Shown here in pieces: positions 1 to 64,000 of a stretch of DNA of 64,000 bases (the first letter of the stretch is position 1; each line of letters begins with the position of its first letter). Origin of the DNA: Denitrobaculum tricleocarpae. GTDB taxonomy: Bacteria > Pseudomonadota > Alphaproteobacteria > Kiloniellales > Kiloniellaceae. The stretch spans positions 124,001-188,000 of the forward strand of contig NZ_ML660058.1 of NCBI RefSeq assembly GCF_007004665.1, given 5' to 3'. The translations under genes were made by a program, and so were the position numbers. The notes under the pieces are model-generated. The model saw nothing but the letters and a program-made list of their open reading frames with translations, made no database searches and was not told the origin of the DNA.

Positions 1-77
1 AGGCTTTTGAGCGGGGCTTTACGGATGCACAACCTGAACGGTGCCGGCAGGGGGGCATCGCCGATGTGGCCCGGACG

Positions 78-800
78 TCAGCTGCTGAAGCGGCCCCAAA
101 GCTGGAAGCGGTCGCCCGGATGGACAAGCCGGGCATAGGTGACCGACTTATCTCCCGACCAGGTCCGGCGCTTGAGCAGCAGACAGGGCGCCTGCGGGCT
201 GATCGAGAGCAGCCGCGCGGTTTCCGGGTCCGGTTGGATCGCCTGAATCACATGCTCCGCCTCACTCAAGGGCGCGGCCTTCATAAGGTATTCGTAGGGC
301 GTGATGCTCCTGAAATTCTGGCTCAGGTAGTCGGGCGCAGCTGCGGGGTTCACAAAGCGGTCTTCGAGCTGCACCGGCTGTTCATTCTCGAAGTGAAGGA
401 TGAGCGAGTGAAAAATCTCGGTGCCTTCTTCGAGGCCCAGCAAACCGGCCTCCACGCTGCCCGCGGTTTCTGCCCGCAAGAAATAGATCTCGGAAGAGTA
501 ATGGTGACCACGCTCGCGAATCTCGTCCGCGATGTTGCGGATCTCCAGCACGGCGGATTGCGGGCGGCTTTCGGCGACAAAGGTTCCGGCCCCCTGGGTG
601 CGGGTCAGCCAGCCCTCGGCGGTAAGTTCGCGCAGCGCCCGGTTGACGGTCATGCGCGAGAAGCCGAGCGAACGGGTCAGCTCATTTTCCGAAGGAACGC
701 GGGCACCCTCGGGCCAATCGCCTTTCAGGAGGCGGTCCAGAATATGATCTTTGACCTGCTGGTAGGCAGGCGCATTGTTTTGGCCTTGCGGAAGGGTCAT
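78..800 (-). CDS. hutC: Histidine utilisation repressor HutC (GntR family)
   Basis: A 240-residue GntR-family repressor of the HutC branch. These proteins sense urocanate and repress histidine-degradation genes. Residues ~10-75 form the winged helix (TRSLGFSRMTVNRALREL is the recognition region) and residues ~95-235 look like the UTRA ligand domain, ending in the typical YARLVHPGDRFQLWGRF. The start is backed by an AGGA four bases upstream of ATG. It is divergent from hutG across 169 bp that hold a matching operator, so it probably represses both itself and hutG. The first 77 bases of the window, downstream of its stop, hold no definable gene. Family and subgroup are firm; the target set beyond hutG is not visible here. 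Confidence 0.93.
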   Translation of the reverse strand: MTLPQGQNNAPAYQQVKDHILDRLLKGDWPEGARVPSENELTRSLGFSRMTVNRALRELTAEGWLTRTQGAGTFVAESRPQSAVLEIRNIADEIRERGHHYSSEIYFLRAETAGSVEAGLLGLEEGTEIFHSLILHFENEQPVQLEDRFVNPAAAPDYLSQNFRSITPYEYLMKAAPLSEAEHVIQAIQPDPETARLLSISPQAPCLLLKRRTWSGDKSVTYARLVHPGDRFQLWGRFSS

Positions 801-897
801 GCGGTCCTGTCCAGTCTCTGCAAGACGTTCACACAGGTTGCAGGGCGGGCGGATTTCATCTTAACGTTATCCCAAGGTCCAAAGAGCGATACTCAGG

Positions 898-911
898 CTT
901 GTATAGACAAG
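898..911. promoter_or_regulatory. Probable HutC operator
   Basis: The inverted repeat CTTGTATAGACAAG lies between the divergent hutC and hutG. It is CTTGT/ACAAG around a 4-bp centre, matching the CTTGTA-type dyad reported for HutC repressors. It sits 58 bases before the hutG start and 97 bases before the hutC start, suiting control of both promoters. Assignment rests on motif plus position. Confidence 0.8.
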
Positions 912-969
912 CTTGCGCCCTCTGGCCAGCATGGCTTGCCTTGGAAGCGAGTAAGAAACCGGAAGTTCA

Positions 970-1764
970 ATGGAGCCCTTCGTCTTTAAATCCGGGACCG
1001 CACCGGTTCTTTTGTCGATGCCGCACAGTGGTGTGTTCATTCCGCCTAAACAGCAGGCGCGCATGACTCCCGCTGCGTTGGACGTACCGGATACGGATTG
1101 GCATCTGCCCCAGCTCTATGACTTTCTGGAGGACCTGGGAATCGGCGCGATTCGCGCGACCCATTCGCGCTATGTAATCGACCTGAACCGCGACCCCGGT
1201 GGTCAGCCGCTCTATCCCGGGGCTAACAATACCGAGCTTTGCCCGACCACCAGCTTCTCGGAAGCCCCGCTCTACCGGACGGGCGAACAGCCTGACGAGG
1301 CGGAGATCGAGGCGCGCAGAGCAAAGGTCTGGCAGCCCTATCATGACAAGATTGCCAGCGAACTCGCGGCCATTCGGGAGAAGCACGGGGTTGCCGTTCT
1401 CTGGGATGCGCACTCGATCCGCAGCGAAGTACCGCGCTTTTTCGACGGGCGGCTAACCGATCTCAATCTGGGCAGTGGCGGAGGCGTAACCGCGGCGCCT
1501 GAGCTGCTGAACCGGCTTGGCGAGATTGCCAAGGTGACGGCAGATTACAGTTTTGTCATCGACGGACGTTTCAAGGGTGGCTACATCACGCGCCACTATG
1601 GCGATCCGGCGAACAACATACATGCCATTCAGCTTGAGCAGTCCTGGGCGACTTACATGAACGAGGACCCGCCTTTCGGCTTCCGCGAGGACCTGGCGAC
1701 CGGTGTGCGGCCCGTCCTGCGGCGCTTTTTGGAGTCGGTCGCCGCCTGGGCGCGGGACGCTTAG
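970..1764 (+). CDS. hutG: N-formylglutamate deformylase HutG
   Basis: A 264-residue N-formylglutamate amidohydrolase (FGase family). It hydrolyses N-formyl-L-glutamate to glutamate and formate, the last step of the five-step histidine pathway. Visible motifs are the N-terminal VLLSMPHSGVFIPP, the metal-site region THSRYVIDLNRDPGG, the LWDAHSIRSEVP motif and a C-terminal GGYITRHYGDP block. Length is normal for the family. The start has an upstream GGAAG. It is cytoplasmic, and the HutC operator upstream implies induction by urocanate. The other hut enzymes are outside the window, so this is one edge of a hut locus. Confidence 0.93.
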   Translation: MEPFVFKSGTAPVLLSMPHSGVFIPPKQQARMTPAALDVPDTDWHLPQLYDFLEDLGIGAIRATHSRYVIDLNRDPGGQPLYPGANNTELCPTTSFSEAPLYRTGEQPDEAEIEARRAKVWQPYHDKIASELAAIREKHGVAVLWDAHSIRSEVPRFFDGRLTDLNLGSGGGVTAAPELLNRLGEIAKVTADYSFVIDGRFKGGYITRHYGDPANNIHAIQLEQSWATYMNEDPPFGFREDLATGVRPVLRRFLESVAAWARDA

Positions 1765-1770
1765 AGCCCA

Positions 1771-3093
1771 TTAGTTCCGAATGTGATGCAGATCGGTGAA
1801 GCGGCTGCGGAACGCGGTGACATCTGCCGCGACCCGGGCCGGATCTTCCTCTGATAGCCCGCGCGCGATCAGTCCCGCCAGTTCGGGCATGTCTTTTGCG
1901 GTCATTCCCCAGCGCACGATTTCCGGCGTGCCGATGCGCAAGCCATTCATGTCATCGGTAACCGGTTCGATCGGCAAGCCGATGCCGCAGGTCAGGATAT
2001 TGGCCCGGCGCAGCCGTTTGGCCGCCGCCTGACCTCCGCCGTAACCGGCTGCTTTCAGGGCAAACTGATGGGATGTGGTGACGCCTTGCGCGGTCGAGAA
2101 GAGCGGCAGGCCTTCCTTTTTGAGTGCCTCGGCCAGAGCGGCGGCAGTCTCGATCATGGCGTTGGCGTAGGCGGCACCATAGTCACGCCAGTCCAGCAGG
2201 CTGATCGCGAGCGCCGCCGACTTGGCTGCGTCGAAGTTGGCGGTCAGGCCGGGGAAGGCGATGGCGTCCAGGCGCTCGGCAAGTTCGGCGTCATTGGTGA
2301 CGATCAGCCCGCCTGCGGGGCCGCCCAGGGATTTATAGGTGCTCATGGTCATGAGGTGTGCGCCCTGATCGAGCGGGTTTTTCCAGGCGCGGCCCGCGAT
2401 CATGCCGCAGAGGTGCGCCGCGTCGAACAGCAGGGTGGCGCCGACCTCGTCGGCAATCGCCCGGACCTCGGCAACCGGATGGGGCAGGAGGTTCAAACTG
2501 CCGCCAAGAGTGATCAGTTTGGGTTTGATTTCCTGTGCCAGCCAGCGCAGGCCATCGACATCGACGCTGTAGCCATCGGCGTCGACCGGTGCGCTGTGGA
2601 TTTCGACGCCGTAAAAGCCCGCTGCGCCGGCCGCGTGGTGGGTGACGTGACCGCCGATCTCGCCGGGCGGTACGATGATCGCATCGCCCGGCTGAGCCGT
2701 GGCCATAAAGGCGTAGAGATTGGAGAGCGCGCCCGACGCAACCCGGATTTCGGCATAGCTTGCATCAAAGATCTCAGCTGCCAGTTCCGCCGCAATGACC
2801 TCGATCTTTTCGATGGCTTCCAGGCCCATCTCGTATTTGTCGCCGGGATAGCCTAGAGAGGGCCGGGACCCAAGGCCCTGCGCCAGGACGGCTTCTGCTC
2901 TCGGGTTCATGACATTGGTGGCCGGATTGAGATTGACGCAGTCTTTTTCATGGATCCTGCGGTTTTCTCCAATCAGCGCATCGACCCGCCGGGTTAGCGT
3001 CTCAGAGTCCGCATGCGCGGTTTCCGCCGCGATGGACTGGATGTAGGTCTCCGCGGCTGCGGGAACCCAATTTCGCGACTGTAGCTTCGGCAT
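1771..3093 (-). CDS. Divergent serine hydroxymethyltransferase-like PLP enzyme
   Basis: A 440-residue fold-type I PLP enzyme of the SHMT family, which interconverts serine and glycine with tetrahydrofolate or retro-aldol cleaves related beta-hydroxy amino acids. The PLP lysine is K254 in TMSTYKSLGGPAGG; D224 and H227 of FDAAHLCG are the cofactor contacts. The usual HK-L-RGPRGG around the lysine is YKSLGGPAGG here, so the enzyme is divergent and may use a different substrate, such as an alpha-methylserine or allo-threonine. I chose the ATG at 3093 because GGAA lies upstream. An ATG at 3201 would add 36 residues but has no ribosome site and nearly abuts the divergent LysR gene. Confidence 0.82.
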   Translation of the reverse strand: MPKLQSRNWVPAAAETYIQSIAAETAHADSETLTRRVDALIGENRRIHEKDCVNLNPATNVMNPRAEAVLAQGLGSRPSLGYPGDKYEMGLEAIEKIEVIAAELAAEIFDASYAEIRVASGALSNLYAFMATAQPGDAIIVPPGEIGGHVTHHAAGAAGFYGVEIHSAPVDADGYSVDVDGLRWLAQEIKPKLITLGGSLNLLPHPVAEVRAIADEVGATLLFDAAHLCGMIAGRAWKNPLDQGAHLMTMSTYKSLGGPAGGLIVTNDAELAERLDAIAFPGLTANFDAAKSAALAISLLDWRDYGAAYANAMIETAAALAEALKKEGLPLFSTAQGVTTSHQFALKAAGYGGGQAAAKRLRRANILTCGIGLPIEPVTDDMNGLRIGTPEIVRWGMTAKDMPELAGLIARGLSEEDPARVAADVTAFRSRFTDLHHIRN

Positions 3094-3231
3094 CGATTCA
3101 TTCCGGTCTTTAGATGGGCCCAGCTTGAGCCCCGGCGCTTTCGCATCAGAAACCACGTCTGGCGGCGCGTTGGCAAACCAGTTATCGTCGAATCGAGGCA
3201 TAGAAAAAATGAGTCTATCTTAACTATTTGT

Positions 3232-4152
3232 ATGGCCGTTGATCCCCCAAGACCCAAAGCCATGCCTTTGCGGGCGCTGCGTGCCTTCGAGGCGGCAGCC
3301 CGGCATGAGAGCTTTGCGCTAGCCGGTGAAGAACTCGGCGTGACCCCAGGCGCCATCGCCCAGCAGATCAAGTTGCTGGAAGACTGGGCGGGCTGCCGGC
3401 TCTTCGAACGCAAGGCGCAGGGCGTCCGGCTGAGCGAACCGGGGCGCGCTGTCTTGCCCGCTCTCACGGCCGCTTTCGACGCCTTGGGGGCTTCGGCTCA
3501 GGAACTGCGGCGAGCCGGTATGCCGGGTTCGATCCGGATCGCTGCTTTGCCTTCTGTGGCGCAACTCTGGCTGTCGCCGCGCCTGCCGGCCTTGCGGGCC
3601 GCTTTCCCGGAGCTCTTGATTTCGGTCACCGCCTTGGAACGTCCGCCGAACCTGCAGCGCGAATCCTTCGATCTGGCGCTGTTTTTTCTCAATGAGGTGC
3701 CGGAAGGCGTCGAATGCAGCGTGCTGGCCGAGGACCGCCTTTTTCCCGTTTGTAACCCTGAGCTTGCACAGAAGCTCAAACGCAGGGCCGAGCCCTCTCA
3801 TGACGTCCTGTTGCACGACGAGACCTGGCGCGATGACTGGCCTGACTGGCTGCGCGCCGCGCGGGCGCACAGCGGCCGGCATCGTCACACCAGCGACGGC
3901 AACAGCGGGCCGGTGTTCTCGCTCTACAGTCTCGCCGTCCAGGCGGCCATTGACGGTGCGGGCCTGCTGATCGGCCATGAACCGCTGGTCGAAACCGCCG
4001 TGGCACGAGGGCGGTTGGTTCAGGCTTTCAACTTTTCCCTGCCCAGCGAGAAACCGCTTTGCGCGTTGGTGTCCAAACTCAGCCGGGAAGATCAGGTCAG
4101 CCGGCAGGTGGTGCAATGGCTGAAACAGGGCAATGGATCTGAGCCGGTCTAG
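3232..4152 (+). CDS. LysR-family regulator (GcvA-like)
   Basis: A 306-residue LysR-type regulator. The helix-turn-helix is at residues ~11-70 (LRALRAFEAAARHESFALAG, then LGVTPGAIAQQIKLLE), followed by a periplasmic-binding-like effector domain that begins after residue ~90 (IRIAALPSVAQLWLSPRLP). The N-terminus resembles the GcvA/AmpR group. The starts of this gene and of the longer reading of the SHMT-like gene lie only 30 bp apart, and a divergent arrangement usually means the regulator controls its neighbour, here perhaps one-carbon/glycine metabolism. No clear Shine-Dalgarno precedes the ATG; an ATG at 3262 is an alternative. The end overlaps the convergent acetyltransferase gene by 4 bases. 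Confidence 0.88.
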   Translation: MAVDPPRPKAMPLRALRAFEAAARHESFALAGEELGVTPGAIAQQIKLLEDWAGCRLFERKAQGVRLSEPGRAVLPALTAAFDALGASAQELRRAGMPGSIRIAALPSVAQLWLSPRLPALRAAFPELLISVTALERPPNLQRESFDLALFFLNEVPEGVECSVLAEDRLFPVCNPELAQKLKRRAEPSHDVLLHDETWRDDWPDWLRAARAHSGRHRHTSDGNSGPVFSLYSLAVQAAIDGAGLLIGHEPLVETAVARGRLVQAFNFSLPSEKPLCALVSKLSREDQVSRQVVQWLKQGNGSEPV

Positions 4153-4595
4153 GGTCTTCGGATTTCCAGACCGGTCTTGCTGTCCGCGCGAAAACCCAGG
4201 GACTCGTAGAAGGCGATCGTGCCCTCGCGCTGCGTGCCCGTCATCAGCATCACTTTGTAGCACCCGGCTTTCCAGGCCTCCTCGATGGCGTGGGACATCA
4301 CCGCCTTACCTGCGCCCTGACCACGGCTCTTCGCGTCGGTCACGACGTTTTCGATCACGGCATAGGGCTCAAGATTCCGGGTTAGGTTCGGCACCACGAC
4401 GAGGGTGCAGGTGGAAAGGCTCTTCTCCCCGTCGTGGGCGACGAGGATCCGTGTCATGGTGTTTTCGCGCATCTGAGAAAACAGGGCCTCCGCCGCCTGC
4501 GGATCCGGTTCGGGGTCCGCCGGATTGAGCTGACGGTAGAGGCGAAGAAGATCCTGTAACTCTGATGCCAGGGCTTCGCGGCATGTGAGGTTCAT
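4149..4595 (-). CDS. GNAT-family N-acetyltransferase
   Basis: A 148-residue GNAT acetyltransferase. The acetyl-CoA pyrophosphate-binding motif A is VVTDAKSRGQGAGKAVMSHA (R-G-Q-G-A-G-K), followed by motif B with FYESLGFRADSKTG near the C-terminus. Length is typical of a single-domain GNAT. The acceptor is not predictable from sequence. It lies tail-to-tail with the LysR gene and downstream of an unrelated hypothetical gene on the same strand. Confidence 0.87.
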   Translation of the reverse strand: MNLTCREALASELQDLLRLYRQLNPADPEPDPQAAEALFSQMRENTMTRILVAHDGEKSLSTCTLVVVPNLTRNLEPYAVIENVVTDAKSRGQGAGKAVMSHAIEEAWKAGCYKVMLMTGTQREGTIAFYESLGFRADSKTGLEIRRP

Positions 4596-4604
4596 TTGCG
4601 GCCG

Positions 4605-5174
4605 TTACCAACGAGGTTTGAAATTATAGTGCCACTCAGACTCATCGGGATCTTGGAGCAAGTCGAGATCCAGAAATTCTGCCAAAGCCTCTTTTGCGTC
4701 TGTTGCCGAAGCGGGTTTCGACAGATTGTCCTTGCCGACGCGAATGCCGTCGAAAGTCAGGATTGCTTCGGCGCTCACAGGTAGGTTGGGGTGAGCGTCG
4801 TCTCCGTCGTACCCCATGTAGTCGATCTTGGCCGATTGCCGAATTTTGTACTTATCCTCGCCGAGGTAGGTGAACTTGCCCTTGATGTCATGACAGAAGT
4901 GATGTTCGCCGTCATAGAAGGACATATTGATCTGCTCTATCGCCTTTGCGGCGGTGAAATCGATCTGTTCGAGGCTTCGCCAGTCGCGCCCCGTGAAGGG
5001 GATGTCTTCCGAGTTCAGGGAACATTCAAAGTCTTCATCAAGATATTGGACTTCTTCGAAATGGATGTATGAGACAAAAAAGAGTGTCCGCGGAAACCCG
5101 ATATTCTTGTTTTCGAACAGATAGCCTGTCAGTTCGCCGCCTTTGGCGACCAGTAACTCTGTGGGGAAGGACAT
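4605..5174 (-). CDS. Hypothetical cytoplasmic protein
   Basis: I do not recognise this family. The 189-residue protein, counted from MSFPTELLVAKGGELTG, is acidic, has no signal peptide or membrane segment, and ends WHYNFKPRW. It looks like a soluble alpha/beta protein with regular beta-strand spacing (KGKFTYLGEDKYKIRQSAKI). The frame stays open upstream to 5309, but that extension is low-complexity and Arg/Ser-rich, so I prefer the ATG at 5174. Nine bases separate it from the acetyltransferase gene downstream, so the two may be co-transcribed. Local composition is less GC-rich than its neighbours, which fits a recently acquired accessory gene. Confidence 0.62.
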   Translation of the reverse strand: MSFPTELLVAKGGELTGYLFENKNIGFPRTLFFVSYIHFEEVQYLDEDFECSLNSEDIPFTGRDWRSLEQIDFTAAKAIEQINMSFYDGEHHFCHDIKGKFTYLGEDKYKIRQSAKIDYMGYDGDDAHPNLPVSAEAILTFDGIRVGKDNLSKPASATDAKEALAEFLDLDLLQDPDESEWHYNFKPRW

Positions 5175-5413
5175 GAAATGTACGCCTGATGATCTGAAAC
5201 GGAGACATGAACTTCCATATACTGAAGCGTGTATTGATGCGGTGTCGATGAAATTCAGATCGAATGGCCGAGTGGTAACGCAAATGCAAGTGGTTGTGAC
5301 GCTTTCCAAACCGTTGGACCTCGCCCATATCTACAGAAGCGTGGGCGTCGCGGTTCACGTCTGGGTCGGGATTTAGTTTAGATGTCGTTAATTCGCAAAG
5401 GATCCCATTTGTC

Positions 5414-5602
5414 ATGCGTTCTTTTCTGATCATCACCCTTATGGCACTGCCGCTCGCGGCCTGTGAAACCACGTCCGAGCGGGTGTGCCGTGACGAGCGC
5501 GGTTTAACGCCGGGAAGTCAGGCCTTCGCCGAATGCGAGCAGGCGGAGTACAACAAGCTGGTGCAGCGGGTCCGGCGGCATCAGAATATTGGGAACAAGT
5601 AG
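5414..5602 (+). CDS. Small lipoprotein
   Basis: A 62-residue predicted lipoprotein. The N-terminus MRSFLIITLMALPLAAC is a classic type II signal with lipobox LAAC, so cleavage would leave Cys17 as the lipidated residue. The mature part is about 45 residues, charged, with two further cysteines that could pair (VCRDERG and AECEQ). Function is unknown; the pattern is shared by many small outer-membrane lipoproteins of alphaproteobacteria. It is convergent with the DUF2336 gene. Confidence 0.7.
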   Translation: MRSFLIITLMALPLAACETTSERVCRDERGLTPGSQAFAECEQAEYNKLVQRVRRHQNIGNK

Positions 5603-5680
5603 GCCCTGTTTGGGATCACAGCCGGATCGGGGTTCTGGGATATCCTATATGGGATGTCCTGTAATAGCGCGGTCACGCGA

Positions 5681-6682
5681 TCAGGCGACTGCACCCCGAG
5701 CCGCGGCGCCACCGGATCCGCTCTTGCGGGAGGATAGGATGCGTTCGACGATTTCTTTCTTCGCGAACTCAGGCAGTTTGGCGCGCTGACACACCTGCTC
5801 GATGGCATTGGCGGCGCCCTGACGCAGGACCAGCTCAATGTTTTTCGCAGGAATGTCGGTCAGGAGCGACACGGCTGTCGAAAAGGCAAAGAGGTTGCCG
5901 CGGCGCGCGATCAAGAGGCAAAGCGTGCGGTTCAGGAGACCCTTGTTGTACATGACCCGCAAAAGCGCTTCCGCTTCGTCGTTTTTCTGTGCATCGACCA
6001 GACGCAGTAGGACGGCCGATTCGGTTTCTTCCGCGATGTTTTCCGCGATGTCTTTCGGAACCTCGTAGGTCTCTTCCAGAAAGATCCGCGTTGCTTCCGA
6101 GACGTAGCCCACCAATTCCGAGACCAGGCTGGCCGGCAGCTGTGAGCGCATTGCCATTTTCTCCAGCAGGCTGGGCTCGTGCCCGAAGCGGTCGATCACT
6201 GCCCGGTATCCGGAGATGCCGATCTGAGCGCCCTTGTTGGTAATCAGGATATCCGCAACGCCGGCATCTCCGACCTGTGCGAGAAGGTCGGCGAGAGCGG
6301 TTTCGAGCGCCGGGCGGCCTGCGATGGCCTTGCGGACCTTGTTGGAAACCACGCGCACGATCTCGCAGAGTTCCTCGTCCTTGAAGACCGGGGTTTTGGC
6401 AAGAAATGCCGCGGAAACACGCTCGGCATCACGCGCCAGCATGTAACCGAGCTCCTTCGGCAGGTCGGGCCGGTTGCAGAGGCTGATCGCGAGTTCTTCA
6501 CGAACCGCCTGGGAGGTATCCTCGATCAGTTGCCGTGCGATCCCCCAGGCGACATCGCGCTCCGAATCGCTCAACTCACCCTCGAGACGTTCTCCCAACT
6601 TGACGGCAAGCTGTCTTCGTTTCGACAACGGCTTGTCGCTGAGCTTTTGCCCAGGAGGTGAAGGAGTATTCTGCGTCGTCAT
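5681..6682 (-). CDS. DUF2336 domain protein
   Basis: A 333-residue protein of the DUF2336 family, a helical HEAT-like repeat family largely confined to alphaproteobacteria. Features are an N-terminal lysine/arginine-rich segment (LSKRRQLAVKLGERLEG), repeated helix pairs such as REELAISLCNRPDLPKELG, and the late block LLNRTLCLLIARRGNLFAF. It has no signal peptide or membrane segment. Function is unknown; a scaffold or regulatory role is inferred only from the repeat architecture. The 227 bp upstream (6683-6909) separate it from the next gene on the strand and probably hold its promoter. Confidence 0.83.
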   Translation of the reverse strand: MTTQNTPSPPGQKLSDKPLSKRRQLAVKLGERLEGELSDSERDVAWGIARQLIEDTSQAVREELAISLCNRPDLPKELGYMLARDAERVSAAFLAKTPVFKDEELCEIVRVVSNKVRKAIAGRPALETALADLLAQVGDAGVADILITNKGAQIGISGYRAVIDRFGHEPSLLEKMAMRSQLPASLVSELVGYVSEATRIFLEETYEVPKDIAENIAEETESAVLLRLVDAQKNDEAEALLRVMYNKGLLNRTLCLLIARRGNLFAFSTAVSLLTDIPAKNIELVLRQGAANAIEQVCQRAKLPEFAKKEIVERILSSRKSGSGGAAARGAVA

Positions 6683-6909
6683 AGGAGAGCCAGCCTCACT
6701 TTTTTCAACGTATGAACGGCAATTGTCTCAGAATCTACGTCAGTGGTTATGCAAAGCTTAACGCGGGTCCTTTGAGTTTGATTTTTCTACCAAAAGTTCA
6801 TGTGCCGTCGTCGCTATATAGTGTTTGGTAGAGCGCTGCGGACTTTGATAGGTGTCGGCTTCAACTTTCTGGTTTGCTGACCCTTCTTCTTGGAGGAAAG
6901 AGGCTGGTG

Positions 6910-7686
6910 CTAAGTGGCTCTGTCCATATTTTCAGCAACGCCTTCTAAGGTTTTGTCCTTCATCTCCTGTTCGAAGTCCTGCATGAGGGCTGCGCGCTCT
7001 TTCGGCGGCAGCTTCTCAAACTGCTCTTCTGTCAGGCCCTCCTCTTTCAGGAAAGCCGCGAAGAACCTCTCTTCCGGGGTTTTACTCATGTAATCCAGGA
7101 ACTCGGTGGCGGCATCGCTGGATGTGGCGTTGGCATCATCGCTTTCTTGCGCGATCAGCTGCGTCATGAATTCGCTCAGGGCCTGCTGCGGCTGCTGCAG
7201 TTGCTCGTACACTGGATCCTTCTGCGTGGCGGCCACGGTCAGGGTTGCATCGTATTGCGGCAGGGCATCGAACTCTGCCTGGGTCAGGGCAGCGGCAGAT
7301 ATTTCCACTTTGCCACCCGTAAGCTCGGCAATTCTTTCCGCGCGTGCCTGGGCCAGCATGGGGCCGGATTTGCCGTTCACGGCGTTTGGCAGGTCGCCGA
7401 ACAGGCTCGATCCGAGCCCGTTGGAAGTCTCGATGGAGCCGCTGTTGTCTATTCTTGCAACAACTTTTCCATTCACGCTGACTGTTGCGTAGTCTTGAAG
7501 GGCTGCCTGGTTTGAGGTGCTGTTGAGGTTGGTATAGTGCGCTTCCAGGTACTTCTGTTGTTGCGCCTGGTAGCTGTGAGAACTTGCTTCGGAAGCTTCG
7601 CTGCCGCCGGTTTTTTTCAGAGAGCTCGGGTCGATTCCTCTGAAACTTGCAGAGTTGACGAAAAATCCCGCTTGAATCGGCATCAT
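6910..7686 (-). CDS. Hypothetical protein with flagellar-export-like composition
   Basis: A 258-residue protein of unknown function starting MMPIQAGFFVNSASFRGIDP. The start at 7686 is chosen because AGAGGA lies 8 bases before it; the open frame to 7755 lacks one. It has no hydrophobic signal. Composition is Ala/Ser/Gln-rich with long helical stretches, and the C-terminal half carries EERFFAAFLKEEGLTEEQFEKLPPKE-type helices (split here for length: EERFFAAFLKEEG then LTEEQFEKLPPKE). The disordered Ser/Asn-rich N-terminus with NGKVVARIDNSGSIET resembles proteins of cell-surface or flagellar systems, but this is a weak compositional impression only. Confidence 0.62.
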   Translation of the reverse strand: MMPIQAGFFVNSASFRGIDPSSLKKTGGSEASEASSHSYQAQQQKYLEAHYTNLNSTSNQAALQDYATVSVNGKVVARIDNSGSIETSNGLGSSLFGDLPNAVNGKSGPMLAQARAERIAELTGGKVEISAAALTQAEFDALPQYDATLTVAATQKDPVYEQLQQPQQALSEFMTQLIAQESDDANATSSDAATEFLDYMSKTPEERFFAAFLKEEGLTEEQFEKLPPKERAALMQDFEQEMKDKTLEGVAENMDRAT

Positions 7687-7818
7687 GACGGATGTCCTCT
7701 GGTTCACTCGAATTCGCTTACAGGTAGCAAAAACCGTGCCAAAACGTTGCGTCATTTACGCTTTACAAAGAACCTCCACGTAGCGTCGCGAGATCTTTTG
7801 TCTTGGGATACCTGGGCT

Positions 7819-8376
7819 ATGCCTGACAGCAAATTCGCTCTTGCACTGAGCGGCTTCCTGCTTTTGGCCTTCGTCAAAGCCGGGCCCGCCGCTGCCGATG
7901 CCTATACAACCTGCCTGGGTGAGATCGCCGACGCCGACCTCGAAGCGAAAACCGCTTACCAGCGCGCTTTGAGGGATTTGATCGTCGATCGGAGGCCGGA
8001 GTTTGCGGAGCTCGCAGATATCAATCGGGACCTCCAGCTTCTTCTTGCCCAGATGCGGTTTGCGCGGGTGGACTACCTGCTCACCACCGCCCCGGAGCGC
8101 GTGGACGGCAAAAACGGACTCTCCAGGTTCCGGAACTTCGATTGGACGCAGGAGGATCTTGACCGGATGACCGCCAACAGCACCGAATACCGGGAGCAAA
8201 GCGTGCGGCTGGAGCGTCTGAAAGGCAGGAACCAGGGCCATCCCGACTGGCCCGCTATGCGCAGCTTTGTCCGAAGCGAAATGTCGGAAGGGGGAGCCTT
8301 TGCGCAAATCACCGCTGACTTCATAGAAGCGGGTGCGGCACTGGAAGCACGGATGGCCGGCTGTTCGGAAAACTGA
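7819..8376 (+). CDS. Hypothetical secreted protein
   Basis: A 185-residue protein with a clear signal peptide (FALALSGFLLLAFVKAGPAAADA, cleaved near residue 27), so the mature protein is periplasmic. The mature part is helical, with two cysteines (YTTCLGEI near the new N-terminus and AGCSEN at the C-terminus) that could form one disulphide. I chose the ATG at 7819 rather than the far-upstream open frame because the signal peptide begins there. I do not recognise the family. It is divergent from the 6910 gene and convergent with rutR. Confidence 0.62.
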   Translation: MPDSKFALALSGFLLLAFVKAGPAAADAYTTCLGEIADADLEAKTAYQRALRDLIVDRRPEFAELADINRDLQLLLAQMRFARVDYLLTTAPERVDGKNGLSRFRNFDWTQEDLDRMTANSTEYREQSVRLERLKGRNQGHPDWPAMRSFVRSEMSEGGAFAQITADFIEAGAALEARMAGCSEN

Positions 8377-8435
8377 GCGGCCTCAGGGAACAGGATGGCT
8401 ATAAAAACTGAGGGCGGTCTGTCACCTGTCCCACT

Positions 8436-9134
8436 TTAACCTGTCTTGACCCCGCAGCCCTTCAGAACCACGCGGGTGATGGTTTGGACGGCGGTCTCGA
8501 AGTCTTCTTCGGTCAGATCGCGGTGGTGCAGGACGGCTTTGGCCTGGGCCTGGAAGTCGGCATAGTGCTGGGTCGAGGCCCAGATCAGAAAGAGCAGATG
8601 GGCGGGCTCGACCGGATCCATCAGGCCCTTGTCCGCCCATTTGCGCAGCACTTCGGATTTTTCCGCGACCCATTCGCGCAGATCCGTCCCCAGATAGTCC
8701 GCGAGGATCGGCGCGCCCCGGATGATCTCGTTGGCGTATATGCGCGAGGCGAGGGGCTTGTCGCGCGACAGCATAACTTTGGTGCGGATATAGATGGCGA
8801 GCGCTTCGGCGGGATCGTCGTCTTCCGTGATGCGTTGAAAGGGCTCCAGCCAAAGATCGAGAATGTTGTCGATGACCGCCCGGTAGATCGCTTCTTTGGT
8901 GCTGAAATAGTAATGCACATTGGCTTTGGGCAGACCGGCCCTGGTAGCGATCTCAGCGGTTGTCGCGCCCGCGTAGCCCTTTGCGGCAAAGACCTCCTCG
9001 GCGGCGGAAATGATCCTGGCCTTGTTGCGCGCCCTGATCTGTCCGGTCTTCCCGGAACTCCTGCCGCTGGTCGCGGTGCTATCACCGCTGTGCGTTTCCC
9101 CCGGCGCTTCATCGCGCCTTATGTCTTCCGTCAT
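8436..9134 (-). CDS. rutR: TetR-family pyrimidine regulator RutR
   Basis: A 232-residue TetR-family regulator. The DNA-binding domain is residues ~35-82 (RIISAAEEVFAAKGYAGATT, then GLPKANVHYYFSTKEAIYRA), followed by the RutR-type ligand domain with LWLEPFQRI and ASTQHYADFQAQ, both characteristic of the RutR subgroup. In E. coli RutR binds uracil and leaves its site. Its probable operator, TTGACCATATGGTCAG, lies in the divergent region before preT, so it most likely represses the reductive pyrimidine operon until uracil accumulates. The first ~30 residues are a Ser/Thr/Gly-rich disordered extension. Confidence 0.88.
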   Translation of the reverse strand: MTEDIRRDEAPGETHSGDSTATSGRSSGKTGQIRARNKARIISAAEEVFAAKGYAGATTAEIATRAGLPKANVHYYFSTKEAIYRAVIDNILDLWLEPFQRITEDDDPAEALAIYIRTKVMLSRDKPLASRIYANEIIRGAPILADYLGTDLREWVAEKSEVLRKWADKGLMDPVEPAHLLFLIWASTQHYADFQAQAKAVLHHRDLTEEDFETAVQTITRVVLKGCGVKTG

Positions 9135-9496
9135 GATTTTCCGACTTTTCTTATTTGCGCAGAGACCGGCTTGACACAGAGACCGGCAGCCCGGCTCAAG
9201 GTCGGTCTCCGCCGATCTTTACCGCACAAGCATAACGGCAGACACAGCCTAAGCAAAATTCCTTCTCTCACACAGAGGCCGCGAGTGAGACATCATTCGC
9301 TGTTGCGGGGGCAATTTCAAGTAATAATGAGACGCGTTCGCAATATTTAAGCTTTTGATATTAAGCATAAAATTTCGTGAGTTTAAAAAAGTTGACCATA
9401 TGGTCAGAATTTGACTAACCTTTTTGCCAACAACAGGGCCGGGCAAAAGTCCGGCCACAAGAATACGTTTGAACAGAGACATACTGGGACCGAAAG
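9135..9496. promoter_or_regulatory. rutR-preT divergent control region
   Basis: A 362-bp stretch without a gene. It is AT-richer than its surroundings from about 9300 and holds the RutR operator at 9392. The preT start at 9497 has only a weak upstream GGGACCGAAAG. No small ORF with a good ribosome site is visible. Confidence 0.6.
9392..9407. promoter_or_regulatory. RutR operator
   Basis: TTGACCATATGGTCAG matches the RutR consensus TTGACCA-NN-TGGTCAA at every position but the last. It lies 90 bases before the preT start, and the neighbouring divergent gene encodes a RutR-type TetR. A partial second TTTGAC follows immediately (9410-9415). Confidence 0.88.
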
Positions 9497-10843
9497 ATGA
9501 CGGCTTCTGCTGATATCCAGGCAGGACGGCTGCGTCCTGATGATTACGTCGAAAACTTCAACGATGTACATCCGCCGCTCGACCGCAAACGTGCAGTGAT
9601 CGAAGCGTCGCGCTGCTACTACTGCTACGATGCGCCCTGTGTCGAGGCCTGTCCGACGGGCATCGATATTCCGAGTTTCATCCGCAAGATCGCGACCGAC
9701 AACGTCAAGGGGTCTGCGGTTGATATCCTGAGCGAGAACATTATGGGCGGTGCCTGCGCACGGGTCTGCCCCACAGAGATTCTCTGCGAGGGGGAGTGCG
9801 TCCGCAACACCCAGGAAGAAAAGCCGGTCAAGATCGGCGAGCTGCAGCGCTTCGCCACGGACCGGCTGTTCGAAAGCGGTGCGGAAGTCTTCGAGCGTGC
9901 GCCCTCCAGCGGGAAGACGGTCGCCGTTGTCGGCGGCGGTCCCGCCGGTCTCTCGGCGGCGCACCGGCTCTCGATGCTGGGTCATGACGTCGTGGTATTC
10001 GAAGCGCGCGACAAGGTCGGCGGTCTGAATGAATACGGCATCGCCGCCTACAAGGTGCCGCATGATTTCGCGCAGCGGGAAGTGGAGTTCATTCTCTCGC
10101 TCGGCGGCATCGAACTGCGGTGCGGTGAGGCGATCGGGAAAGACTTTTCTCTCAGTGACCTGCGCCGTGACTATGATGCAGTGTTCCTCTCCATGGGCAT
10201 GGCCGGGGTCAACGCGCTGGGGCTTGAAAACGAAGACCTGGCGGGTGTTGTGGATGCGGTCGATTACATCGCCGAGCTGCGCCAGAGCGGAGATCTCTCG
10301 AAGCTTCCCGTGGGCCGCAAGGTCGTGGTGATCGGCGGCGGCAACACGGCCATCGACATCGCCGTTCAGACCAGGCGCCTGGGCGCGGAAGATGTCACGC
10401 TGGTCTACCGGCGCGGCAAGGAGAACATGAACGCCACCTGGCACGAACAGGACTTCGCCCAGCTCAACGGCGTGAAGATCAAACACTGGGCCCAACCGGC
10501 CAGACTGATCGGCAAGGACGGGCAGGTGAAGGAAATCGAGTTCGAATATACGCAGCTCGACGACAACGGCCGCCTGATGGGAACCGGCGATCACTTCACG
10601 CTGCTGGTGGACCAGGTCTTCAAAGCGATCGGACAAACCTTTGTGCCGACGCCATTGGTGAATGGTTCAGCCGATGTGCTCGAACTGAACGGCGGCCGGA
10701 TCGCGGTCAACGAAGACCGTCAGACCTCGCTGCCGGATGTCTGGGCCGGCGGTGACTGCGTGACCGGAGACGACCTGACAGTTGTGGCGGTTCAGGACGG
10801 TAAGGTTGCCGCCGCGGCCATCGACCGGAAGCTGCGCAGTTAA
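9497..10843 (+). CDS. preT: NAD-dependent dihydropyrimidine dehydrogenase subunit PreT
   Basis: A 448-residue flavin/iron-sulphur subunit. With PreA it forms the NAD-dependent dihydropyrimidine dehydrogenase that interconverts uracil/thymine and their 5,6-dihydro forms (reductive pyrimidine catabolism). The N-terminal [4Fe-4S] domain is visible at residues ~38-110 (CYYCYDAPCVEACPTG and CARVCPTEILCEGEC). The FAD-binding GGGPAGLSAA follows at ~150, the NAD-binding VIGGGNTAID at ~277, and the C-terminal GGDCVTGDDLTVVAVQDGK closes the FAD site. It is cytoplasmic, first gene of the operon preT-preA-amidohydrolase-ABC transporter, under the RutR operator. Confidence 0.95.
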   Translation: MTASADIQAGRLRPDDYVENFNDVHPPLDRKRAVIEASRCYYCYDAPCVEACPTGIDIPSFIRKIATDNVKGSAVDILSENIMGGACARVCPTEILCEGECVRNTQEEKPVKIGELQRFATDRLFESGAEVFERAPSSGKTVAVVGGGPAGLSAAHRLSMLGHDVVVFEARDKVGGLNEYGIAAYKVPHDFAQREVEFILSLGGIELRCGEAIGKDFSLSDLRRDYDAVFLSMGMAGVNALGLENEDLAGVVDAVDYIAELRQSGDLSKLPVGRKVVVIGGGNTAIDIAVQTRRLGAEDVTLVYRRGKENMNATWHEQDFAQLNGVKIKHWAQPARLIGKDGQVKEIEFEYTQLDDNGRLMGTGDHFTLLVDQVFKAIGQTFVPTPLVNGSADVLELNGGRIAVNEDRQTSLPDVWAGGDCVTGDDLTVVAVQDGKVAAAAIDRKLRS

Positions 10844-10945
10844 AAACCGGGCGGCTGAAAAACGACGCTGCCGTCAAGTGCAATTCGTTAAGAAACTTTA
10901 TTAACAGGTGGCTCCAAGGGGCTGAAAAATATAGGAGAGGTCGAG

Positions 10946-12223
10946 GTGGCTGATCTTCGTTGCAACATTGCCGGCGTGCAATCTCCCAATCCCTTCTGGC
11001 TGGCGTCTGCGCCGCCGACCGACAAGGAATACAACGTCGTGCGCGCCTTCAAGGCGGGCTGGGGCGGCGTGGTCTGGAAGACCCTGGGCGAGGATCCGCC
11101 GGTGGTCAACGTCTCCTCCCGCTACGGCGCGGTGAACTACAACGGCACCCGCATGGCCGGCTTCAACAACATCGAGCTGATCACCGACCGGCCGCTGGAT
11201 GTGAACCTGCGCGAGATCAAGCAGGTCAAGCGTGACTGGCCGGACCGGGCCATGGTCGTTTCCCTGATGGTGCCCTGCGAAGAGGAAAGCTGGAAGCGCA
11301 TCCTGCCGCTGGTGGAAGACACCGGAGCGGATGCGGTGGAGCTCAACTTCGGCTGCCCGCACGGCATGTCCGAGCGCGGCATGGGCTCTGCGGTCGGGCA
11401 GGTGCCCGAGTACATCGAGATGGTCACGCGCTGGTGCAAGAAGTACACGCGCATGCCGGTTTTCGTGAAGCTGACCCCGAACATCACCAACATCCTGCAT
11501 CCTGCGCGCGCGGCGAAGGCAGGCGGAGCGGACGCGGTCTCGCTGATCAATACCATCAATTCCATCGTGACCGTCGATCTGGACGCCATGGCGCCGACGC
11601 CCATCGTTGGCGGCAAGGGCGCACACGGCGGCTACTGCGGCCCGGCGGTGAAACCGATCGCCCTGAACATGGTCGCTGAAATCGCCCGCGATCCGGAGTG
11701 CGGGGGCATTCCGATTTCCGGCATCGGCGGCGTGAGCAACTGGCGCGATGCCGCCGAGTTCATTTCCCTGGGCTCGGGGTCGGTTCAGGTCTGCACGGCG
11801 GCCATGCACTACGGCTTCAAGATCGTCGAAGACATGGCCGACGGCCTGTCGAACTGGATGGACTCCAAGGGCTACAAAAACCTGGACGACTTCCGCGGTG
11901 CGGCGGTGCCGAACGTGGTCAACTGGAACCAGCTCGACATGAACTACGAGTGCGTGGCCGAGATCAACCAGGACCTCTGCATCAAGTGCGGCCTGTGCCA
12001 TGTGGCCTGCGAAGACACCTCCCATCAGGCGATCTTCGCCAAGCGCGTGGACGGTAAGCGGCACTATGAGGTCAACGTGCCGGAGTGCGTCGGCTGCAAT
12101 CTCTGCATGCTGGCCTGTCCCGTGGACGACTGCATCACCATGGTCGAGGTCGACAATGGCAAGCCTTACATGAACTGGTTGCAGGATCCGCGTAATCCGG
12201 CGAACATCAAGGCGGCGGAATAA
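10946..12223 (+). CDS. preA: NAD-dependent dihydropyrimidine dehydrogenase subunit PreA
   Basis: A 425-residue FMN-binding catalytic subunit partnering PreT. The dihydroorotate-dehydrogenase-like barrel occupies residues ~1-310 (NPFWLASAPPTDKEYNVVRA, ELNFGCPHGMSERGMG, GIGGVSNWRDAAEF). A C-terminal 2[4Fe-4S] ferredoxin domain follows at ~335-405 (CIKCGLCHVACEDTSH and CVGCNLCMLACPVDDC). The start is a GTG, decided by GGAGAGGTCGAG immediately upstream. The 102-bp gap after preT has no terminator, so the two are one operon. Length is normal for PreA. Confidence 0.96.
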   Translation: MADLRCNIAGVQSPNPFWLASAPPTDKEYNVVRAFKAGWGGVVWKTLGEDPPVVNVSSRYGAVNYNGTRMAGFNNIELITDRPLDVNLREIKQVKRDWPDRAMVVSLMVPCEEESWKRILPLVEDTGADAVELNFGCPHGMSERGMGSAVGQVPEYIEMVTRWCKKYTRMPVFVKLTPNITNILHPARAAKAGGADAVSLINTINSIVTVDLDAMAPTPIVGGKGAHGGYCGPAVKPIALNMVAEIARDPECGGIPISGIGGVSNWRDAAEFISLGSGSVQVCTAAMHYGFKIVEDMADGLSNWMDSKGYKNLDDFRGAAVPNVVNWNQLDMNYECVAEINQDLCIKCGLCHVACEDTSHQAIFAKRVDGKRHYEVNVPECVGCNLCMLACPVDDCITMVEVDNGKPYMNWLQDPRNPANIKAAE

Positions 12224-12329
12224 CCGCCGATAGCTGCAGGACGAACAAGCAAGGCCGGAAATCGGCTGAATTACAGGGATGCGGCCACTCACGCCAAGAT
12301 GAGGGCCGCGGAAAACTCGGGGACGACAG

Positions 12330-13562
12330 ATGCAGAATATGCGGGTTAACGGCGATCGCCTTTGGGACAGCCTCATGGAGATGGCCAAGATCGGCGCCAC
12401 GGAAAAGGGCGGGAACTGCCGCCTGGCCTTGACCGACCTGGACAAGGAGGGCCGCGACCTCTTCGTCAACTGGTGCAAAGAGGCCGGCTGTACGATCAAG
12501 GTCGATCAGATGGGCAACATCTTCGCCCGCCGCCCGGGCAAGGACGACAGGCTGCCCCCCGTCATGACCGGCAGTCATCTGGACACCCAGCCGACCGGCG
12601 GCAAGTTCGATGGCGTTTACGGTGTGTTGGCGGGCCTCGAAGTCATCCGCACCCTGAACGACTTCAACATCGAGACCGATGCGCCCATCGAGGCCTCCGT
12701 CTGGACCAATGAGGAAGGCTCGCGTTTCGCCCCGGCTATGGTGTCTTCCGGCGTCTTCGCCGGTGTCTTCGATCTGGAGTACGGTCACAGCCGTGCGGAT
12801 CTGGACGGCAAGACCATGGGCGAGGAGTTGGAGCGCATCGGATACAAGGGCAGCGAGCCGGTCGGTGGCCGTAAGATCCGTGCCTTTTTCGAAGCCCACA
12901 TCGAGCAGGGGCCGATCCTGGAGGCCGAAGAGAAGACCATCGGCGTGGTCACCGGCGCGCAGGGCCAGCGCTGGTTCGAGGTCACCATGACCGGTGCCGA
13001 ATCCCATGCGGGCACGACCCCCATGAACCGGCGCAAGGATGCGCTGCTCGGCGCGTCCAAGGTGGTGACGGCGGTCAACGACATTGCCATGAAGTACGCG
13101 CCGAATGCCGTGACCACGGTAGGCCTGATGCAGGTCAGCCCCAACTCGCGCAACACCATTCCGGGCGAGGTCTTCTTTGCGGTCGATCTGCGCAATCCCG
13201 AAGACGAAGCCCTCTCGGCGATGGCGGCGGAGCTGAAGGAGGTCTGCGAGAAGGTCTGCGCCGAAGATGGCCTGGAGCTGGATCTCAAGGAGATCTGGTA
13301 TTCCCCGCCCATCGCCTTCGATGCCGATTGTGTAAAGGCCGTGCGCGGCGGAGCCGAGAGCGAGAACTTCGCGCATCGCGATATCATCTCCGGGGCCGGA
13401 CATGATGCCTGCTATATCAGCCGTGTTGCGCCGACGGGCATGATCTTCGTGCCCTGTGAAGACGGCATCAGCCATAACGAGGTTGAGAATGCCACGCCGG
13501 AAGATCTGGCGGCCGGTTGCAATGTGCTGCTGCAGGCCATGGTGGCCCGCGCGACTCTCTGA
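12330..13562 (+). CDS. M20-family N-carbamoyl amino acid amidohydrolase (beta-ureidopropionase-type)
   Basis: A 410-residue zinc-dependent amidohydrolase of the hydantoinase/carbamoylase (M20) family. Metal ligands are visible in TGSHLDTQPTGGKFDG (H83, D85-D94 region), the glutamate pair of TNEEGSRFAP (E128-E129), HIEQGPILE and GAGHDACYISR. Next to preTA the expected role is hydrolysis of N-carbamoyl-beta-alanine or N-carbamoyl-beta-aminoisobutyrate to the beta-amino acid, CO2 and ammonia. By sequence alone it could also be an allantoate or N-carbamoyl-L-amino acid hydrolase. The intermediate enzyme, dihydropyrimidinase, is not in the window. Confidence 0.9.
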   Translation: MQNMRVNGDRLWDSLMEMAKIGATEKGGNCRLALTDLDKEGRDLFVNWCKEAGCTIKVDQMGNIFARRPGKDDRLPPVMTGSHLDTQPTGGKFDGVYGVLAGLEVIRTLNDFNIETDAPIEASVWTNEEGSRFAPAMVSSGVFAGVFDLEYGHSRADLDGKTMGEELERIGYKGSEPVGGRKIRAFFEAHIEQGPILEAEEKTIGVVTGAQGQRWFEVTMTGAESHAGTTPMNRRKDALLGASKVVTAVNDIAMKYAPNAVTTVGLMQVSPNSRNTIPGEVFFAVDLRNPEDEALSAMAAELKEVCEKVCAEDGLELDLKEIWYSPPIAFDADCVKAVRGGAESENFAHRDIISGAGHDACYISRVAPTGMIFVPCEDGISHNEVENATPEDLAAGCNVLLQAMVARATL

Positions 13563-13675
13563 TAAAGCTCTCGAACAAGAAAAAGCGCTCGCGTCAAAGC
13601 GGCCATCGGGCGGAAGAGGATTGATCTGGGGGACAGAGCCTGGCTGTTGCGCCGGGCCGGAAATTTGAGGTTGGA

Positions 13676-14495
<820 letters not shown>

Positions 14496-14506
<11 letters not shown>

Positions 14507-15449
14507 GGTCGCCGACCCCTCCAGCGCAGCACCCGCGGTCCGGCAGCCGGGTTTGCTGTCGCGTGTCATGAGTGGCAAGACCGGACCGGTCGCGGTCATG
14601 TTGCTGGTGATCGTTCTGATCTGGTACGCCGGTGCGGTCTACCTCAACGCGCCGCGTCTGATCGATGGCTACGAGCGCAATGATACCGAGTGGACCTTCG
14701 GGCAATTAACCGACGATGCCTGGGCGATGGAGCGGCCGATCCTGCCCGCGCCGCACCAGGTGCTGGTCGAGATGAACGACACCATCCTCGGCAAGAAGAT
14801 CACCTCGAAGCGCAGCCTGGTCTATCACTCCTGGGTCACGATTTCCTCGACCCTGCTCGGCTTTGCCATGGGCACGGCCCTGGGAATGTTGCTTGCGATC
14901 GGGATCGTACATGTGAAGGCTCTGGACAAGAGCCTGATGCCCTGGGTCATCGCATCCCAAACCATTCCGATCCTGGCCATCGCGCCGATGATCATCGTGG
15001 TCCTGGGCGCGATCGGTCTGACCGGACTGGTGCCCAAGTCGATCATCTCCATGTACCTCTGCTTCTTTCCGGTGACCATCGGCATGGTCAAGGGCCTGCG
15101 GTCGCCCGATCCGCTGCAGCTCGATCTGATGCGCACCTACAGTTCCTCGGCCTCGCAGGTCTTCTGGAAACTGCGCTGGCCCTCATCGGTGCCCTTTCTC
15201 TTTGCGAGCCTGAAGGTCGCGATTGCGATCAGCCTGGTCGGCGCCATCGTCGGTGAGTTGCCGACCGGCGCGCAGGCGGGCATTGGGGCGCGCCTTCTGG
15301 TCGGTTCTTACTATGGTCAGACGATCCAAATCTGGTCGGCGCTGGTCACGGCTTCCATCCTGGCCGGGTTGCTGGTGGCGCTGGTCGGCGTGGCCGAGAA
15401 GTTCGTCCTGCGCCACATGGGTGTGATCCATGCGGGAGGTGCGCGATGA
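14496..15449 (+). CDS. ABC transporter permease (NitT/TauT type)
   Basis: A 317-residue inner-membrane permease. Start ATG at 14496 lies inside the end of the ATPase gene; a longer open frame from 14424 would run far into that gene. Residues ~25-50 form a first membrane helix followed by a periplasmic segment (RLIDGYERNDTEWTFGQL), unlike the shortest TauC-like permeases. The BPD_transp_1 core with the EAA-like loop (LMRTYSSSASQVFWKLRWPS) follows. The end overlaps the second permease by ATGA. Confidence 0.88.
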
Positions 15450-16585
15450 CTCTGCGCATCAATTCGCTGGCGGTTTTCCTGCTCCTGGCGGCGCTGAGTG
15501 TGGTCATCGATTCGCAGCTCGGCGGGTTTACCTGGTTCAGCGGAGTCTCGGCGACAGTCGCACTGAGCATCGCTTCGCTCTGCGCGCTCTGGTGTCTCTG
15601 GAACGGACGCGGCGGCGCCCAGGCGGCGGGGGTTGCGGTCGCGGGTCTTCTTGCCGGAGCTTTTGTGCCGCTCGCCGCTATAGCGGCTGCGGCGGAAGGA
15701 CAAACCGGGTTCGAGCTGGGCGTCGGCCTTTGGCTCTATCTTTTTGCGCTCGCCTTCGTTGCCTGGCGGGCGATGGCGCTGCTCTCGGATCTGCGCGGGG
15801 CATCGCCTCAGGCCAGCACGGTTTTCGCCTTGCTGGTGCCCGCTCTTTTCGGGTTCTGGCTTCTGTACCTCTGGCAGGTTCTGGTCGAGGGGTTTGGGGT
15901 GCCGCGTGTGCTGCTGCCGTCACCGAGTGCAATCGGGGAGGTGATGGGCGGCAGCACCGGTACCATGTGGGCGGACTTTTATCAGACCTTCATCAAGTCG
16001 GTCATACCCGGTTACCTGATGGGCTGTGGTGCCGGGTTGCTGGTCGCGGTCCTGGTCGACCGCGTACCCTTCCTGCAGCGGGGCCTTCTGCCATTGGGCA
16101 ACTTCGTCAGCGCCATTCCCATCGTCGGCATCGCGCCGGTCATGGTGATGTGGTTCGGCTTCGACTGGCAGTCCAAGGCGGCGGTGGTAGTCATCATGAC
16201 CTTCTTCCCCATGCTGGTGAATACCATTGCCGGGCTGGCGGCATCGGGGCGGATGGAGCGGGATCTGATGCGCTCCTACGCGGCGAGTTATTTCGAAACG
16301 CTGCTGCTTTTGCGGCTGCCTTCGGCCTTGCCCTTCATTTTTAACGCCTTGAAGATCAACTCGACACTGGCCCTGATCGGCGCGATCGTGGCCGAGTTTT
16401 TCGGGACACCGATCGTCGGCATGGGCTTTCGGATCTCGACTGAGGTCGGGCGGATGAATGTGGACCTGGTCTGGGCGACCATTGCGATTGCCGCGCTGTC
16501 GGGGTCGCTGTTCTACGGTGGTCTGGCAATGCTGGAACGCAGCCTGACCTTCTGGCATCCTTCTTATCGGCGCAGGGGAGGGTAA
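15446..16585 (+). CDS. ABC transporter permease with extra N-terminal membrane helices
   Basis: A 379-residue second permease of the importer. It starts in an ATGA overlap with the first permease. Residues ~1-115 hold about four extra hydrophobic helices before the usual BPD_transp_1 region, which starts near LVPALFGFWLLYLWQVLVE. The coupling loop is DLMRSYAASYFETLLLLRLP near residue 275. The two permeases would pair as a heterodimer with the 13676 ATPase. The N-terminal extension is a known feature of some riboflavin/pyrimidine-type members of this family, but its role is unclear. Confidence 0.87.
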   Translation: MTLRINSLAVFLLLAALSVVIDSQLGGFTWFSGVSATVALSIASLCALWCLWNGRGGAQAAGVAVAGLLAGAFVPLAAIAAAAEGQTGFELGVGLWLYLFALAFVAWRAMALLSDLRGASPQASTVFALLVPALFGFWLLYLWQVLVEGFGVPRVLLPSPSAIGEVMGGSTGTMWADFYQTFIKSVIPGYLMGCGAGLLVAVLVDRVPFLQRGLLPLGNFVSAIPIVGIAPVMVMWFGFDWQSKAAVVVIMTFFPMLVNTIAGLAASGRMERDLMRSYAASYFETLLLLRLPSALPFIFNALKINSTLALIGAIVAEFFGTPIVGMGFRISTEVGRMNVDLVWATIAIAALSGSLFYGGLAMLERSLTFWHPSYRRRGG

Positions 16586-16654
16586 GACAAACCGGTCGGC
16601 GCCCAAAAAACGAGAGAATCGACGGAGCAACAACGAAGCGACTGGTGAAAAGGG

Positions 16655-16679
16655 CGATCCGGCACAGAAAAGCGGATCG
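16655..16679 (+). other. Intercistronic hairpin before binding-protein gene
   Basis: CGATCCG and CGGATCG form a 7-bp stem around an 11-nt loop in the 124-bp gap between the permease and the binding-protein gene. There is no T-run, so it is not a terminator. It could stabilise the downstream mRNA, raising binding-protein yield. Modest stem; low certainty. Confidence 0.4.
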
Positions 16680-16709
16680 TCATGCAGGGATAATAACAGG
16701 AGAGGTTTA

Positions 16710-17711
16710 ATGAAAAAAATTATACTGCTTGCCGCCGCGGCCGCGGTTGGCTTGTCGGCTTTTGCGGCGCAGGCTGCTGAGGAAGTGACACTACAGCTGA
16801 AATGGGTCACTCAGGGGCAATTCGCCGGCTACTACGTGGCCAAGGACAAGGGCTTCTATGAGGAGGCCGGTCTCGACGTGACCATCAAGCCGGGCGGGCC
16901 CGACATTGCACCGCCGCAGGTGATCGCCGGCGGAGGTGCCGATGTGATCATCGACTGGATGCCCTCCGCGCTGGCATCGCGCGAGAAGGGCGTGCCGCTG
17001 GTCAACATCGCCCAGATCTTCAAGTCTTCCGGCATGATGCTGACCTGCCGTAAGGATTCCGGCATCACGTCGCCCGCCGACTTTAAAGGCCGCACCCTGG
17101 GTGTCTGGTTTTTCGGGAACGAGTATCCCTTCCTGAGCTGGATGAGCAAACTCGGTCTTCCGACCGAAGGCGGCGCGGATGGTGTTACGGTCCTCAAGCA
17201 GGGCTTCAATGTCGACCCGATCCTGCAGAAGCAGGCGGACTGTGTCTCCACCATGACCTATAATGAGTATTGGCAGATCATCGATGCCGGCCTCGCGCCC
17301 GAAGACCTGCTGGTCTTCAAGTACGAGGACCAGGGCGTGGCCACTCTGGAAGACGGTCTCTACGTTCTGGAAGAGAACCTGAAAGACGAAGCCTTCGTCT
17401 CCAAGATGGCCAAGTTCGTCGCGGCTTCCGTGCGGGGCTGGGAATACGCCGCGGCCAATCCGGATGAAGCGGCTGAGATCGTGCTCGAGAACGACGCCAC
17501 CGGCGCACAGACCGAGAAGCATCAGCAGCGCATGGTGCGTGAGATCAACAAGCTGGTTGCCGGCTCCGACAAAGGCATCGGCTTCCTGGATCCCGCCGAC
17601 TATCAGCGTACGGTCGATGTGCTGCTGGGCAATGCTTCAACGCCTGTGATTACCAAGGCTCCGGAAGGTGCCTGGAGTCATGCGGTCTGGAATATTTCTC
17701 AGGGCCAGTAA
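16710..17711 (+). CDS. NMT1/THI5-like ABC substrate-binding protein
   Basis: A 333-residue periplasmic binding protein of the NMT1/THI5-like family. Signal peptide MKKIILLAAAAAVGLSAFAAQA is cleaved after ~22 residues. The mature N-terminus EEVTLQLKWVTQGQFAGYYV is the family hallmark, followed by KGFYEEAGLDVTI and WMPSALASREKGVPLVN. Relatives bind thiamine precursors, riboflavin or other pyrimidine-like rings. A strong AGGAGAGG lies six bases before ATG. It is the last gene of the preTA operon and is followed by a terminator, so the likely ligand is a pyrimidine or dihydropyrimidine; that is inference from context. Confidence 0.9.
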   Translation: MKKIILLAAAAAVGLSAFAAQAAEEVTLQLKWVTQGQFAGYYVAKDKGFYEEAGLDVTIKPGGPDIAPPQVIAGGGADVIIDWMPSALASREKGVPLVNIAQIFKSSGMMLTCRKDSGITSPADFKGRTLGVWFFGNEYPFLSWMSKLGLPTEGGADGVTVLKQGFNVDPILQKQADCVSTMTYNEYWQIIDAGLAPEDLLVFKYEDQGVATLEDGLYVLEENLKDEAFVSKMAKFVAASVRGWEYAAANPDEAAEIVLENDATGAQTEKHQQRMVREINKLVAGSDKGIGFLDPADYQRTVDVLLGNASTPVITKAPEGAWSHAVWNISQGQ

Positions 17712-17745
17712 GGTCCTGCGAGAGCAGATTTGCGATGATCCGGTC

Positions 17746-17775
17746 GAGAGGGGAAGTGTTACAGCTTCCCCTTTC
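17746..17775 (+). terminator. Rho-independent terminator of the pyrimidine operon
   Basis: AGGGGAAG and CTTCCCCT form a stem around an 8-nt loop, extended by GAG/TTC pairs, and are followed by TTTCTCTT. It lies 34 bases after the binding-protein stop codon. The rest of the 17712-18084 gap shows no gene. Confidence 0.8.
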
Positions 17776-18084
17776 TCTTGAAACCAAAGCCAGAATGCGA
17801 CTGTGCTGCACTTTAATGCATCTCAGAGCGCGAAAAATGCTTTCTCGTTGCACTCGTTGGTCGAGGCTTTCATAGTGACTGACTTATGTACCTGAGAGCA
17901 ATTCGGCTAACCCGACACTAAAAGATGGCAACGTAGAAAGACGCATCCCGTCTTGACGCGAAGCCTTTTCCGTTTCTCGATTTCACTCCTCGGCGTGGTG
18001 ATCGCAGATTCAAGTGGGATCCCTCCTGGCAAGATACGTCAGGAACAGGAATCACACTCCACCTGATTGAACAGAGCCCACCAA

Positions 18085-19026
18085 GTGCCATCGGATCAGA
18101 CCAAGACTGCCGCACCACTTGAGCCAGCCGCCGTCCCGGCGCCCCGGAACAATGTGCTGCAGGGCGTCGGCTGGATGCTCTTGACCGGTTTTCTCTTTGT
18201 TGCCGTGACGGGGATCGTGCGTCATCTGGGCTCCGACATGCCGGCGATCGAGGCGGCCTTCATCCGCTACTGCTTCGGTTTGCTGCTGATCCTGCCGGTG
18301 CTGGTCAAGCTCACCAAGCAGCGCATGGAACCGGGACTGCTGAAGCTCTACGGGTTCCGCGGGCTGGTGCACGGCATTGCCGTTATGCTCTGGTTCTATG
18401 CCATGGCCCGTATTCCGATCGCCGAGGTCACTGCCATTGGATATACGGCACCCATCTATATCACCATCGCAGCCGCGTTCTTTCTGGGCGAGCGCTTGCA
18501 GCTCCGCCGGACGCTGGCCATTCTCGTCGGTCTCGCCGGATCCCTGGTGATCCTGCGTCCGGGCTTTCAGGAGATTAACTCGGGACAGTTGGCGCAGGTG
18601 GTGGCGGCACCTCTCTTCGCCGCATCCTTCATCATCGCAAAGAAGCTGACCGACCGGGCGGATCCCTCGGCGATCGTTGGCATGCTCTCGGTCGTGTGTG
18701 TGATTGTCCTGCTGCCTGGTGCGATCCTGCAGTGGCGCGATCCCACCCTGGAAGAGCTCATGTGGCTGGCGCTGACGGCGGTCTTCGCGACCGCGGGACA
18801 CTACACACAAACCCGCGCTTTCCGGGCCGCGCCGATCACCGTGACCCAGCCTATTATGTTCCTTCAACTGGTCTGGGCGGCGCTGCTGGGCATGGCGCTC
18901 TTTGATGAGAGTCTCGATCCCTTCGTCTTCCTGGGCGGCGCGATCGTCATTGGTGCGGCAACCTATATCTCGCATCGCGAAGCCTTGGCGGCGCGTCGTC
19001 AGAAGGCGTTGGAGGCAGGCAAGTGA
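18085..19026 (+). CDS. DMT-superfamily exporter (EamA family)
   Basis: A 313-residue inner-membrane protein with ten hydrophobic segments and two EamA repeats. The first starts at GVGWMLLTGFLFVAVTGIVR and includes MLWFYAMARIPIAEVTAIGY; the second includes GHYTQTRAFRAAPITVTQP. Such proteins export amino acids, purines or other metabolites. The start is uncertain: the GTG at 18085 and a TTG at 18067 are both possible, and neither has a good ribosome site. It is followed by a short unrelated gene on the other strand. Confidence 0.87.
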   Translation: MPSDQTKTAAPLEPAAVPAPRNNVLQGVGWMLLTGFLFVAVTGIVRHLGSDMPAIEAAFIRYCFGLLLILPVLVKLTKQRMEPGLLKLYGFRGLVHGIAVMLWFYAMARIPIAEVTAIGYTAPIYITIAAAFFLGERLQLRRTLAILVGLAGSLVILRPGFQEINSGQLAQVVAAPLFAASFIIAKKLTDRADPSAIVGMLSVVCVIVLLPGAILQWRDPTLEELMWLALTAVFATAGHYTQTRAFRAAPITVTQPIMFLQLVWAALLGMALFDESLDPFVFLGGAIVIGAATYISHREALAARRQKALEAGK

Positions 19027-19086
19027 TGTGTTCACTTGGAGAGAGGTGGCGATAAGATCTTACGCCGACCCGCAAGTGGTCTCAGG

Positions 19087-19371
19087 TTAATCCAGCGCCT
19101 CGACGATGCTTTGCAACTCGCCGCTGAGGGAGGTTGCGGGAACGTCCTGACCCGCACGCCGGTACCAGTAAGCGGCGTTGGAGGCATCGCCCTCGACGCG
19201 GTGCAGATGGGCGTGCACCCAGGCGCCGGCCTTGCTGTCATCGGCCTGTGCAAGCTGGTGGGCTTTGTCCCAGTCTCCTTTGGCCTGATACCAGAGGGCT
19301 TGAAGCGGGAGGCTATAGCCGGCTGGTGGCGATGACATATCAAGCGAAGAATTGAATGCCTTCAGGTCCAC
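19087..19371 (-). CDS. Small TPR-like hypothetical protein
   Basis: A 94-residue cytoplasmic protein. It resembles a short conserved family built from two to three helix pairs like a tetratricopeptide unit (LQALWYQAKGDWDKAHQLAQ, then SNAAYWYRRAGQ). It has no signal or membrane segment. The start is a GTG at 19371 with GGGAG six bases upstream; ATGs inside are weaker. Function is unknown; TPR-like proteins usually mediate protein contacts. The 221 bp beyond its start up to the HAD gene hold no further gene. Confidence 0.68.
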   Translation of the reverse strand: MDLKAFNSSLDMSSPPAGYSLPLQALWYQAKGDWDKAHQLAQADDSKAGAWVHAHLHRVEGDASNAAYWYRRAGQDVPATSLSGELQSIVEALD

Positions 19372-19592
19372 TGTTTACTCCCAGGTTTTATCGGACGCTT
19401 TCTGCGCACTGTTCTTTCCGGCGCCACTCCTTGCTGCGTCATCCTGGTGGCGCAAGTCCGCCAGGGAACCGCAAATGAGGCGTGTGCATACAGTATCTAG
19501 GAGAGAGGGTGGGTCGTGCAAGTCTCTGATTGCAAAAGAAGACGAGGTCGGACTAATTGAAACCCATCCAATGATTGGGGCGAAATAAGCGA

Positions 19593-20270
19593 ATGACGAA
19601 GAGTGCGATCATCTTTGACTGCGACGGGGTTCTTGTGGATTCGGAACGGATCGCGATTGCGGTTGAGCGCGAACATCTGGCGCGCGTGGGGCTGATGTAC
19701 GACACCACTGACTACCTCAGCCGTTTCGTGGGCCTGACCAGCCAGGACTTTCATATTGCGCTCGAGAGGGATCACAGGGCGCTGCACGATCGCCCCCTGC
19801 CTGAGCCGTTTTTCGAAGATCTGAAGAGGGAATGCCTGGCCCGCTACGAATCTGAACTCACGTCGTTTGACGGCTTGGAGGGATTTTTGGAGAGCTACGA
19901 CGGCGCGGTTGCTGTCGCTTCTTCGAGTTCCGGTCCCATCTTGCGGAGAAAGCTTGAGATCACCGGCCTTGATGCCCGTTTCGATCCCCACATCTACTCA
20001 GGCGATGACGTCGCGCACGGCAAACCCGCGCCCGATCTATTCCTGCTTGCGGCGTCGCGGCTCAAGGTCGATGCCGGCCGGTGTCTCGCCATCGAGGACA
20101 GCGTAAACGGTGTGCGCAGTGCCGCCGCGGCGGGGATGGAGGTTTGGGGCTTCACCGGGGGCGGACATGCCGATGCCGATCTGGAAGACCGCTTGAGGGC
20201 AGCGGGTGCGCAGCAGGTCTTCTCCGGCTTCAGCGATATCATGCGCGTTTTTCAGGGCCGCGCGTGGTGA
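19593..20270 (+). CDS. HAD-superfamily phosphatase/phosphoglucomutase-like hydrolase
   Basis: A 225-residue HAD subfamily IA hydrolase. The nucleophile motif is FDCDGVLVDSE (D10, D12), motif II is AVASSSSGP, motif III is the lysine in HGKPAPDLFLLAA, and motif IV is CLAIEDSVNGVRSA. Relatives act on sugar phosphates (6-phosphogluconate phosphatase, beta-phosphoglucomutase). The ATG at 19593 replaces a TTG 18 bases upstream. The gene overlaps the convergent LysR gene by 19 bases. Confidence 0.9.
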   Translation: MTKSAIIFDCDGVLVDSERIAIAVEREHLARVGLMYDTTDYLSRFVGLTSQDFHIALERDHRALHDRPLPEPFFEDLKRECLARYESELTSFDGLEGFLESYDGAVAVASSSSGPILRRKLEITGLDARFDPHIYSGDDVAHGKPAPDLFLLAASRLKVDAGRCLAIEDSVNGVRSAAAAGMEVWGFTGGGHADADLEDRLRAAGAQQVFSGFSDIMRVFQGRAW

Positions 20271-21196
20271 GAGGCGGCGAGGTGCGGCGCGATAGCTTCA
20301 GCGACACCTGCGAAAAGCGGCTCGCCGTGTTGTGCGATGACCTCCGGCCTTGCGTAGAGAAACCAGGGCTGCCGGACCGGCGTGGGGGCCAGGGAGCGGC
20401 CTGTAATCTCGTTGCGTTCAATCGCGGCGGCAACCGCTGAGCGCGGCTGGATACTCACGCCCTGTCCGGCCGCGACCAGCGCGACGATGGCGGGTATCGA
20501 CTGAACCTGCGCGATGTGAGCCGGGCGATCGGCGGCGGGACGGAAGAAGGTCTCCAGTTCGAAACCGGCTTGCGGCACCAGGGAATGCGCGAAATAGGTT
20601 TGGTTTGCGATCTCCTGCGCGGTAACCGGCTCATCGGCTAAGGTCGGGTCAAGCGCCGGACAGAGCGCCGAGTCCTGCGCGAAGATACACAGCAGTTCGT
20701 CGTCGCAAATGTGACTGCGTTTGAGCCCTGCGAAAGCAACCTGTCCGACCTCTAATGCCAGATCCGCCTCGTCGCGGCGAAGGCAGTCCGTGGCCTGACC
20801 CGGGCCCGCCGCGATCAGATCCAGTTGCATGGGGTCGGGATTTGTTCGCAGGTAATCGCCAACATCGGGAACCCAGTTCAATCCATCCTGAGGACCGAAA
20901 GCGATGCGCAGGCGCTGCCAGACGCGGAGGCTCACCTCACGCGCCTTGGTTTCGGCTTCCAGCAGAAGGGGAGCACAGGCTGCCGCGGCATCGGCGAGGG
21001 CCTTACCAGCCTCGGTCAGCCGGAGCGAGCGTCCGCGCCGCAGGACCAGATTGGCACCCAACCTTCGCTCCGCCTCCTTGACCTGATGACTGGCGGCGGA
21101 CTGAGTCAGGCCAACAGCCTTGCCTGCCGCGGTGAGCGACCCGCTTTCCTGGATGGCCAGCAGGATCCGGTAGTGGCGCCATTCGATTTTTATCAT
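20252..21196 (-). CDS. LysR-family regulator, divergent from dioxygenase
   Basis: A 314-residue LysR-type regulator. The HTH is at residues ~1-60 (IEWRHYRILLAIQESGSLTA, then AVGLTQSAASHQVKEAERRL), followed by a LysR substrate domain. The ATG at 21196 begins MIKIEWRHY, and the longer open frame upstream is rejected because it runs through the intergenic region. It is divergent from the 21291 oxygenase gene over 94 bp, which is AT-rich and probably holds the shared operator. Its target is therefore likely the oxygenase/acyltransferase operon. Confidence 0.88.
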   Translation of the reverse strand: MIKIEWRHYRILLAIQESGSLTAAGKAVGLTQSAASHQVKEAERRLGANLVLRRGRSLRLTEAGKALADAAAACAPLLLEAETKAREVSLRVWQRLRIAFGPQDGLNWVPDVGDYLRTNPDPMQLDLIAAGPGQATDCLRRDEADLALEVGQVAFAGLKRSHICDDELLCIFAQDSALCPALDPTLADEPVTAQEIANQTYFAHSLVPQAGFELETFFRPAADRPAHIAQVQSIPAIVALVAAGQGVSIQPRSAVAAAIERNEITGRSLAPTPVRQPWFLYARPEVIAQHGEPLFAGVAEAIAPHLAASHHARP

Positions 21197-21290
21197 ATGA
21201 AAGATTTTAATGAAAAACTGTCTGATAATCAATTTGTCGATGGTTTTGCGCCTGCGTAGTCTCTCCCTGTGATCTGGAGAGGAGAGCCTC

Positions 21291-22289
21291 ATGCCGCGCG
21301 CCGAGCCACTTGCATTTCCAACCGAGCTTCCGGAAGGTTTTCCGCGTCTGGAGCAAGAGCCCGAGTTCAAGCCGGGCGCTCATCTAGCGCTGGAGAAGCC
21401 CGAGACGATTGTCACTTTGCAAGAACTCGGATACACGCCTGGGGAGATTGCTGACTGCCCCACGGATCTGGGCATCACCTCCTGCTTCCGGGTTTTGAGC
21501 GATGAGGGCGTGGCCTGCCTGCAGGAGGTGGCGCGCAGCCTTGCCCGCTATGCCCGCAGCAATGACCGGATCCCGCGTCTCGTGCGCGGCGGCGTGTATC
21601 AGTCCCGTTTCCTGCGGGACTTCTGCCTGTCGCCGGAGGTGGCGGAAGCGGTCTCCGGTATCTGCGGCTGCGAAGTGCTGCCGCACTCTATTCCCCATCA
21701 GCTCGGCCATCTGAACTATAACCCCGAGACGGTAGGCGAGAATGTCGACAAGTGGCACACCGACACGCTGCGGATCGATTACGTTCTCTTCGTGACCGAC
21801 CCAAATGAGGTCGAGGGTGGGGAGTTCCAGTATTTCGAGGGCACCAAGAACGAGATGCAGGCGATCACTGGCCGTGGAGAGCCTTTGCCGGCAGATCGCG
21901 TTATCTCTCCAAGTCTTCCCGGGGCGGGGCACGCGGTTCTGCAGCAGGGAAACATGGTCGCGCACCGGGCCAAGGGCCTGCGGCAGGCCGGGGAACGCAT
22001 CACGCTTGTGAACGGCTATGTTCCACGCGAGATCGGCGTGCCCGATTTCACCCGCTTCGATCAGCTATATCTGGCCGACCCCAAGCATGTCGCGGCCAGT
22101 GAGTACGCCCGCCATATCGCCTGGATAGGGCGGGAGATGCTGCAGGCTCAGATCGAACGGCCTGAGTACACCGACGATCGGGAACGCCTTGCCGGACAGC
22201 TTGAGGCGGTGACCGCACTGCTGTCCGCGGCCGCGGCGGAAATCCGCGCGGCGGGGGATGCCAGGATGGAGCACTTCGGCGACGGGTAA
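21291..22289 (+). CDS. Phytanoyl-CoA-dioxygenase-like Fe(II)/2-oxoglutarate oxygenase
   Basis: A 332-residue protein resembling Fe(II)/2-oxoglutarate oxygenases. The facial triad is visible as HxD in DKWHTDTLRIDYVLFVTDP and a distal His in QGNMVAHRAKGLRQAGER, whose Arg would hold 2-oxoglutarate. The N-terminal ~60 residues are a family-specific extension. The substrate is unknown. An AGGAGAG precedes the start by 6 bases. It is divergent from a LysR gene and upstream of an Ntn-type acyltransferase with 151 bp between, perhaps one operon acting on an amide- or amino-acid-derived compound. Confidence 0.78.
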   Translation: MPRAEPLAFPTELPEGFPRLEQEPEFKPGAHLALEKPETIVTLQELGYTPGEIADCPTDLGITSCFRVLSDEGVACLQEVARSLARYARSNDRIPRLVRGGVYQSRFLRDFCLSPEVAEAVSGICGCEVLPHSIPHQLGHLNYNPETVGENVDKWHTDTLRIDYVLFVTDPNEVEGGEFQYFEGTKNEMQAITGRGEPLPADRVISPSLPGAGHAVLQQGNMVAHRAKGLRQAGERITLVNGYVPREIGVPDFTRFDQLYLADPKHVAASEYARHIAWIGREMLQAQIERPEYTDDRERLAGQLEAVTALLSAAAAEIRAAGDARMEHFGDG

Positions 22290-22440
22290 GGCAGACGCTA
22301 AGCGACCAGACCCTGTAGACAGGTCGAATCTCTCTTCCACGCCTAAGTTGATTGGATCGGCGCTTCCCAATCAGGATACTCTGCGACTCGATCGCCGTGT
22401 CTTGCTTTGCACGGTCCCCAAGGAAAATCGGAAGTCGCGG

Positions 22441-23784
22441 ATGACACAGCAATGGAGCGTCGATGTTCTGACCTGCAGAGGCAGTTCCTATGACACTGGG
22501 CTGCAGGTCGCCGAGGGTTTTCGAAAGACACCCCGCGGGCGCGCTTTCAAGCGTCGCAAGGAACGCTGGCCTTTCGGCTTCAGCCTGAAGAACGCGGAGG
22601 CCGCGCTCAACGCTTACGCGCCCAATATCTGGGAGGAGTTACACGGCCTCGCGGACGGGCTTAAAATCTCTCTGGAACGCGCGGTGGCGGAATTTTCCAA
22701 TGGCCGTTTGCGCTATCCCAAACGCGGCTGTTCCGCGGTGATGACCGGTGGGCTCTACGGACGTAACTACGACTTCAGTCCGAAACGCTACGATCGCCTG
22801 CTGATCGCCGTTCAGCCCGAGGGTGTGAATGCCAACATCGGCTTTTCCGACCGATTCACCGGGCGGGACGACGGTATGAACGAGCATGGCCTTTGCGTCG
22901 GACTGCACTACGTGAACGAGGCCAATTGGCAGCCCGGGCTGGTCAGTATTCTGATCGTGCGGATTCTGCTGGATCAATGCGCAACCACGGCGGAAGCGGT
23001 GGATCTGGCCAAACGCCTGCCGCACGGTCTCGGCTTCAACTACTCGATCACCGATGCGCAAGGCAAGGCGGCCGTGGTCGAAGCCTCGCCTGCCGGGATC
23101 GCCGTGCGCGAGGGCAGGGAGCTTGCCTGCACAAATCACTACCAGTCCCCGGAACTGCAAAGCCAAAACCGTCGCAACGCCAGTTCCTGCCGGCGGCTCC
23201 CGACTTTGGAGATCTGGTCGCGTGATCGAACCACGGCGGCGGACCTATTCCTTCGGCTCAATGCTTCTCGCTCGACCGTTTTCGCCCATGGCTATACGCG
23301 TGGCGGCGGTACGCTGCACAGCCTCGTCTGTGATGCCGCTCAACGGAAAATGCTGGTCGGTGTGGGCGGCGACGCCACCCCGGTGGAGCTCGATATCGGT
23401 GCCTGGGCGGCAGGCAGCAATCTTGCGGTCACGCAACTGACAGGACAACTGGGCGGCAGGCTCAAACCCTCTGACCCAAACCGACGCGCCCGCGAGAAGG
23501 CGAAAGGGGAAAGCGGCGGTTCCGATATGAACTTCATCGACGCCGATCTCAGCGGCGCCGCCTTCAGGGACGTCTCGTTGAAAGATGCGGTCTTTGAGAA
23601 TGCGAACATGGCCGGCGCAAAATTTGCTGACATCAACCTGGCCGGCGCACGCTTTGACAACATCAGTCTTGCCGATGTCGAGATTACTCGGAACTGCAAC
23701 TTCAAGGGCATGACCATCGCCGGGGTCAGCGTCGAGGATTTATTCAGAGCCTACAACGCACAAGGGCCAAAAAGAGAAGTATGA
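22441..23784 (+). CDS. C45-type autoproteolytic acyltransferase/hydrolase fused to pentapeptide repeats
   Basis: A 447-residue fusion. Residues ~1-330 match the acyl-CoA:6-aminopenicillanate acyltransferase-like (C45, Ntn hydrolase) family. The catalytic residue is C97 in YPKRGCSAVMTGG, preceded by the helical precursor part AFKRRKERWPFGFS, with GRNYDF and GMNEHGLCVGLHYVNE typical of the fold. These enzymes self-cleave before the Cys to expose an N-terminal nucleophile and act on amide bonds. Residues ~365-425 are pentapeptide repeats (DLSGAAFRDVSLKDAVFENA). The ATG at 22441 replaces a far-upstream frame. It overlaps the next gene by ATGA. Confidence 0.82.
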   Translation: MTQQWSVDVLTCRGSSYDTGLQVAEGFRKTPRGRAFKRRKERWPFGFSLKNAEAALNAYAPNIWEELHGLADGLKISLERAVAEFSNGRLRYPKRGCSAVMTGGLYGRNYDFSPKRYDRLLIAVQPEGVNANIGFSDRFTGRDDGMNEHGLCVGLHYVNEANWQPGLVSILIVRILLDQCATTAEAVDLAKRLPHGLGFNYSITDAQGKAAVVEASPAGIAVREGRELACTNHYQSPELQSQNRRNASSCRRLPTLEIWSRDRTTAADLFLRLNASRSTVFAHGYTRGGGTLHSLVCDAAQRKMLVGVGGDATPVELDIGAWAAGSNLAVTQLTGQLGGRLKPSDPNRRAREKAKGESGGSDMNFIDADLSGAAFRDVSLKDAVFENANMAGAKFADINLAGARFDNISLADVEITRNCNFKGMTIAGVSVEDLFRAYNAQGPKREV

Positions 23785-24254
23785 CGAACCGGGCAGACTC
23801 TGTTAGACGCGACTTTTTTTCCTGTAAAGACACTTCAGGGGCGAATTCATTAAAGACACTCTTCGGCATTGTTCTTGTTTGCCTGGTCTTCAGCGCGGTA
23901 GTAGCCAATGCGTCCCCGGAAGGCCTCGAACCGATCTCCACGTTTCGTCTCGAGACATCTGCCCATTGGAAACACGGGCCCATAGTTGTCAGTGGTGACA
24001 AGAACGGCAATGGCAGGTTTCAGGAACTGACAATCGAGTTCCGTGATAAGAAGCTGTTCGTCCCTTCCAATGTGCTCGCGAAAATCCCGAAATTGTCGAA
24101 CGGGATTCAGATTTCAAGTGAAGCGGGTTATCGGGAAATTGGTGGGTATACAATTTACACTGCCTTTACACAGGGCTTTGTGAGCACGCCGCAGCTTCGC
24201 GATCGTTTTGTTATCGCTGTTTCGGAAAAAGGTGGCATTAAGGTGCTGCCGTAA
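23781..24254 (+). CDS. Hypothetical secreted protein, coupled to the C45 acyltransferase
   Basis: A 157-residue protein of unknown family. It has an N-terminal charged stretch of about 24 residues, then a hydrophobic signal (TLFGIVLVCLVFSAVVANA), so it is probably periplasmic after cleavage. The mature part is beta-rich (RFQELTIEFRDKKLFVPSNV). The start overlaps the stop of the preceding acyltransferase gene (ATGA), showing translational coupling and a linked function. It ends 28 bases before the CTAG element at 24283. Composition is less GC-rich than the preceding gene. Confidence 0.68.
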   Translation: MTNRADSVRRDFFSCKDTSGANSLKTLFGIVLVCLVFSAVVANASPEGLEPISTFRLETSAHWKHGPIVVSGDKNGNGRFQELTIEFRDKKLFVPSNVLAKIPKLSNGIQISSEAGYREIGGYTIYTAFTQGFVSTPQLRDRFVIAVSEKGGIKVLP

Positions 24255-24670
24255 GAGTAGATTGCGCAATGAGTCGTTGGGCCTAGTATCCCGAATCTGA
24301 AATTCACCTCATTGAATTTCAGATTCAACGGCACACTCACTCATTGAGCCTAGTGTGATTCAGTCTCTAAAACTCGCCGCACATTATGCGGTGAACTTCA
24401 GAAACATCACACTAGCCTTGACCTTATTGAAACTCGCATCTTTGCTGCCAACAAGGTATGTGCCAGAATTTTGCGAGATTGATTTGACCGAAACTGTCTT
24501 TGGTGTCTTTTCAACTATCTTTATCCCCTCTTGGCACGCTGGTCGCTGCGGAGCTCTCCGGCGGCCCGGCCAGCAGCGGGTGATTGTCTTTGCAATGAAC
24601 TGTCGGGAATGGAGCATAGCTGCCATTAATACTGCCTGCCGTCAGCGTCGGTTCTAAGGGAAATAACAGC
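24255..24670. other. Intergenic region with CTAG element
   Basis: A 416-bp stretch without a supported gene. It holds the inverted R1 element (24283-24415). An open frame running from inside the element to 24657 is derived from the element in its first 21 codons and has no ribosome site, so I do not call it. The distal part includes CGGAGCTCTCCGGCGG palindromic sequence near 24550. Confidence 0.6.
24283..24415 (-). repeat. CTAG-bounded double-hairpin element R1, copy A (inverted)
   Basis: A 133-bp element bounded by CTAG at both ends, the reverse complement of the copies at 49642 and 58521. It has two hairpin modules. One has TAGTATCCCGAATCTG-type arms; the other has CTAGTGTGAT/ATCACACTAG arms with a CCGC-type inner stem. 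This copy is more degenerate than the other two. It is non-coding, intergenic, with no transposase nearby. Confidence 0.85.
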
Positions 24671-26020
24671 TTGTCCAGGTCTCATGCGCCAGGCACTCAA
24701 CTCATATTAGACGCACCCATCGCAAAGGTGCTCTGGCGTCTGGCGACACCCAACGTCGTTGCGGTTGCGCTGTGGACAGCGGTGACCTTCGCCGATGCCT
24801 GGTATGTGGGGCAGTTGGGCACTGCGGCTTTGGCAAGTTTGGCACTCGCCTTTCCCTTTTTGAGCCTGATGCAAATGATGGCCGGCGGAGCGATCGGCGG
24901 CGGTATAACCTCGGCGGTGGCCCGCGCCCTTGGTGCCGCGGAGGTCGAGCGGGCCGAGAGCACGGCCTGGCATGCGGTGCTGATCGGGATCGCCGGGTCC
25001 GGGGTTTTCATGATCTTTTTGGGTTTGTTCGCCCGGCCCATATTCGAGCTTCTGGGGGGCGAAGGCGACGCCCTCGAGGGTGCTGTCGCCTATGCCCGGG
25101 TCGCCTTCGGCGGTGCGGCGGCCATATGGTTCATTTTTGTGTTGTCCGCGATCCACAGGGGCACCGGCGACACGGCGACACCGGCCCGCGCCATCGCGGC
25201 CGCCAGCATCCTGCAGGTTTTTTTGTCCGGTGCCTTGACGTTGGGCTGGTTCGGTCTTCCGGCGCTAGGCGTGCCGGGCACTGCGACCGCGCTGGTCGTT
25301 TGCCAGGGATCTGCCGCGGCCTATCTCGCCGCACATTTGTTTCGCGGCAAAGGGCGTGTGCGCTTACGCCCGCACGCCCTGCAATGGGCACCTCTTCGCG
25401 ACATCATGCGTGTCGGCGGTCTCGGTCTCATCAACAGTGCCTGCATGGCCATGACCGTGGTCGTGATCACCGGCTATGTCGGCCGCTACGGAACCGAAGC
25501 GCTGGCCGGTTACGGACTGGGGGCCCGGTTGGAACTGATGCTGGTACCGATTGCTTTTGGGGTGGGCGCAGCTTTGACGGCGGCGGTCGGCATCAACGTG
25601 GGCGCCGGCCAATTTGCCCGCGCGCGCCGCTTTGCCTTTGCCGGGGCCGGCATCACCCTGGTACTCACCGGCGCGCTGGGACTCTCTGTGGCGATCCTGC
25701 CCGGTCTCTGGCTCGATCTCTTTACGGCGGATCCCGGCGCCTATGCCTATGGTGTCACTTACCTCGCCATCGCGGCGCCTTTTTACGGTCTGTTCGGCGC
25801 GGGGCAGGCGTTCTATTTCGCCAGCCAGGGAAACGGCCGCATGGTTCTGCCGGTCTCTGTCACGGTTATCCGCTTCCTGACGGTCGCGGGCATCGGCGCA
25901 GTGGCGGTCTCCCTTGCCTGGGAGGTCACCGCGCTCTTCGCCGCCGTTGCGGTGGGCCTGACCATCATGGGGGTCGGACAGGCGCTTTGTGTTCTGGGCC
26001 CAGGCTGGCGCGGACACTAG
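24671..26020 (+). CDS. MATE-family multidrug/Na+ antiporter
   Basis: A 449-residue inner-membrane protein with 12 predicted helices and two MatE repeats. It begins LDAPIAKVLWRLATPNVVAV and contains MQMMAGGAIGGGITSAVARA, with the second half starting MRVGGLGLINSACMAMTVVV. MATE proteins expel cationic drugs in exchange for Na+ or H+. The start is a TTG at 24671, preceded by AAGGGA; no better start exists upstream of the first helix. The TAG stop coincides with a CTAG that begins a fragment resembling an R2 element. Confidence 0.88.
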   Translation: MSRSHAPGTQLILDAPIAKVLWRLATPNVVAVALWTAVTFADAWYVGQLGTAALASLALAFPFLSLMQMMAGGAIGGGITSAVARALGAAEVERAESTAWHAVLIGIAGSGVFMIFLGLFARPIFELLGGEGDALEGAVAYARVAFGGAAAIWFIFVLSAIHRGTGDTATPARAIAAASILQVFLSGALTLGWFGLPALGVPGTATALVVCQGSAAAYLAAHLFRGKGRVRLRPHALQWAPLRDIMRVGGLGLINSACMAMTVVVITGYVGRYGTEALAGYGLGARLELMLVPIAFGVGAALTAAVGINVGAGQFARARRFAFAGAGITLVLTGALGLSVAILPGLWLDLFTADPGAYAYGVTYLAIAAPFYGLFGAGQAFYFASQGNGRMVLPVSVTVIRFLTVAGIGAVAVSLAWEVTALFAAVAVGLTIMGVGQALCVLGPGWRGH

Positions 26021-26050
26021 AACGGATTCACATCTTTTGTCGAAATCACG
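26017..26050 (+). repeat. Possible CTAG-bounded element fragment at the MATE stop codon
   Basis: CTAGAACGGATTCACATCTT resembles the second module of the R2 element at 38369 (GAGCGGATTCACATGTTTTG). Similarity fades after about 34 bases and the hairpin is broken. The MATE stop codon TAG lies inside the CTAG. This is a probable remnant; the match is short. Confidence 0.4.
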
Positions 26051-26120
26051 ATCTCATTGAGAGGGAGCGGGGACTTAAGGCCAAGAAAGACCAAGTCCCC
26101 GTGTCGCCTGAACCTTCAGA

Positions 26121-28220
26121 TCACTTCGGCCTGACCGCATCCGCAGTGCCTTGAATGAAGGCGATGACCTTTTCCAAGTCATCCTCGCTCAGCTTGTCCT
26201 TGAAGTTCGGCATTCCGCTGCCGCTGAGCGATCCGCCCAAGACGATCTCCTCGGCATCCGCGAGGGTCCTGGCCTGGCTGTAGCCCAGGTTGGGCACGTT
26301 GCCGCCGTTGTTGACCCCGGGCACGCCGTGGCAGAAGAGGCAGTTCGCCACATATAGTGCGGCACCCGGTCCCACGTCATCGGGATTGTAGGGCAGGCCG
26401 GCGACCAGCGTCTTCGGATCGTGCTCGACGTAAGCCGGGGGTTCTGCGGTGCCGCCTATTTTAAAGGTATAGACCCGTCCCGGACCGGTGCGCTCGGTCG
26501 CGCGTTGCAGCATGCCGTACACACCGCCCCAGCCGACCGCGATGGTGATGTATTGTTCGCCCTCGTGTTCCCAGGTCGCGGGCGCGGCCACCACGCCTGA
26601 GCCGACCGGGGTCTGCCAGAGCACCTCGCCCGTCTTTGCGTTGTAGGCGATGAAGCGCCCGTCGGCCGTGCCCTGGAAGACCAGGTTGCCCGCTGTGGTC
26701 AGGGTACCGCCGTTCCAGGGCGAAACGTATTCCGCACGCCAAGCTTCTTTCTGGGCGACCGGATCCCAGGCCAGCAGGTGACCGAAGGGCGTGGCTTCCG
26801 GCGCGACGGTGTTGAAGAGATAACCCAGGTTCCAGCCGAGCCCGGACATGACCGAACCGGGTTTGTGCTTGTTCAGTTCCCAGGCCGCATCCTGTGTCTG
26901 CACCAGCGGCACGCCTTGCGCCGGAATATAGACCAGGCCCGTCTCCGGATTGAAGCTCATGGGGTGCCAGTTGTGCGCGCCGTAGGCGGAGGGAACCGTC
27001 TCCCAGGGTTCCGTGGTCGAGCGCGCGCCTTCGGCTTCGATCGGGCGCCCGTCCTCGCCGTAGCCGGTCGCCCAGGTCACCTTCACGAAGGGCTCGGCGG
27101 AGATGAAGCTGCCGTCGGTGCGGTCGATAACGTAGAAAAAGCCGTTCTTCGGCGCCTGCATCAGCACCTTGCGGTCTTCGCCATCGATCTTCAGGTCGGC
27201 CAGGATGATGTGCTGGGTAGAGGTGTAGTCCCAGCTATCGCCCGGCGTGTTCTGGTAGTGCCATTGGTATTCGCCGGTCTCCGGATCCAGGGCAACGATG
27301 CTGGCGAGGTAGAGATTGTCGCCGCCTGCGGGACTGCGCAGATTGCGGTTCCAGGGGCTGCCGTTGCCGGTGCCGACATAGAGCAGGTTCAGCTCCGGGT
27401 CGTAGGCCATGGCGTCCCAGATCGTGCCGCCGCCGCCGGCTTTCCACCATTCGCCCGCTGGGTCCCAGGTCTTGGCGGCGGCTTCCATCGAAGCATCCTC
27501 GAAGGGTTTGGAAGGATCGCCGGGCACCACGTACCAGCGCCAGGCCTGATCGCCGGTTTTCGCATCGTAGGCGCTGACGTAGCCGCGCACGCCGAATTCG
27601 GCGCCGCCGTTTCCGATGATCACCTTGCCGTTGATCACGCGCGGCGCGCCGGTGATGGTATAAGACATCTCGCGGTTTTCGATGGTGTCGGTTTTCCAGA
27701 GCCTCTTGCCGGTCGCCGCATCGATGGCGTGCAGGAAGCCGTCATAGGCGCCGACAAAGACCTTGCCTTCGTAGAGCGCGACCCCGCGGTTCACCACGTC
27801 GCAGCAGCCTTTGAAAGCGAACTCGCGCGGGACCTCCGGATCGTAGACCCAGAGTTCCTCACCCGTGACTGCGTCCAGGGCATGGACGATGGACCAGGAG
27901 GCCGTGACGTACATCACGCCGTCCACCACGATCGGCGTCGCCTCGACCCCGCGCCGTGATTTCAATCCATGGTGCCATGCCAGGCCCAATGCGCCGACGT
28001 TCTCGGTGGTGATGTTCTTCAGTTTGCTATGGCGCGTCTCGGCGTAATCGAGGCCGTAGTTCAGCCAGTTTCTGGTCTCGGCTGCGTTGTCGATGATGGC
28101 CTGGGTATCGATGCCACTGGTGGCTTTTCGAATGGCGTCTTCGGCGATGTCCTGGGCAATTGCGGATGTTGAGATCAGACCGGCGGACAGCAGAAAAGAA
28201 GCGGCAAACAGCTTGTTCAA
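26121..28220 (-). CDS. PQQ-dependent quinohemoprotein alcohol dehydrogenase
   Basis: A 699-residue periplasmic PQQ dehydrogenase with a fused cytochrome c domain. The signal peptide is residues 1-22 (LLSAGLISTSAIA). The adjacent cysteines C139-C140 in FKGCCDVVNRG form the disulphide ring over PQQ, and propeller W-motifs recur (DAVTGEELWVYD, DPETGEYQWHYQ). The catalytic Asp is probably in GDSWDYTSTQH; the residue two positions on is Thr rather than Asp, which favours calcium over a lanthanide. The C-terminal heme site is C627-x2-C630-H631. GGGAGG precedes the ATG by four bases. It oxidises primary alcohols, passing electrons to a cytochrome, and is divergent from the copper amine oxidase. Confidence 0.94.
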   Translation of the reverse strand: MNKLFAASFLLSAGLISTSAIAQDIAEDAIRKATSGIDTQAIIDNAAETRNWLNYGLDYAETRHSKLKNITTENVGALGLAWHHGLKSRRGVEATPIVVDGVMYVTASWSIVHALDAVTGEELWVYDPEVPREFAFKGCCDVVNRGVALYEGKVFVGAYDGFLHAIDAATGKRLWKTDTIENREMSYTITGAPRVINGKVIIGNGGAEFGVRGYVSAYDAKTGDQAWRWYVVPGDPSKPFEDASMEAAAKTWDPAGEWWKAGGGGTIWDAMAYDPELNLLYVGTGNGSPWNRNLRSPAGGDNLYLASIVALDPETGEYQWHYQNTPGDSWDYTSTQHIILADLKIDGEDRKVLMQAPKNGFFYVIDRTDGSFISAEPFVKVTWATGYGEDGRPIEAEGARSTTEPWETVPSAYGAHNWHPMSFNPETGLVYIPAQGVPLVQTQDAAWELNKHKPGSVMSGLGWNLGYLFNTVAPEATPFGHLLAWDPVAQKEAWRAEYVSPWNGGTLTTAGNLVFQGTADGRFIAYNAKTGEVLWQTPVGSGVVAAPATWEHEGEQYITIAVGWGGVYGMLQRATERTGPGRVYTFKIGGTAEPPAYVEHDPKTLVAGLPYNPDDVGPGAALYVANCLFCHGVPGVNNGGNVPNLGYSQARTLADAEEIVLGGSLSGSGMPNFKDKLSEDDLEKVIAFIQGTADAVRPK

Positions 28221-28475
28221 TGGAACCTCCCACAGGTTATTTTTTGGTCAGTTATTTTTGAGGCGTCTTGACGCGCCTTCATGCCGACAGGGTAGGTCGG
28301 GAGTGATTTTTGCGCAACTCTGAGGGGAAGTGTCGAGGCGGTTCAAATTGGGTGGAGCGCGGCTTCTGCCCGCCCTGCAACGTTTTTCCAATGGGAATCT
28401 ACTGCTGGCAGGCCTAGCATGATGGTGGAAAAAATGAATCATGGAATAGTGGTTGGCAGCCCAGGGGAGTGTGCG

Positions 28476-30455
28476 ATGAGAGGCCTGAAGCTTTTAATCG
28501 GCGTCGTTTGCGGAATGGGCCTGGGAAGCGTAGCGCTCTCTGCCCATCCGCTCGACGGTCTGTCGGCGCAAGAGATTGCCAGGGTCAGCGAGATCATGCG
28601 CGCGCAAGGCCTCGCCGACGCGCAAACACTGTATCCCCTGATCGAACTCATCGAGCCGCCCAAGGCCGAGGTGCTGGCCTGGCCAGAGGGAGAGGCGCCC
28701 GACCGCCGGGCCCGGGTGCACTACAGCAGTGCGCTGGGTTTTCAGAGCGCGATCGTGAACATCACCGACAGTTTTGTCGACGAGCACGGACCGGCAGCGG
28801 GGCAGCCCATGGTGCTCTTTGCCGAGTTCATCAGCGCCATGGAAGCCGCCCTCGGTCATCCGGAGATGCGTGCCGGACTGGAAAAGCGTGGACTGACGCC
28901 GGACGAGGTTTTCTGTCTGCCATTGACGGCGGGCAATTTCTTCACGGAAGAATATCAGGGCACGCGCCTGATGAAGGTGCCCTGTTATCTCAACCCGACC
29001 GGCTCGAACTTCTACGCCAAGCCGATCGAAGGTCTTTTCGCCGTGGTCGATCTCAATAAGGGGGAGGCCTTGCGGGTGGTCGACGAAGGCGCCATCCCGC
29101 TGCCGCAGGACCCCTGGGGCTACACGGAAGAGGAGGTGGCGGAACGCACCGCGCTGCGCCCCAAGAGCAACCCGGCGCGCCTGTCCCAGGCCGGCGGCCC
29201 CAATTACAAGATCGAGGGCAGCCTGATCGAATGGGATATCTGGCGCTTCCGCACCCGCATCGACAAGCGGCCCGGTGTGGTGCTCTCCAACATCGACGTG
29301 AACGACGGCAGCGAATGGCGCTCGGTGCTTTATCAGGCCCACCTGTCGGAGGTCTTCGTGCCTTACATGGATCCGGGCGAGGGCTGGTACTGGCGGACCT
29401 ACATGGACAGCGGCGAGTATGGCTTCGGGCTTTTCCTGACGCCCCTGACGCCCGGGGTCGACTGTCCGGCTCACGCGACCTTCCTGCCGGCCGTCATCAA
29501 TGACGATACAGGACAGCCGCTGGAGATCCCCGGCGCCATCTGTGTGTTTGAGCGTAACATCGGCGACCCGGCCTGGCGGCACTTCGAGGTCTTCGCGCAG
29601 AGCGAGGAAACCTTCGTGCCCGCGGAAGGGCGGCCGGAGACGGAACTGGTGGTGCGTTCGGCGTCGGAGGTCGGCAACTACGACTATCTGATCGACTACC
29701 GCTTCAAGCAGAATGGCGAGATCTACATCAAGATCGGCGCGACCGGGCTGGATGCGGTCAAGGGCGTGGCATCAACCTCGATGGCGGATCCGACCGCGGC
29801 CGAGGATACCCGCTTCGGGACTCTGATCGCGCCCCATCTGGTGGCGCCCTTCCACGATCACTACTTCAATTTCCGGCTCGACTTCGACATCGATCAACCC
29901 AAGAACAACTTTGGGGTCATGGAGATCGTGCCGGCCAAGCCGGCAGCCGGCAGCCCGCGCCGCTCCATGTGGACGGTCGAACATAAAATGCCCAAGACCG
30001 AACTCGAAGCCCGCTACCAGATCAGTGCCAAGTCGCCGCGTTACTTCCATCTCATGAATCCGGACCGGACGGGACCGCTGGGTCACACGCCCGGCTACAT
30101 GATTCATCACGGCAGTATCGCCTATGGGCCTTTCGACTTTGAGAACGACCCGCCCATGAAGCGCAATGCCTATATCGAATACAGCGTCTGGAACACGCTC
30201 CACGATCCGGCGCAGCGCTATGCCGGCGGTGCTTTTCCCATGCAGGGTGACGGCTCGGATACGCTGGCTGAATGGGTGAGGGCGGACCGGAACCTGCTAG
30301 GGCAGGACATCGTCACCTGGTTTTCGGCGGGCTTTCACCACATTCCGCGCATGGAGGACTGGCCCGTGATGTCGACGGAGTGGAAGACCATCCACATCAT
30401 GCCGCATAACTTCTTCGCCCATAACCCGGCGCTGACGATCCGCAAGGACGAATAG
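28476..30455 (+). CDS. Copper amine oxidase (TPQ-dependent), periplasmic
   Basis: A 659-residue copper-containing amine oxidase. It deaminates primary amines to aldehydes with release of ammonia and hydrogen peroxide. TPQ arises from Tyr402 in the consensus VGNYDYLIDYRF. The catalytic base is Asp311 in YMDSGEYGFG. The copper ligands are H460 and H462 (FHDHYFNFRLDFD) and H644 (PHNFFAHNP). Signal peptide MRGLKLLIGVVCGMGLGSVA ends near SAHP. The ATG at 28476 is chosen for GGGGAG just upstream; a frame extends to 28419. It is divergent from the PQQ dehydrogenase over 255 bp. No terminator directed at this gene is seen. Confidence 0.94.
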   Translation: MRGLKLLIGVVCGMGLGSVALSAHPLDGLSAQEIARVSEIMRAQGLADAQTLYPLIELIEPPKAEVLAWPEGEAPDRRARVHYSSALGFQSAIVNITDSFVDEHGPAAGQPMVLFAEFISAMEAALGHPEMRAGLEKRGLTPDEVFCLPLTAGNFFTEEYQGTRLMKVPCYLNPTGSNFYAKPIEGLFAVVDLNKGEALRVVDEGAIPLPQDPWGYTEEEVAERTALRPKSNPARLSQAGGPNYKIEGSLIEWDIWRFRTRIDKRPGVVLSNIDVNDGSEWRSVLYQAHLSEVFVPYMDPGEGWYWRTYMDSGEYGFGLFLTPLTPGVDCPAHATFLPAVINDDTGQPLEIPGAICVFERNIGDPAWRHFEVFAQSEETFVPAEGRPETELVVRSASEVGNYDYLIDYRFKQNGEIYIKIGATGLDAVKGVASTSMADPTAAEDTRFGTLIAPHLVAPFHDHYFNFRLDFDIDQPKNNFGVMEIVPAKPAAGSPRRSMWTVEHKMPKTELEARYQISAKSPRYFHLMNPDRTGPLGHTPGYMIHHGSIAYGPFDFENDPPMKRNAYIEYSVWNTLHDPAQRYAGGAFPMQGDGSDTLAEWVRADRNLLGQDIVTWFSAGFHHIPRMEDWPVMSTEWKTIHIMPHNFFAHNPALTIRKDE

Positions 30456-30497
30456 GGCCGGTTTCGCGCAGCAGACACTGCCGCTCTCGAAAACCGC

Positions 30498-30529
30498 AAA
30501 AAAAAAAACGGCAGTCCTGCGACTGCCGT
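30498..30529 (-). terminator. Rho-independent terminator (minus strand)
   Basis: ACGGCAGTC and GACTGCCGT make a perfect 9-bp stem with loop CTGC. On the minus strand it is followed by eleven T (the A-run 30498-30508 of the plus strand). It therefore ends transcription coming from the small gene at 30626-30805, not from the copper amine oxidase. The + strand side has no T-run. Confidence 0.88.
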
Positions 30530-30625
30530 CCAATAAAATCTGTCGAATTCGATATCTAAATTTTTTTGCGAGGAGTGTTCTGCTTCACCAATTCCCCTAA
30601 TTGTGAAACCAGCAGCTGTGCCGAA

Positions 30626-30805
30626 TTAACGTGAAGACTTTGACACAGTGAAGCGGCTAACTTCCTCTTGATGCCGACAGTGATCCAGGAACTTCAGTGC
30701 TCTGGTTCGACCGTCCTTCATCCCGATTGAGACGATCGCGATGCCCACCAAAGACGCCTGCGATCTCAAACTCAGCGGAGGTGTCCAGTGTTTCGTTGCA
30801 TACAT
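30626..30805 (-). CDS. 59-residue hypothetical protein with strong ribosome site
   Basis: A short gene of unknown family that begins MYATKHWTPPLSLRSQASLV and ends SRFTVSKSSR. AGGAGAG lies six bases before the ATG, one of the best ribosome sites in the window. The product is basic, with a moderately hydrophobic stretch (ASLVGIAIVSIG) that is too short to be a safe membrane helix, and a His/Cys pair (DHCRHQ). An 8-bp inverted repeat sits 39 bases upstream and a perfect terminator lies 96 bases downstream, so this looks like an independently transcribed small gene. The flanks are AT-rich compared with neighbours. Confidence 0.6.
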   Translation of the reverse strand: MYATKHWTPPLSLRSQASLVGIAIVSIGMKDGRTRALKFLDHCRHQEEVSRFTVSKSSR

Positions 30806-30843
30806 GATCGGCTCTCCTGTTAGCCATTTCACTTGTTGAACTT

Positions 30844-30866
30844 CATGAGACCAATGCCGTCTCATG
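30844..30866. promoter_or_regulatory. Inverted repeat upstream of the 59-residue gene
   Basis: CATGAGAC and GTCTCATG are perfect 8-bp arms separated by 7 bases. They lie 39-61 bases before the start of the minus-strand small gene, an operator-like position. The cognate regulator is not known; the winged-helix gene at 31027 begins 160 bp away. Confidence 0.5.
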
Positions 30867-31026
30867 TCCTCTTATGTAGCTCGTATGCATATAATTGTCA
30901 AATTGAAAATTAATTGATTGCCAAATTAATTTTTTATATCTCTCTTAAGGCAATGCTAATTGACATTATAGAGAGTTTAATTTAGCGTCTGCATGACCGC
31001 AATGAGCGGCTTTAAGGGGATTTATC

Positions 31027-31455
31027 ATGCCCGACACGATGTCGAAAAAAGAGCAGGATCAGAGCGCGGCCGAAAACGTTCCGGATAGCAAGACCGAGAG
31101 CGTCATCGGCTACATTCAGGCCATCGAGAAGGCCAGCATGCGCTGGTTTGATGAGGTTTCGAAGTTCGAAAAAATGGATTCGGCCTACTACTGGCCGCTT
31201 CTCACCCAGATTTACCGCAACGATGCCAAGGGCAGGCGGACCAGCCTGTCCGATGCGGAGAAATTCGTACCGCATCTCTCGGCGTCTCAGGTGCGCCGGG
31301 CGATCACCATCGCCGAAGAGGCCGGTTTCGTGAGCCTGAGCGATCCGCACAAGCGGCCGCGTTACGTAAAGCTTCAGCCCAAGGCCGCATCCCTGATCGA
31401 AGACACGGCGGAATTTGCCCTGACGGAAATGTCGCGGTTTCTCAGCCCCGATTGA
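31027..31455 (+). CDS. Winged-helix (MarR-like) DNA-binding protein, hypothetical
   Basis: A 142-residue protein. Residues ~1-35 are charged and disordered; residues ~40-130 read as a winged helix (MDSAYYWPLLTQIYRND, then SLSDAEKFVPHLSASQVRRA as recognition region, then the wing FVSLSDPHKRPRYVKLQP). It resembles MarR/PadR-like regulators but I cannot name a subfamily. AAGGGG precedes ATG by 7 bases. An AT-rich region of about 150 bp upstream, unlike the rest of the window, probably holds its promoter. It is convergent with the P-loop ATPase and 76 bp away. Confidence 0.68.
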   Translation: MPDTMSKKEQDQSAAENVPDSKTESVIGYIQAIEKASMRWFDEVSKFEKMDSAYYWPLLTQIYRNDAKGRRTSLSDAEKFVPHLSASQVRRAITIAEEAGFVSLSDPHKRPRYVKLQPKAASLIEDTAEFALTEMSRFLSPD

Positions 31456-31531
31456 GTCTCGGCCCTGATCGCCATCTCTTCGAGGTTTGCTCAGCGGCTT
31501 CAGCGCGAGATTCGAGCGTCCGGCGCGTGCG

Positions 31532-33001
31532 TCAGGACACGACGAGGCCGCTGTGAAGACCGCGGTGGATATAGAGCTTATCGTTTGGAGAAACACGGAT
31601 GAAGCGGTTCTGGTAACGGAACTCTTGCTGGTTTTCGACGGGCAGCTGTTTGCCGAGCACGCTTGATTTGACCAGAAGGTCGATGATGCCTCTGGGGCCG
31701 AGCGCGGCGGTGTGAGCACTGAACTGATCCAGGTTGTCTTTGAGTGCGACCTCCAGGTCCTGATAGCGCAGGCTGGCTTTACCGCTGCTTGAGACGATCG
31801 CGAAGACCTCCTCGATATCCGGAATCCGCGTGTGCAACTCGTCGATCAGATCGGTAATCAGATATTCGGAATAGAGCCGGTCGAGGTTTTTGCGGGTCTC
31901 CACCGAGATCATGGTCTCTCCCTTCTGCAGGGCGTTGCTGGCGGCAAGCTGCAGATAGGCGATGATGTCGCGCGGGCGCCCGTAGCTGCGTCTTTCGATC
32001 TCGCTCATCAGCGGACGGGTCCGCCGTTTCCCGTTCAATGAAACCCGCGTGCTGTCGAACAGCAGCCCCAGGGCCTTTTCCATGAGCGCGGAAGAGTCGG
32101 TCACGCCGTCAGGCGGGGAACAGGCCGCCGCCTTGAAAATACGATGGGACACCATGTCGCTGAGGACGGAGTTCTGCCAGCGCAGATCGATGATGTCACT
32201 CATCAGCTTGGCTTTGTTGTTGCTGCGCAGCAGATCATAGATGTCATCGCGCAGGAACACGATCGGATAGAAGTTTGCGCGCCGGGCGAACCTGGCCTTG
32301 ATGTCGACCGTCGCCTTGAAGAGCCCGCCGAGGAGCTTGGCATAGGTGCTTTCGGGGTGGGCGCTTTCCCGGTCGTAGTCGTCGTCCAGATCGTCATAGA
32401 GGATGTAATAGGTGCTCTCGTCGATGTGCTGGTCGATGATGTTTTCCAGGATCGCGACGCGCTCGTAGATGGCGGTTTCGTTGGTCAGGTAGGCATTCTT
32501 TGTCGAGGCGCTGCCGCCGCTGCTCAGAATTTTGAGACCGAAGGAACGGTCCGTGATCTGCTGGATGTAGCTTGATGTGGCGCGTCCCAGGTCCTGCGGC
32601 ATCTCGTCATCGATCAGCGCGCGCAGCTCGGCGGATATGGCGTGGTTCTTCGCGAAGGTCCGGAGCATCGTCATGTAGGTGATGTATTTCCAGATATTCG
32701 TGAAGCGTGATGAGGTGGAAAAGCCTTCCTGATCGAACTGCGCGAGGATATTGAAGGGGAAGTTTCGAAAGGACAGGGTCTGCGCGAAGGTGCTGTGATC
32801 CTGCATATTGAGAATGTGTTCGGCGATGGCTGTCTTGCCCGAGCCTTTACGCCCGATCACAAAACAGCTCTCGCCGCTGTAAAGGCCTGTGATCCTCTGG
32901 GTCTCGAAGAAATAGCGCGCGTTCTCTTCGCCGCGCTCCTCAAGTTTCCAAGCCGCAACGGCTTTCAGGCATGGGTTTTCCGTCGCATTGTCCATCGCCA
33001 T
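31532..33001 (-). CDS. P-loop ATPase, Sll1717-like (STAND/KAP-like)
   Basis: A 489-residue cytoplasmic P-loop ATPase. Walker A is GRKGSGKT at residues 50-57, and a hydrophobic strand ending in acidic residues, YYILYDDLDD at 198-207, is the Walker B. Later blocks are FYPIVFLRDDIYDLL (sensor-1-like) and ERRSYGRPRDIIAYLQLA (a GRPRD sensor-2-type motif), then a C-terminal winged-helix-like part. This fits the P-loop ATPase family often named after Sll1717, whose role is unknown; related STAND/AAA-type ATPases occur in stress and defence contexts. GGGGA precedes the ATG. It seems monocistronic. Confidence 0.74.
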   Translation of the reverse strand: MAMDNATENPCLKAVAAWKLEERGEENARYFFETQRITGLYSGESCFVIGRKGSGKTAIAEHILNMQDHSTFAQTLSFRNFPFNILAQFDQEGFSTSSRFTNIWKYITYMTMLRTFAKNHAISAELRALIDDEMPQDLGRATSSYIQQITDRSFGLKILSSGGSASTKNAYLTNETAIYERVAILENIIDQHIDESTYYILYDDLDDDYDRESAHPESTYAKLLGGLFKATVDIKARFARRANFYPIVFLRDDIYDLLRSNNKAKLMSDIIDLRWQNSVLSDMVSHRIFKAAACSPPDGVTDSSALMEKALGLLFDSTRVSLNGKRRTRPLMSEIERRSYGRPRDIIAYLQLAASNALQKGETMISVETRKNLDRLYSEYLITDLIDELHTRIPDIEEVFAIVSSSGKASLRYQDLEVALKDNLDQFSAHTAALGPRGIIDLLVKSSVLGKQLPVENQQEFRYQNRFIRVSPNDKLYIHRGLHSGLVVS

Positions 33002-33213
33002 CTGTTCCCCGTATTTATTTGTTTCAAAGTAACATAGGTCCGGATGATTTTTGACAATCGCTTCAAGGTTTCCGTGAACTCTACCAGCCGTTTAACGACT
33101 TTAGGCCCTTTAACATCCGCAGGTATAAAACCGGCATTGTAATTCCGATATGTTGCTGCTGTGATGGCCCCATGACTTCGCCTTGAAACCGAGTATTTGG
33201 GAGACCGCAGATC

Positions 33214-33555
33214 GTGACGGAGATTATAAGACTTCCCGGGACGGCCCCTGGCCGCTGCCGTGCCGTCGTGCGCGGCGACTTCGTCTGGACCGTGGGAACC
33301 GGCGCCGGGAAGACGGTCGCCGAGCAGACCCGCAATACCCTGGCGGCGATCGAGACCAATCTGAAAGACGCGGGCACGGACAAGCACCGCATTCTGGAAG
33401 CAACGGTCTATCTGACCGACATGGCGACCAAGGCCGAAATGGACGAGGTCTGGTGCGCCTGGATTCCCGAGGACGGCTGGCCGTGCCGGGCCTGTGTCGG
33501 CACGAACCTTGCGCCGGGCGATCTGGTCGAGATCAAACTGCTGGCGGCGAAATAG
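33214..33555 (+). CDS. Rid (YjgF/YER057c/UK114) family protein
   Basis: A 113-residue Rid-family protein, a trimeric enamine/imine deaminase fold. It carries TRNTLAAIETNLKDAGTDK, ATVYLTDMATKAEMDEVW and the C-terminal PCRACVGTNLAPGDLVEIK, in which the Arg of CRACVG aligns with the catalytic arginine of RidA. It starts at GTG 33214 with GGGAGACC upstream. Typical role is hydrolysis of reactive 2-aminoacrylate or similar imines from PLP enzymes. It precedes a small Cys-rich gene by 41 bp, probably one transcript. Confidence 0.9.
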   Translation: MTEIIRLPGTAPGRCRAVVRGDFVWTVGTGAGKTVAEQTRNTLAAIETNLKDAGTDKHRILEATVYLTDMATKAEMDEVWCAWIPEDGWPCRACVGTNLAPGDLVEIKLLAAK

Positions 33556-33596
33556 ATCTGCCCAAACCCCCAACGATCTCCGAAAGAATTTGTCTG

Positions 33597-33827
33597 ATGA
33601 CATTCGACCACGAAGGGCGGGAGGTAAGTGACTTCGCCTTCGGTCCCTGCGCCGTTTGCGGTGCCGATACCAAAGGCTCGACCTATTGGGCGGGCATCGG
33701 TCCTTCGCCCACGCTCTTTGCGCCGGGCGCCAACAAACCCTTTTGCAGTGCCGCCTGTTCCGAAAAATATGCCAGAGCGCCGGGTGTCGAAACCGGCGGG
33801 TCATCGGAGGGCGGGCCATCAGTCTGA
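33597..33827 (+). CDS. Small four-cysteine (zinc-finger-like) protein
   Basis: A 76-residue protein with two Cys pairs, GPCAVCGADTKG and FCSAACSEKYAR. The spacing fits a treble-clef/FCS-type zinc finger (F-C-S-xx-C), which usually mediates protein or nucleic-acid contacts. The ATG at 33597 is chosen because the open frame upstream runs through the Rid gene. Its end overlaps the convergent DMT gene by 9 bases. Position behind the Rid gene suggests co-transcription, but the function is unknown. Confidence 0.68.
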   Translation: MTFDHEGREVSDFAFGPCAVCGADTKGSTYWAGIGPSPTLFAPGANKPFCSAACSEKYARAPGVETGGSSEGGPSV

Positions 33828-34907
33828 GACTCGTACGACGGCTGGCTCGGTCTTGGCTTCCCCCGGGCGGGTGGCCCTGAAGTTCGCCAGATAGAGCGCG
33901 CAGGAGACCAGCAGTACTGCGATCCAGACCGTTGCGGAATGCCGTTCCCCCAACAACAGCATCCCCCAGAAGATTCCGCCGAAGAGCGCGATGAAGCTGC
34001 CGATGGATACGAAAACCGCGCCCGCCTGCTTGAGCAGGTAGAAGTAGAGATAGACCTCCAGGAAACTCACCGGCACGAAGGCTAGGACCGCCCACTGTCC
34101 CCAACCCCAGGGCGCGTGCAGCCAGGGGGCGGCGAGCGCCGCCATGGCCTCGAAGGAAGAGAAGCTTTGCCACAGAAAGAACGGCAACAGCATCACCGTC
34201 GCCGCGATGGCCTCGCCGGTCACGACCTGAAAGGCATCCAGATCGGACGGCCAGCGGGCCGCGACATAGACGCCGTCGATGGCATAAGCCAGCGGAATGA
34301 TCAGCGCGAGCAGCAGGCTCTCCATCCGCGCCGAACCGGGGGAAGTGAGATCGGGCCAGAGCACGAGCAACACCCCGATCATGCCCAGCGTTACAGAGGC
34401 CAGCCGTGGCGCATTGAGGCGCTCGGTCCCCACCAGAAGGACAATGACCACGGTCAGAACCGGCGTCAGGGATTCGAAAAACACGATCAGTCCGGCGGAG
34501 AGCTGCTCGGCCACCAGAATGACAGCACCCAAGGGCACCACGAAGCCGAAGAAGGCGCTGATCAGGAAAAACCAGAGATGAGAGAGCGAGGGGCGAAACC
34601 AGATTACTTTGCAGGCCATCACCACGAGATAGGCGCAGGCCAACAGAAACATCGCAATGGTGAGAATGGCGAGTTCGTTCAAGTCTGAATCGCCTGCGAT
34701 TTTCAGGAGTGTGAACTGCAGCCCCCAGGACGCGCCCAGAATGAAGAGCGGCAGGCTGTAGCGCCACTCCGGACGCAGACCAGACCGGGACGCACCGGGC
34801 TTTGACCCGCCGGACATCTGTCTTGCAGACGCTCCGCTGCGCGCAGACACAGCCTCACCCCGCCCGTCGGGCGCAGCCGGCCCGCCGTGGTTTTCTGGCG
34901 TCGTCAT
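33819..34907 (-). CDS. DMT-superfamily exporter (EamA family)
   Basis: A 362-residue inner-membrane protein with ten helices in two EamA repeats (LFILGASWGLQFTLLKIAGD at the start, and AVLAFVPVSFLEVYLYFYLL in the second half). The first ~50 residues are an extra cytoplasmic Gly/Ser/Arg-rich tail (GASARQMSGGSKPGASRSGL) that is unusual for the family; an internal start is possible. Substrate unknown. It is convergent with the small zinc-finger gene and divergent from the 35299 gene across a 391-bp gap. Confidence 0.86.
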   Translation of the reverse strand: MTTPENHGGPAAPDGRGEAVSARSGASARQMSGGSKPGASRSGLRPEWRYSLPLFILGASWGLQFTLLKIAGDSDLNELAILTIAMFLLACAYLVVMACKVIWFRPSLSHLWFFLISAFFGFVVPLGAVILVAEQLSAGLIVFFESLTPVLTVVIVLLVGTERLNAPRLASVTLGMIGVLLVLWPDLTSPGSARMESLLLALIIPLAYAIDGVYVAARWPSDLDAFQVVTGEAIAATVMLLPFFLWQSFSSFEAMAALAAPWLHAPWGWGQWAVLAFVPVSFLEVYLYFYLLKQAGAVFVSIGSFIALFGGIFWGMLLLGERHSATVWIAVLLVSCALYLANFRATRPGEAKTEPAVVRVSD

Positions 34908-35298
34908 CCTTTGACGCGCTCCTCGTCATAAGTACTTCCAGCCACAGCATAACATAGTCATATGTATACGTGTAAAAATACTTCGGGCGTGAGCTTTGCG
35001 CCTGGAACGGCTTTGTGAACGCAGTTGACCAAGCGCGCAGGTTACAGCATGGCGCAGGCCGAAGACCTGCTGGCCGGCGCGCCGCGCTATCTCCTGTAAC
35101 CGCCATGAGGCCTGATCTCCCCTACGTCAGCTGCTGTATTTCCAAGTGTTGAACATTCAACTTGATGGAAAACAGATATCATATGTGTTATAACGGCATG
35201 GGCGCTTCGATTTTCATTTAATAAATCAATACAAGATCAATAACTTAGAAAGTATCGCGCGCCGTTTGGGGAATATAGTTAATCGGCGGGGAATTTTT
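34908..35298. other. Gene-free AT-rich region
   Basis: A 391-bp stretch between divergent genes with no ORF that I can support. The section 35155-35260 is markedly AT-rich (for example CATATGTGTTATAACGG) and probably holds the promoter of the 35299 gene. No clear operator dyad or terminator is seen. Confidence 0.5.
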
Positions 35299-37227
35299 GT
35301 GGCGCGTTTCATTTCAATCTTTGTCTTTCTGGTGTCTTTGTTACTTGTGCCAGCTGCTTTCCAGTCCGCAGAAGCGGGTCCGGTCGGAAAGGCGCTCGGC
35401 GAACTGGGTATGGACGCGGAGACCCAGAATCTGGGCGATGCCCTTCAGAGCGAACTGGCTGCCCTCAAAACCCAGGGAAACACGGTGCGCGGCGCGAGCG
35501 GCGCGCTCTCGGAACTGGCGCTGAATTCGGGTGAACTGATCTGCAATTCCTGGCTGATCGGGTTCAACGTCAAGATCCGCAACATGATCATCGAAAACGA
35601 AAAGCTTTCCGGTGATGCGAAGATCCGGCATCTGCAAGCCATTACCAAAATGCGCGAGTTCGTCAGCAAGCTGGAGCTTGAATGTACTCGCGTTGGTTTG
35701 ATCGGCGATGGCGGACCGGCCGGCGAGGAAAGCGTGGAAGAGACGGAAGAAGAGCCTGAGCAGGAGGAGGAAGAGACCGAGGCCGAGGCCGAGGATGACG
35801 GACGGATCAAGCCGCTGCCCGGAGAGACTGTCGGCGATGCCATCTGCCGTCACAGATGCCAGGCGGCGTTCGACAAGATGCGGGAGTGGGAAAAATCCCT
35901 GAAGAGCGCCGAAAAGATATCTAACGAGGCCGCTCAGAAAGCCGCCGGCCTGCAGAAAAGGCTGACAAAACTCGAAGCCGATCTCGCGGAAAGCAAGGCG
36001 AAAGTCGCCAAGGCCAAAAAGGCCGTGAAGAAAACCATCTATCCCGACAGTACCTTCCAGGAGCGCCAGGCGGTCATCCGGGCGGGCAAGGATCTCTCGA
36101 TTTACGAGCCGGCGGTCGCGCGCTTGAGCGGTGAAGTCGCGTCGGTCAGCGCGGCCCTCAAAAAAGCGCAGGCCGAGGCCAAGAGCTGGCAGGATCACTT
36201 GAAGTGGGTCAAAGGCCATACCGAAAAGGCGCGCAACGTCTACTTTGACTGTATCCGGAACTGCGTGAAGCAGGCCAAGGCCGCAGGTGAAAAAATGACG
36301 CTCACCTGTCCGGATGACTATCCCTGCGTGTCCGCCGGGACCGGCAGCGCGCCGGTTCAGGAAAAGCCAGAGCCCAAGGAGACGAGGACCTCCTATGTCT
36401 GCCCCATGCCTCCCGCACACCTTGCCGCCGTGGTCGGCGCGAACGATAAGATCGGCAGCGGCGCGCGCCTGAAGAACAAGGTCAAGGAAGCTTTCGGTGG
36501 CGGTTTCGGGGTCGGGGGCAGCGGCGGCAATTCGATCGGCGGCGGCTTCGGGCAGGGACGCAGCACCTTCGGCAGCGGCGGCGGCCGTCCGGCTATCGGA
36601 CCAAAACCCGATCTGGATGACGACCCCATCGACGACGATGACAAAGTGACCCAGGAGGCTCAGGGCGTCGAGCTGGCGTCTGGTGCGCTTTGGACCGACG
36701 AGGGGCTTCTGGTCAGCATCAGCATCGAAGACTCGCCCGGTGATGGCACCTTCCAGTCGGTTTTCCTGGAAGACTCCGAAGGCCGCCGCCGCGCACCCGA
36801 TGAAATTCGCCTCTACGGCCTCTGGCACGAATGGCACCTGAGTGTGACCTGGACCTATCGCGCCTGGGTCGACAATGAGTTGGTCAAGGAAGAGAGTGGC
36901 GGTTGGAGCGCGGACGGGCGCAATGTCTACGTTGTTTCTTCCTTGACCGAGGGGACAGCGCAGGATGCCGGACTCTGGAGGATGATGGGCTTCAAGACCG
37001 CCAACAAAGGCATGCGGTCCATCGGTGCGCTCTTCAAGATCAGAAGAGAAGATCTTGCCAGGCCGATGGATCTTGTCGTGCATACGACCCTGCCGGAAGA
37101 GAGTCCCGTCACCACGGTGCCGATTGTTGGCCGACTGTTCCGTCAGGGCGGGAAGGACGAGCGGAACCTGGATGTTCTGATCAGACCGACCCTTGCCACG
37201 ATCGCGCAGGAAAACAACTGCTATTGA
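35299..37227 (+). CDS. Large secreted coiled-coil protein of unknown function
   Basis: A 642-residue exported protein that I cannot name. The start is the GTG at 35299, decided by GGGGA six bases upstream and a signal peptide directly after it (FISIFVFLVSLLLVPAAFQS). Order of regions: a helical N-domain to ~140; an acidic Glu-rich stretch ~143-175 (EETEEEPEQEEEETEAEAED); a Lys/Ala-rich coiled coil ~195-325 (LTKLEADLAESKAKVAKAKK); a Cys-containing segment; a Gly-rich linker ~398-434; a conserved-looking beta domain ~450-640 (VELASGALWTDEGLLVSISI). Several Cys pairs (ICRHRC, DCIRNC) suggest disulphides. It may be a surface or matrix-like protein. Confidence 0.75.
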   Translation: MARFISIFVFLVSLLLVPAAFQSAEAGPVGKALGELGMDAETQNLGDALQSELAALKTQGNTVRGASGALSELALNSGELICNSWLIGFNVKIRNMIIENEKLSGDAKIRHLQAITKMREFVSKLELECTRVGLIGDGGPAGEESVEETEEEPEQEEEETEAEAEDDGRIKPLPGETVGDAICRHRCQAAFDKMREWEKSLKSAEKISNEAAQKAAGLQKRLTKLEADLAESKAKVAKAKKAVKKTIYPDSTFQERQAVIRAGKDLSIYEPAVARLSGEVASVSAALKKAQAEAKSWQDHLKWVKGHTEKARNVYFDCIRNCVKQAKAAGEKMTLTCPDDYPCVSAGTGSAPVQEKPEPKETRTSYVCPMPPAHLAAVVGANDKIGSGARLKNKVKEAFGGGFGVGGSGGNSIGGGFGQGRSTFGSGGGRPAIGPKPDLDDDPIDDDDKVTQEAQGVELASGALWTDEGLLVSISIEDSPGDGTFQSVFLEDSEGRRRAPDEIRLYGLWHEWHLSVTWTYRAWVDNELVKEESGGWSADGRNVYVVSSLTEGTAQDAGLWRMMGFKTANKGMRSIGALFKIRREDLARPMDLVVHTTLPEESPVTTVPIVGRLFRQGGKDERNLDVLIRPTLATIAQENNCY

Positions 37228-37388
37228 GGCGGCGCCTGAGAGGCCCGCCGCACCGGGTCCGTCGAGTTCATGTCCCGCGCCGTCGGGCTGCAGCCATACC
37301 GGTCAAAGACCGGACTGTGTATTTGATGTTTTTTCTGAAGTCATCCGGCGTTAGCCTCCTTGCCTGCAATGCGACACGGGAGATGCAA

Positions 37389-38333
37389 ATGCCAGGGGCA
37401 AGGCAGAGAGAAGAGACGCGAGAAGAGACGCGAGAAGAGGCAGGGCCGGCGACTGGAACCAAAAGGTCTTGGGGGATCAACAACGACACCGCATCCTTGC
37501 GCGATGTCTTGCTGGGCAAGCCGGAGTATTATCGCTGGGTCGAGGCCGGGCCGCTGATCGGCCGGACGCTGGCCAATGCGCACAAGACCGGGGTGAAGTT
37601 CGATCTGCAGACAGCGATGGCGCAGCATGCCGAGATGGTGTCGATCTACGAGGACAACGGCGTCGCCTGCCATTATCTGGAGGCCGACCCGGTTTTGCAC
37701 CGGAACTTCTTCGCCCGCGACTCTTCGGCCATGACGCCCTGGGGCGCCTTGATTTGCCATATGCAGCTCAAAGTGCGGCGCGCGGATTACGTGACGGCGA
37801 TCCGGTTTTATCAGGAGAAGGCTATTCCGATCTGGAACTTCGCGACCGCGGGTCACTTCGAGGGCGGCGATTTCGTCATCCTGGAGCCGGGCCGGGTCCT
37901 GATCGGGTATTGCGGCGAGCGTTCCGAAAAGGAAGGTGCGGAACAGGTCGCCGATTTCGTGCGCGGCGAAGGCTGGGAGGCGGTCACCGCACCGATCAGC
38001 CGTGAGTTCGTTCACATGGATGGATTGGTCGTGCCCCTGGCCGAGAAGCTCTTGGTCGCCTGTGTCGATGCCCTGGAGCCCTGGCTGGTCGCGCAACTGA
38101 AGGAATGGGGTTTCGACTTCGTCGACGTCCCCTATCGGGAGGCCAAAAACCTGGGGGTCAATCTGGTTGCGCTGGGCAACGGCAAGGTACTGTCTATGAA
38201 GGGGGCCAGTGAGTTGAACGAAAAGATGCGTGCGCTCGGCTTCACGGTGTACGACCCGGACATGTCCATGTTCACCCTGGGCGGCGGCGGGGTGCACTGC
38301 CTCTGCCAGGCGCTTTGCCGGGACGCGCTTTAG
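37389..38333 (+). CDS. Amidinotransferase-fold guanidino hydrolase (DDAH/arginine deiminase-like)
   Basis: A 314-residue enzyme of the guanidine-modifying superfamily. Catalytic residues are H156 in GHFEGGDFV and C304 in GGGGVHCLCQ, preceded by the substrate-site block LHRNFFARDSSAMTPWGALI. Members hydrolyse or transfer the amidino group of arginine, dimethylarginine, agmatine or related guanidines; the exact substrate is not readable. The ATG at 37389 has GGGAG six bases upstream, better than 37383 or 37326. The N-terminus carries a tandem RQREETREETREE repeat, odd for the family and encoded by a 12-bp DNA repeat. It is followed by an R2 element. Confidence 0.86.
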   Translation: MPGARQREETREETREEAGPATGTKRSWGINNDTASLRDVLLGKPEYYRWVEAGPLIGRTLANAHKTGVKFDLQTAMAQHAEMVSIYEDNGVACHYLEADPVLHRNFFARDSSAMTPWGALICHMQLKVRRADYVTAIRFYQEKAIPIWNFATAGHFEGGDFVILEPGRVLIGYCGERSEKEGAEQVADFVRGEGWEAVTAPISREFVHMDGLVVPLAEKLLVACVDALEPWLVAQLKEWGFDFVDVPYREAKNLGVNLVALGNGKVLSMKGASELNEKMRALGFTVYDPDMSMFTLGGGGVHCLCQALCRDAL

Positions 38334-38368
38334 TCTCAAGCTGCGTTGCGTGGTTCGCCGGTGACCGG

Positions 38369-38509
38369 CTAGATCAGATCAAGTTTAGATGGAATCGCCG
38401 AAGGCGATCTATCGTGCTTGTGAATCTGATCTAACACTAAGATTCAGAGCGGATTCACATGTTTTGACGGAACCACTCTGTGGTTCCGTCAAAACATGAT
38501 CCGGTCTAG
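38369..38509 (+). repeat. CTAG-bounded palindromic element R2, copy 1 (two modules)
   Basis: A 141-bp element with CTAG at both ends. Module 1 (to about 38437) is nearly identical to the copy at 53879 and includes GGAATCGCCGAAGGCGAT. Module 2 has perfect 19-bp arms, 38458-38476 and 38480-38498, around TCT. It sits 36 bp after the amidinotransferase gene and 37 bp before the DUF1801 gene. Confidence 0.85.
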
Positions 38510-38545
38510 TGTCTGACTGTCGTCGCGCGCGAGAGGAGCTGCATA

Positions 38546-38986
38546 ATGAACGACCGGACCCGGAAAATCGCCGACTCAGCCGTAAAAGCGGTTTTCGATT
38601 CTTATCCGCCTGACGTCCGGGAAAGCCTCCTGAATCTGCGGTCACTGATTCTTGAAACAGCGACGACGACGGATGAGGCCGGTCAGCTTCAGGAAACCCT
38701 CAAATGGGGTCAGCCGAGTTATCTGACGCTTAAACCCAAAAGCGGCAGCACCATCCGCATCGATCAGGTCAAAGGGGAAGCGGGGCGCTACGCGCTCTAC
38801 TGTCACTGCCAGACCACGCTGATCGAGGACTTCCGCGCGCTCTATCCGGACGAATTCCGCTTCGAGGGCAATCGCGCCATGGTCTTCGAGGCGACCGATA
38901 AGCCTGATGAAGACGCTTTGAGACACTGCATCGCTCTGGCTTTGACTTATCACGCACGGAAGAAGGGGGCAGCCTCGGCAAAGTAG
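38546..38986 (+). CDS. DUF1801 domain protein
   Basis: A 146-residue DUF1801 (YdhG-like) protein. The family signature is SLLNLRSLILETA followed by LKWGQPSYLTLKPKSGSTIR and YALYCHCQTTLIEDFRALYP. These small alpha/beta cytoplasmic proteins have no assigned biochemical role; some are linked to iron handling. GAGGAG lies eight bases before the ATG. It is a single gene after the R2 element. Confidence 0.85.
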   Translation: MNDRTRKIADSAVKAVFDSYPPDVRESLLNLRSLILETATTTDEAGQLQETLKWGQPSYLTLKPKSGSTIRIDQVKGEAGRYALYCHCQTTLIEDFRALYPDEFRFEGNRAMVFEATDKPDEDALRHCIALALTYHARKKGAASAK

Positions 38987-39065
38987 ATCTGGCTTGGCTG
39001 GAATTGCTGTGTGGGATGTTTTTTGCTTACGAAGCCGAGCTGAAACGAGTTTCAGGTTCGCCGCA

Positions 39066-39941
39066 TCAGGGCATGCCCCGTGCTTCTCGCTTTACGTGGT
39101 CTTTCCAAAACATGACGCTGGAAATGTCTTCGACAGGCCAGATGGCGAGAAGGCGCCAGTCTTTGGCTTCAATACTGCGCCCTGCGCCGCCGATGAAAAA
39201 AAGCAAAAGACCGAGGCAGAGCAGGCGCAATGGTTGGGCATGTGACTTCGGGGCTCCATAGAGAGTCCGCGTCAGTGATGTGCGCGCAAGGTGAGCCAAG
39301 GGAGCTGCAATAAAGATCAGCCAGAGGTGAGCGGCAAAGCTCCAAGCTGTCGCGCCTTCCTCGCCGAGCGTAGCAAGGTCGTCACCAAGCCCGGAAAGAC
39401 CGTAAAAAGTGACATAGATGACCAGGGCGAAGCCGACGCAATGACCCTGTAATTCACGCTTTGACCGCGGATCCCATAACTGCTGCCCTGTGAGGATGCG
39501 TTGCGTAAACTGAACGAGAACGCCGATTATACATCCCGCGACGAGCGGGCTGATGATGACGGCAAGATCCTGCATCGGAGAAGCAGAGACAAAGGGTGTC
39601 AGTGTCAGGATCCACGAGATAAGTGCCGAGACCCCGAGGCCGGCGACTATTGTCCAGCCAAAGAAGGGACCTGCGACAATGATCCAACCTGCGAGCAGGC
39701 CGACTAAGACTTGAAGCGATCGGCTGCCGGGATGGAAGACCGTCGAGACCGCCGCGTTGGTTGCGAGGTAGCAGGCGATATAGAGACCTACAATCGTAAC
39801 CGAGAACCAATTGTATATCTCCGCTGTCGGTCCCGGCCCCAAGTCATAATCGGTAAATATGCGTGCCGTAAAAAACAGAGCTATGGCCATGGCCGTGATG
39901 CAGGCCGCAGCGACAAGGATTGATCTGGTCGAGACCGTCAT
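39066..39941 (-). CDS. Hypothetical multi-pass membrane protein
   Basis: A 291-residue integral membrane protein with about seven to eight hydrophobic segments (for example ILVAAACITAMAIALFFTA, VLVGLLAGWIIVAGPFFGW, LRLLCLGLLLFFIGGAG). It has no recognised motif; the order of segments and a cytoplasmic loop RILTGQQLWDPRSKRELQGH give no family. The DNA is less GC-rich and codon use differs slightly from neighbours, in keeping with an accessory gene. The upstream GAG before ATG is a weak ribosome site. Confidence 0.62.
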   Translation of the reverse strand: MTVSTRSILVAAACITAMAIALFFTARIFTDYDLGPGPTAEIYNWFSVTIVGLYIACYLATNAAVSTVFHPGSRSLQVLVGLLAGWIIVAGPFFGWTIVAGLGVSALISWILTLTPFVSASPMQDLAVIISPLVAGCIIGVLVQFTQRILTGQQLWDPRSKRELQGHCVGFALVIYVTFYGLSGLGDDLATLGEEGATAWSFAAHLWLIFIAAPLAHLARTSLTRTLYGAPKSHAQPLRLLCLGLLLFFIGGAGRSIEAKDWRLLAIWPVEDISSVMFWKDHVKREARGMP

Positions 39942-40151
39942 AAGGCTCTGAAAGACTGTGAGGTTTATAGCTTAAGCCGTTATCATGAGATGCGAAGTTC
40001 CAATAAAACCTTAACGCTTCAAACCTGGCTTTGCTTACGCTGGATCGCCGGCCGGGTGTGCCGGGCGGTGCGACACTCCGCAAAACTTGCCAGCCGTCCG
40101 GAACTCTGGTCTTCTTGAGTGAGAATAAGTCGCTGACTGTGGAGCTACTCT

Positions 40152-40763
40152 ATGTCGCTGGAATTTCTCCTGACCTCGATCATCGTCGTGCTTCTGCCTG
40201 GCACCGGTGTTCTCTACACCCTGGCCATCGGGCTGGGTAAGGGTTGGCGGGCCAGTATTCTGGCGGCGCTGGGCTGCACCCTGGGGATCATTCCGGCGAT
40301 CATCGCCTCGGTTGCCGGGCTGGCGGCGCTGCTTCACACCTCTGCCTTGGCATTCCAGGTCATCAAGTACCTCGGTGTCGCGTATCTTTTTTACATGGCG
40401 TGGTGCGTGCTTCGGGACGGCGGTGGCATGGAGATTTCCGAGAAGACTACGCCCATGTCGGCAGGCAAGGTCGTCTTCAACGGTTTCTTTCTGAACATCC
40501 TGAACCCGAAGCTCTCGCTTTTCTTCCTCGCGTTCCTGCCGCAGTTCGTTCCGGTGAATACAGTCAATCCCACAGCGACCATGCTGGGTCTGGCGGCGGT
40601 CTTCATGCTGCTGACCTTCGTGGTTTTCATCGGCTACGGGGCCTTCGCGGCAGCCGCCCGCCACTATGTGGTCTCCAAGCCCGGCGTTATGCTCTGGCTG
40701 AAGCGCGGTTTCGCCGGCGCCTTCGGCCTTCTCGGTCTGCGGCTGGCCCTGTCGGAGCGATGA
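40152..40763 (+). CDS. LysE-family amino acid exporter
   Basis: A 203-residue inner-membrane exporter of the LysE/RhtB family. Six hydrophobic segments are visible. Family marks are LPGTGVLYTLAIGLGKGWRA at the N-terminus and FFLNILNPKLSLFFLAFLPQ in the middle, where the NPK motif is diagnostic. It exports amino acids or homoserine lactone-like compounds. It is followed by a 50-bp gap and a small DUF7079-like gene. Confidence 0.92.
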   Translation: MSLEFLLTSIIVVLLPGTGVLYTLAIGLGKGWRASILAALGCTLGIIPAIIASVAGLAALLHTSALAFQVIKYLGVAYLFYMAWCVLRDGGGMEISEKTTPMSAGKVVFNGFFLNILNPKLSLFFLAFLPQFVPVNTVNPTATMLGLAAVFMLLTFVVFIGYGAFAAAARHYVVSKPGVMLWLKRGFAGAFGLLGLRLALSER

Positions 40764-40813
40764 ACTGCGTCGAGGCGCTGAGCCGGAGGGGATTGCAACG
40801 CCTTGGACGCTGA

Positions 40814-41191
40814 ATGCATAACGCTGAGGAGATAACCCGCCGTGCGCCGGTCTGGCGTGCCCTGTCCGATTTGTTTCTGGATACGGAGCTCGACGAAACC
40901 GATTTCGCAGGCATCGCAGAGACGATACGCGCGGCGGGATTTACGGCCGATCAGGCCGAGGAAATTCTGCGGTTCGAAGTGACGCCGGTCTTCTGGGGCA
41001 ATATGTTGGCGGCTGCAGGCGAGTGGGAACCCTGGAGCCAGTCACAGGTGTGCGAAATGGTCTGCAAGCGCTTGCGGTCACGCCCGCGGTATTTTACCTG
41101 GTTCCACGACTGGAGAACCCGCAGGCAGATGACTCTTGTACGGCCCGATTGGCGCCGCGTCCGGGAGTGCCTGGAGCGCGGGCTGGTATAG
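40814..41191 (+). CDS. DUF7079-like small protein
   Basis: A 125-residue protein beginning RRAPVWRALSDLFLDTELDE. That opening is a hallmark of a small conserved family (DUF7079-like) of unknown function. It has no signal or membrane helix and is Arg/Trp-rich toward the C-terminus (YFTWFHDWRTRRQMTL). It is convergent with the 41207 gene. Family assignment is from remembered N-terminal pattern only. Confidence 0.65.
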   Translation: MHNAEEITRRAPVWRALSDLFLDTELDETDFAGIAETIRAAGFTADQAEEILRFEVTPVFWGNMLAAAGEWEPWSQSQVCEMVCKRLRSRPRYFTWFHDWRTRRQMTLVRPDWRRVRECLERGLV

Positions 41192-41206
41192 CATCGGATC
41201 TCTCTC

Positions 41207-41884
41207 CTATGAGCCGACAAAGACCTCTTGGACCAGGCTCTCCAGCTTTGCGGGCAGATCCTGCGCGCGCAGAACCGCGCCGTGGCAGGGAATGATTCTT
41301 TTGGGTTCATCTTCGCGGATCTGCTGGCACACCCAGGCGGCGTAAGCGGCTTTATCTCCTGTCCCGTAGGTCGGGAAGGGTTTGAGGATTTCGGGTTTGG
41401 CTGCCTCCTTCCGCCTGGCCTGGATCTTCGGGCCGCAAAAGGCATCGACGACAAGCCAGCTTGTTTCTTTGTGCTTGCGCATCCGCAACCAGACTTCGCC
41501 CGTCTTCAAACCCACAGGCTCTATAAAGTCGACGCCGGGCGGCAGGAGTGCTCTCAGATTCTTCAGGCTCGCTATGTCCAGGCCGGTGACCTTCCGCAAG
41601 CGTGGCGCGGCTTTGTCGGAGGCGCAGAGTTCGGCATCTGGGAAGGCGTCGGCATAGGCGCGCAGAGCCTTGTTGTGGTAGTGATTGGGGGCCAGCAAAA
41701 ACGCCACTTCGCCAATCCCGGCCAGACTTTCCAACGCTTTTTCGCCAAGACCCGTTACCGGACTGAAGAGACACAGGCGGTCGTCTTTCAGCTTGAGTGC
41801 CGAACAGCGCAGATCGTTGCTGTCCGCGATGAAGACGCCCTCGATTCCCTCCAGTTCACCGAAGGCTGATAGCTGACCTGCCAT
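41207..41884 (-). CDS. DUF4336-like metallo-hydrolase-fold protein
   Basis: A 225-residue protein reading like a degenerate metallo-beta-lactamase fold (DUF4336-like). It has the strand-loop LCLFSPVTGLGEKALESLAG, FLLAPNHYHNKALRAYADAF with the His cluster at the metal-site place, and a late RIIPCHGAVLRAQD, where H would be the last ligand. The full HxHxDH motif is replaced by NHYHN, so hydrolase activity is doubtful. The ATG at 41884 has GGAG six bases upstream; two earlier ATGs do not. It is divergent from a TetR gene with a shared operator, so it is the likely target. Confidence 0.72.
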   Translation of the reverse strand: MAGQLSAFGELEGIEGVFIADSNDLRCSALKLKDDRLCLFSPVTGLGEKALESLAGIGEVAFLLAPNHYHNKALRAYADAFPDAELCASDKAAPRLRKVTGLDIASLKNLRALLPPGVDFIEPVGLKTGEVWLRMRKHKETSWLVVDAFCGPKIQARRKEAAKPEILKPFPTYGTGDKAAYAAWVCQQIREDEPKRIIPCHGAVLRAQDLPAKLESLVQEVFVGS

Positions 41885-41898
41885 GCTGCGCTCCATTC

Positions 41899-41914
41899 TT
41901 GAGTGATCATTCAA
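41899..41914. promoter_or_regulatory. TetR operator-like dyad between 41207 and 41957 genes
   Basis: TTGAGTGATCATTCAA is a 16-bp dyad with one mismatched pair, centred on GATC. It lies 15 bases before the 41884 start and 43 before the TetR start. This layout is typical of TetR autoregulation together with a divergent target. Confidence 0.68.
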
Positions 41915-41956
41915 AAAAGGATATCATACGCGAAATCGAATGCAAGTGGAGACAAG

Positions 41957-42535
41957 ATGGGGCGTCATCAGGAGTTCGATGCGGACGAGGTTCTGGAGGC
42001 CGCGATGTGGGTCTTTTGGGAGAAGGGCTATCGCGCGACGTCGATGGTGGATCTCGAGGCGGCAACCGGGCTTCAGCCGGGCAGCATTTATAACGCGTTC
42101 GGCAGCAAAAAAGACCTGTTCCTCTCGGTGCTGGATTTTTACCGGGAGCAGGTGGTCGGACAGCGGGTCTGGGTGCTTTTGCAGACCGCAGACCCGCTGG
42201 AAGCGATCGAGGCTTTTTTCCGGACTGCTTACGAGGATCTCGAGCCCGAGCAATTGGCCGGATGTCTGCTGACCAATTCGGCCACTGAGATGGCAAAGGC
42301 GGATAAGGACATTCAAGCCTGTGTCGCCGCCGGTGTCATACAAATTGAAACGGCCTTCCAGGAGAGACTGATCGAGGCGCAAGCTGCCGGTGAATTAAGT
42401 CCTGACAAAGATCCTGCATTGCTTGCCGCGCATCTCAATGCCTGCTTTCAGGGCTTTGGCGTTGTCGGCCGCCTGACCCGCGACAAAGCCCGGCTTGGCG
42501 CGATATGCGATGCCGCGATGCTGTGCTTGCGGTAA
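41957..42535 (+). CDS. TetR/AcrR-family regulator
   Basis: A 192-residue TetR-family regulator. The HTH is at residues ~10-55 (AAMWVFWEKGYRATSMVDLE, then GLQPGSIYNAFGSKKDLFL), followed by a TetR_C-type ligand domain. The ATG at 41957 is downstream of the operator; an upstream in-frame ATG at 41903 would put the dyad inside the gene, so I reject it. It probably represses the divergent DUF4336-like gene. Confidence 0.88.
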   Translation: MGRHQEFDADEVLEAAMWVFWEKGYRATSMVDLEAATGLQPGSIYNAFGSKKDLFLSVLDFYREQVVGQRVWVLLQTADPLEAIEAFFRTAYEDLEPEQLAGCLLTNSATEMAKADKDIQACVAAGVIQIETAFQERLIEAQAAGELSPDKDPALLAAHLNACFQGFGVVGRLTRDKARLGAICDAAMLCLR

Positions 42536-42643
42536 ACCGTTTCACAGGTCCCTTTTGTTTCAGCGCAAGAAACGGATGGCTTCATCGCGTGAAAGCAGAT
42601 AATTCCCAGCCTTGAGATGCTTAATGGGATCGGGCGGGAAGCT

Positions 42644-43585
42644 ATGACGAATGGAGCGGCGATCAATCGCTCAATGGGCGCGCTGGAGTGGGGGATGGTG
42701 ATTCTGCTGTCGCTGGTCTGGGGCGGATCCTTCTTTTTCAATGAAATCGCCGTGCGGGAGCTGCCGCCCCTGACGGTCGTGGTGGGCCGTGTGGTTCTGG
42801 CATCCCTCATCCTGCTCACTCTGTTGCGGTTCCTGGGACAACGGATTCCCACGAGCGGTACCGTCTGGCGCGCCTTCTTCGTTATGGGCTTTCTCAATAA
42901 CGTCGTCCCCTTCACTTTGATCGTCTGGGGACAGATCCATATTGCGTCCGGTGTTGCCTCGATCCTGAATGCGACAACGCCGCTGTTCACCGTCCTGGTC
43001 GCGCACTGGATGACGGCGGATGAGAAGATCACGAAAGGTCGGGTGATGGGTGTGTTTGCCGGTCTTGCCGGGGTCGCGGTCATGATCGGTGGTGATGCCC
43101 TGACCGGGCTTGGCGTGAATGTGGTCGCTCAGCTCGCCGTTCTCGCGGGGGCATTGTCCTACGCCTTCGCAGGGGTCTATGGTCGCCGTTTCCGGGCGCT
43201 GGAAGTTTCCCCCATGGCGACGGCAACCGGGCAGGTGACGGCCTCCAGCGTGATGCTGGTGCCGGTGATGTTGATCGTCGATCAGCCCTGGCTGCTGCCG
43301 ATGCCGAGTGCTGCCGCGATCGGTTCGCTGATCGGTGTCGCGGCGCTTTCGACCGCTGTTGCCTATATTCTCTACTTCCGGATTCTCGCCACGGCGGGTG
43401 CGACCAACCTGCTGCTGGTAACTTTCCTCATTCCCGTCAGCGCCGTCCTGCTGGGTGTGCTGATCCTGGGCGAAGTGCTGCTGCCGAAGCACCTGACAGG
43501 TATGGCGCTGATCGGGCTGGGTCTGGCGGCCATTGATGGGCGGCCCTGGCGCTTTCTCCGGTCGATCTTTGCGGTGAAAGCCTGA
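42644..43585 (+). CDS. DMT-superfamily exporter (EamA family)
   Basis: A 313-residue inner-membrane protein with ten helices in two EamA domains (ILLSLVWGGSFFFNEIAVRE at the start, GVAALSTAVAYILYFRILAT in the second half). The ATG at 42644 has GGGAA close upstream; the longer frame from 42617 lacks one. Substrate is unknown. It is convergent with the GNAT gene and 4 bp apart from it. Confidence 0.88.
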   Translation: MTNGAAINRSMGALEWGMVILLSLVWGGSFFFNEIAVRELPPLTVVVGRVVLASLILLTLLRFLGQRIPTSGTVWRAFFVMGFLNNVVPFTLIVWGQIHIASGVASILNATTPLFTVLVAHWMTADEKITKGRVMGVFAGLAGVAVMIGGDALTGLGVNVVAQLAVLAGALSYAFAGVYGRRFRALEVSPMATATGQVTASSVMLVPVMLIVDQPWLLPMPSAAAIGSLIGVAALSTAVAYILYFRILATAGATNLLLVTFLIPVSAVLLGVLILGEVLLPKHLTGMALIGLGLAAIDGRPWRFLRSIFAVKA

Positions 43586-43589
43586 TCTC

Positions 43590-44051
43590 TCAAAAGTCCT
43601 GCCGGTACATGACAAAGCCCGGACGGACCGCGATCTTGTCATAAAGCTGCATGGCCGTTTCGTTGGTCTCGTGCGTATGCCAGTAAACTCGGGTTCCACC
43701 TTCGGATTGCGCGGCGTCGTATACTGCCGTGATGAGGGCGCGCCCGACACCCTGACCGCGTGTCGTCTCGTCGGTGAAGAGATCCTGCAGATAGCAGGTC
43801 GGCCCCAGCATGGTGGTGTTGCGGTGAAAGATGAAGTGCACCAGTCCGACCAGCGCGCCGTCACGTTCCGCAACCAGCGCATGGACCGGTTCGGTGGCAT
43901 CGAAGAAACGCGCCCAGGTCGTCCTGGTGACTTCCGCCGGAACAGCCGTCGGGCCACTGCGTTTATAGAAGCTGTTGTAGCCTTCCCAAAGGCGCAGCCA
44001 GGGATCGAATTCCGTCTGTAGGGGCGGACGTACCAGTGTTTCGCGGGCCAT
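43590..44051 (-). CDS. GNAT-family N-acetyltransferase
   Basis: A 153-residue GNAT acetyltransferase. The acetyl-CoA site is LFTDETTRGQGVGRALITAV (R-G-Q-G-V-G), and the C-terminal TNETAMQLYDKIAVRPGFVM fits motif B. The sequence LVHFIFHRNTTMLGPTCYLQ is typical of the family close to spermidine/polyamine-type or phosphinothricin-like acetyltransferases. The acceptor is unknown. Confidence 0.87.
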   Translation of the reverse strand: MARETLVRPPLQTEFDPWLRLWEGYNSFYKRSGPTAVPAEVTRTTWARFFDATEPVHALVAERDGALVGLVHFIFHRNTTMLGPTCYLQDLFTDETTRGQGVGRALITAVYDAAQSEGGTRVYWHTHETNETAMQLYDKIAVRPGFVMYRQDF

Positions 44052-44128
44052 GAGAGCATTTCCTTATTGAGGCCGGATAGATCCTAAGATCCCTGAGATT
44101 GGCCGCTCACGAAAGGTCCGGTCTGAAC

Positions 44129-44207
44129 GGCCCGGCAGGGCCAAAGGCAAGGCGACAGGCGCCCTGGACTCGTATCGGATCCAGGCCGCAATTGAGCGGT
44201 GTCGCCT
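44129..44207 (-). ncRNA. Structured 3' region: three-way junction plus hairpin
   Basis: Immediately downstream of the ABC ATPase stop (minus strand), AGGCGACA at 44150-44157 pairs with TGTCGCCT at 44200-44207. They enclose two inner hairpins: CCTGGA/TCCAGG (44163-44168, 44180-44185) and CCGC/GCGG (44186-44189, 44196-44199). A further hairpin, GGCCC/GGGCC around GGCA, lies at 44129-44142. No T-run follows, so this is not a textbook terminator. A processed 3'-UTR RNA or RNase-protecting end are possible; only base pairing is seen. Confidence 0.45.
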
Positions 44208-44214
44208 GTTCTTC

Positions 44215-44973
44215 CTAACTCGCCCTGAGCGGCATGACGTTCGGGCGGCCTTGCGCGCTCAAGGAGATCTCGGCCTCGACGCCGTAAACCCTCTGCAGGC
44301 GGTCGACGGTCAGGACATTTTCGGGCGGACCCTTTGCCTCGATCCGGCCTTGGGAAAGGCAGATCATCTGGTCGGCGAATTGCGCCGCCAGCGTGAGGTC
44401 GTGCATGGCCGCGATGGCGATGGTGCCATGGTCCGTGCAGTGCTTCCGGACAGCCTCCAGAACCACGAGCTGGTGCCGAAGGTCCAGCGCTGCGGTCGGT
44501 TCGTCCAGCAAGAGAACGTCGGGTTGGCGGAACAGGGCTTGCGCGAGGAACAGCAACTGCCGTTGACCGCCGCTGATGGCGTCAAGCGTGCGCCCCTGAA
44601 GCGCGGCCAGACCGAAGCGGGCGAGCGCAGCCTGTGCGGCCTCCGCGAGATCTCCCGGAACCGAGAGGCCGAGTGAGCGCAGGCGGCCCAGCAGAATCAC
44701 CTCCAGGACCGTGAGCGAGGAGGTCGGCCCGATGTCCTGGGGCATGTAGGCGATGACCTCCTGCCGTTCCGCCTTGCCCAGCGTTGCCTCCTTGAGACTG
44801 ACGTGGCCTCGAGACGGCAGCAGTCCAGAGAGCGCCTTGAGCAGGGTGGATTTCCCGGCGCCGTTGGGGCCGATCAGCATGGCGAACTGCCCCGGTGCGC
44901 AGGAAAGACTGGCCCGCTTGACGATGGCGGCACCGCCGAGCGCGACCTCGAGATCTTTGACGTTCAGGGTCAC
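44215..44973 (-). CDS. Iron/cobalamin-type ABC transporter ATP-binding protein (FecE/BtuD-like)
   Basis: A 252-residue ABC ATPase. Walker A is GPNGAGKST, the signature ISGGQRQLL, Walker B VLLLDEPTAALD and the H-loop AAMHDLTLAA. The start is a GTG at 44973 with GGAG six bases upstream, overlapping the permease stop as GTGA, so the two are translationally coupled. It energises the FecCD-type permease at 44970. The far longer open frame on this strand reaches back into the permease gene and is an artefact. Confidence 0.92.
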   Translation of the reverse strand: MTLNVKDLEVALGGAAIVKRASLSCAPGQFAMLIGPNGAGKSTLLKALSGLLPSRGHVSLKEATLGKAERQEVIAYMPQDIGPTSSLTVLEVILLGRLRSLGLSVPGDLAEAAQAALARFGLAALQGRTLDAISGGQRQLLFLAQALFRQPDVLLLDEPTAALDLRHQLVVLEAVRKHCTDHGTIAIAAMHDLTLAAQFADQMICLSQGRIEAKGPPENVLTVDRLQRVYGVEAEISLSAQGRPNVMPLRAS

Positions 44974-46019
44974 CAGAATCTCCGTCGGCCGCGAATGATC
45001 AGAAGGAAAAGAAAGGGCACGCCGATGACCGCCGTCACGATCCCGATCGGCACGATCGCGCCCGGCGAAATCAGTTTCGAGATCACGGACGCGCCGGCCA
45101 TCACGAAAGCGCCGGTGACCGCGGACATGGGCAGCAGCACGCGCTGATCTTCGCCCACCAGCATCCGCGCGATGTGGGGCGCGACCAGTCCGATGAAGCC
45201 GATGGTGCCCACGAAGGCCACGGCACCGGCGGTCAGCAGGACGATCAGGGTGAAGATCTTGAGCCGCAGACGCTCGACCGGAACGCCCAGGCTCTGCGCC
45301 CGCTCGTCGCCCAGCCTGAGCGCCGTCAGTTTCCAGACCTCGGGCAGCAGCAGGACGATGACAAAGAACAGGATTCCGCCGGTAATCGAGACGGAAAGAT
45401 AGGTCGCCTTGACCAGGCTGCCGAAGAGCCAGAAGACGATTTCCTGCAGCACCTCCGGCGCGGAGAGATACTGCACCAGGGACTGCAGCGACTGAAACAT
45501 GAAGAGCGTGGCGATCCCGGCCAGGATCATGACTTCCGATGTCATGCCGCGCAGCCGTGCCATGCCGTAGACGATGCAGGCCGCCAGGCAACCGCCGAGA
45601 GCGGCGGCGACGGGAATTGAGAAGCTGGGGATCAGGGGCAGCTCGAAACCGGTCAGGATGGCGAGCGCCGCGCCGAAGCCGGCGGCAGCCGAGAAGCCCA
45701 GTGTGTAGGGGCTGGCCAGCGGATTGCCCAGGATGGTTTGCATCAGGGCGCCGGCGGTGCCGAGAGAGGCACCGACCAGCAGGGCCATCAGGGTCATGGG
45801 CAGGCGGATTTCATGGACGATAACGTGAACCGTCGCGTCCACCCGGCTTTCCGGCAGAGTGAGTGCGGAGAGGACATCCCAAAAACCCAGAAAGGCCGGT
45901 CCGACCAGGATGTCGATCACGACGACCAGCGCCAGAACCGCCACGGCAGCCAGCAGGATGAGACTGCGGCGCCGGACCAGTGTGCTGTAGGTGAGGGGCT
46001 CCGATGCGGTCAGTGACAT
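44970..46019 (-). CDS. Iron/cobalamin-type ABC transporter permease (FecCD family)
   Basis: A 349-residue FecCD/BtuC-type permease with about ten transmembrane segments. Typical blocks are GASLGTAGALMQTILGNPLASPYTL (quoted in parts: GTAGALMQTILGNPLASPYTL is the core; first part GASL), DERAQSLGVPVERLRLK before the coupling region, and FVGTIGFIGLVAPHIARMLVG. A single permease gene implies a homodimer. It lies between the binding-protein gene, from which a strong hairpin separates it, and the ATPase gene. Confidence 0.92.
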   Translation of the reverse strand: MSLTASEPLTYSTLVRRRSLILLAAVAVLALVVVIDILVGPAFLGFWDVLSALTLPESRVDATVHVIVHEIRLPMTLMALLVGASLGTAGALMQTILGNPLASPYTLGFSAAAGFGAALAILTGFELPLIPSFSIPVAAALGGCLAACIVYGMARLRGMTSEVMILAGIATLFMFQSLQSLVQYLSAPEVLQEIVFWLFGSLVKATYLSVSITGGILFFVIVLLLPEVWKLTALRLGDERAQSLGVPVERLRLKIFTLIVLLTAGAVAFVGTIGFIGLVAPHIARMLVGEDQRVLLPMSAVTGAFVMAGASVISKLISPGAIVPIGIVTAVIGVPFLFLLIIRGRRRFW

Positions 46020-46047
46020 TTTGAGTGCCTTTTCGAACAGGGAAGGG

Positions 46048-46091
46048 CACCCCCGCTGCGCCGACTTTTAAAGATCCGCGCAGCGGGGGTG
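46048..46091 (-). other. Strong intercistronic hairpin in the iron ABC operon
   Basis: A perfect 14-bp stem (46048-46061 with 46078-46091; CACCCCCGCTGCGC arm) around a 16-nt loop lies between the binding-protein stop and the permease start. No T-run follows on the minus strand, so it is not a plain terminator. Such hairpins after binding-protein genes usually protect the upstream mRNA, raising binding protein over permease. Confidence 0.65.
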
Positions 46092-46101
46092 TCTCGGCTG
46101 A

Positions 46102-47217
46102 TCAATCCAGTTTCACCATGAAGCTGCCGTTAGCCTCGATCGGCAGATAGGTCTCGTAAAAGCGCGCCTGGTTCGCCACAGGATCCAAGTCCGCGAAGGC
46201 TTCCGGATGCAGGATTTTCGCAATGTACTGCAGGAAGCTGTAGTCATAGAGCGTGCGTGCACCGCCGTGATAGACCGCGTGAACTTCGCCCTTCTGGACG
46301 GCGGGCAGGCTGCTCCAGCCCGGGCGCTTGGCGTAGGCCGCCATGCGGGCGCGGGTGGTGCCCGCCTCCACGCCGAATCCCATCAGCACGGCGGTGTCCC
46401 GTCCGACCCAGTCGGAGCCGGCCAGGAGCACGGCCACGGGCTTGCGGGCCAGAACGTATTCCGGGTTCAGCGGCCCCCAGTTCGCGATCTTGCCCTCGGC
46501 GATGTTGTCGCCGCCGGCCATCTTGATCACGCCGCCCCACATGGTGTTGCCGTAAGAGTTGCCATAGGTCTCCGGCCCGGCTCTGCCGAGTTCGACATAG
46601 ACCGGCTGCGGTGTGCCCCCGGCGGTCTTGACCCGCTGGATGACGTCCAGCACCGCCGCCTCGTACTCCCCGGCCAGCTTTTCGGCGCGTGCTTCGCTCG
46701 CCATGACTTTGCCGATGATGCGTGTGCTCGCCAGATGCTTTTCGAGAGTCTGGGCGTTGTAATCGGCGACCACGACCGGTATGCCCGCGGCTTCCAGCTT
46801 GGCGACACCTTCCTCGCCCAGGCCGCGGTACTGCCAGGCGGCGATGATGGCGACGTCCGGTTTGGCCGCGATCGCCTTTTCGACGGAGAAACCACCAGCT
46901 TCTTCGTAGCCGACATCGATCAGCTCGGCGATGCGGGGCGAGACCGCGCTGTAGGCCTGGAACTGGCTGTTGCGCCAGCCCTCCCAGGGCTCACGGGAGA
47001 TAGCGACGACCCGGTCAAAGGCGTTTTCGCCGACGATGGCGTAAAAGTCCTCGAAATAGAAGCCGAGCAGAACCCGTTGAGCGCCATGCGGGACCTCAAC
47101 GCTGCGGCCTTCGGTATCGGTAATGGTGATGGTCTCGGCCGATGCGCTCAGCGGCAGCGAGAGGCTGAGGGCAAGCGCGGCAAAAGCACCGGCAAGCCCC
47201 TTGAGAGCTTTGAACAT
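46102..47217 (-). CDS. Iron/cobalamin-type ABC substrate-binding protein
   Basis: A 371-residue periplasmic binding protein of the FepB/BtuF class. Signal peptide LAGAFAALALSLSLPLSASA ends near residue 27. The mature start ETITITDTEGRSVEVPHGAQ is typical, followed by AIAAKPDVAIIAAWQY, KPVAVLLAGSDW and a C-terminal YDYSFLQYIAKILHPEAF. The ATG at 47217 has AGGAAA seven bases upstream; the open frame extends to 47511 but overlaps the DUF2946 gene. Substrate is a ferric siderophore, heme or corrinoid; no TonB receptor is in the window to decide. Confidence 0.9.
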   Translation of the reverse strand: MFKALKGLAGAFAALALSLSLPLSASAETITITDTEGRSVEVPHGAQRVLLGFYFEDFYAIVGENAFDRVVAISREPWEGWRNSQFQAYSAVSPRIAELIDVGYEEAGGFSVEKAIAAKPDVAIIAAWQYRGLGEEGVAKLEAAGIPVVVADYNAQTLEKHLASTRIIGKVMASEARAEKLAGEYEAAVLDVIQRVKTAGGTPQPVYVELGRAGPETYGNSYGNTMWGGVIKMAGGDNIAEGKIANWGPLNPEYVLARKPVAVLLAGSDWVGRDTAVLMGFGVEAGTTRARMAAYAKRPGWSSLPAVQKGEVHAVYHGGARTLYDYSFLQYIAKILHPEAFADLDPVANQARFYETYLPIEANGSFMVKLD

Positions 47218-47296
47218 TTCAGAATTTTCCTTTGAGTCTGCAGAAATCATCCGCGCAAACCCGTCAGACGGCGCGGACGTGAGATCTAGGCGGGGC

Positions 47297-47710
47297 TCAA
47301 AGGGGTGGGGCGCGGCTCCGAAAAGCCTCTGCATCGCCGTGAGCGGCGGCAATCCGGGCTTGGGTGGCTTTGACGCGATAAAGCGTTGTGTCCGGCAGCC
47401 GCAATCCGGGCTGTTCGGGCCCCGCCATCGCGGCGGATCCGCCAAAGGGCTGACACCATTCGCAGCCGGGAAAAACTTCCGGATTTTCCGGTGCTTCCTT
47501 GCCGTTGGCATCCAGGTTGATCACCACCAGCCCGCGCGGCGTACAGATCACGATGCTGTTGCCGGAGAGCGCACCTGCCTCGGCCAGTGCATCCGCCCGC
47601 AAGGCCGCATCCGCCGGCGGCACGAATACGGATGCCGTCGCCACCTGCATCAGCAGCCATGCGATCAGCGGCAGCAGCGAAAGTCGCCGGAATTTGCGGA
47701 GTTCAGCCAA
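47297..47710 (-). CDS. DUF2946-like exported protein
   Basis: A 137-residue protein with an N-terminal hydrophobic segment (LLPLIAWLLMQVATASVFVP), then IVICTPRGLVVINLDANGKE and CEWCQPFGG. Cysteine order and length fit DUF2946-type small periplasmic or membrane-anchored proteins often found next to TonB-dependent or metal transport genes. It lies 79 bp upstream of the binding protein on the same strand, so it is probably the first gene of the iron ABC operon. Metal binding by the CEWC motif is possible but unproven. Confidence 0.7.
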   Translation of the reverse strand: MAELRKFRRLSLLPLIAWLLMQVATASVFVPPADAALRADALAEAGALSGNSIVICTPRGLVVINLDANGKEAPENPEVFPGCEWCQPFGGSAAMAGPEQPGLRLPDTTLYRVKATQARIAAAHGDAEAFRSRAPPL

Positions 47711-47895
47711 GGAAAATGTCAGCCCCAGAAATACGATGGCAGGACGTTACCGTATTACACAGGGCGGTCAATCGGTTTTTTATCGTGTTGACGGGGGCTT
47801 TTCGGACCGCTTTGCTTATCTGGCGAAGTCAAAGCGTCGGCCTGCTCTTTCTCGATTGACGCGAGTGCTTTCAAGAGAAACCAAACAGCCAGGTT

Positions 47896-48396
47896 ATGTC
47901 CGACCTTCAGACCGCGCACCTCTCACTCCGTCGACCCCGGCTCTCTCATGTCCCGGCGCTTTTCCGCTTTCTCGGTAACCCCGATGCCATGCGCCACACC
48001 CACGTCGATCTCACACTGCGCGATTGCCGCCGCCGCATCGCTGTCCATGAACGCTTTCGCCGCCGCGATGGCTGTGCGCCCTGGACGGTGGCCGAAAAAG
48101 CCTCAGGCGGAATTATCGGCTGGGGCGGTCTCTACCATGACCCCTTCGATCGGCGCTGGGGGGTGGAGGTCGGCTATGCCTTTCATCCCGATGTTTGGGG
48201 AAGGGGCTATGCGACCGAGCTGGTGACCGCGAGTTTAAAACTGGCGGATGAGGTTCTGGCGCTCCCGGAGGTCTGGGCCTTCGCGCAGCCGGACAACGCG
48301 GGGTCGCGCCGGGTGCTGGAGAAAACCGGCTTTGCCGAGATCCGTTTCGTGCCGGAGATGGGGCGCATTCTATATCGGCGCGAAGGTGTTGCATAA
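47896..48396 (+). CDS. GNAT-family acetyltransferase (RimJ/RimL type)
   Basis: A 166-residue GNAT of the RimJ/RimL group. It opens with TAHLSLRRPRLSHVPALFRF and has IIGWGGLYHDPFDRRWGVEV, the acetyl-CoA site FHPDVWGRGYATELVTASLK and AFAQPDNAGSRRVLEKTGFA. Members acetylate protein N-termini or small molecules. GTTATG at the start has no strong ribosome site (47890s: AGCCAGGTT). It is a lone gene. Confidence 0.87.
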   Translation: MSDLQTAHLSLRRPRLSHVPALFRFLGNPDAMRHTHVDLTLRDCRRRIAVHERFRRRDGCAPWTVAEKASGGIIGWGGLYHDPFDRRWGVEVGYAFHPDVWGRGYATELVTASLKLADEVLALPEVWAFAQPDNAGSRRVLEKTGFAEIRFVPEMGRILYRREGVA

Positions 48397-48559
48397 CAGC
48401 CCGCGCAGGGGCGTTGCTCGCCTCCTGCGTGAAGTTGATCCTCTGAAGGCCTTCTCATCGCGCGTGTGAAATGACATCATGCTGACGGCTCTTGCGGAGC
48501 TTGTTCACCATCGTCTCACAAACCGAAAATCGATTCGTCGATCAATAGGGAGGAACATC

Positions 48560-49645
48560 GTGATCACCAGCCTTCAAAAACATACCGGCCTTGGCACTCT
48601 TGTCCTCAGCGCAGTTCTGAGTGCAGTCCTGAGCGCGGGTCTCGCTGCGCAGGCGCCGGCCGCGAACGACGCGCCGCTCACCGAAAATTGGGCGCCCAGC
48701 GAATGGGGACCCGATGACAAGGCAGGGTCGGTCAACCGCACCACGCCCGAGATGGTTCTGAAAGCCGCGCAACTGATCAAGCTGGGCAAGGTCGCGACCC
48801 TGGGCAAGGTCTATCAGCAGGACGCCCCGGCCTTCGGGTCGCGCGGCTGGCGCATGACCATTCCCGGCATGCCGACGGGCGGCCCCTTCGGGGAACAGCA
48901 GATGGTCTATAACGACGAATATGTCTCGGCCGAGATCGGCCAGATCGGCACCCAGTTCGACGGGCCCGGCCATATCGGCATCATCACCTCGAAAGGACAT
49001 TTCTTTTACAACGGCCGCTTCATCGAAGACGAAGACGTCACCGCTTACGGCCTCGGGCCGCTGGGCGTGGAGCATGTCGCCGAGAAGGGTTTCGTCTGCC
49101 GGGGCGTGCTCCTGGACGGCGTTGCCTACAACGGCGGGACCATGCCGATTCCGACCAGCCGGGAAAAGACGGATCCCGGCATCGTCTCTGATGCCGACAT
49201 CAAGGCCATGATCGAGCGTCAGGGCATTGATCCCATCGGCGAGGGGGATTGCGTCTTTCTTCACACCGGTCACGGCAATGTCTGGCATCCTGACGACTGG
49301 GACAGCTACAGCGCCGAGGAAAAGCGCTCCCGAATCGCGAAGTTCAACAGCGGCGAGCCCGGTTACGGCATCTCGGCCTGCAAGTACATGGCCGACCGAA
49401 AGATCATTCTCTGGGGTGCCGACACCTGGGGTTCGGAAGCGGTCGGGCCCCGCTTTGGCGGCGAGAACGATCAGCCCTTCGAATGTCACGTCGAAATGCT
49501 GACCAAGCGCGGGATCTGGAACCTGGAGAACATGGATCTCTCCAAGCTGGCCGAAGAAAAGGTCTACGAATTCCTCTTCGTCTGGTCGCCGCTGAAGATC
49601 AAGGGCGGCACCGGCTCGCCGGGCAATCCGGTCGCGCTTTACTAA
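48560..49645 (+). CDS. Cyclase-family (kynurenine formamidase-like) metal hydrolase, exported
   Basis: A 361-residue member of the cyclase family (PF04199 type). The start is a GTG at 48560 with GGGAGGA five bases upstream, followed by a signal peptide (TLVLSAVLSAVLSAGLAAQA). The family metal motif HxGTHxDxPxH appears as QIGTQFDGPGHIG, with Gln in place of both first His, a variant that keeps the Asp and last His. Later, FLHTGHGNVWH and WGADTWGSEAV line the site. Relatives hydrolyse kynurenine or isatin-like amides. The TAA stop lies inside the left CTAA end of the R1 element that follows. Confidence 0.84.
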   Translation: MITSLQKHTGLGTLVLSAVLSAVLSAGLAAQAPAANDAPLTENWAPSEWGPDDKAGSVNRTTPEMVLKAAQLIKLGKVATLGKVYQQDAPAFGSRGWRMTIPGMPTGGPFGEQQMVYNDEYVSAEIGQIGTQFDGPGHIGIITSKGHFFYNGRFIEDEDVTAYGLGPLGVEHVAEKGFVCRGVLLDGVAYNGGTMPIPTSREKTDPGIVSDADIKAMIERQGIDPIGEGDCVFLHTGHGNVWHPDDWDSYSAEEKRSRIAKFNSGEPGYGISACKYMADRKIILWGADTWGSEAVGPRFGGENDQPFECHVEMLTKRGIWNLENMDLSKLAEEKVYEFLFVWSPLKIKGGTGSPGNPVALY

Positions 49646-49774
49646 TGTGATGTTTCTGAAGTTCGCCGCATAATATGCGGTGAATTTTAGAGACTGAATC
49701 ACACTAGATTCAATCAGGTAGTGTCCCGTTGAATCTGAAATTCAATGAAGTGAATTTCAGATTCGGGATACTAG
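49642..49774 (+). repeat. CTAG-bounded double-hairpin element R1, copy B
   Basis: A 133-bp element. Module 1 runs from CTAATGTGAT (left edge CTAA, one base off CTAG) to ATCACACTAG and has an inner stem CGCCGCATA/TATGCGGTG with a G-T wobble. Module 2 has GAATCTGAAATTCA/TGAATTTCAGATTC arms and ends in CTAG. The left edge supplies the TAA stop of the cyclase gene. It is the reverse complement of copy A. Confidence 0.9.
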
Positions 49775-49798
49775 GTACTTGAGTCTGAGATGCGAAAA

Positions 49799-49829
49799 CG
49801 GCGGTTCCTCCAGGGAGCCGCCGCTTTTT
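49799..49829 (+). terminator. Rho-independent terminator
   Basis: CGGCGG with TTCC pairs to GG(G)AGCCGCCG around TCCA, followed by CTTTTTC. It ends transcription from the cyclase gene after the R1 element and also faces the convergent VOC gene, which ends at 49854. Confidence 0.78.
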
Positions 49830-49853
49830 CATGAGAGGTCGTCTCGCCGAGTC

Positions 49854-50279
49854 TCAAGCCGGGACTGCATCTTCGGCATATTGCGCCAGGAACTTGGGGC
49901 TGGGCGGGATCGGTTTGATGACGTCGACCAGGACGCCGTTGGGATCGCGGGTCATGAAATGACGTTGACCGAAGGGCTCGTCGCGCAGGGGCAACAGGAT
50001 CGGCAGCTCCGCCGCCTGCGCCCGTTCGTACTCGCTGTCGACGTCCTCGACCTCGAAGTTGATGATCAGGCCGGAGACCCTGCCGCGTGCGGCCGCGGGA
50101 ACGGTCTCATGATCGCCCTGCAGGATCGCGATGTTGACGCGCGGGTCTTCGCGGGATTGAAGATGCACGTACCAGTCGCTCTCGAAACTCGGCGCGAAGC
50201 GGAAATGCGCCTGATAGAAGCGCGCGGTCGATGCGACGTCGTCGGTCATGATCACGGGATAGAACTGGGTGCATTTCAT
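49854..50279 (-). CDS. VOC-superfamily glyoxalase/bleomycin-resistance-like protein
   Basis: A 141-residue VOC-fold protein. It opens [20 protein letters not shown] and has the second repeat [20 protein letters not shown] with [20 protein letters not shown], the typical DPNG metal-half motif. It could detoxify an electrophile or bind one. It is divergent from the TetR gene, and both genes flank two identical ACATACA-type dyads, so it is the likely regulated target. Confidence 0.88.
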
Positions 50280-50302
50280 GGCTTTCAATCCTCTCGCAAT
50301 AA

Positions 50303-50347
50303 ACATACAATCTGTATGTAAATGATAGAAACATACAAGGTGTATGT
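50303..50347. promoter_or_regulatory. Two tandem TetR operators
   Basis: ACATACA-ATC-TGTATGT at 50303-50319 and ACATACA-AGG-TGTATGT at 50331-50347 have identical perfect 7-bp arms with 3-bp centres. Their centres are 28 bp apart. The second abuts the ATG of the TetR gene, so binding would block its start; the first lies 24 bases before the VOC gene. Confidence 0.88.
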
Positions 50348-51016
50348 ATGCAAGAGAATTCCGATAAGAGCCTTGAAAGACCTGCCGCAAAACCCTCGGC
50401 CAAGACTTTGCGGGGACCGACAGGCGGTAACGCACAGCGCAGAAGCAACAAGCAGCGTAGCGAGAGCACGCGCAGCGCTTTGATCTCGGCGGCGCGGCGG
50501 CTTTTTGTGGAAAAGGGCTATGCCGAAACCGGGACGCCCGAGATCGTCGCCGCGGCCCAGGTCACCCGTGGCGCGCTCTATCATCACTTCGCTGACAAAG
50601 CGGATCTTTTCCGGGCGACCCTGCGGGAAGAAGCGCGGGCGGTCGCCGATCACATCGAGCAAGAGACCGAAGAAGCGCGATCCGCGCTCGAGGCTATGAC
50701 ACGCGGGGCCGACTCCTACTTCGCGGCCATGTCGGTGCCGGGGCGGGTGCGGTTGTTGTTGCTCGATGGACCTGCCGTGCTGGGTCATGCGGAGATGGCA
50801 GAGATAGACCAGGAAACCGGCGGTGAAGAACTCCGGCAGGGCCTGGCCTATGCGATGGAGAAGGGCGCGCTCGCCCCGCTGCCCCTCGAGGCCATGACCT
50901 CCATCCTCTCCGCCGCCTTCGACCGGGCCGCGCTGGCGATTGCGCAGGGCGCGCCTGCGGAGGACTATAAAGCCGCGATCCGCCGCATGCTGGAAGGCCT
51001 TCTGAAGAGAGCCTGA
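50348..51016 (+). CDS. TetR/AcrR-family regulator
   Basis: A 222-residue TetR-type regulator. An Arg/Lys-rich ~38-residue tail precedes the HTH at ~40-88 ([20 protein letters not shown], then [20 protein letters not shown]), followed by a TetR_C domain. It starts directly after the second operator, whose arms match the first exactly, so autorepression is likely, together with control of the divergent VOC gene. Confidence 0.9.
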
Positions 51017-51031
51017 TGGTGGTTTCCGGCT

Positions 51032-51412
51032 TCAGGCGTACTGGGCCAGCCCGTGACCGAAAGACCAGTTCTCCTTCGGAACCTCCACCAGGTTGATGAA
51101 AATATCTTCCGGGCGCAGGCCCGGAGTCTCGGTCAGGCGCTTCACGATCCGGGCAAAGAGGGCCTGTTTCTGCTCCAGGTTCCGTGTGTTGCTGACGGTG
51201 AGCTGGATCAGCAAAAGATCGTCGGAACGATCAATGTCGAGGTAGTTTTTGCCGAAATCAAAAGTGGCGTCACCATGTTCCGAAATCGTCATGAAGCGAT
51301 CGTCCTCGGGGACGTCGAAGGTCTCGCACAGGGCTTGGTACACCTGATCCATAATCTTGCGCTGATAGTCTGCGCTCTTGCCGCGTTTCATCGCAATTCG
51401 TGTGAGGGGCAT
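51032..51412 (-). CDS. Tautomerase-family protein (4-oxalocrotonate type)
   Basis: A 126-residue tautomerase-superfamily protein of the Tautomerase_2 kind. Pro2 after Met (MPLTRIAMKRGKSADYQRKI) is the catalytic N-terminal proline after processing. Also typical are VYQALCETFDVPEDDRFMTI and INLVEVPKENWSFGHGLAQY at the C-terminus. Members tautomerise or dehalogenate small enols. It is divergent from the LysR gene at 51528 over 115 bp containing AATAG-ATA-CTATT, a candidate LysR half-site. Confidence 0.89.
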   Translation of the reverse strand: MPLTRIAMKRGKSADYQRKIMDQVYQALCETFDVPEDDRFMTISEHGDATFDFGKNYLDIDRSDDLLLIQLTVSNTRNLEQKQALFARIVKRLTETPGLRPEDIFINLVEVPKENWSFGHGLAQYA

Positions 51413-51527
51413 CCCTGCCTTCCTTTCCTGTGTTCGGGGGTTGAACGGGTTGTTGCTGGAAAGCTAGCGAGGACAGTGCGATAATAGAAACGAATAGATA
51501 CTATTTTAGTAATGCAAAAAGATAATC

Positions 51528-52391
51528 ATGCTCCAGCCCCCTTTAGAGATCGATCTGCTGCGCAGTTTCGTCGCCGTCGCCGAAGGCGAGAGCTTTACCT
51601 CGGCCGGAGCCGCGCTGGGCGCGAGCCAGTCCGCGATGTCGGTGCGCATCCGAAAGCTTGAGGAGCGCCTGGGGCGCAGGCTCCTGGACCGCACCCCGCG
51701 TTCGATCGCCCTGACCCCTTTCGGCGAGGGCTTTCTGGGGGATGCGCGGCGGGTGTTGGAGGCTCATGACGATGCCATGCTGCGCGCACGGAACCACCTC
51801 GATCGCCCGAATCTTGCGCTGGCTGTGAGCGATCATGCCGCCGGCGGCTGCCTGCCACAGGTGCTTATGACGCTCGCCGAACGCCATCCCGAGATCCAGT
51901 TTCTGGCCACCGTCGGCGCGTCGGTCGGGATCTACGAGGCCTTCACGTCCGGACAGTACGATGCCGTGGTGGTGCGCGAGGAATCCGGCGATAACAAAGG
52001 GCGGCGCCTGTTTCGTGACAAGATGATCTGGGCGGCGGCCAGGACTTTCGAATGGGACCCGAACACACCGCTGCCTCTGATCTCCCTGGCGGCGCCCTGC
52101 GGGGTTCGGGCGACCGCGATCACGGCTCTGGAGGCGCAGGATATCGCCTGGCGGGAGGTCTTCGTCGGGACCGGGGTCGCGGCGGTGCAGGCGGCGGTTT
52201 CGGCAGGCCTGGGCATCGCCGCGCTGGACAGCCGCAACCTGCCCGATGACTGCCGCCCGGTGAAAAAGAGTCTGGGCCTGCCGTTGCTCCCCGCAACGCA
52301 GATGCTTCTGCATCATCGGCTGTCCGGTCGCCGCGGCAACGAGATCGCATCCGCCATCGCGGCTGCTTTTAGAGAGACGGCAGGTCAGTAG
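51528..52391 (+). CDS. LysR-family regulator
   Basis: A 287-residue LysR regulator. HTH residues ~5-62 are IDLLRSFVAVAEGESFTSAG then AALGASQSAMSVRIRKLEER, followed by the effector-binding domain from ~88 (LALAVSDHAAGGCLPQVLMT). AATAG-ATA-CTATT at 51493-51505, in the divergent gap to the tautomerase gene, could be its site. It ends 10 bp before the convergent enoyl-CoA hydratase gene. Confidence 0.9.
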   Translation: MLQPPLEIDLLRSFVAVAEGESFTSAGAALGASQSAMSVRIRKLEERLGRRLLDRTPRSIALTPFGEGFLGDARRVLEAHDDAMLRARNHLDRPNLALAVSDHAAGGCLPQVLMTLAERHPEIQFLATVGASVGIYEAFTSGQYDAVVVREESGDNKGRRLFRDKMIWAAARTFEWDPNTPLPLISLAAPCGVRATAITALEAQDIAWREVFVGTGVAAVQAAVSAGLGIAALDSRNLPDDCRPVKKSLGLPLLPATQMLLHHRLSGRRGNEIASAIAAAFRETAGQ

Positions 52392-52401
52392 ACCGGACGG
52401 G

Positions 52402-53193
52402 TTACCGCCCGGGATAGGCCGGTGTGCGGCGTTCGATCCAGGCCGCTAGGCCTTCCCGGCAGTCCTCGGTCGCCGCCATGCGCGCAAACTGCTCCCGTTC
52501 GATTTCCAGGCCCTCCGCGATGCTGACGTTGAGACCCCGTGTGACCGCCGTGATAATACGCGCGGCGGCCAGCGGCGAGTGCTGCAGAATACGCTCCGCC
52601 AGATCGAAGGCGGCCGGCATCAGGTCTTTGTGCGGGACAACCTGGTTCACCAGTCCCAGCTCGTAAGCGCGTTGCGGCGAAAAGCTTTCGCCTGTCAGCA
52701 GCAGCTCAAGCGCGCGCTTGCGCCCTGCCAGGCGGGGTAGGCGCTGAGTGCCGCCAAAGGTCGGCGGAATGCCAATCCTGATCTCGGGTTTGGCGAAGAG
52801 GGCCTGTTCGCTGGCGATGGCCAGATGAACCGCTTCGGTGATTTCACAGCCCCCGCCATAGGCCAGGCCGTTGACCGCGGCGATGACCGGCTTGGGGAAG
52901 GTCTCCAGGCGGGCGGTCATGGTCTGACCGCGGCGGACGAAGTCCCGGACCGCGACATCGGGTCCTTTTTCGACGCTCCGCGAGAATTCGTGGATGTCGC
53001 CACCGGCGGAAAAGGCCCGCTCACCCGCGCCGGTGATGATCACCGCGCCGACTTGAGGATCTTCCTCGATCCGCCCCAGAAGCGTCAGCAGCAGGTCGTT
53101 GGTTTCGTAGTTCAGGGCGTTTAGTTTTTCAGGGCGGTTCAGGGTCAGAACCGCGATCCTGTTCTCCAAATGCAGCAGGACCGGATCGGCCAT
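52402..53193 (-). CDS. Enoyl-CoA hydratase/isomerase
   Basis: A 263-residue crotonase-fold enzyme. It opens with RIAVLTLNRPEKLNALNYET, the oxyanion region ITGAGERAFSAGGDIHEF follows, and the active-site loop is AVNGLAYGGGCEITEAVHLA. It lacks one of the two catalytic Glu of classic hydratases in the visible motif (EITEAVH keeps one at the usual second position), so its reaction could be hydration or isomerisation. Divergent from a TetR gene with a dyad between, so it is its probable target. Confidence 0.9.
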   Translation of the reverse strand: MADPVLLHLENRIAVLTLNRPEKLNALNYETNDLLLTLLGRIEEDPQVGAVIITGAGERAFSAGGDIHEFSRSVEKGPDVAVRDFVRRGQTMTARLETFPKPVIAAVNGLAYGGGCEITEAVHLAIASEQALFAKPEIRIGIPPTFGGTQRLPRLAGRKRALELLLTGESFSPQRAYELGLVNQVVPHKDLMPAAFDLAERILQHSPLAAARIITAVTRGLNVSIAEGLEIEREQFARMAATEDCREGLAAWIERRTPAYPGR

Positions 53194-53250
53194 TTCAATA
53201 CCTCAGATCTGTTGAATTCCTGTGCCGAACTTAGGGTGATCTTTCGCTTG

Positions 53251-53274
53251 AGTATACTCACTAGTCAGTATACT
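53251..53274. promoter_or_regulatory. TetR operator upstream of the 53284 gene
   Basis: AGTATACT at 53251-53258 and AGTATACT at 53267-53274 flank a centre CACTAGTC. The outer arms are mirrored and ACTAGT is the inner palindrome, with one non-pairing position on each side. It is 10 bases before the TetR start and 58 before the divergent hydratase start. This ACT-ACTAGT-AGT style is common for TetR sites. Confidence 0.78.
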
Positions 53275-53283
53275 TTCGATGCC

Positions 53284-53865
53284 ATGCCACGAGACTCCAA
53301 GAGCACACGCGACCGGATACTGGATGCTGCAAACCGTCTCTTCTACGCGGAGGGTATCCGCGCGGTCAGTGTGGATGCGATTGCGGAAAAAGCGGGTGTG
53401 ACCAAACGCACGCTCTATTACCATTTCAAGAGCAAGGACGAGTTGATCACCGCCTATCTGGAATCGCGCGACCAGCCCAATCTGAAACTCTTCGCGAAGT
53501 GGTTTGAGGAAGCCGAGGGCGGCCTTGCGGCAAAGATCGAGGCGCTGTTCCGGAATCTGGCCAAGTCGGCCCGCCATCCGAGGTGGAAGGGCTGTGGCTT
53601 TCTGCGCACCGCTGCCGAGCTGGCCAACATGCCGGGGCATCCCGCGGTTCAGGTCGGCGCCGCGCACAAGCACAGGTTCGAGGTCTGGCTGGCTGAGGCG
53701 ATAGCCGCGGAAAGCGCGGACAACGCGGCCCAGCTCGCGCGCCACATTGTTCTGCTCATGGACGGTGCGTTTTCCACCATGCTGATCCATCGGGACCCGG
53801 CCTATGTGGAAGCTGCCGGCGATGCCGCGGCGGCGCTGGTTCGGGCGCAGACGGGGCGGCGCTAG
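53284..53865 (+). CDS. TetR/AcrR-family regulator
   Basis: A 193-residue TetR regulator. The HTH is residues ~8-58 (RDRILDAANRLFYAEGIRAV, then EKAGVTKRTLYYHFKSKDEL), followed by a TetR_C domain with GFLRTAAELANMPGHPAV. The ATG at 53284 is adjacent to its dyad; the open frame to 53170 runs through the operator and is rejected. Its TAG stop lies inside a CTAG that is duplicated just downstream. Confidence 0.9.
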   Translation: MPRDSKSTRDRILDAANRLFYAEGIRAVSVDAIAEKAGVTKRTLYYHFKSKDELITAYLESRDQPNLKLFAKWFEEAEGGLAAKIEALFRNLAKSARHPRWKGCGFLRTAAELANMPGHPAVQVGAAHKHRFEVWLAEAIAAESADNAAQLARHIVLLMDGAFSTMLIHRDPAYVEAAGDAAAALVRAQTGRR

Positions 53866-53883
53866 AGACGGGGCGGCGCTAGA
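53850..53883 (+). repeat. Tandem 17-bp duplication across the TetR stop codon
   Basis: GACGGGGCGGCGCTAGA occurs twice in a row (53850-53866 and 53867-53883). The first contains the TetR TAG stop and the second ends in the CTAG that opens the R2 element. It looks like a small duplication at the element's insertion edge. Confidence 0.8.
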
Positions 53884-53948
53884 TCAGGTCAAGTTCAGAT
53901 GGAATCGCCGAAGGCGATGCATCGTGCTTGTGAATCTGATCCAACTAG
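53879..53948 (+). repeat. CTAG-bounded palindromic element R2, copy 2 (one module)
   Basis: A 70-bp copy with CTAG at both ends, matching module 1 of the 38369 element almost throughout. The core ATCGCC-GAA-GGCGAT is a perfect hairpin and GATCAG/CTGATC pair at the ends. It lies just past the TetR gene and 79 bp before the end of the convergent DsrE gene. Confidence 0.85.
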
Positions 53949-54027
53949 AGGAATTAAAACGGGTTTTCCGATTTTTTTATGGTCAATCCGGCGCGGCGTG
54001 AGCGCACCGGGTTGCCGGGGCAGGCCG

Positions 54028-54489
54028 TTACCAGGCGAGCGTCTTGATGTTTTGATCGAAGAGCAAACCCTCGACCAACTCCCAGTTGCCCATTTGAACG
54101 CCGTCGATGTAGTCGTCCTTGGTCAGGCCCGCCGCCTGTGAGCAGGTGCCGCACATAATGACCTGTCCGCCGTCCTTCATGAAGGCCGACAGCATGTCTT
54201 GTATCGACTTATTCTGATCCCGCATCAGACCGTGCAGGTGAGAGGGCCGTTTCTTGTCGGCAAGATAGACGGCGCGAACGTTCAGCCAGATTGCCACAGG
54301 CTTGTGGCCGTTCTTCAGGGCCTTCTCATGGGCGAAAAAGATAGCTTTTGCTGCTGACCAGGTGTCGTCGGTAGTGAGGTTGATAAAGAGGCCGGTGGAT
54401 TTGTTTCCGTCGGATGCCGCTGACACCGGAACAGCGAAAAGAGTGAGAAGAGCAAGACCGGCGAAAAAGACTGAAATCGTACGCTGCAT
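54028..54489 (-). CDS. Exported DsrE-family protein
   Basis: A 153-residue protein with a signal peptide (ISVFFAGLALLTLFAVPVSA) and a DsrE/DsrF-like fold (KSTGLFINLTTDDTWSAAKA). The conserved site is MCGTCSQAAGLTKDDYIDG, with two cysteines that resemble the sulphur-relay Cys of the family. Relatives handle sulphur or thiol groups, but exported members are less well studied. Mature protein is periplasmic. Confidence 0.82.
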   Translation of the reverse strand: MQRTISVFFAGLALLTLFAVPVSAASDGNKSTGLFINLTTDDTWSAAKAIFFAHEKALKNGHKPVAIWLNVRAVYLADKKRPSHLHGLMRDQNKSIQDMLSAFMKDGGQVIMCGTCSQAAGLTKDDYIDGVQMGNWELVEGLLFDQNIKTLAW

Positions 54490-54648
54490 GGAAAGTTTCC
54501 TGACTGCCGAATGAGGGGTAGTTCAGTGTGATCTCTCCGGGGCTATAGGCATTGATCTCGATCAACCCTTACGCGAGAAAACCGGATCGAGACCGGCGAG
54601 CATCCGGCGTGCCGTGCTGACGAGGCGTATAGGTGTGAGGGCGCCGGT

Positions 54649-55506
54649 TTAAGGCCAGAGCTGCGGAAAGAAATCGCCCGCGATGGCGTCACCGTCGCCG
54701 TAGCCCGCCGCCTCGAACAAGGCGCGTTCTTCCTTGGCCCAGTCGCCGCGGTAGCGGATCTCTCCGTCTTCCGCCGTCATGCGCAGGGTATAACGCTGGA
54801 CCGTCTCGCTGGGCGTTGTGGTGGAGAGGCTGCCGTGCAGGGTGCGCATGTCGAAAAAGATGCAGTCGCCCAACTCCAGATCGAACTGCACCAGGTCATA
54901 TGCGCCGGGGTCGCCCTCGATATCCGGCGGCAGGTCATAGCGCACGCCCCTCACGGTCTGGGCTGCGTCACCCGTCTGATGTCCGTCGTCGAAGCGCACC
55001 CGCAGGAAGTGTTTGCCCCAGAGATGGGAGCCCCGCACGAAGGAGATACCGTTCTCCTTGGAGACCGGTTCCAGGGGTAGCCAGAGCACGCACATGGAAC
55101 CGGCAAAATCGAAGTAAGAGATGTCGTGGTGAAAGGGCGGGCGTGAGCTGCTGCCGGCCTCGCGCAGGAACCAGTTGTCCATCACCAGATTGATCCGTTT
55201 CGCACCCAACAGCTGCGCGGCGATCGCAGCACAGGGCGAGCTGCGGACGAAGTCCTCGAAGGCCGGAACATGGGACCAGCACCAGAAGTCTTCCCAATAA
55301 GCGGGTGCGTCCGGTTCCTTGCAGTGGTTGGTCAGATTGGGGCTCGGTTGCTCCAGGTCGGCCTTGATCCCGGAGCGCAGACCTTCAATCCACTCCGGCG
55401 CAAAGACCTTGCGCAACGCAACCACGCCGTCGCTCCGGAAGCCGGCAATGGCCTCAGGACTTATCTCCACCGATACGTCGCGCGCCGCTCTATTCAATAT
55501 TGTCAT
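54649..55506 (-). CDS. Phytanoyl-CoA dioxygenase (PhyH) family protein
   Basis: A 285-residue Fe(II)/2-oxoglutarate oxygenase of the PhyH family. The facial triad appears as FHHDISYFDF (HxD) and the distal His in FFDMRTLHGSLSTTT, with Arg in QRYTLRMTAED. The ATG at 55506 is chosen; an upstream ATG adds 17 residues. Substrate unknown; such enzymes hydroxylate lipids, quaternary ammonium or secondary metabolites. It is downstream of the DoxX-like gene on the same strand (70 bp), possibly one operon. Confidence 0.87.
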   Translation of the reverse strand: MTILNRAARDVSVEISPEAIAGFRSDGVVALRKVFAPEWIEGLRSGIKADLEQPSPNLTNHCKEPDAPAYWEDFWCWSHVPAFEDFVRSSPCAAIAAQLLGAKRINLVMDNWFLREAGSSSRPPFHHDISYFDFAGSMCVLWLPLEPVSKENGISFVRGSHLWGKHFLRVRFDDGHQTGDAAQTVRGVRYDLPPDIEGDPGAYDLVQFDLELGDCIFFDMRTLHGSLSTTTPSETVQRYTLRMTAEDGEIRYRGDWAKEERALFEAAGYGDGDAIAGDFFPQLWP

Positions 55507-55576
55507 GACCCTGCTCCTGCTGCACAGCGACATTGAAGTCACGGAGGGCAGGGCCATGTCAATCCGTCATGAAGGG

Positions 55577-56005
55577 TCAGCGTTTGAGGACCAGCTTCGT
55601 GTCCTGCTCGCGCAACAGGAAAAGAACCAGACACGCCGCCAGAACCGGCACGGACGCAAAGAAGAGCTGATTGCTGCCGCCGCCGTAGGGGTCGAGGATC
55701 TGCGGCAGAGATACAACGACCGTGATGGCGTTCATCAGCAGCATCAGGCCGTAGGTGATCGTCCGGTAGAGGCCGAGCGCGAAGGCGAGAATCAGGGCCG
55801 TCTGCACCGCGCCGATGGCCAGGATCGTCGTGACGCCAAAGGAGGCTCCGTAGAAGTGCTGGAAGAGGCCGATAAAGTCCTCCGGCATGATGAGTTTGTC
55901 GATGGACCAGACCAGCATGAAGATCGCGATGCTCCATCTCAGAATGGGCAGAACGGCGGCGGGGCTTGCCGTGGGCGTCAGGAACTTGGGCATCGGTTTG
56001 AGCAC
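55577..56005 (-). CDS. DoxX-like small membrane protein
   Basis: A 142-residue protein with four hydrophobic helices (PILRWSIAIFMLVWSIDKLI, ITYGLMLLMNAITVVVSLPQ). The pattern with an N-terminal helix and WSIDKL resembles DoxX/DoxD-like proteins, which accompany redox or quinone-linked functions. It lies downstream of the Rrf2 gene and upstream of the PhyH gene on the same strand. A gap of 178 bp separates it from Rrf2, so it may have its own promoter. Confidence 0.75.
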   Translation of the reverse strand: MLKPMPKFLTPTASPAAVLPILRWSIAIFMLVWSIDKLIMPEDFIGLFQHFYGASFGVTTILAIGAVQTALILAFALGLYRTITYGLMLLMNAITVVVSLPQILDPYGGGSNQLFFASVPVLAACLVLFLLREQDTKLVLKR

Positions 56006-56183
56006 TCCGTTTTCTACAGCATTTCATTGTGTTAGGAGGCTTTGGCGGGCCCCAACGACGTGCATATGGGCCGGGAGTTCTCGGGAAAAAGGACCCCCTC
56101 GCGGGAATGTGATCTGTGAGGACCGCGGGAAGCGGCCGGGACAACATCGCCGGAAAAGCCCCCACGAGCGCCGGATCCGACTC

Positions 56184-56630
56184 TCAGCTCTCGAGTTCGG
56201 GTTGCCGCAAGAGCTTGGCAATGCCGCGCTTGTTGGCGGTGGCGTCGGCGAGACTGTAGCGGTCGAGCGTCTCGAAGAAGGCACGATGAGCGTCGTTTAA
56301 GACGGCGATCAGGCCGCAGGCGCTCTCTATGGCGCAGCTTCCATCTCTACCGCGCATGCACTCAACCAGTCCGGTGCCGCGCTCGGCCCGCCGGACCACC
56401 TCGCCGATTTTGATTTTCTCCGGTGCAATAGCCAGCCGCAGGCCGCCGCCTTTGCCGCGCGTGGCGGTCGCATAACCCTCGTTGACAAGCCACTTGCAGA
56501 CCTTGGCAACGTGATGAACCGAGATGCCATAGCTCTCGGCGATCTCCCTCGAACTGACCTGTCTGCCGTCGCTCACGGCAAGGTAGATCAAGGCCCGGAG
56601 AGAGTAGTCAGTGAAAGCCGTAAGTTGCAT
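56184..56630 (-). CDS. Rrf2-family regulator (NsrR-like)
   Basis: A 148-residue Rrf2-family winged-helix regulator. HTH region: TDYSLRALIYLAVSDGRQVS and YGISVHHVAKVCKWLVNEGY. Three cysteines in CMRGRDGSCAIESACGL match the cluster ligands of NsrR-type sensors, which lose their cluster with nitric oxide. A palindrome, ATGAATTCAT, lies directly upstream of the start and may be its own site. Regulation of the DoxX/PhyH genes is plausible but not shown. Confidence 0.86.
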   Translation of the reverse strand: MQLTAFTDYSLRALIYLAVSDGRQVSSREIAESYGISVHHVAKVCKWLVNEGYATATRGKGGGLRLAIAPEKIKIGEVVRRAERGTGLVECMRGRDGSCAIESACGLIAVLNDAHRAFFETLDRYSLADATANKRGIAKLLRQPELES

Positions 56631-56631
56631 T

Positions 56632-56641
56632 ATGAATTCAT
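56632..56641. promoter_or_regulatory. Palindrome abutting the Rrf2 start
   Basis: ATGAATTCAT is a perfect 10-bp palindrome just upstream of the Rrf2-family gene, flanked by TT and GA. Rrf2 proteins often bind dyads at their own promoters. It is too short for a firm call. Confidence 0.35.
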
Positions 56642-56829
56642 GACAGATTGCAGCTTGCAGATCAATTTGAGTTGTAAAACCCGGAATTCGATACGCAACT
56701 GAAAGGCGTGAACTGGCTTCTTTCGGACCTCATAATCACGCACCGTCTGGCGCCCCGGCGCCCTCGCTGCTACTTCAATGGTGCCTTATCCAGCCGCCAA
56801 ATCCACATCGACCTTACGAGGAGAAGATT

Positions 56830-57585
56830 ATGTCACAAGCCCGGAAAGCCCTCGATTTCGCCAAGCTGCACGTCCCCGGACAGCCGCTCGTGCTTTACAA
56901 TATCTGGGATGCAGGCGGCGCCAAGGTGATGGCCAAGGCGGGAGCCAAAGCGGTCGCGACCGGAAGCTGGTCGGTCGCGGCGGCGCAGGGCTATCCCGAT
57001 GGAGAGAAGATCCCAATGGCGTTCCTGCTGCAGATCGCCGGACGTATCGCCGAAACCGTCGAGCTGCCGCTGACCGTCGACTTCGAAGGCTGCTACGCCG
57101 AGGCGCCGGATGAGGTTGCCGCCAACGTCACCCGCGTGATCGAGGCCGGCGCGATCGGGATCAATTTCGAGGACCAGATTGTCGGCGGCGAAGGGCTGCA
57201 TTCCATCGACGCTCAGTCCGCCAGGATCGCTGCAGCGCGCCAAGCCGCCGAAGCCACCGGCGTACCGCTTTTCATCAATGCCCGTACGGACCTTTTCCTG
57301 AAGGAGAAGGACGCCGGCAAACACGAGAGCCTCGTGGCCGAGGCGACAGCGCGCGCGGCAGCCTATGCCGAAGCGGGCGCGAGCGGCTTTTTTGTTCCCG
57401 GTCTGACCGATCCGGCGCTGATCCGCAGTGTCTGCGAAGCGGTTTCCCTGCCGGTCAACTGCATGATGAAGGAGGGCGCCCCCTCAAGCGACGAGATGGC
57501 GGCGCTCGGTGTGGCGCGTATCAGCCACGGTCCGGGTCCTTACTTCACCGCCATGGCCGACCTCGCAAAACGCGCGCAGGTTTGA
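56830..57585 (+). CDS. Isocitrate lyase/PEP mutase-family enzyme
   Basis: A 251-residue member of the isocitrate lyase/phosphoenolpyruvate mutase family. The metal-site motif VDFEGCYAEAP takes the place of the usual VDGDTG-like motif, and NFEDQIVGGEGLHS, INARTDLFL and MMKEGAPSSDEMAALG are typical of the family. The enzyme forms or breaks a C-C or C-P bond beside a carboxylate (for example 2-methylisocitrate or oxaloacetate). AGGAGAAG precedes the ATG. The gene stands alone on the strand. Confidence 0.88.
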   Translation: MSQARKALDFAKLHVPGQPLVLYNIWDAGGAKVMAKAGAKAVATGSWSVAAAQGYPDGEKIPMAFLLQIAGRIAETVELPLTVDFEGCYAEAPDEVAANVTRVIEAGAIGINFEDQIVGGEGLHSIDAQSARIAAARQAAEATGVPLFINARTDLFLKEKDAGKHESLVAEATARAAAYAEAGASGFFVPGLTDPALIRSVCEAVSLPVNCMMKEGAPSSDEMAALGVARISHGPGPYFTAMADLAKRAQV

Positions 57586-57595
57586 TCGTTTTTCT

Positions 57596-57617
57596 GCGTT
57601 ATTATGTGATATTACGC
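57596..57617. promoter_or_regulatory. Possible Mo-responsive (ModE-type) dyad upstream of modA-like gene
   Basis: Arms GCGTTAT at 57596-57602 and ATTACGC at 57611-57617 match in six of seven pairs around the 8-base centre TATGTGAT. The position (92 bases before the modA-like start) and the CGTTAT core resemble Mo-boxes bound by ModE-type regulators in alphaproteobacteria. The match is partial. Confidence 0.45.
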
Positions 57618-57647
57618 AAAATCTGTTGTTTTTCCCGAATATCTTTG

Positions 57648-57683
57648 GGAGTCTCACAGGAGAGAGATCTCCAATGAGACTCC
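57648..57683 (+). ncRNA. GAGA-capped leader hairpin before modA-like gene
   Basis: GGAGTCTCA (57648-57656) and TGAGACTCC (57675-57683) form a 9-bp stem. Inside, past an internal loop CA/AA, GGAGA and TCTCC make 5 bp around a GAGA tetraloop. It lies 25 bases before the ATG and ends just before the GGGGAGAG ribosome site. Such a stable leader could act in regulation or mRNA stability; nothing identifies a known riboswitch. Confidence 0.6.
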
Positions 57684-57708
57684 GGAAAATCAATATGGGG
57701 AGAGCAGA

Positions 57709-58524
57709 ATGCGTGGCCTCGGAAAGAGGATGTTTCTTGCTGCGGTCATGGGACTGGCGGCCATGAACCCGGCGGGCGCTACAGAACTGAAACTCATTGC
57801 CGCGGGCAGCTTGAAAGCCGCCCTCGGCGAAGTCGCCCGGGCTTACGAGGCGGAGAGTGGGACAAGGGTCGAGACGACCTTCGGCCCCTCCGGCCTGATG
57901 CGTGAAAAGATCGAGGCGAGCGGCGGATATCACGTCTTCGCGTCGGCCAATATGAAGCATCCGGCCAAGCTGTTCGAGGCGGGTAAATCCGGCACGGTGA
58001 AGCTCTTTGCCCGCAATAAACTCTGCGCCCTGGCGCAGCCCGGGTTGAAGCTCGAGAGCGACCATCTGCTCGATACCATGCTCAGCACGGAGATCAAGCT
58101 CGGGACCTCGACACCCAAGGCGGATCCCTCTGGCGATTATGCTTTCGAGCTGTTCGACAAAGCCGAGAGTCTGCGGCCCGGCGCGGCGGAGAAACTCAAG
58201 GCGAAATCCCTTCAACTGACCGGTGGCAAGACCACGGCCAGAGCACCGGAGGGCCGCAATCAATACGCCTGGGTGATGGAACGCAAGCAGGCGGACATTT
58301 TCCTGACTTACTGCACCAACGCGGTCCTGGCGCAGCGTGAACTCGAAAGACTGCAGATCGTCACGCTGCCTGGCGCCCTTTCGGTCGGCGCGGATTATGG
58401 CCTGACCGTTATCTCGGGTGCGCCGGAGGGCGCTGCGTCGCTCGCGGATTTTATTCTCTCCGCGGTTGGACAGAAGATCCTGGACGGGTATGGTTTTGAA
58501 ACGGTCCGGCCCGGGTCGGACTAG
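57709..58524 (+). CDS. ModA-like molybdate/tungstate-type substrate-binding protein
   Basis: A 271-residue periplasmic binding protein of the ModA fold. Signal region MFLAAVMGLAAMNPAGATEL. The mature N-terminus LKLIAAGSLKAALGEVARAY and TTFGPSGLMREKIEA are hallmark blocks, and LFARNKLCALAQPG follows. A typical mod operon would have ModB and ModC next; here a Fec-type ABC operon follows instead. GGGGAGAG lies nine bases before ATG. Its TAG stop lies in the CTAG that opens an R1 element. Confidence 0.85.
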   Translation: MRGLGKRMFLAAVMGLAAMNPAGATELKLIAAGSLKAALGEVARAYEAESGTRVETTFGPSGLMREKIEASGGYHVFASANMKHPAKLFEAGKSGTVKLFARNKLCALAQPGLKLESDHLLDTMLSTEIKLGTSTPKADPSGDYAFELFDKAESLRPGAAEKLKAKSLQLTGGKTTARAPEGRNQYAWVMERKQADIFLTYCTNAVLAQRELERLQIVTLPGALSVGADYGLTVISGAPEGAASLADFILSAVGQKILDGYGFETVRPGSD

Positions 58525-58650
58525 TGTGATGTTTCTGAAGTTCGTCGCATAGTATGCGACGAATTTTAGAGACTGAATCACACTAGATCCAATGAGGTAG
58601 TATCCCGAATCTGAAATTCAATGACGTGAATTTCAGATTCGGGATACTAG
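58521..58650 (+). repeat. CTAG-bounded double-hairpin element R1, copy C
   Basis: A 130-bp element with CTAG at both ends. Module 1 has perfect 10-bp arms CTAGTGTGAT/ATCACACTAG and inner CGTCGCATA/TATGCGACG. Module 2 has a perfect stem of more than 20 bp (TAGTATCCCGAATCTG start) around ATGACG. It supplies the TAG stop of the modA-like gene. It lies in the gap before the Fec-type binding-protein gene. Confidence 0.92.
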
Positions 58651-58691
58651 GAGTTCCCAACCTGAGTTTCGAAAAGCTACGGAGACGCTTT

Positions 58692-59732
58692 GTGTTAGCC
58701 CGGATCGCCGCCCTGATTGTCATGACCCTGATGCTCGCGCCGGCGGCTTCCGCCCGCACGGTCACGGACTCTGCGGGACGTCAGGTCGAGGTGCCGGATA
58801 ACATCAGCCGGGTCTATGCGGCGGGCCCGCCGGCCTCCATTTTGCTGTACATCGTTGCGCCCGACAAATTGACCGGCTGGCCGAGGGCGCCGCGCGATTA
58901 TGAGCGCCCTTACATCGCCGAAGCCTATCGCGACCTGCCTGAAACCGGACGCCTGACCGGCCGGGGCAATACCGCGAACCTGGAACGCCTGCTGGCGGCG
59001 AAGCCGGACCTGATCGTGGATTTCGGCTCGATCAAGGACACCTATGTTTCGCTGGCGAACGACATTCAGGCCCAGACCGGTATTCCCTACATCCTGATCG
59101 ACGGCCGCTTTGAGAATACCCCGGCTGCGCTGCGGCTGCTTGCCGAGGTCCTGGGCGTCGAGGCGCGTGGCGAAGAGCTGGCGGGATATGTGGAAGCGCT
59201 GTTCGAAGAGATCGAAAGCGGACTGGCGGCGGTTCCGCAAGACGCACGCCCGCGCAGCTATCTGGCGCGCGGTCCGGCGGGCCTGGAGACCGGCTTGAAG
59301 GGATCGATCAACACGGAAATCATCGAGCGCGCCGGTGGGGTTAATGTCGCTGATCCGGGCGACGCCTCGATCCGGCGCGGGATCGTGAATGCCTCGATCG
59401 AGCAGATTATCGCCGCGAACCCGGACAGCATCATCACCTGGGACCGGCGCTTCTACGATGCTGTCTGGCAGGACCCGTTCTGGTCTGGTATCGACGCCGT
59501 AAAACGTAAACGGGTTTATCTCAGTCCCACAGCGCCCTTCGGCTGGGTCGACCGGCCGCCTTCGGTCAACCGGATCATCGGCCTGCGCTGGCTCTCGGGT
59601 CTCTTCTTTCCCGAGCGCTTTCAGTTCGACCTCAGGGCCGAAACCCGCCGCTTCTATGAGCTCTTCTACCACGTCGACTTGAGCGATGAGGATCTGGAGC
59701 GGCTGATCGAGTGGTCTCAGGGCCGACCGTGA
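58692..59732 (+). CDS. Fec-type ABC substrate-binding protein (MolA-like candidate)
   Basis: A 346-residue periplasmic binding protein of the FepB/BtuF class. The start is GTG 58692 with GGAGA six bases upstream, outside the R1 element. Signal LARIAALIVMTLMLAPAASA, then RTVTDSAGRQVEVPDNISRV and AAKPDLIVDFGSIK. A C-terminal APFGWVDRPPSVNRIIGLRW block recalls the group that includes the H. influenzae molybdate/tungstate protein MolA, and a ModA-like gene lies just upstream. It overlaps the permease by GTGA. Confidence 0.88.
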   Translation: MLARIAALIVMTLMLAPAASARTVTDSAGRQVEVPDNISRVYAAGPPASILLYIVAPDKLTGWPRAPRDYERPYIAEAYRDLPETGRLTGRGNTANLERLLAAKPDLIVDFGSIKDTYVSLANDIQAQTGIPYILIDGRFENTPAALRLLAEVLGVEARGEELAGYVEALFEEIESGLAAVPQDARPRSYLARGPAGLETGLKGSINTEIIERAGGVNVADPGDASIRRGIVNASIEQIIAANPDSIITWDRRFYDAVWQDPFWSGIDAVKRKRVYLSPTAPFGWVDRPPSVNRIIGLRWLSGLFFPERFQFDLRAETRRFYELFYHVDLSDEDLERLIEWSQGRP

Positions 59733-60748
59733 CGGGCCGTCTCGCCTTTCAGCTCTGGCTGCTCGCCGCGGCGGTGCTGGCGCTTGCCGTTGCCGCCGTG
59801 ATGACCGGTCCCTATCAGGCCTCTTTGGGCGATCTTCTGCAGGCCGTCGCCCGTTATGTTGGCCTGCAGAGCGCCGCCGAGGGCGGTCCGGGGACCATCG
59901 ATACGATCCTCTTCGGGGTCAGGATTCCCCGGGTGGCCGCCGCCTTGCTGACCGGGGCCGCCCTGGCGGGGGCCGGCGCCGTGTACCAGGGGCTGTTCCG
60001 GAACCCCCTGGTCTCGCCGGATATCCTGGGCGTGTCCGCCGGCGCGGGGCTGGGCGCGGCCTTCGGTATCTTTTTCTCGCTGCCGGTCTTCGCGATCCAG
60101 GGGCTCGCTTTCGTTGCCGGACTGGGGACCGTCGGCCTGGTCTATCTGGTCGCGACCATGGTGCGCAGCTACGAGCCGACCCTGGTTCTGGTGCTGTCGG
60201 GCGTCGTCATGGGCGCGCTGGCCGGAGCCTGTCTCTCGCTGTTGAAGATCCTGGCCGATCCCTACGATCAACTCCCGGCGATCACCTTCTGGCTGCTCGG
60301 CAGCCTGGCCGCGATCCGCCCGCAGGATGTCTGGGGCAGCCTGCCCGCCGTGCTCATCGGACTGCTGCCGATCCTGCTGTTGCGCTGGCGCATGAATGTC
60401 ATGTCCCTGGGCGATGAAGAGGCTTCGGCGCTCGGCATCAATCCGCGTAGGCTGCGGCTGATCCTGGTGATGGCTGCGACCCTCATGACCGCCGCCGTGG
60501 TCTCCATCGCGGGCGTGGTCGGATGGGTCGGTCTGGTGATCCCGCATATTGCGCGGCTTTTGGTCGGTCCGGATTTTACCCGTCTCTTGCCCACCGCGAT
60601 GCTGATCGGCGCGGGCTACATGCTTCTGATCGATATGATCGCCCGCAACCTGACCACGACCGAGACCCCGCTCGGGGTGCTGACCGCCTTTATCGGCGCG
60701 CCGGTCTTCATCTGGCTGCTGGCGTCGGGACGCCGGGGTTGGTCATGA
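59729..60748 (+). CDS. Fec-type ABC transporter permease
   Basis: A 339-residue FecCD/BtuC-family permease with about ten helices. Blocks are VRIPRVAAALLTGAALAGAG, YQGLFRNPLVSPDILGVSAG, DEEASALGINPRRLRL (coupling region) and VSIAGVVGWVGLVIPHIARL. The start is a GTG at 59729 overlapping the binding-protein stop. It ends GRRGWS-stop, and the same GGWS-stop recurs in three downstream micro-ORFs that link it to the ATPase. Confidence 0.93.
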   Translation: MTGRLAFQLWLLAAAVLALAVAAVMTGPYQASLGDLLQAVARYVGLQSAAEGGPGTIDTILFGVRIPRVAAALLTGAALAGAGAVYQGLFRNPLVSPDILGVSAGAGLGAAFGIFFSLPVFAIQGLAFVAGLGTVGLVYLVATMVRSYEPTLVLVLSGVVMGALAGACLSLLKILADPYDQLPAITFWLLGSLAAIRPQDVWGSLPAVLIGLLPILLLRWRMNVMSLGDEEASALGINPRRLRLILVMAATLMTAAVVSIAGVVGWVGLVIPHIARLLVGPDFTRLLPTAMLIGAGYMLLIDMIARNLTTTETPLGVLTAFIGAPVFIWLLASGRRGWS

Positions 60749-60829
60749 GAACAGGCGGTTGGTCATGAGGACGGGCGGCTGGTCATGAATAAGGCGCGAG
60801 TGGTCATCAGAACGGGAGGCTGGTCATGA
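60741..60829 (+). repeat. Tandem ~20-bp repeats encoding coupled micro-ORFs
   Basis: Four units of 20-21 bp, each starting GGTCATGA or a variant (60741, 60761, 60781, 60802), separate permease stop and ATPase start. They encode MRTGGWS (60745-60768), MRTGGWS (60765-60788) and MNKARVVIRTGGWS (60785-60829). Each ATG overlaps the preceding stop in ATGA, and the last stop overlaps the ATPase ATG at 60826. The permease also ends GWS. The final unit carries GGGAGG, a good ribosome site for the ATPase. Confidence 0.85.
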
Positions 60830-61590
60830 AGCTCGACGTCTCCGATCTTGCCTTCGGTTATCCGGGCTTTCCGGTCGGTCAGGATGTCTCGCTCCATCTG
60901 GAGGCGGGGGAGGTGCTTTGCCTGCTCGGGCCGAACGGTTGCGGTAAGACCACCCTCTTTAAAACGGTGATGGGCCTGCTGCCGCCGCGCGGCGGCCGGA
61001 TCGCGATCGGCGGCCGCGCCATGGAAAGCCTTGCCCGTCCCGAGCTCGCCCGCCTGATGGCCTATGTGCCCCAGGCCCATGCGCCGGTCTTTCCCTACAG
61101 CGTCCACGACATGGTTCTCATGGGACGCACCGCGCACCGGGGCCTCTTCGCCGCGCCCTCCAAAGGGGATCACGAAGCCGCGCTGGCGGCGCTGGAACAG
61201 CTCGAGATCGCCGATCTGGCAACGCGGGATTACACCCGGCTTTCCGGCGGGCAGCGGCAACTGGTTCTGATCGCCCGTGCCCTGGCTCAGGAATCGCCCT
61301 TCATCCTGCTGGACGAGCCGACGGCGAGCCTGGACTTCGGCAATCAGTTGATGGTGCTGGAGCAGGTGCGCCGTCTGGCGGCGGACGGCAAGGGGATCGT
61401 CATGTCGACCCATGACCCCGATCACGCCTTTGCCTGCGGCACGCGCGCGCTGGCCATGAAGGACGGCCGGACGCTCGCGAACGGCCCGGTTGCCGAAACC
61501 CTGACGGGAGAGGTGCTCAGCAGCCTCTATGACGTTCCGGTCGAGATCCTTCTTGCCGGCGAACGGCGCATCTGCCTCCCGGCGATTTGA
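60826..61590 (+). CDS. Fec-type ABC transporter ATP-binding protein
   Basis: A 254-residue ABC ATPase partnering the 59729 permease. Walker A GPNGCGKTT, signature LSGGQRQLV, Walker B FILLDEPTASLDFGN and H-loop MSTHDPDHAFA are all intact. Its ATG overlaps the stop of the last micro-ORF (ATGA), and GGGAGG lies seven bases upstream. With 58692 and 59729 it forms a full importer; ligand could be molybdate/tungstate by context, or an iron chelate or corrinoid. Confidence 0.93.
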   Translation: MKLDVSDLAFGYPGFPVGQDVSLHLEAGEVLCLLGPNGCGKTTLFKTVMGLLPPRGGRIAIGGRAMESLARPELARLMAYVPQAHAPVFPYSVHDMVLMGRTAHRGLFAAPSKGDHEAALAALEQLEIADLATRDYTRLSGGQRQLVLIARALAQESPFILLDEPTASLDFGNQLMVLEQVRRLAADGKGIVMSTHDPDHAFACGTRALAMKDGRTLANGPVAETLTGEVLSSLYDVPVEILLAGERRICLPAI

Positions 61591-61699
61591 GCGACATCAA
61601 GGACTTGCTGCCAGCTCTGTGATCCTTTGAACTTCACCGCCGCCCGATGGGCGCAGGTCTTCATCGGGTGGCTCGTCCGATCCTTCGAGGGAGTTCGCC

Positions 61700-61828
61700 A
61701 TGACTATTTCGCCGATGCTCTTCATCTGTCTTTTCTTCGCCAGCCTGGGACACTTCTTCATCGGCGCCGCCGCGATCTGGTGGGTCTCTCTCCAGGCCGC
61801 GGGGCGGAAACGCAAGAATGGTAGTTGA
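61700..61828 (+). CDS. 42-residue membrane protein
   Basis: A short gene not easily seen among longer frames. It begins MTISPMLFICLFFASLGHFF, continues IGAAAIWWVSLQ and ends AAGRKRKNGS. GAGGGAG lies six bases before the ATG. The single helix of about 25 residues and a positive C-terminal tail point to an inner-membrane protein with its C-terminus in the cytoplasm. No family is recognised. It starts 109 bp after the ABC ATPase and may be transcribed with it. Confidence 0.62.
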   Translation: MTISPMLFICLFFASLGHFFIGAAAIWWVSLQAAGRKRKNGS

Positions 61829-62025
61829 CGGGCGTCCCAATGGCTCATCACGCTTGGTCTCCAGTTGGGCAGTAGGTTCGCTTCAGTTGGCGCCTCAGCT
61901 ATTGACCGGCTGAGCACTGAATTTCCCCATCTTCAGAGAGCTTTAAGCTCTTTCGTTGTTCTGTTGGCCGCTGCTCCTGCAGTTTCAAATGAGCTTCTCG
62001 GAGAAGATTATAGGGCACTTCAGAT

Positions 62026-62478
62026 ATGATTTTAGGCAGGTTGCGAGACCTATTTCTATTTGGCAGTTGTTTACTGGTCGTCGTGTTTGGTGCCAGCACG
62101 GCTGAAGCTCTGAGCTGCCGTAAGCCTGGTGTACAAGAACACATTCGCAATTCGGACTTGGTGTTCTATGGCTCGCTGCAAGGACGCCCGCGCGTTGATC
62201 GGGATAAACGGGAATGGATGGGCAAGTTCAAAGTGCTCTGGGCCTATAAAGGCGTAGAGGACAAGTCTGTCATTGTAACGCTCACCAATACCCGTATCGG
62301 TGATTTATCTGGACGACGTTTTAGTGGTGGTATGCCGATCTTGGTTTTTGCCGAACGCGAGGGGGTCAACGAGGACGGTCTGGTAATAGCCAGTGTCCAT
62401 TACTGTTCCATGATGGCTTATCACGGTCGGTCTCACCTTCACCCGAAGTACTGGTATCTCTTGAACCAACTGCAGTAG
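62026..62478 (+). CDS. Hypothetical secreted protein (netrin/TIMP-like pattern)
   Basis: A 150-residue protein with signal LFLFGSCLLVVVFGASTAEA. The mature part begins LSCRKPGVQEHIRNSDLVFY and has GKFKVLWAYKGVEDKSVIVT, a pattern (Cys, then D-VFYG-L, then a strand with V-WKG) seen in secreted netrin/TIMP-like OB folds. Cys31 and Cys near SVHYCSMM could form a disulphide. The family is a tentative impression. A terminator follows 150 bp later. Confidence 0.62.
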   Translation: MILGRLRDLFLFGSCLLVVVFGASTAEALSCRKPGVQEHIRNSDLVFYGSLQGRPRVDRDKREWMGKFKVLWAYKGVEDKSVIVTLTNTRIGDLSGRRFSGGMPILVFAEREGVNEDGLVIASVHYCSMMAYHGRSHLHPKYWYLLNQLQ

Positions 62479-62627
62479 CGGCTGCCGCTCATTCCCAACG
62501 GCCTGAGCTTGGTTAAACATGGCTCCTGCCCGAGTTGGTCCATCGCGAGAAGCATTCTCCGCGGCCGAACTCATGAGGCACGGTGGTTGCCATGCTGGAG
62601 AAGTAACCACTATTCGCCCAATGCAAA

Positions 62628-62667
62628 GCACGCACTGACGACGTACCGTCAATGCGCGCTTTTTTAG
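62628..62667 (+). terminator. Rho-independent terminator
   Basis: AAGCACGCACTGACG (62628-62642) and CGTCAATGCGCGCTT (62649-62663) form a 15-bp stem with two mismatches around ACGTAC, followed by TTTTTT to 62667. It ends transcription of the 62026 gene and lies 25 bp from the end of the convergent SDR gene. Confidence 0.85.
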
Positions 62668-62692
62668 TGGTGCAGAGAAGACTTCCTGAGGC

Positions 62693-63442
62693 TTAGGAGA
62701 ACAGCATACCGCCGTTGATGTCGACACAGGCGCCGGTCATGAAGGCGGACTGGTCGGAGGCCAGGAAGACGGCGAGGTTGGCGGTGTCTTCGGAGGTGCC
62801 CTCGCGCTTCACCGGGCTGACGTTGGCCACGTGGGTGCGGACTTCCGGCTTGGTGAAGATGTTGTGGAAGTCGGTGTCGATCATGCCGGGGCAGAGGGCG
62901 TTGACGCGGATGCGCGGGCCGAACTCCTTGGCCAGGCCCCGGGTCATGGTCATGACCGCGCCTTTCGAGGTGGCATAGGCCACGGCCCCCGGCCCGCCGC
63001 CGTCACGGCCCGCCTGGGATGCCATGGGGACGATCGCACTGCCTTCCGGCATATAGGGTTCGACCGCCTTGACGATCAGGAAGAGGGAGGTGGTGTTCAG
63101 GTCCATGACCCGCTGGTAATGCTCCAGGTCCATTTCCTCGATGCGCTTGCGGGCGATCAGACCGCCGGTGACATGCATCAGGACGTGGATCTCCTCGCCG
63201 AACTTGGCGCGGGTAACGCTCACGAGCTTTTCGACATCGGCCGGGTTCGTCATGTCGCCCTGCAGGGCGAAGGCTTCGCCGCCGGCAGCTTCGATTTCCT
63301 TCACCGCCGAGGCCGCGCCTTCGCTGCTGGAGTGGTAGTTGATGGCGACCTTCACGCCTTCTTCCGCCAGGCGCATCACGCAGGCGCGGCCGATGTCACG
63401 GCCACCGCCGGTCACGATCGCTACTTTTCCCTTCAGGTTCAT
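62693..63442 (-). CDS. SDR-family oxidoreductase (FabG-like)
   Basis: A 249-residue classical short-chain dehydrogenase/reductase. The NAD(P) motif is [11 protein letters not shown]. The catalytic triad motif is [20 protein letters not shown], where Y and K are active, with Ser in [12 protein letters not shown] conserved PG motif is in [12 protein letters not shown]. It is cytoplasmic. The ligand is unclear; 3-oxoacyl or sugar/sterol alcohol substrates are possible. GGAGGAA lies before ATG. Confidence 0.92.
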
Positions 63443-63862
63443 CGAGACTTCCTCCCACTGTCGCCCAAGTCAATTTGGACAGAGTTACTGTTACAGGTGT
63501 TGCTGTTTGCCAAGAGATGCAATTCAGGTCCAACTGGTATGGTAGTGCCCCAGACCTGTCAAGTTATTCGAGAGCCTGACCTGATCCGCACAGCCTCGAT
63601 GACCCGCAGCGTCGCGAGATTTTCCGGAGTCGGGTTGACCGCTTGCCGGCGATTTTAAGATGCAGCCTTTTCAGAGTCGTTTTGAGGTTTTCTCACTGCC
63701 GCGTTTCAGGGGTGCTCACTATCCGAAGGACGTCACCCTCAACAAAGCCCCGGCTCAAACCAACCAGGAGATTTACGGCACAGACAGGTTGACGAAAGTC
63801 AAGGACTTGCACTGATAAAGCGGCCCATATGCCACCCACCCAATGAGCAAATGGAGGGAACC
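63443..63862. other. Gene-free region before the last gene
   Basis: A 420-bp stretch between divergent genes. It holds the SDR ribosome site, an AT-richer section at 63470-63545 and a GGAGGG ribosome site at its end (63853-63858). No ORF, operator or hairpin was supported. CTTGC/GCAAG-type short repeats seemed random. Confidence 0.45.
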
Positions 63863-64000
63863 GTGTTACCTGGAACCGCATTCGGTAAATCAAATCGCGC
63901 AATGGGAGTCGGCTTGACCATGCTGATGAGCAGCGTAGCCGCCCCAGCCCTCGCAGAAGGGCCCACGCTATCCGAGGAGGCCTTTGAGAGCTCGAAGCAG
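63863..64000 (+). CDS. Exported protein, 3' truncated by window end
   Basis: The first 46 codons of an exported protein. The start is a GTG at 63863 with GGAGGG about five bases upstream, reading MLPGTAFGKSNRAMGVGLTM then LMSSVAAPALAEG. That is a signal peptide with an AxA-like site (ALA), and the mature part starts EGPTLSEEAFESSKQ. No family can be given from so little. An ABC binding protein or periplasmic enzyme would fit. Confidence 0.6.
   Translation, partial: MLPGTAFGKSNRAMGVGLTMLMSSVAAPALAEGPTLSEEAFESSKQ

Follow-up and report, generated by a model that had tools for sequence, protein, structure and literature searches.

The transporter operon and its permease/ATPase junction

The window, i.e. 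the whole stretch of 64,000 nucleotides that was analysed, carries on its forward strand an ABC transporter operon in which the gene of a substrate-binding protein is followed by those of a FecCD-type permease and of an ABC ATPase (Table 1). The best solved relative of the permease by sequence is 2nq2 (HI1471; E 3.3e-63), MolB of a molybdate/tungstate importer. The operon is adjoined upstream by a gene coding for a ModA-like molybdate binding protein (57709-58524; NF002917, above cut-off). This gene, together with a FecCD importer whose nearest solved permease by sequence is HI1471, makes a molybdate or tungstate locus possible. Between the ModA-like and the binding-protein genes, at 58596-58651, sub-threshold matches to several unrelated hairpin RNA families were observed on both strands, and these suggest an inverted repeat, perhaps a terminator.

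The permease stop (TGA at 60746-60748) and the ATPase start are separated by 77 bases. The frame of the ATPase is shut upstream by a TAA at 60790-60792, and from there to 60826 ATG, GTG and TTG are all absent. Direct reading of the sequence confirmed the chain described in the initial annotation: ATGA overlaps at 60745, 60765, 60785 and 60826 link the permease to MRTGGWS, to a second MRTGGWS, to MNKARVVIRTGGWS and to the ATPase. As it had also stated, the peptides end in TGGWS and the permease in GWS.

Table 1. Features of the operon and of its repeat array (positions in the window), and repeats of the same kind at other loci of the genome (contig and position).
Feature	Location	Strand	Description	Basis
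Substrate-binding protein (Peripla_BP_2), operon gene 1	58626..59732	+		Pfam PF01497, E 1.2e-18
GTGA overlap	59729..59732	+	binding-protein stop / permease start	read from sequence
FecCD-type ABC permease	59729..60748	+	C-terminus ...RRGWS*	Pfam PF01032, E 3.6e-85
Micro-ORF 1	60745..60768	+	MRTGGWS*, ATGA overlap at both ends	sequence, chain check
Micro-ORF 2	60765..60788	+	MRTGGWS*	sequence, chain check
Micro-ORF 3	60785..60829	+	MNKARVVIRTGGWS*, spans one decayed unit	sequence, chain check
Repeat unit 1	60749..60768	+	20 nt, SD-like GGCGG + TGGTCATGA	
Repeat unit 2	60769..60788	+	20 nt	
Repeat unit 3	60789..60809	+	21 nt, decayed, ATC for ATG, SD -3.7 kcal/mol	
Repeat unit 4	60810..60829	+	20 nt, GGGAGG SD -10.3 kcal/mol + ATPase start	
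ABC transporter ATPase	60826..61590	+		Pfam PF00005, E 5.8e-31
DppB/DppC-like permease pair relay	C1:415991 (415986-416027)		TGATG, 17 nt x2, MEEMG, MGEVD	
AzlC/AzlD-like relay	C2:738413-738457	minus	14 nt x2, VSAKA, MSAEA	
Glycosyltransferase pair relay	C4:349056 (349044-349093)		TGATG, 17 nt x2, MLGQN, MLGPT	
Single 14 nt duplication	C1:106888 (106875)		MSKTP, downstream start uncertain	

The units that follow the permease stop, including the ATGA of the ATPase, are 20, 20, 21 and 20 nt long. In the third, one extra base restores the frame and micro-ORF 3 ends on the ATPase start (41 = 21 + 20 = 3x13+2, again of the form 3k+2), as had been noticed when one unit was described as varying with its frame still giving ATGA. 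Tandem Repeats Finder reported a single array at 60740-60829 (period 20, 4.4 copies, score 92). Unit identity was scored on 20-mers ending just before each start, the decayed unit 3 being left out. Unit 1 was identical to the permease tail at 12/20 positions (shuffle p 0.002), unit 2 to unit 1 at 17/20 and the last unit to unit 2 at 17/20 (0 of 20000 shuffles each). The array score and the 17/20 identities bear out the proposed 20-bp stop/start unit duplicated in tandem, and there is good support for an array built by tandem copying of a unit that includes the stop/start junction. Between units 1, 2 and 4 there are five differences, each at a third codon position; four of the changes are silent, and the fifth is the lost ATG preceding unit 4. 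The SD pairing energies along the array were -6.2, -7.0, -8.2, -3.7 (decayed unit) and, at the ATPase, -10.3 kcal/mol, with a median of -7.2 kcal/mol over 87 direct permease/ATPase junctions. Further Tandem Repeats Finder arrays are present in the window at 23605-23665, 37408-37439, 50301-50358 and 53849-53883, with periods of 30, 12, 28 and 17, respectively.

Junctions in relatives and at other loci of the genome

The permease/ATPase junction was compared with those of related loci. The genome collection supplied 80 of these (the best 80 of 194), and the others were obtained from searches of the order, of the class and of a Rhizobium-centred genus and family, the latter two drawn around the genome of locus L055. 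The 125 loci gave 107 distinct junctions, window included, after 17 duplicates and one locus without ATPase had been dropped. In 87/107 sampled junctions there was a direct overlap, the permease stop carrying an ATG or GTG that is in frame with the ATPase, and in 4/107 an in-frame extended ATPase start at the permease stop. These 91 junctions indicate that coupling is the rule of the family. A micro-ORF relay was found in 9/107, namely in the window, in four Rhizobium loci (L092, L093, L094 and L037), in L124, L053 and L054, which are near-copies of each other, and in L128. The other 7/107 were without overlap, extension or relay (six with no start at the stop, and one with a start at the stop and the relay absent), and in L052, L126 and L081 the ATPase start is displaced and no relay is present.

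On the permease tree of the 107 junctions the relay label requires 5 changes, at least 4 of which are imposed by branches with good support; the branch of L128 is long. The sister of the window, L088 (permease identity 83-84%), is joined by a simple GTGA overlap and has 0 units, and for this reason the relay of the window was most simply gained. The searches gave no relative of the window junction closer than L088. Two 14 nt units (MRDKS + MRVRP) are present in Rhizobium L055/L092, while loci with permeases 98% identical to that of L055 contain one unit each, MRDKS in L041/L093 and MRVRP in L071/L094. This 2, 1, 1 pattern looks as if one 14 nt unit had been gained or lost. The relays of L037, L124, L053, L054 and L128 gave no duplication signal in an equal-period comparison; inspection by eye alone shows the permease tail of L128 to be repeated over 14 nt.

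Relays were also searched for in a genome sample of 2.464 Mb (the window plus 120 stretches of 20 kb; full genome 6.44 Mb), in which genes were called by our own codon-usage caller, not taken from the annotation, and 1122 co-directional pairs were classed. Seven multi-step relays were found and, besides the window, three of them are plain tandem duplications (Table 1). Their genes were named from reading the protein sequences and are presumably DppB/DppC-like, AzlC/AzlD-like and glycosyltransferase pairs. The tail of the upstream gene resembles a further copy in the AzlC/AzlD-like relay, and the peptides of all three lack unit-to-unit conservation of the kind seen in the window. The multi-step chains at C1:388071, C4:271123 and C4:71605 have GTG starts and no evident repeat, and are possibly due to chance. 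At C1:106888 the downstream ORF continues upstream of the assumed start, and the repeat classifier placed this duplication inside a gene. Single relays also occur in the sample at gaps of 4-10 nt, where they may be either selected or fortuitous.

The transporter of the window is patchy in its distribution: at E <= 1e-80 it is absent from the remaining three genomes of the genus in the collection (G001, G002 and G003, one genome per species) and from 22/23 genomes of the family, the exception being that of the window (G000). Since the sister species lack it, the comparison of unit numbers called for in the initial annotation was made within the genus at the other junctions. The DppB/DppC-like junction has 2 units in the genome of the window, 1 in G003 (MGEVV) and 0 in both G002 and G001, which show a direct TGATG; the start of the downstream protein, MLGSEKRDAL, is identical in all four genomes (N-termini read from DNA). 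In 20 further DppB/DppC-like loci of the family, the stop is part of TGATG or TAATG in 16 and of TAGTG in 2, while 2 have neither. At the AzlC/AzlD-like junction, 2 units in the own genome correspond to 0 units and direct overlaps in G003 and G002, and 5/5 more distant loci are likewise direct; no match to this pair was found in G001. The glycosyltransferase junction has 2 units in the own genome, 1 in G003 (MLGQS) and 0 in G001, with a direct TAATG, while in G002 the pair is uncoupled, with TAG followed by a 15 nt gap; more distant glycosyltransferase loci, as listed, are mostly spaced.

In the genus, own genome included, the stop/start chain is intact in 10/11 genome-junction cases. Unit number therefore varies between relatives with coupling mostly kept, although this holds for junctions other than that of the window and one pair, the glycosyltransferases of G002, is uncoupled. 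The initial annotation had suggested selection for re-initiation. The variation of unit number with coupling kept, in Rhizobium and at three genus junctions, is in favour of it, but L052, L126, L081 and the G002 glycosyltransferase pair speak against an absolute requirement.

Period and frame of stop-spanning repeats

Consider a segment containing ATGA that is duplicated in tandem at period p. By simple arithmetic, an ORF opened by the first ATG closes on the TGA of the second copy only where p = 3k+2, and a micro-ORF then bridges the two copies exactly. At p = 3k this ATG shares the frame of the downstream gene and merely lengthens its product, and at p = 3k+1 it takes ribosomes out of frame beyond the true start. 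TGATG overlaps obey the 3k+2 rule too. A count by hand gave five relays with a downstream start (window, C1:415991, C2:738413, C4:349056 and C1:106888), all of the 3k+2 type, an outcome with a chance probability of 0.004 at one third and of 0.03 at one half; the set is small and partly ascertained, all five having been first noticed as relays by the earlier reader or by the chain search. A frame-blind search for tandem repeats across upstream stops, with a cut above the shuffled maximum of 10, recovered all five and returned 18 stop-spanning repeats, with periods distributed as 4, 3 and 11 for 0, 1 and 2 mod 3. The 3k+2 class comprised 5/5 relays as compared to 8/16 other stop-spanning repeats (Fisher p 0.063).

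In the same 2.464 Mb, 261 tandem repeats (period 7-45) were classed by their place. Those inside genes are 0 mod 3 in 137/152 cases, while the 74 wholly intergenic ones are divided into 27, 29 and 18 for 0, 1 and 2 mod 3 (chi-square p 0.25). All four repeats carrying both a stop and the downstream start are 2 mod 3, and one of them, C1:439670 (period 29), is without relay. The 17 repeats that extend across a stop only, with a co-directional neighbour, gave 5, 3 and 9; this class contains the window, whose indel split the array, and its figures reveal an excess of 2 mod 3 also where coupling is not at stake. Stops with an opposite-strand neighbour gave 4, 3 and 2, and other partly genic repeats 2, 2 and 1.

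Frames counted alone were unconvincing (51 relay-capable vs. 40 not, with the window falling in another class). An unplanned and small test looked at the base after the downstream start, where an A allows a relay to form. It took gene pairs whose upstream stop carries an ATG or GTG and whose second gene begins 4-100 nt away. The start was followed by A in 15/23 pairs in the relay-capable frame vs. 5/18 in the other (one-sided Fisher p 0.019; 0.032 for gaps up to 60 nt and 0.067 up to 30 nt). In pairs without a start on the upstream stop, the start was followed by A in 40/100 and 66/143. Judged from these counts, selection on the relay frame is likely. As a separate observation, 17 short tandem repeats of the genome sample span stops though the next gene starts further on, so that slippage may occur readily at the 3' ends of genes here.

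A possible ribosome relay and its alternatives

We consider it probable that slippage duplicates the junction and that the lengths that keep coupling, i.e. 3k+2, survive as a ribosome relay. Replication slippage would copy in tandem the last codons of the permease, the SD-like G-run and the ATGA overlap, and every 3k+2 duplication would add one tiny ORF, opening at the stop before it and closing at the start after it. Having completed the permease, ribosomes would then re-initiate at the overlapping ATG, read 7 codons, terminate at the next ATGA and repeat the process, the last re-initiation being on the ATPase start. Duplications of the 3k+1 type would be removed by selection and those of the 3k type would only lengthen the downstream protein, leaving the frame-keeping relays. 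The structure of the junction, its duplication, the occurrence of similar cases at other loci and the changes in copy number with coupling mostly kept are observations; the slippage, the passage of ribosomes along the relay and the selection on coupling are inferred. The relay would require ribosomes to translate a 7-codon ORF and to re-initiate after it three times running, and the micro-peptides themselves are probably waste.

Distances known from reporters bear on this reading. In published work (PMC10666635), re-initiation needs no more of the upstream gene than its last ~15 nt; it was almost abolished at about 20 nt and, in E. coli reporters, was down by 80-100% at 38 nt. Given these limits, coupling of the ATPase should be lost across a gap of 77 nt, except if ribosomes translate the micro-ORFs or the last SD suffices by itself. 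With an SD stronger than any other in the array, the ATPase could be started de novo.

In biotechnology, the use of a short ORF that delivers ribosomes is called bicistronic design. Termination-reinitiation at ATGA or TGATG overlaps is a known form of gene coupling (PMC6728339; PMC10666635). There, as at the window junction with its four ATGA overlaps, stop and start share bases and upstream translation is expected to feed the downstream gene. With respect to plain coupling of this type, the window chains three micro-ORFs, probably non-coding in purpose, by duplication of the overlap. A review (PMC12548453) deals with short ORFs that deliver a ribosome, in which, as in the window, a tiny ORF brings the terminating ribosome to the next start; the relay of the window differs in being natural, with several ORFs in series, and in lying within an operon and not at its 5' end. 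In the open-access literature, mostly in the form of listings and abstract openings, no description of tandem-duplicated stop/start junctions was met. The principle appears to be the known one (ATGA coupling; MIRU-like), the units having apparently been made by local duplication. More tentatively, and with considerable doubt, junction duplication could be a general and recurring bacterial route to micro-ORF chains, which, since 3k+2 is the only length class to bridge exactly, could act as in-frame, copy-variable translational relays able to set the ratio of neighbouring products.

Sister species with 0, 1 and 2 units between the same genes, and the window with its three micro-ORFs, represent a natural series in which one can ask whether ribosomes re-initiate several times in a row. 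On the fate of the post-termination ribosome two models compete (PMC10666635). The series also illustrates a way in which micro-ORFs that encode nothing useful can appear and persist, and this bears on the reading of small-ORF catalogues from ribosome profiling.

The array might instead be neutral debris of slippage, with the ATPase starting de novo from the GGGAGG of the last unit and the micro-ORFs being incidental. The many short repeats of the sample, with mixed periods in the 74 intergenic ones, and the 17 that cross a stop but end short of the next start, 9 being 2 mod 3, are consistent with such an origin, as are a 3k+2 period expected one time in three, a best SD located in the last unit and the decay of one unit. 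On the other hand, relays recur at several coupled junctions, copy number shifts in sister species with coupling kept in 10/11 cases, the decayed unit is offset by one extra base, and units 1, 2 and 4 vary only at silent third positions, the lost ATG aside; we thus regard debris as an unlikely explanation, though one to be taken seriously. Rather less probable, in our opinion, is that each micro-ORF lowers or raises the number of ribosomes reaching the ATPase and that unit number is a selected, evolvable control of the subunit ratio, much as the initial annotation had tentatively proposed for ATPase output. Differences in unit number among close relatives at four junctions (one in Rhizobium, three in the genus) would fit this idea, and so would the SD strengthening along the working units, from -6.2 to -7.0 and -8.2, and then to -10.3 kcal/mol at the ATPase; the relatives compared, however, are one genome per species only.

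A leader peptide or attenuator sensing the translation of MRTGGWS appears very unlikely. RTGGWS is indeed kept across three units with silent changes only, but MRTGGWS contains no run of one amino acid, the junction RNA shows no structure beyond that of shuffled sequences (z -0.58) and the micro-peptides of other relays are different (MEEMG, MGEVD, MLGQN, VSAKA and MRDKS). A riboswitch, an attenuator and a hairpin found no support either in this fold score or in the search for RNA families, none of which reached its cut-off at 54000-64000 of the window.

Least probable is the insertion at the junction of a dispersed mobile repeat of the type of the mycobacterial interspersed repetitive units (MIRUs), reportedly the subject of Supply et al. 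in 1997. MIRUs are 77-101 bp long and their tandem copies vary between strains. Their resemblance to the window lies in a short repeat holding a small ORF that is coupled at -4 nt to the flanking gene, as the review mentioned above reports (PMC12548453); the ATGA overlaps of the window have the same spacing. MIRUs are, however, dispersed, apparently mobile and much longer, whereas the unit of the window is 20 nt long and seems to be a self-duplicated junction, unit 1 resembling the tail of the permease itself. A dispersed or mobile element was rejected by a pattern search of the whole genome (6.44 Mb, <=2 mismatches), in which the unit was present three times, all at the window junction and at no other locus.
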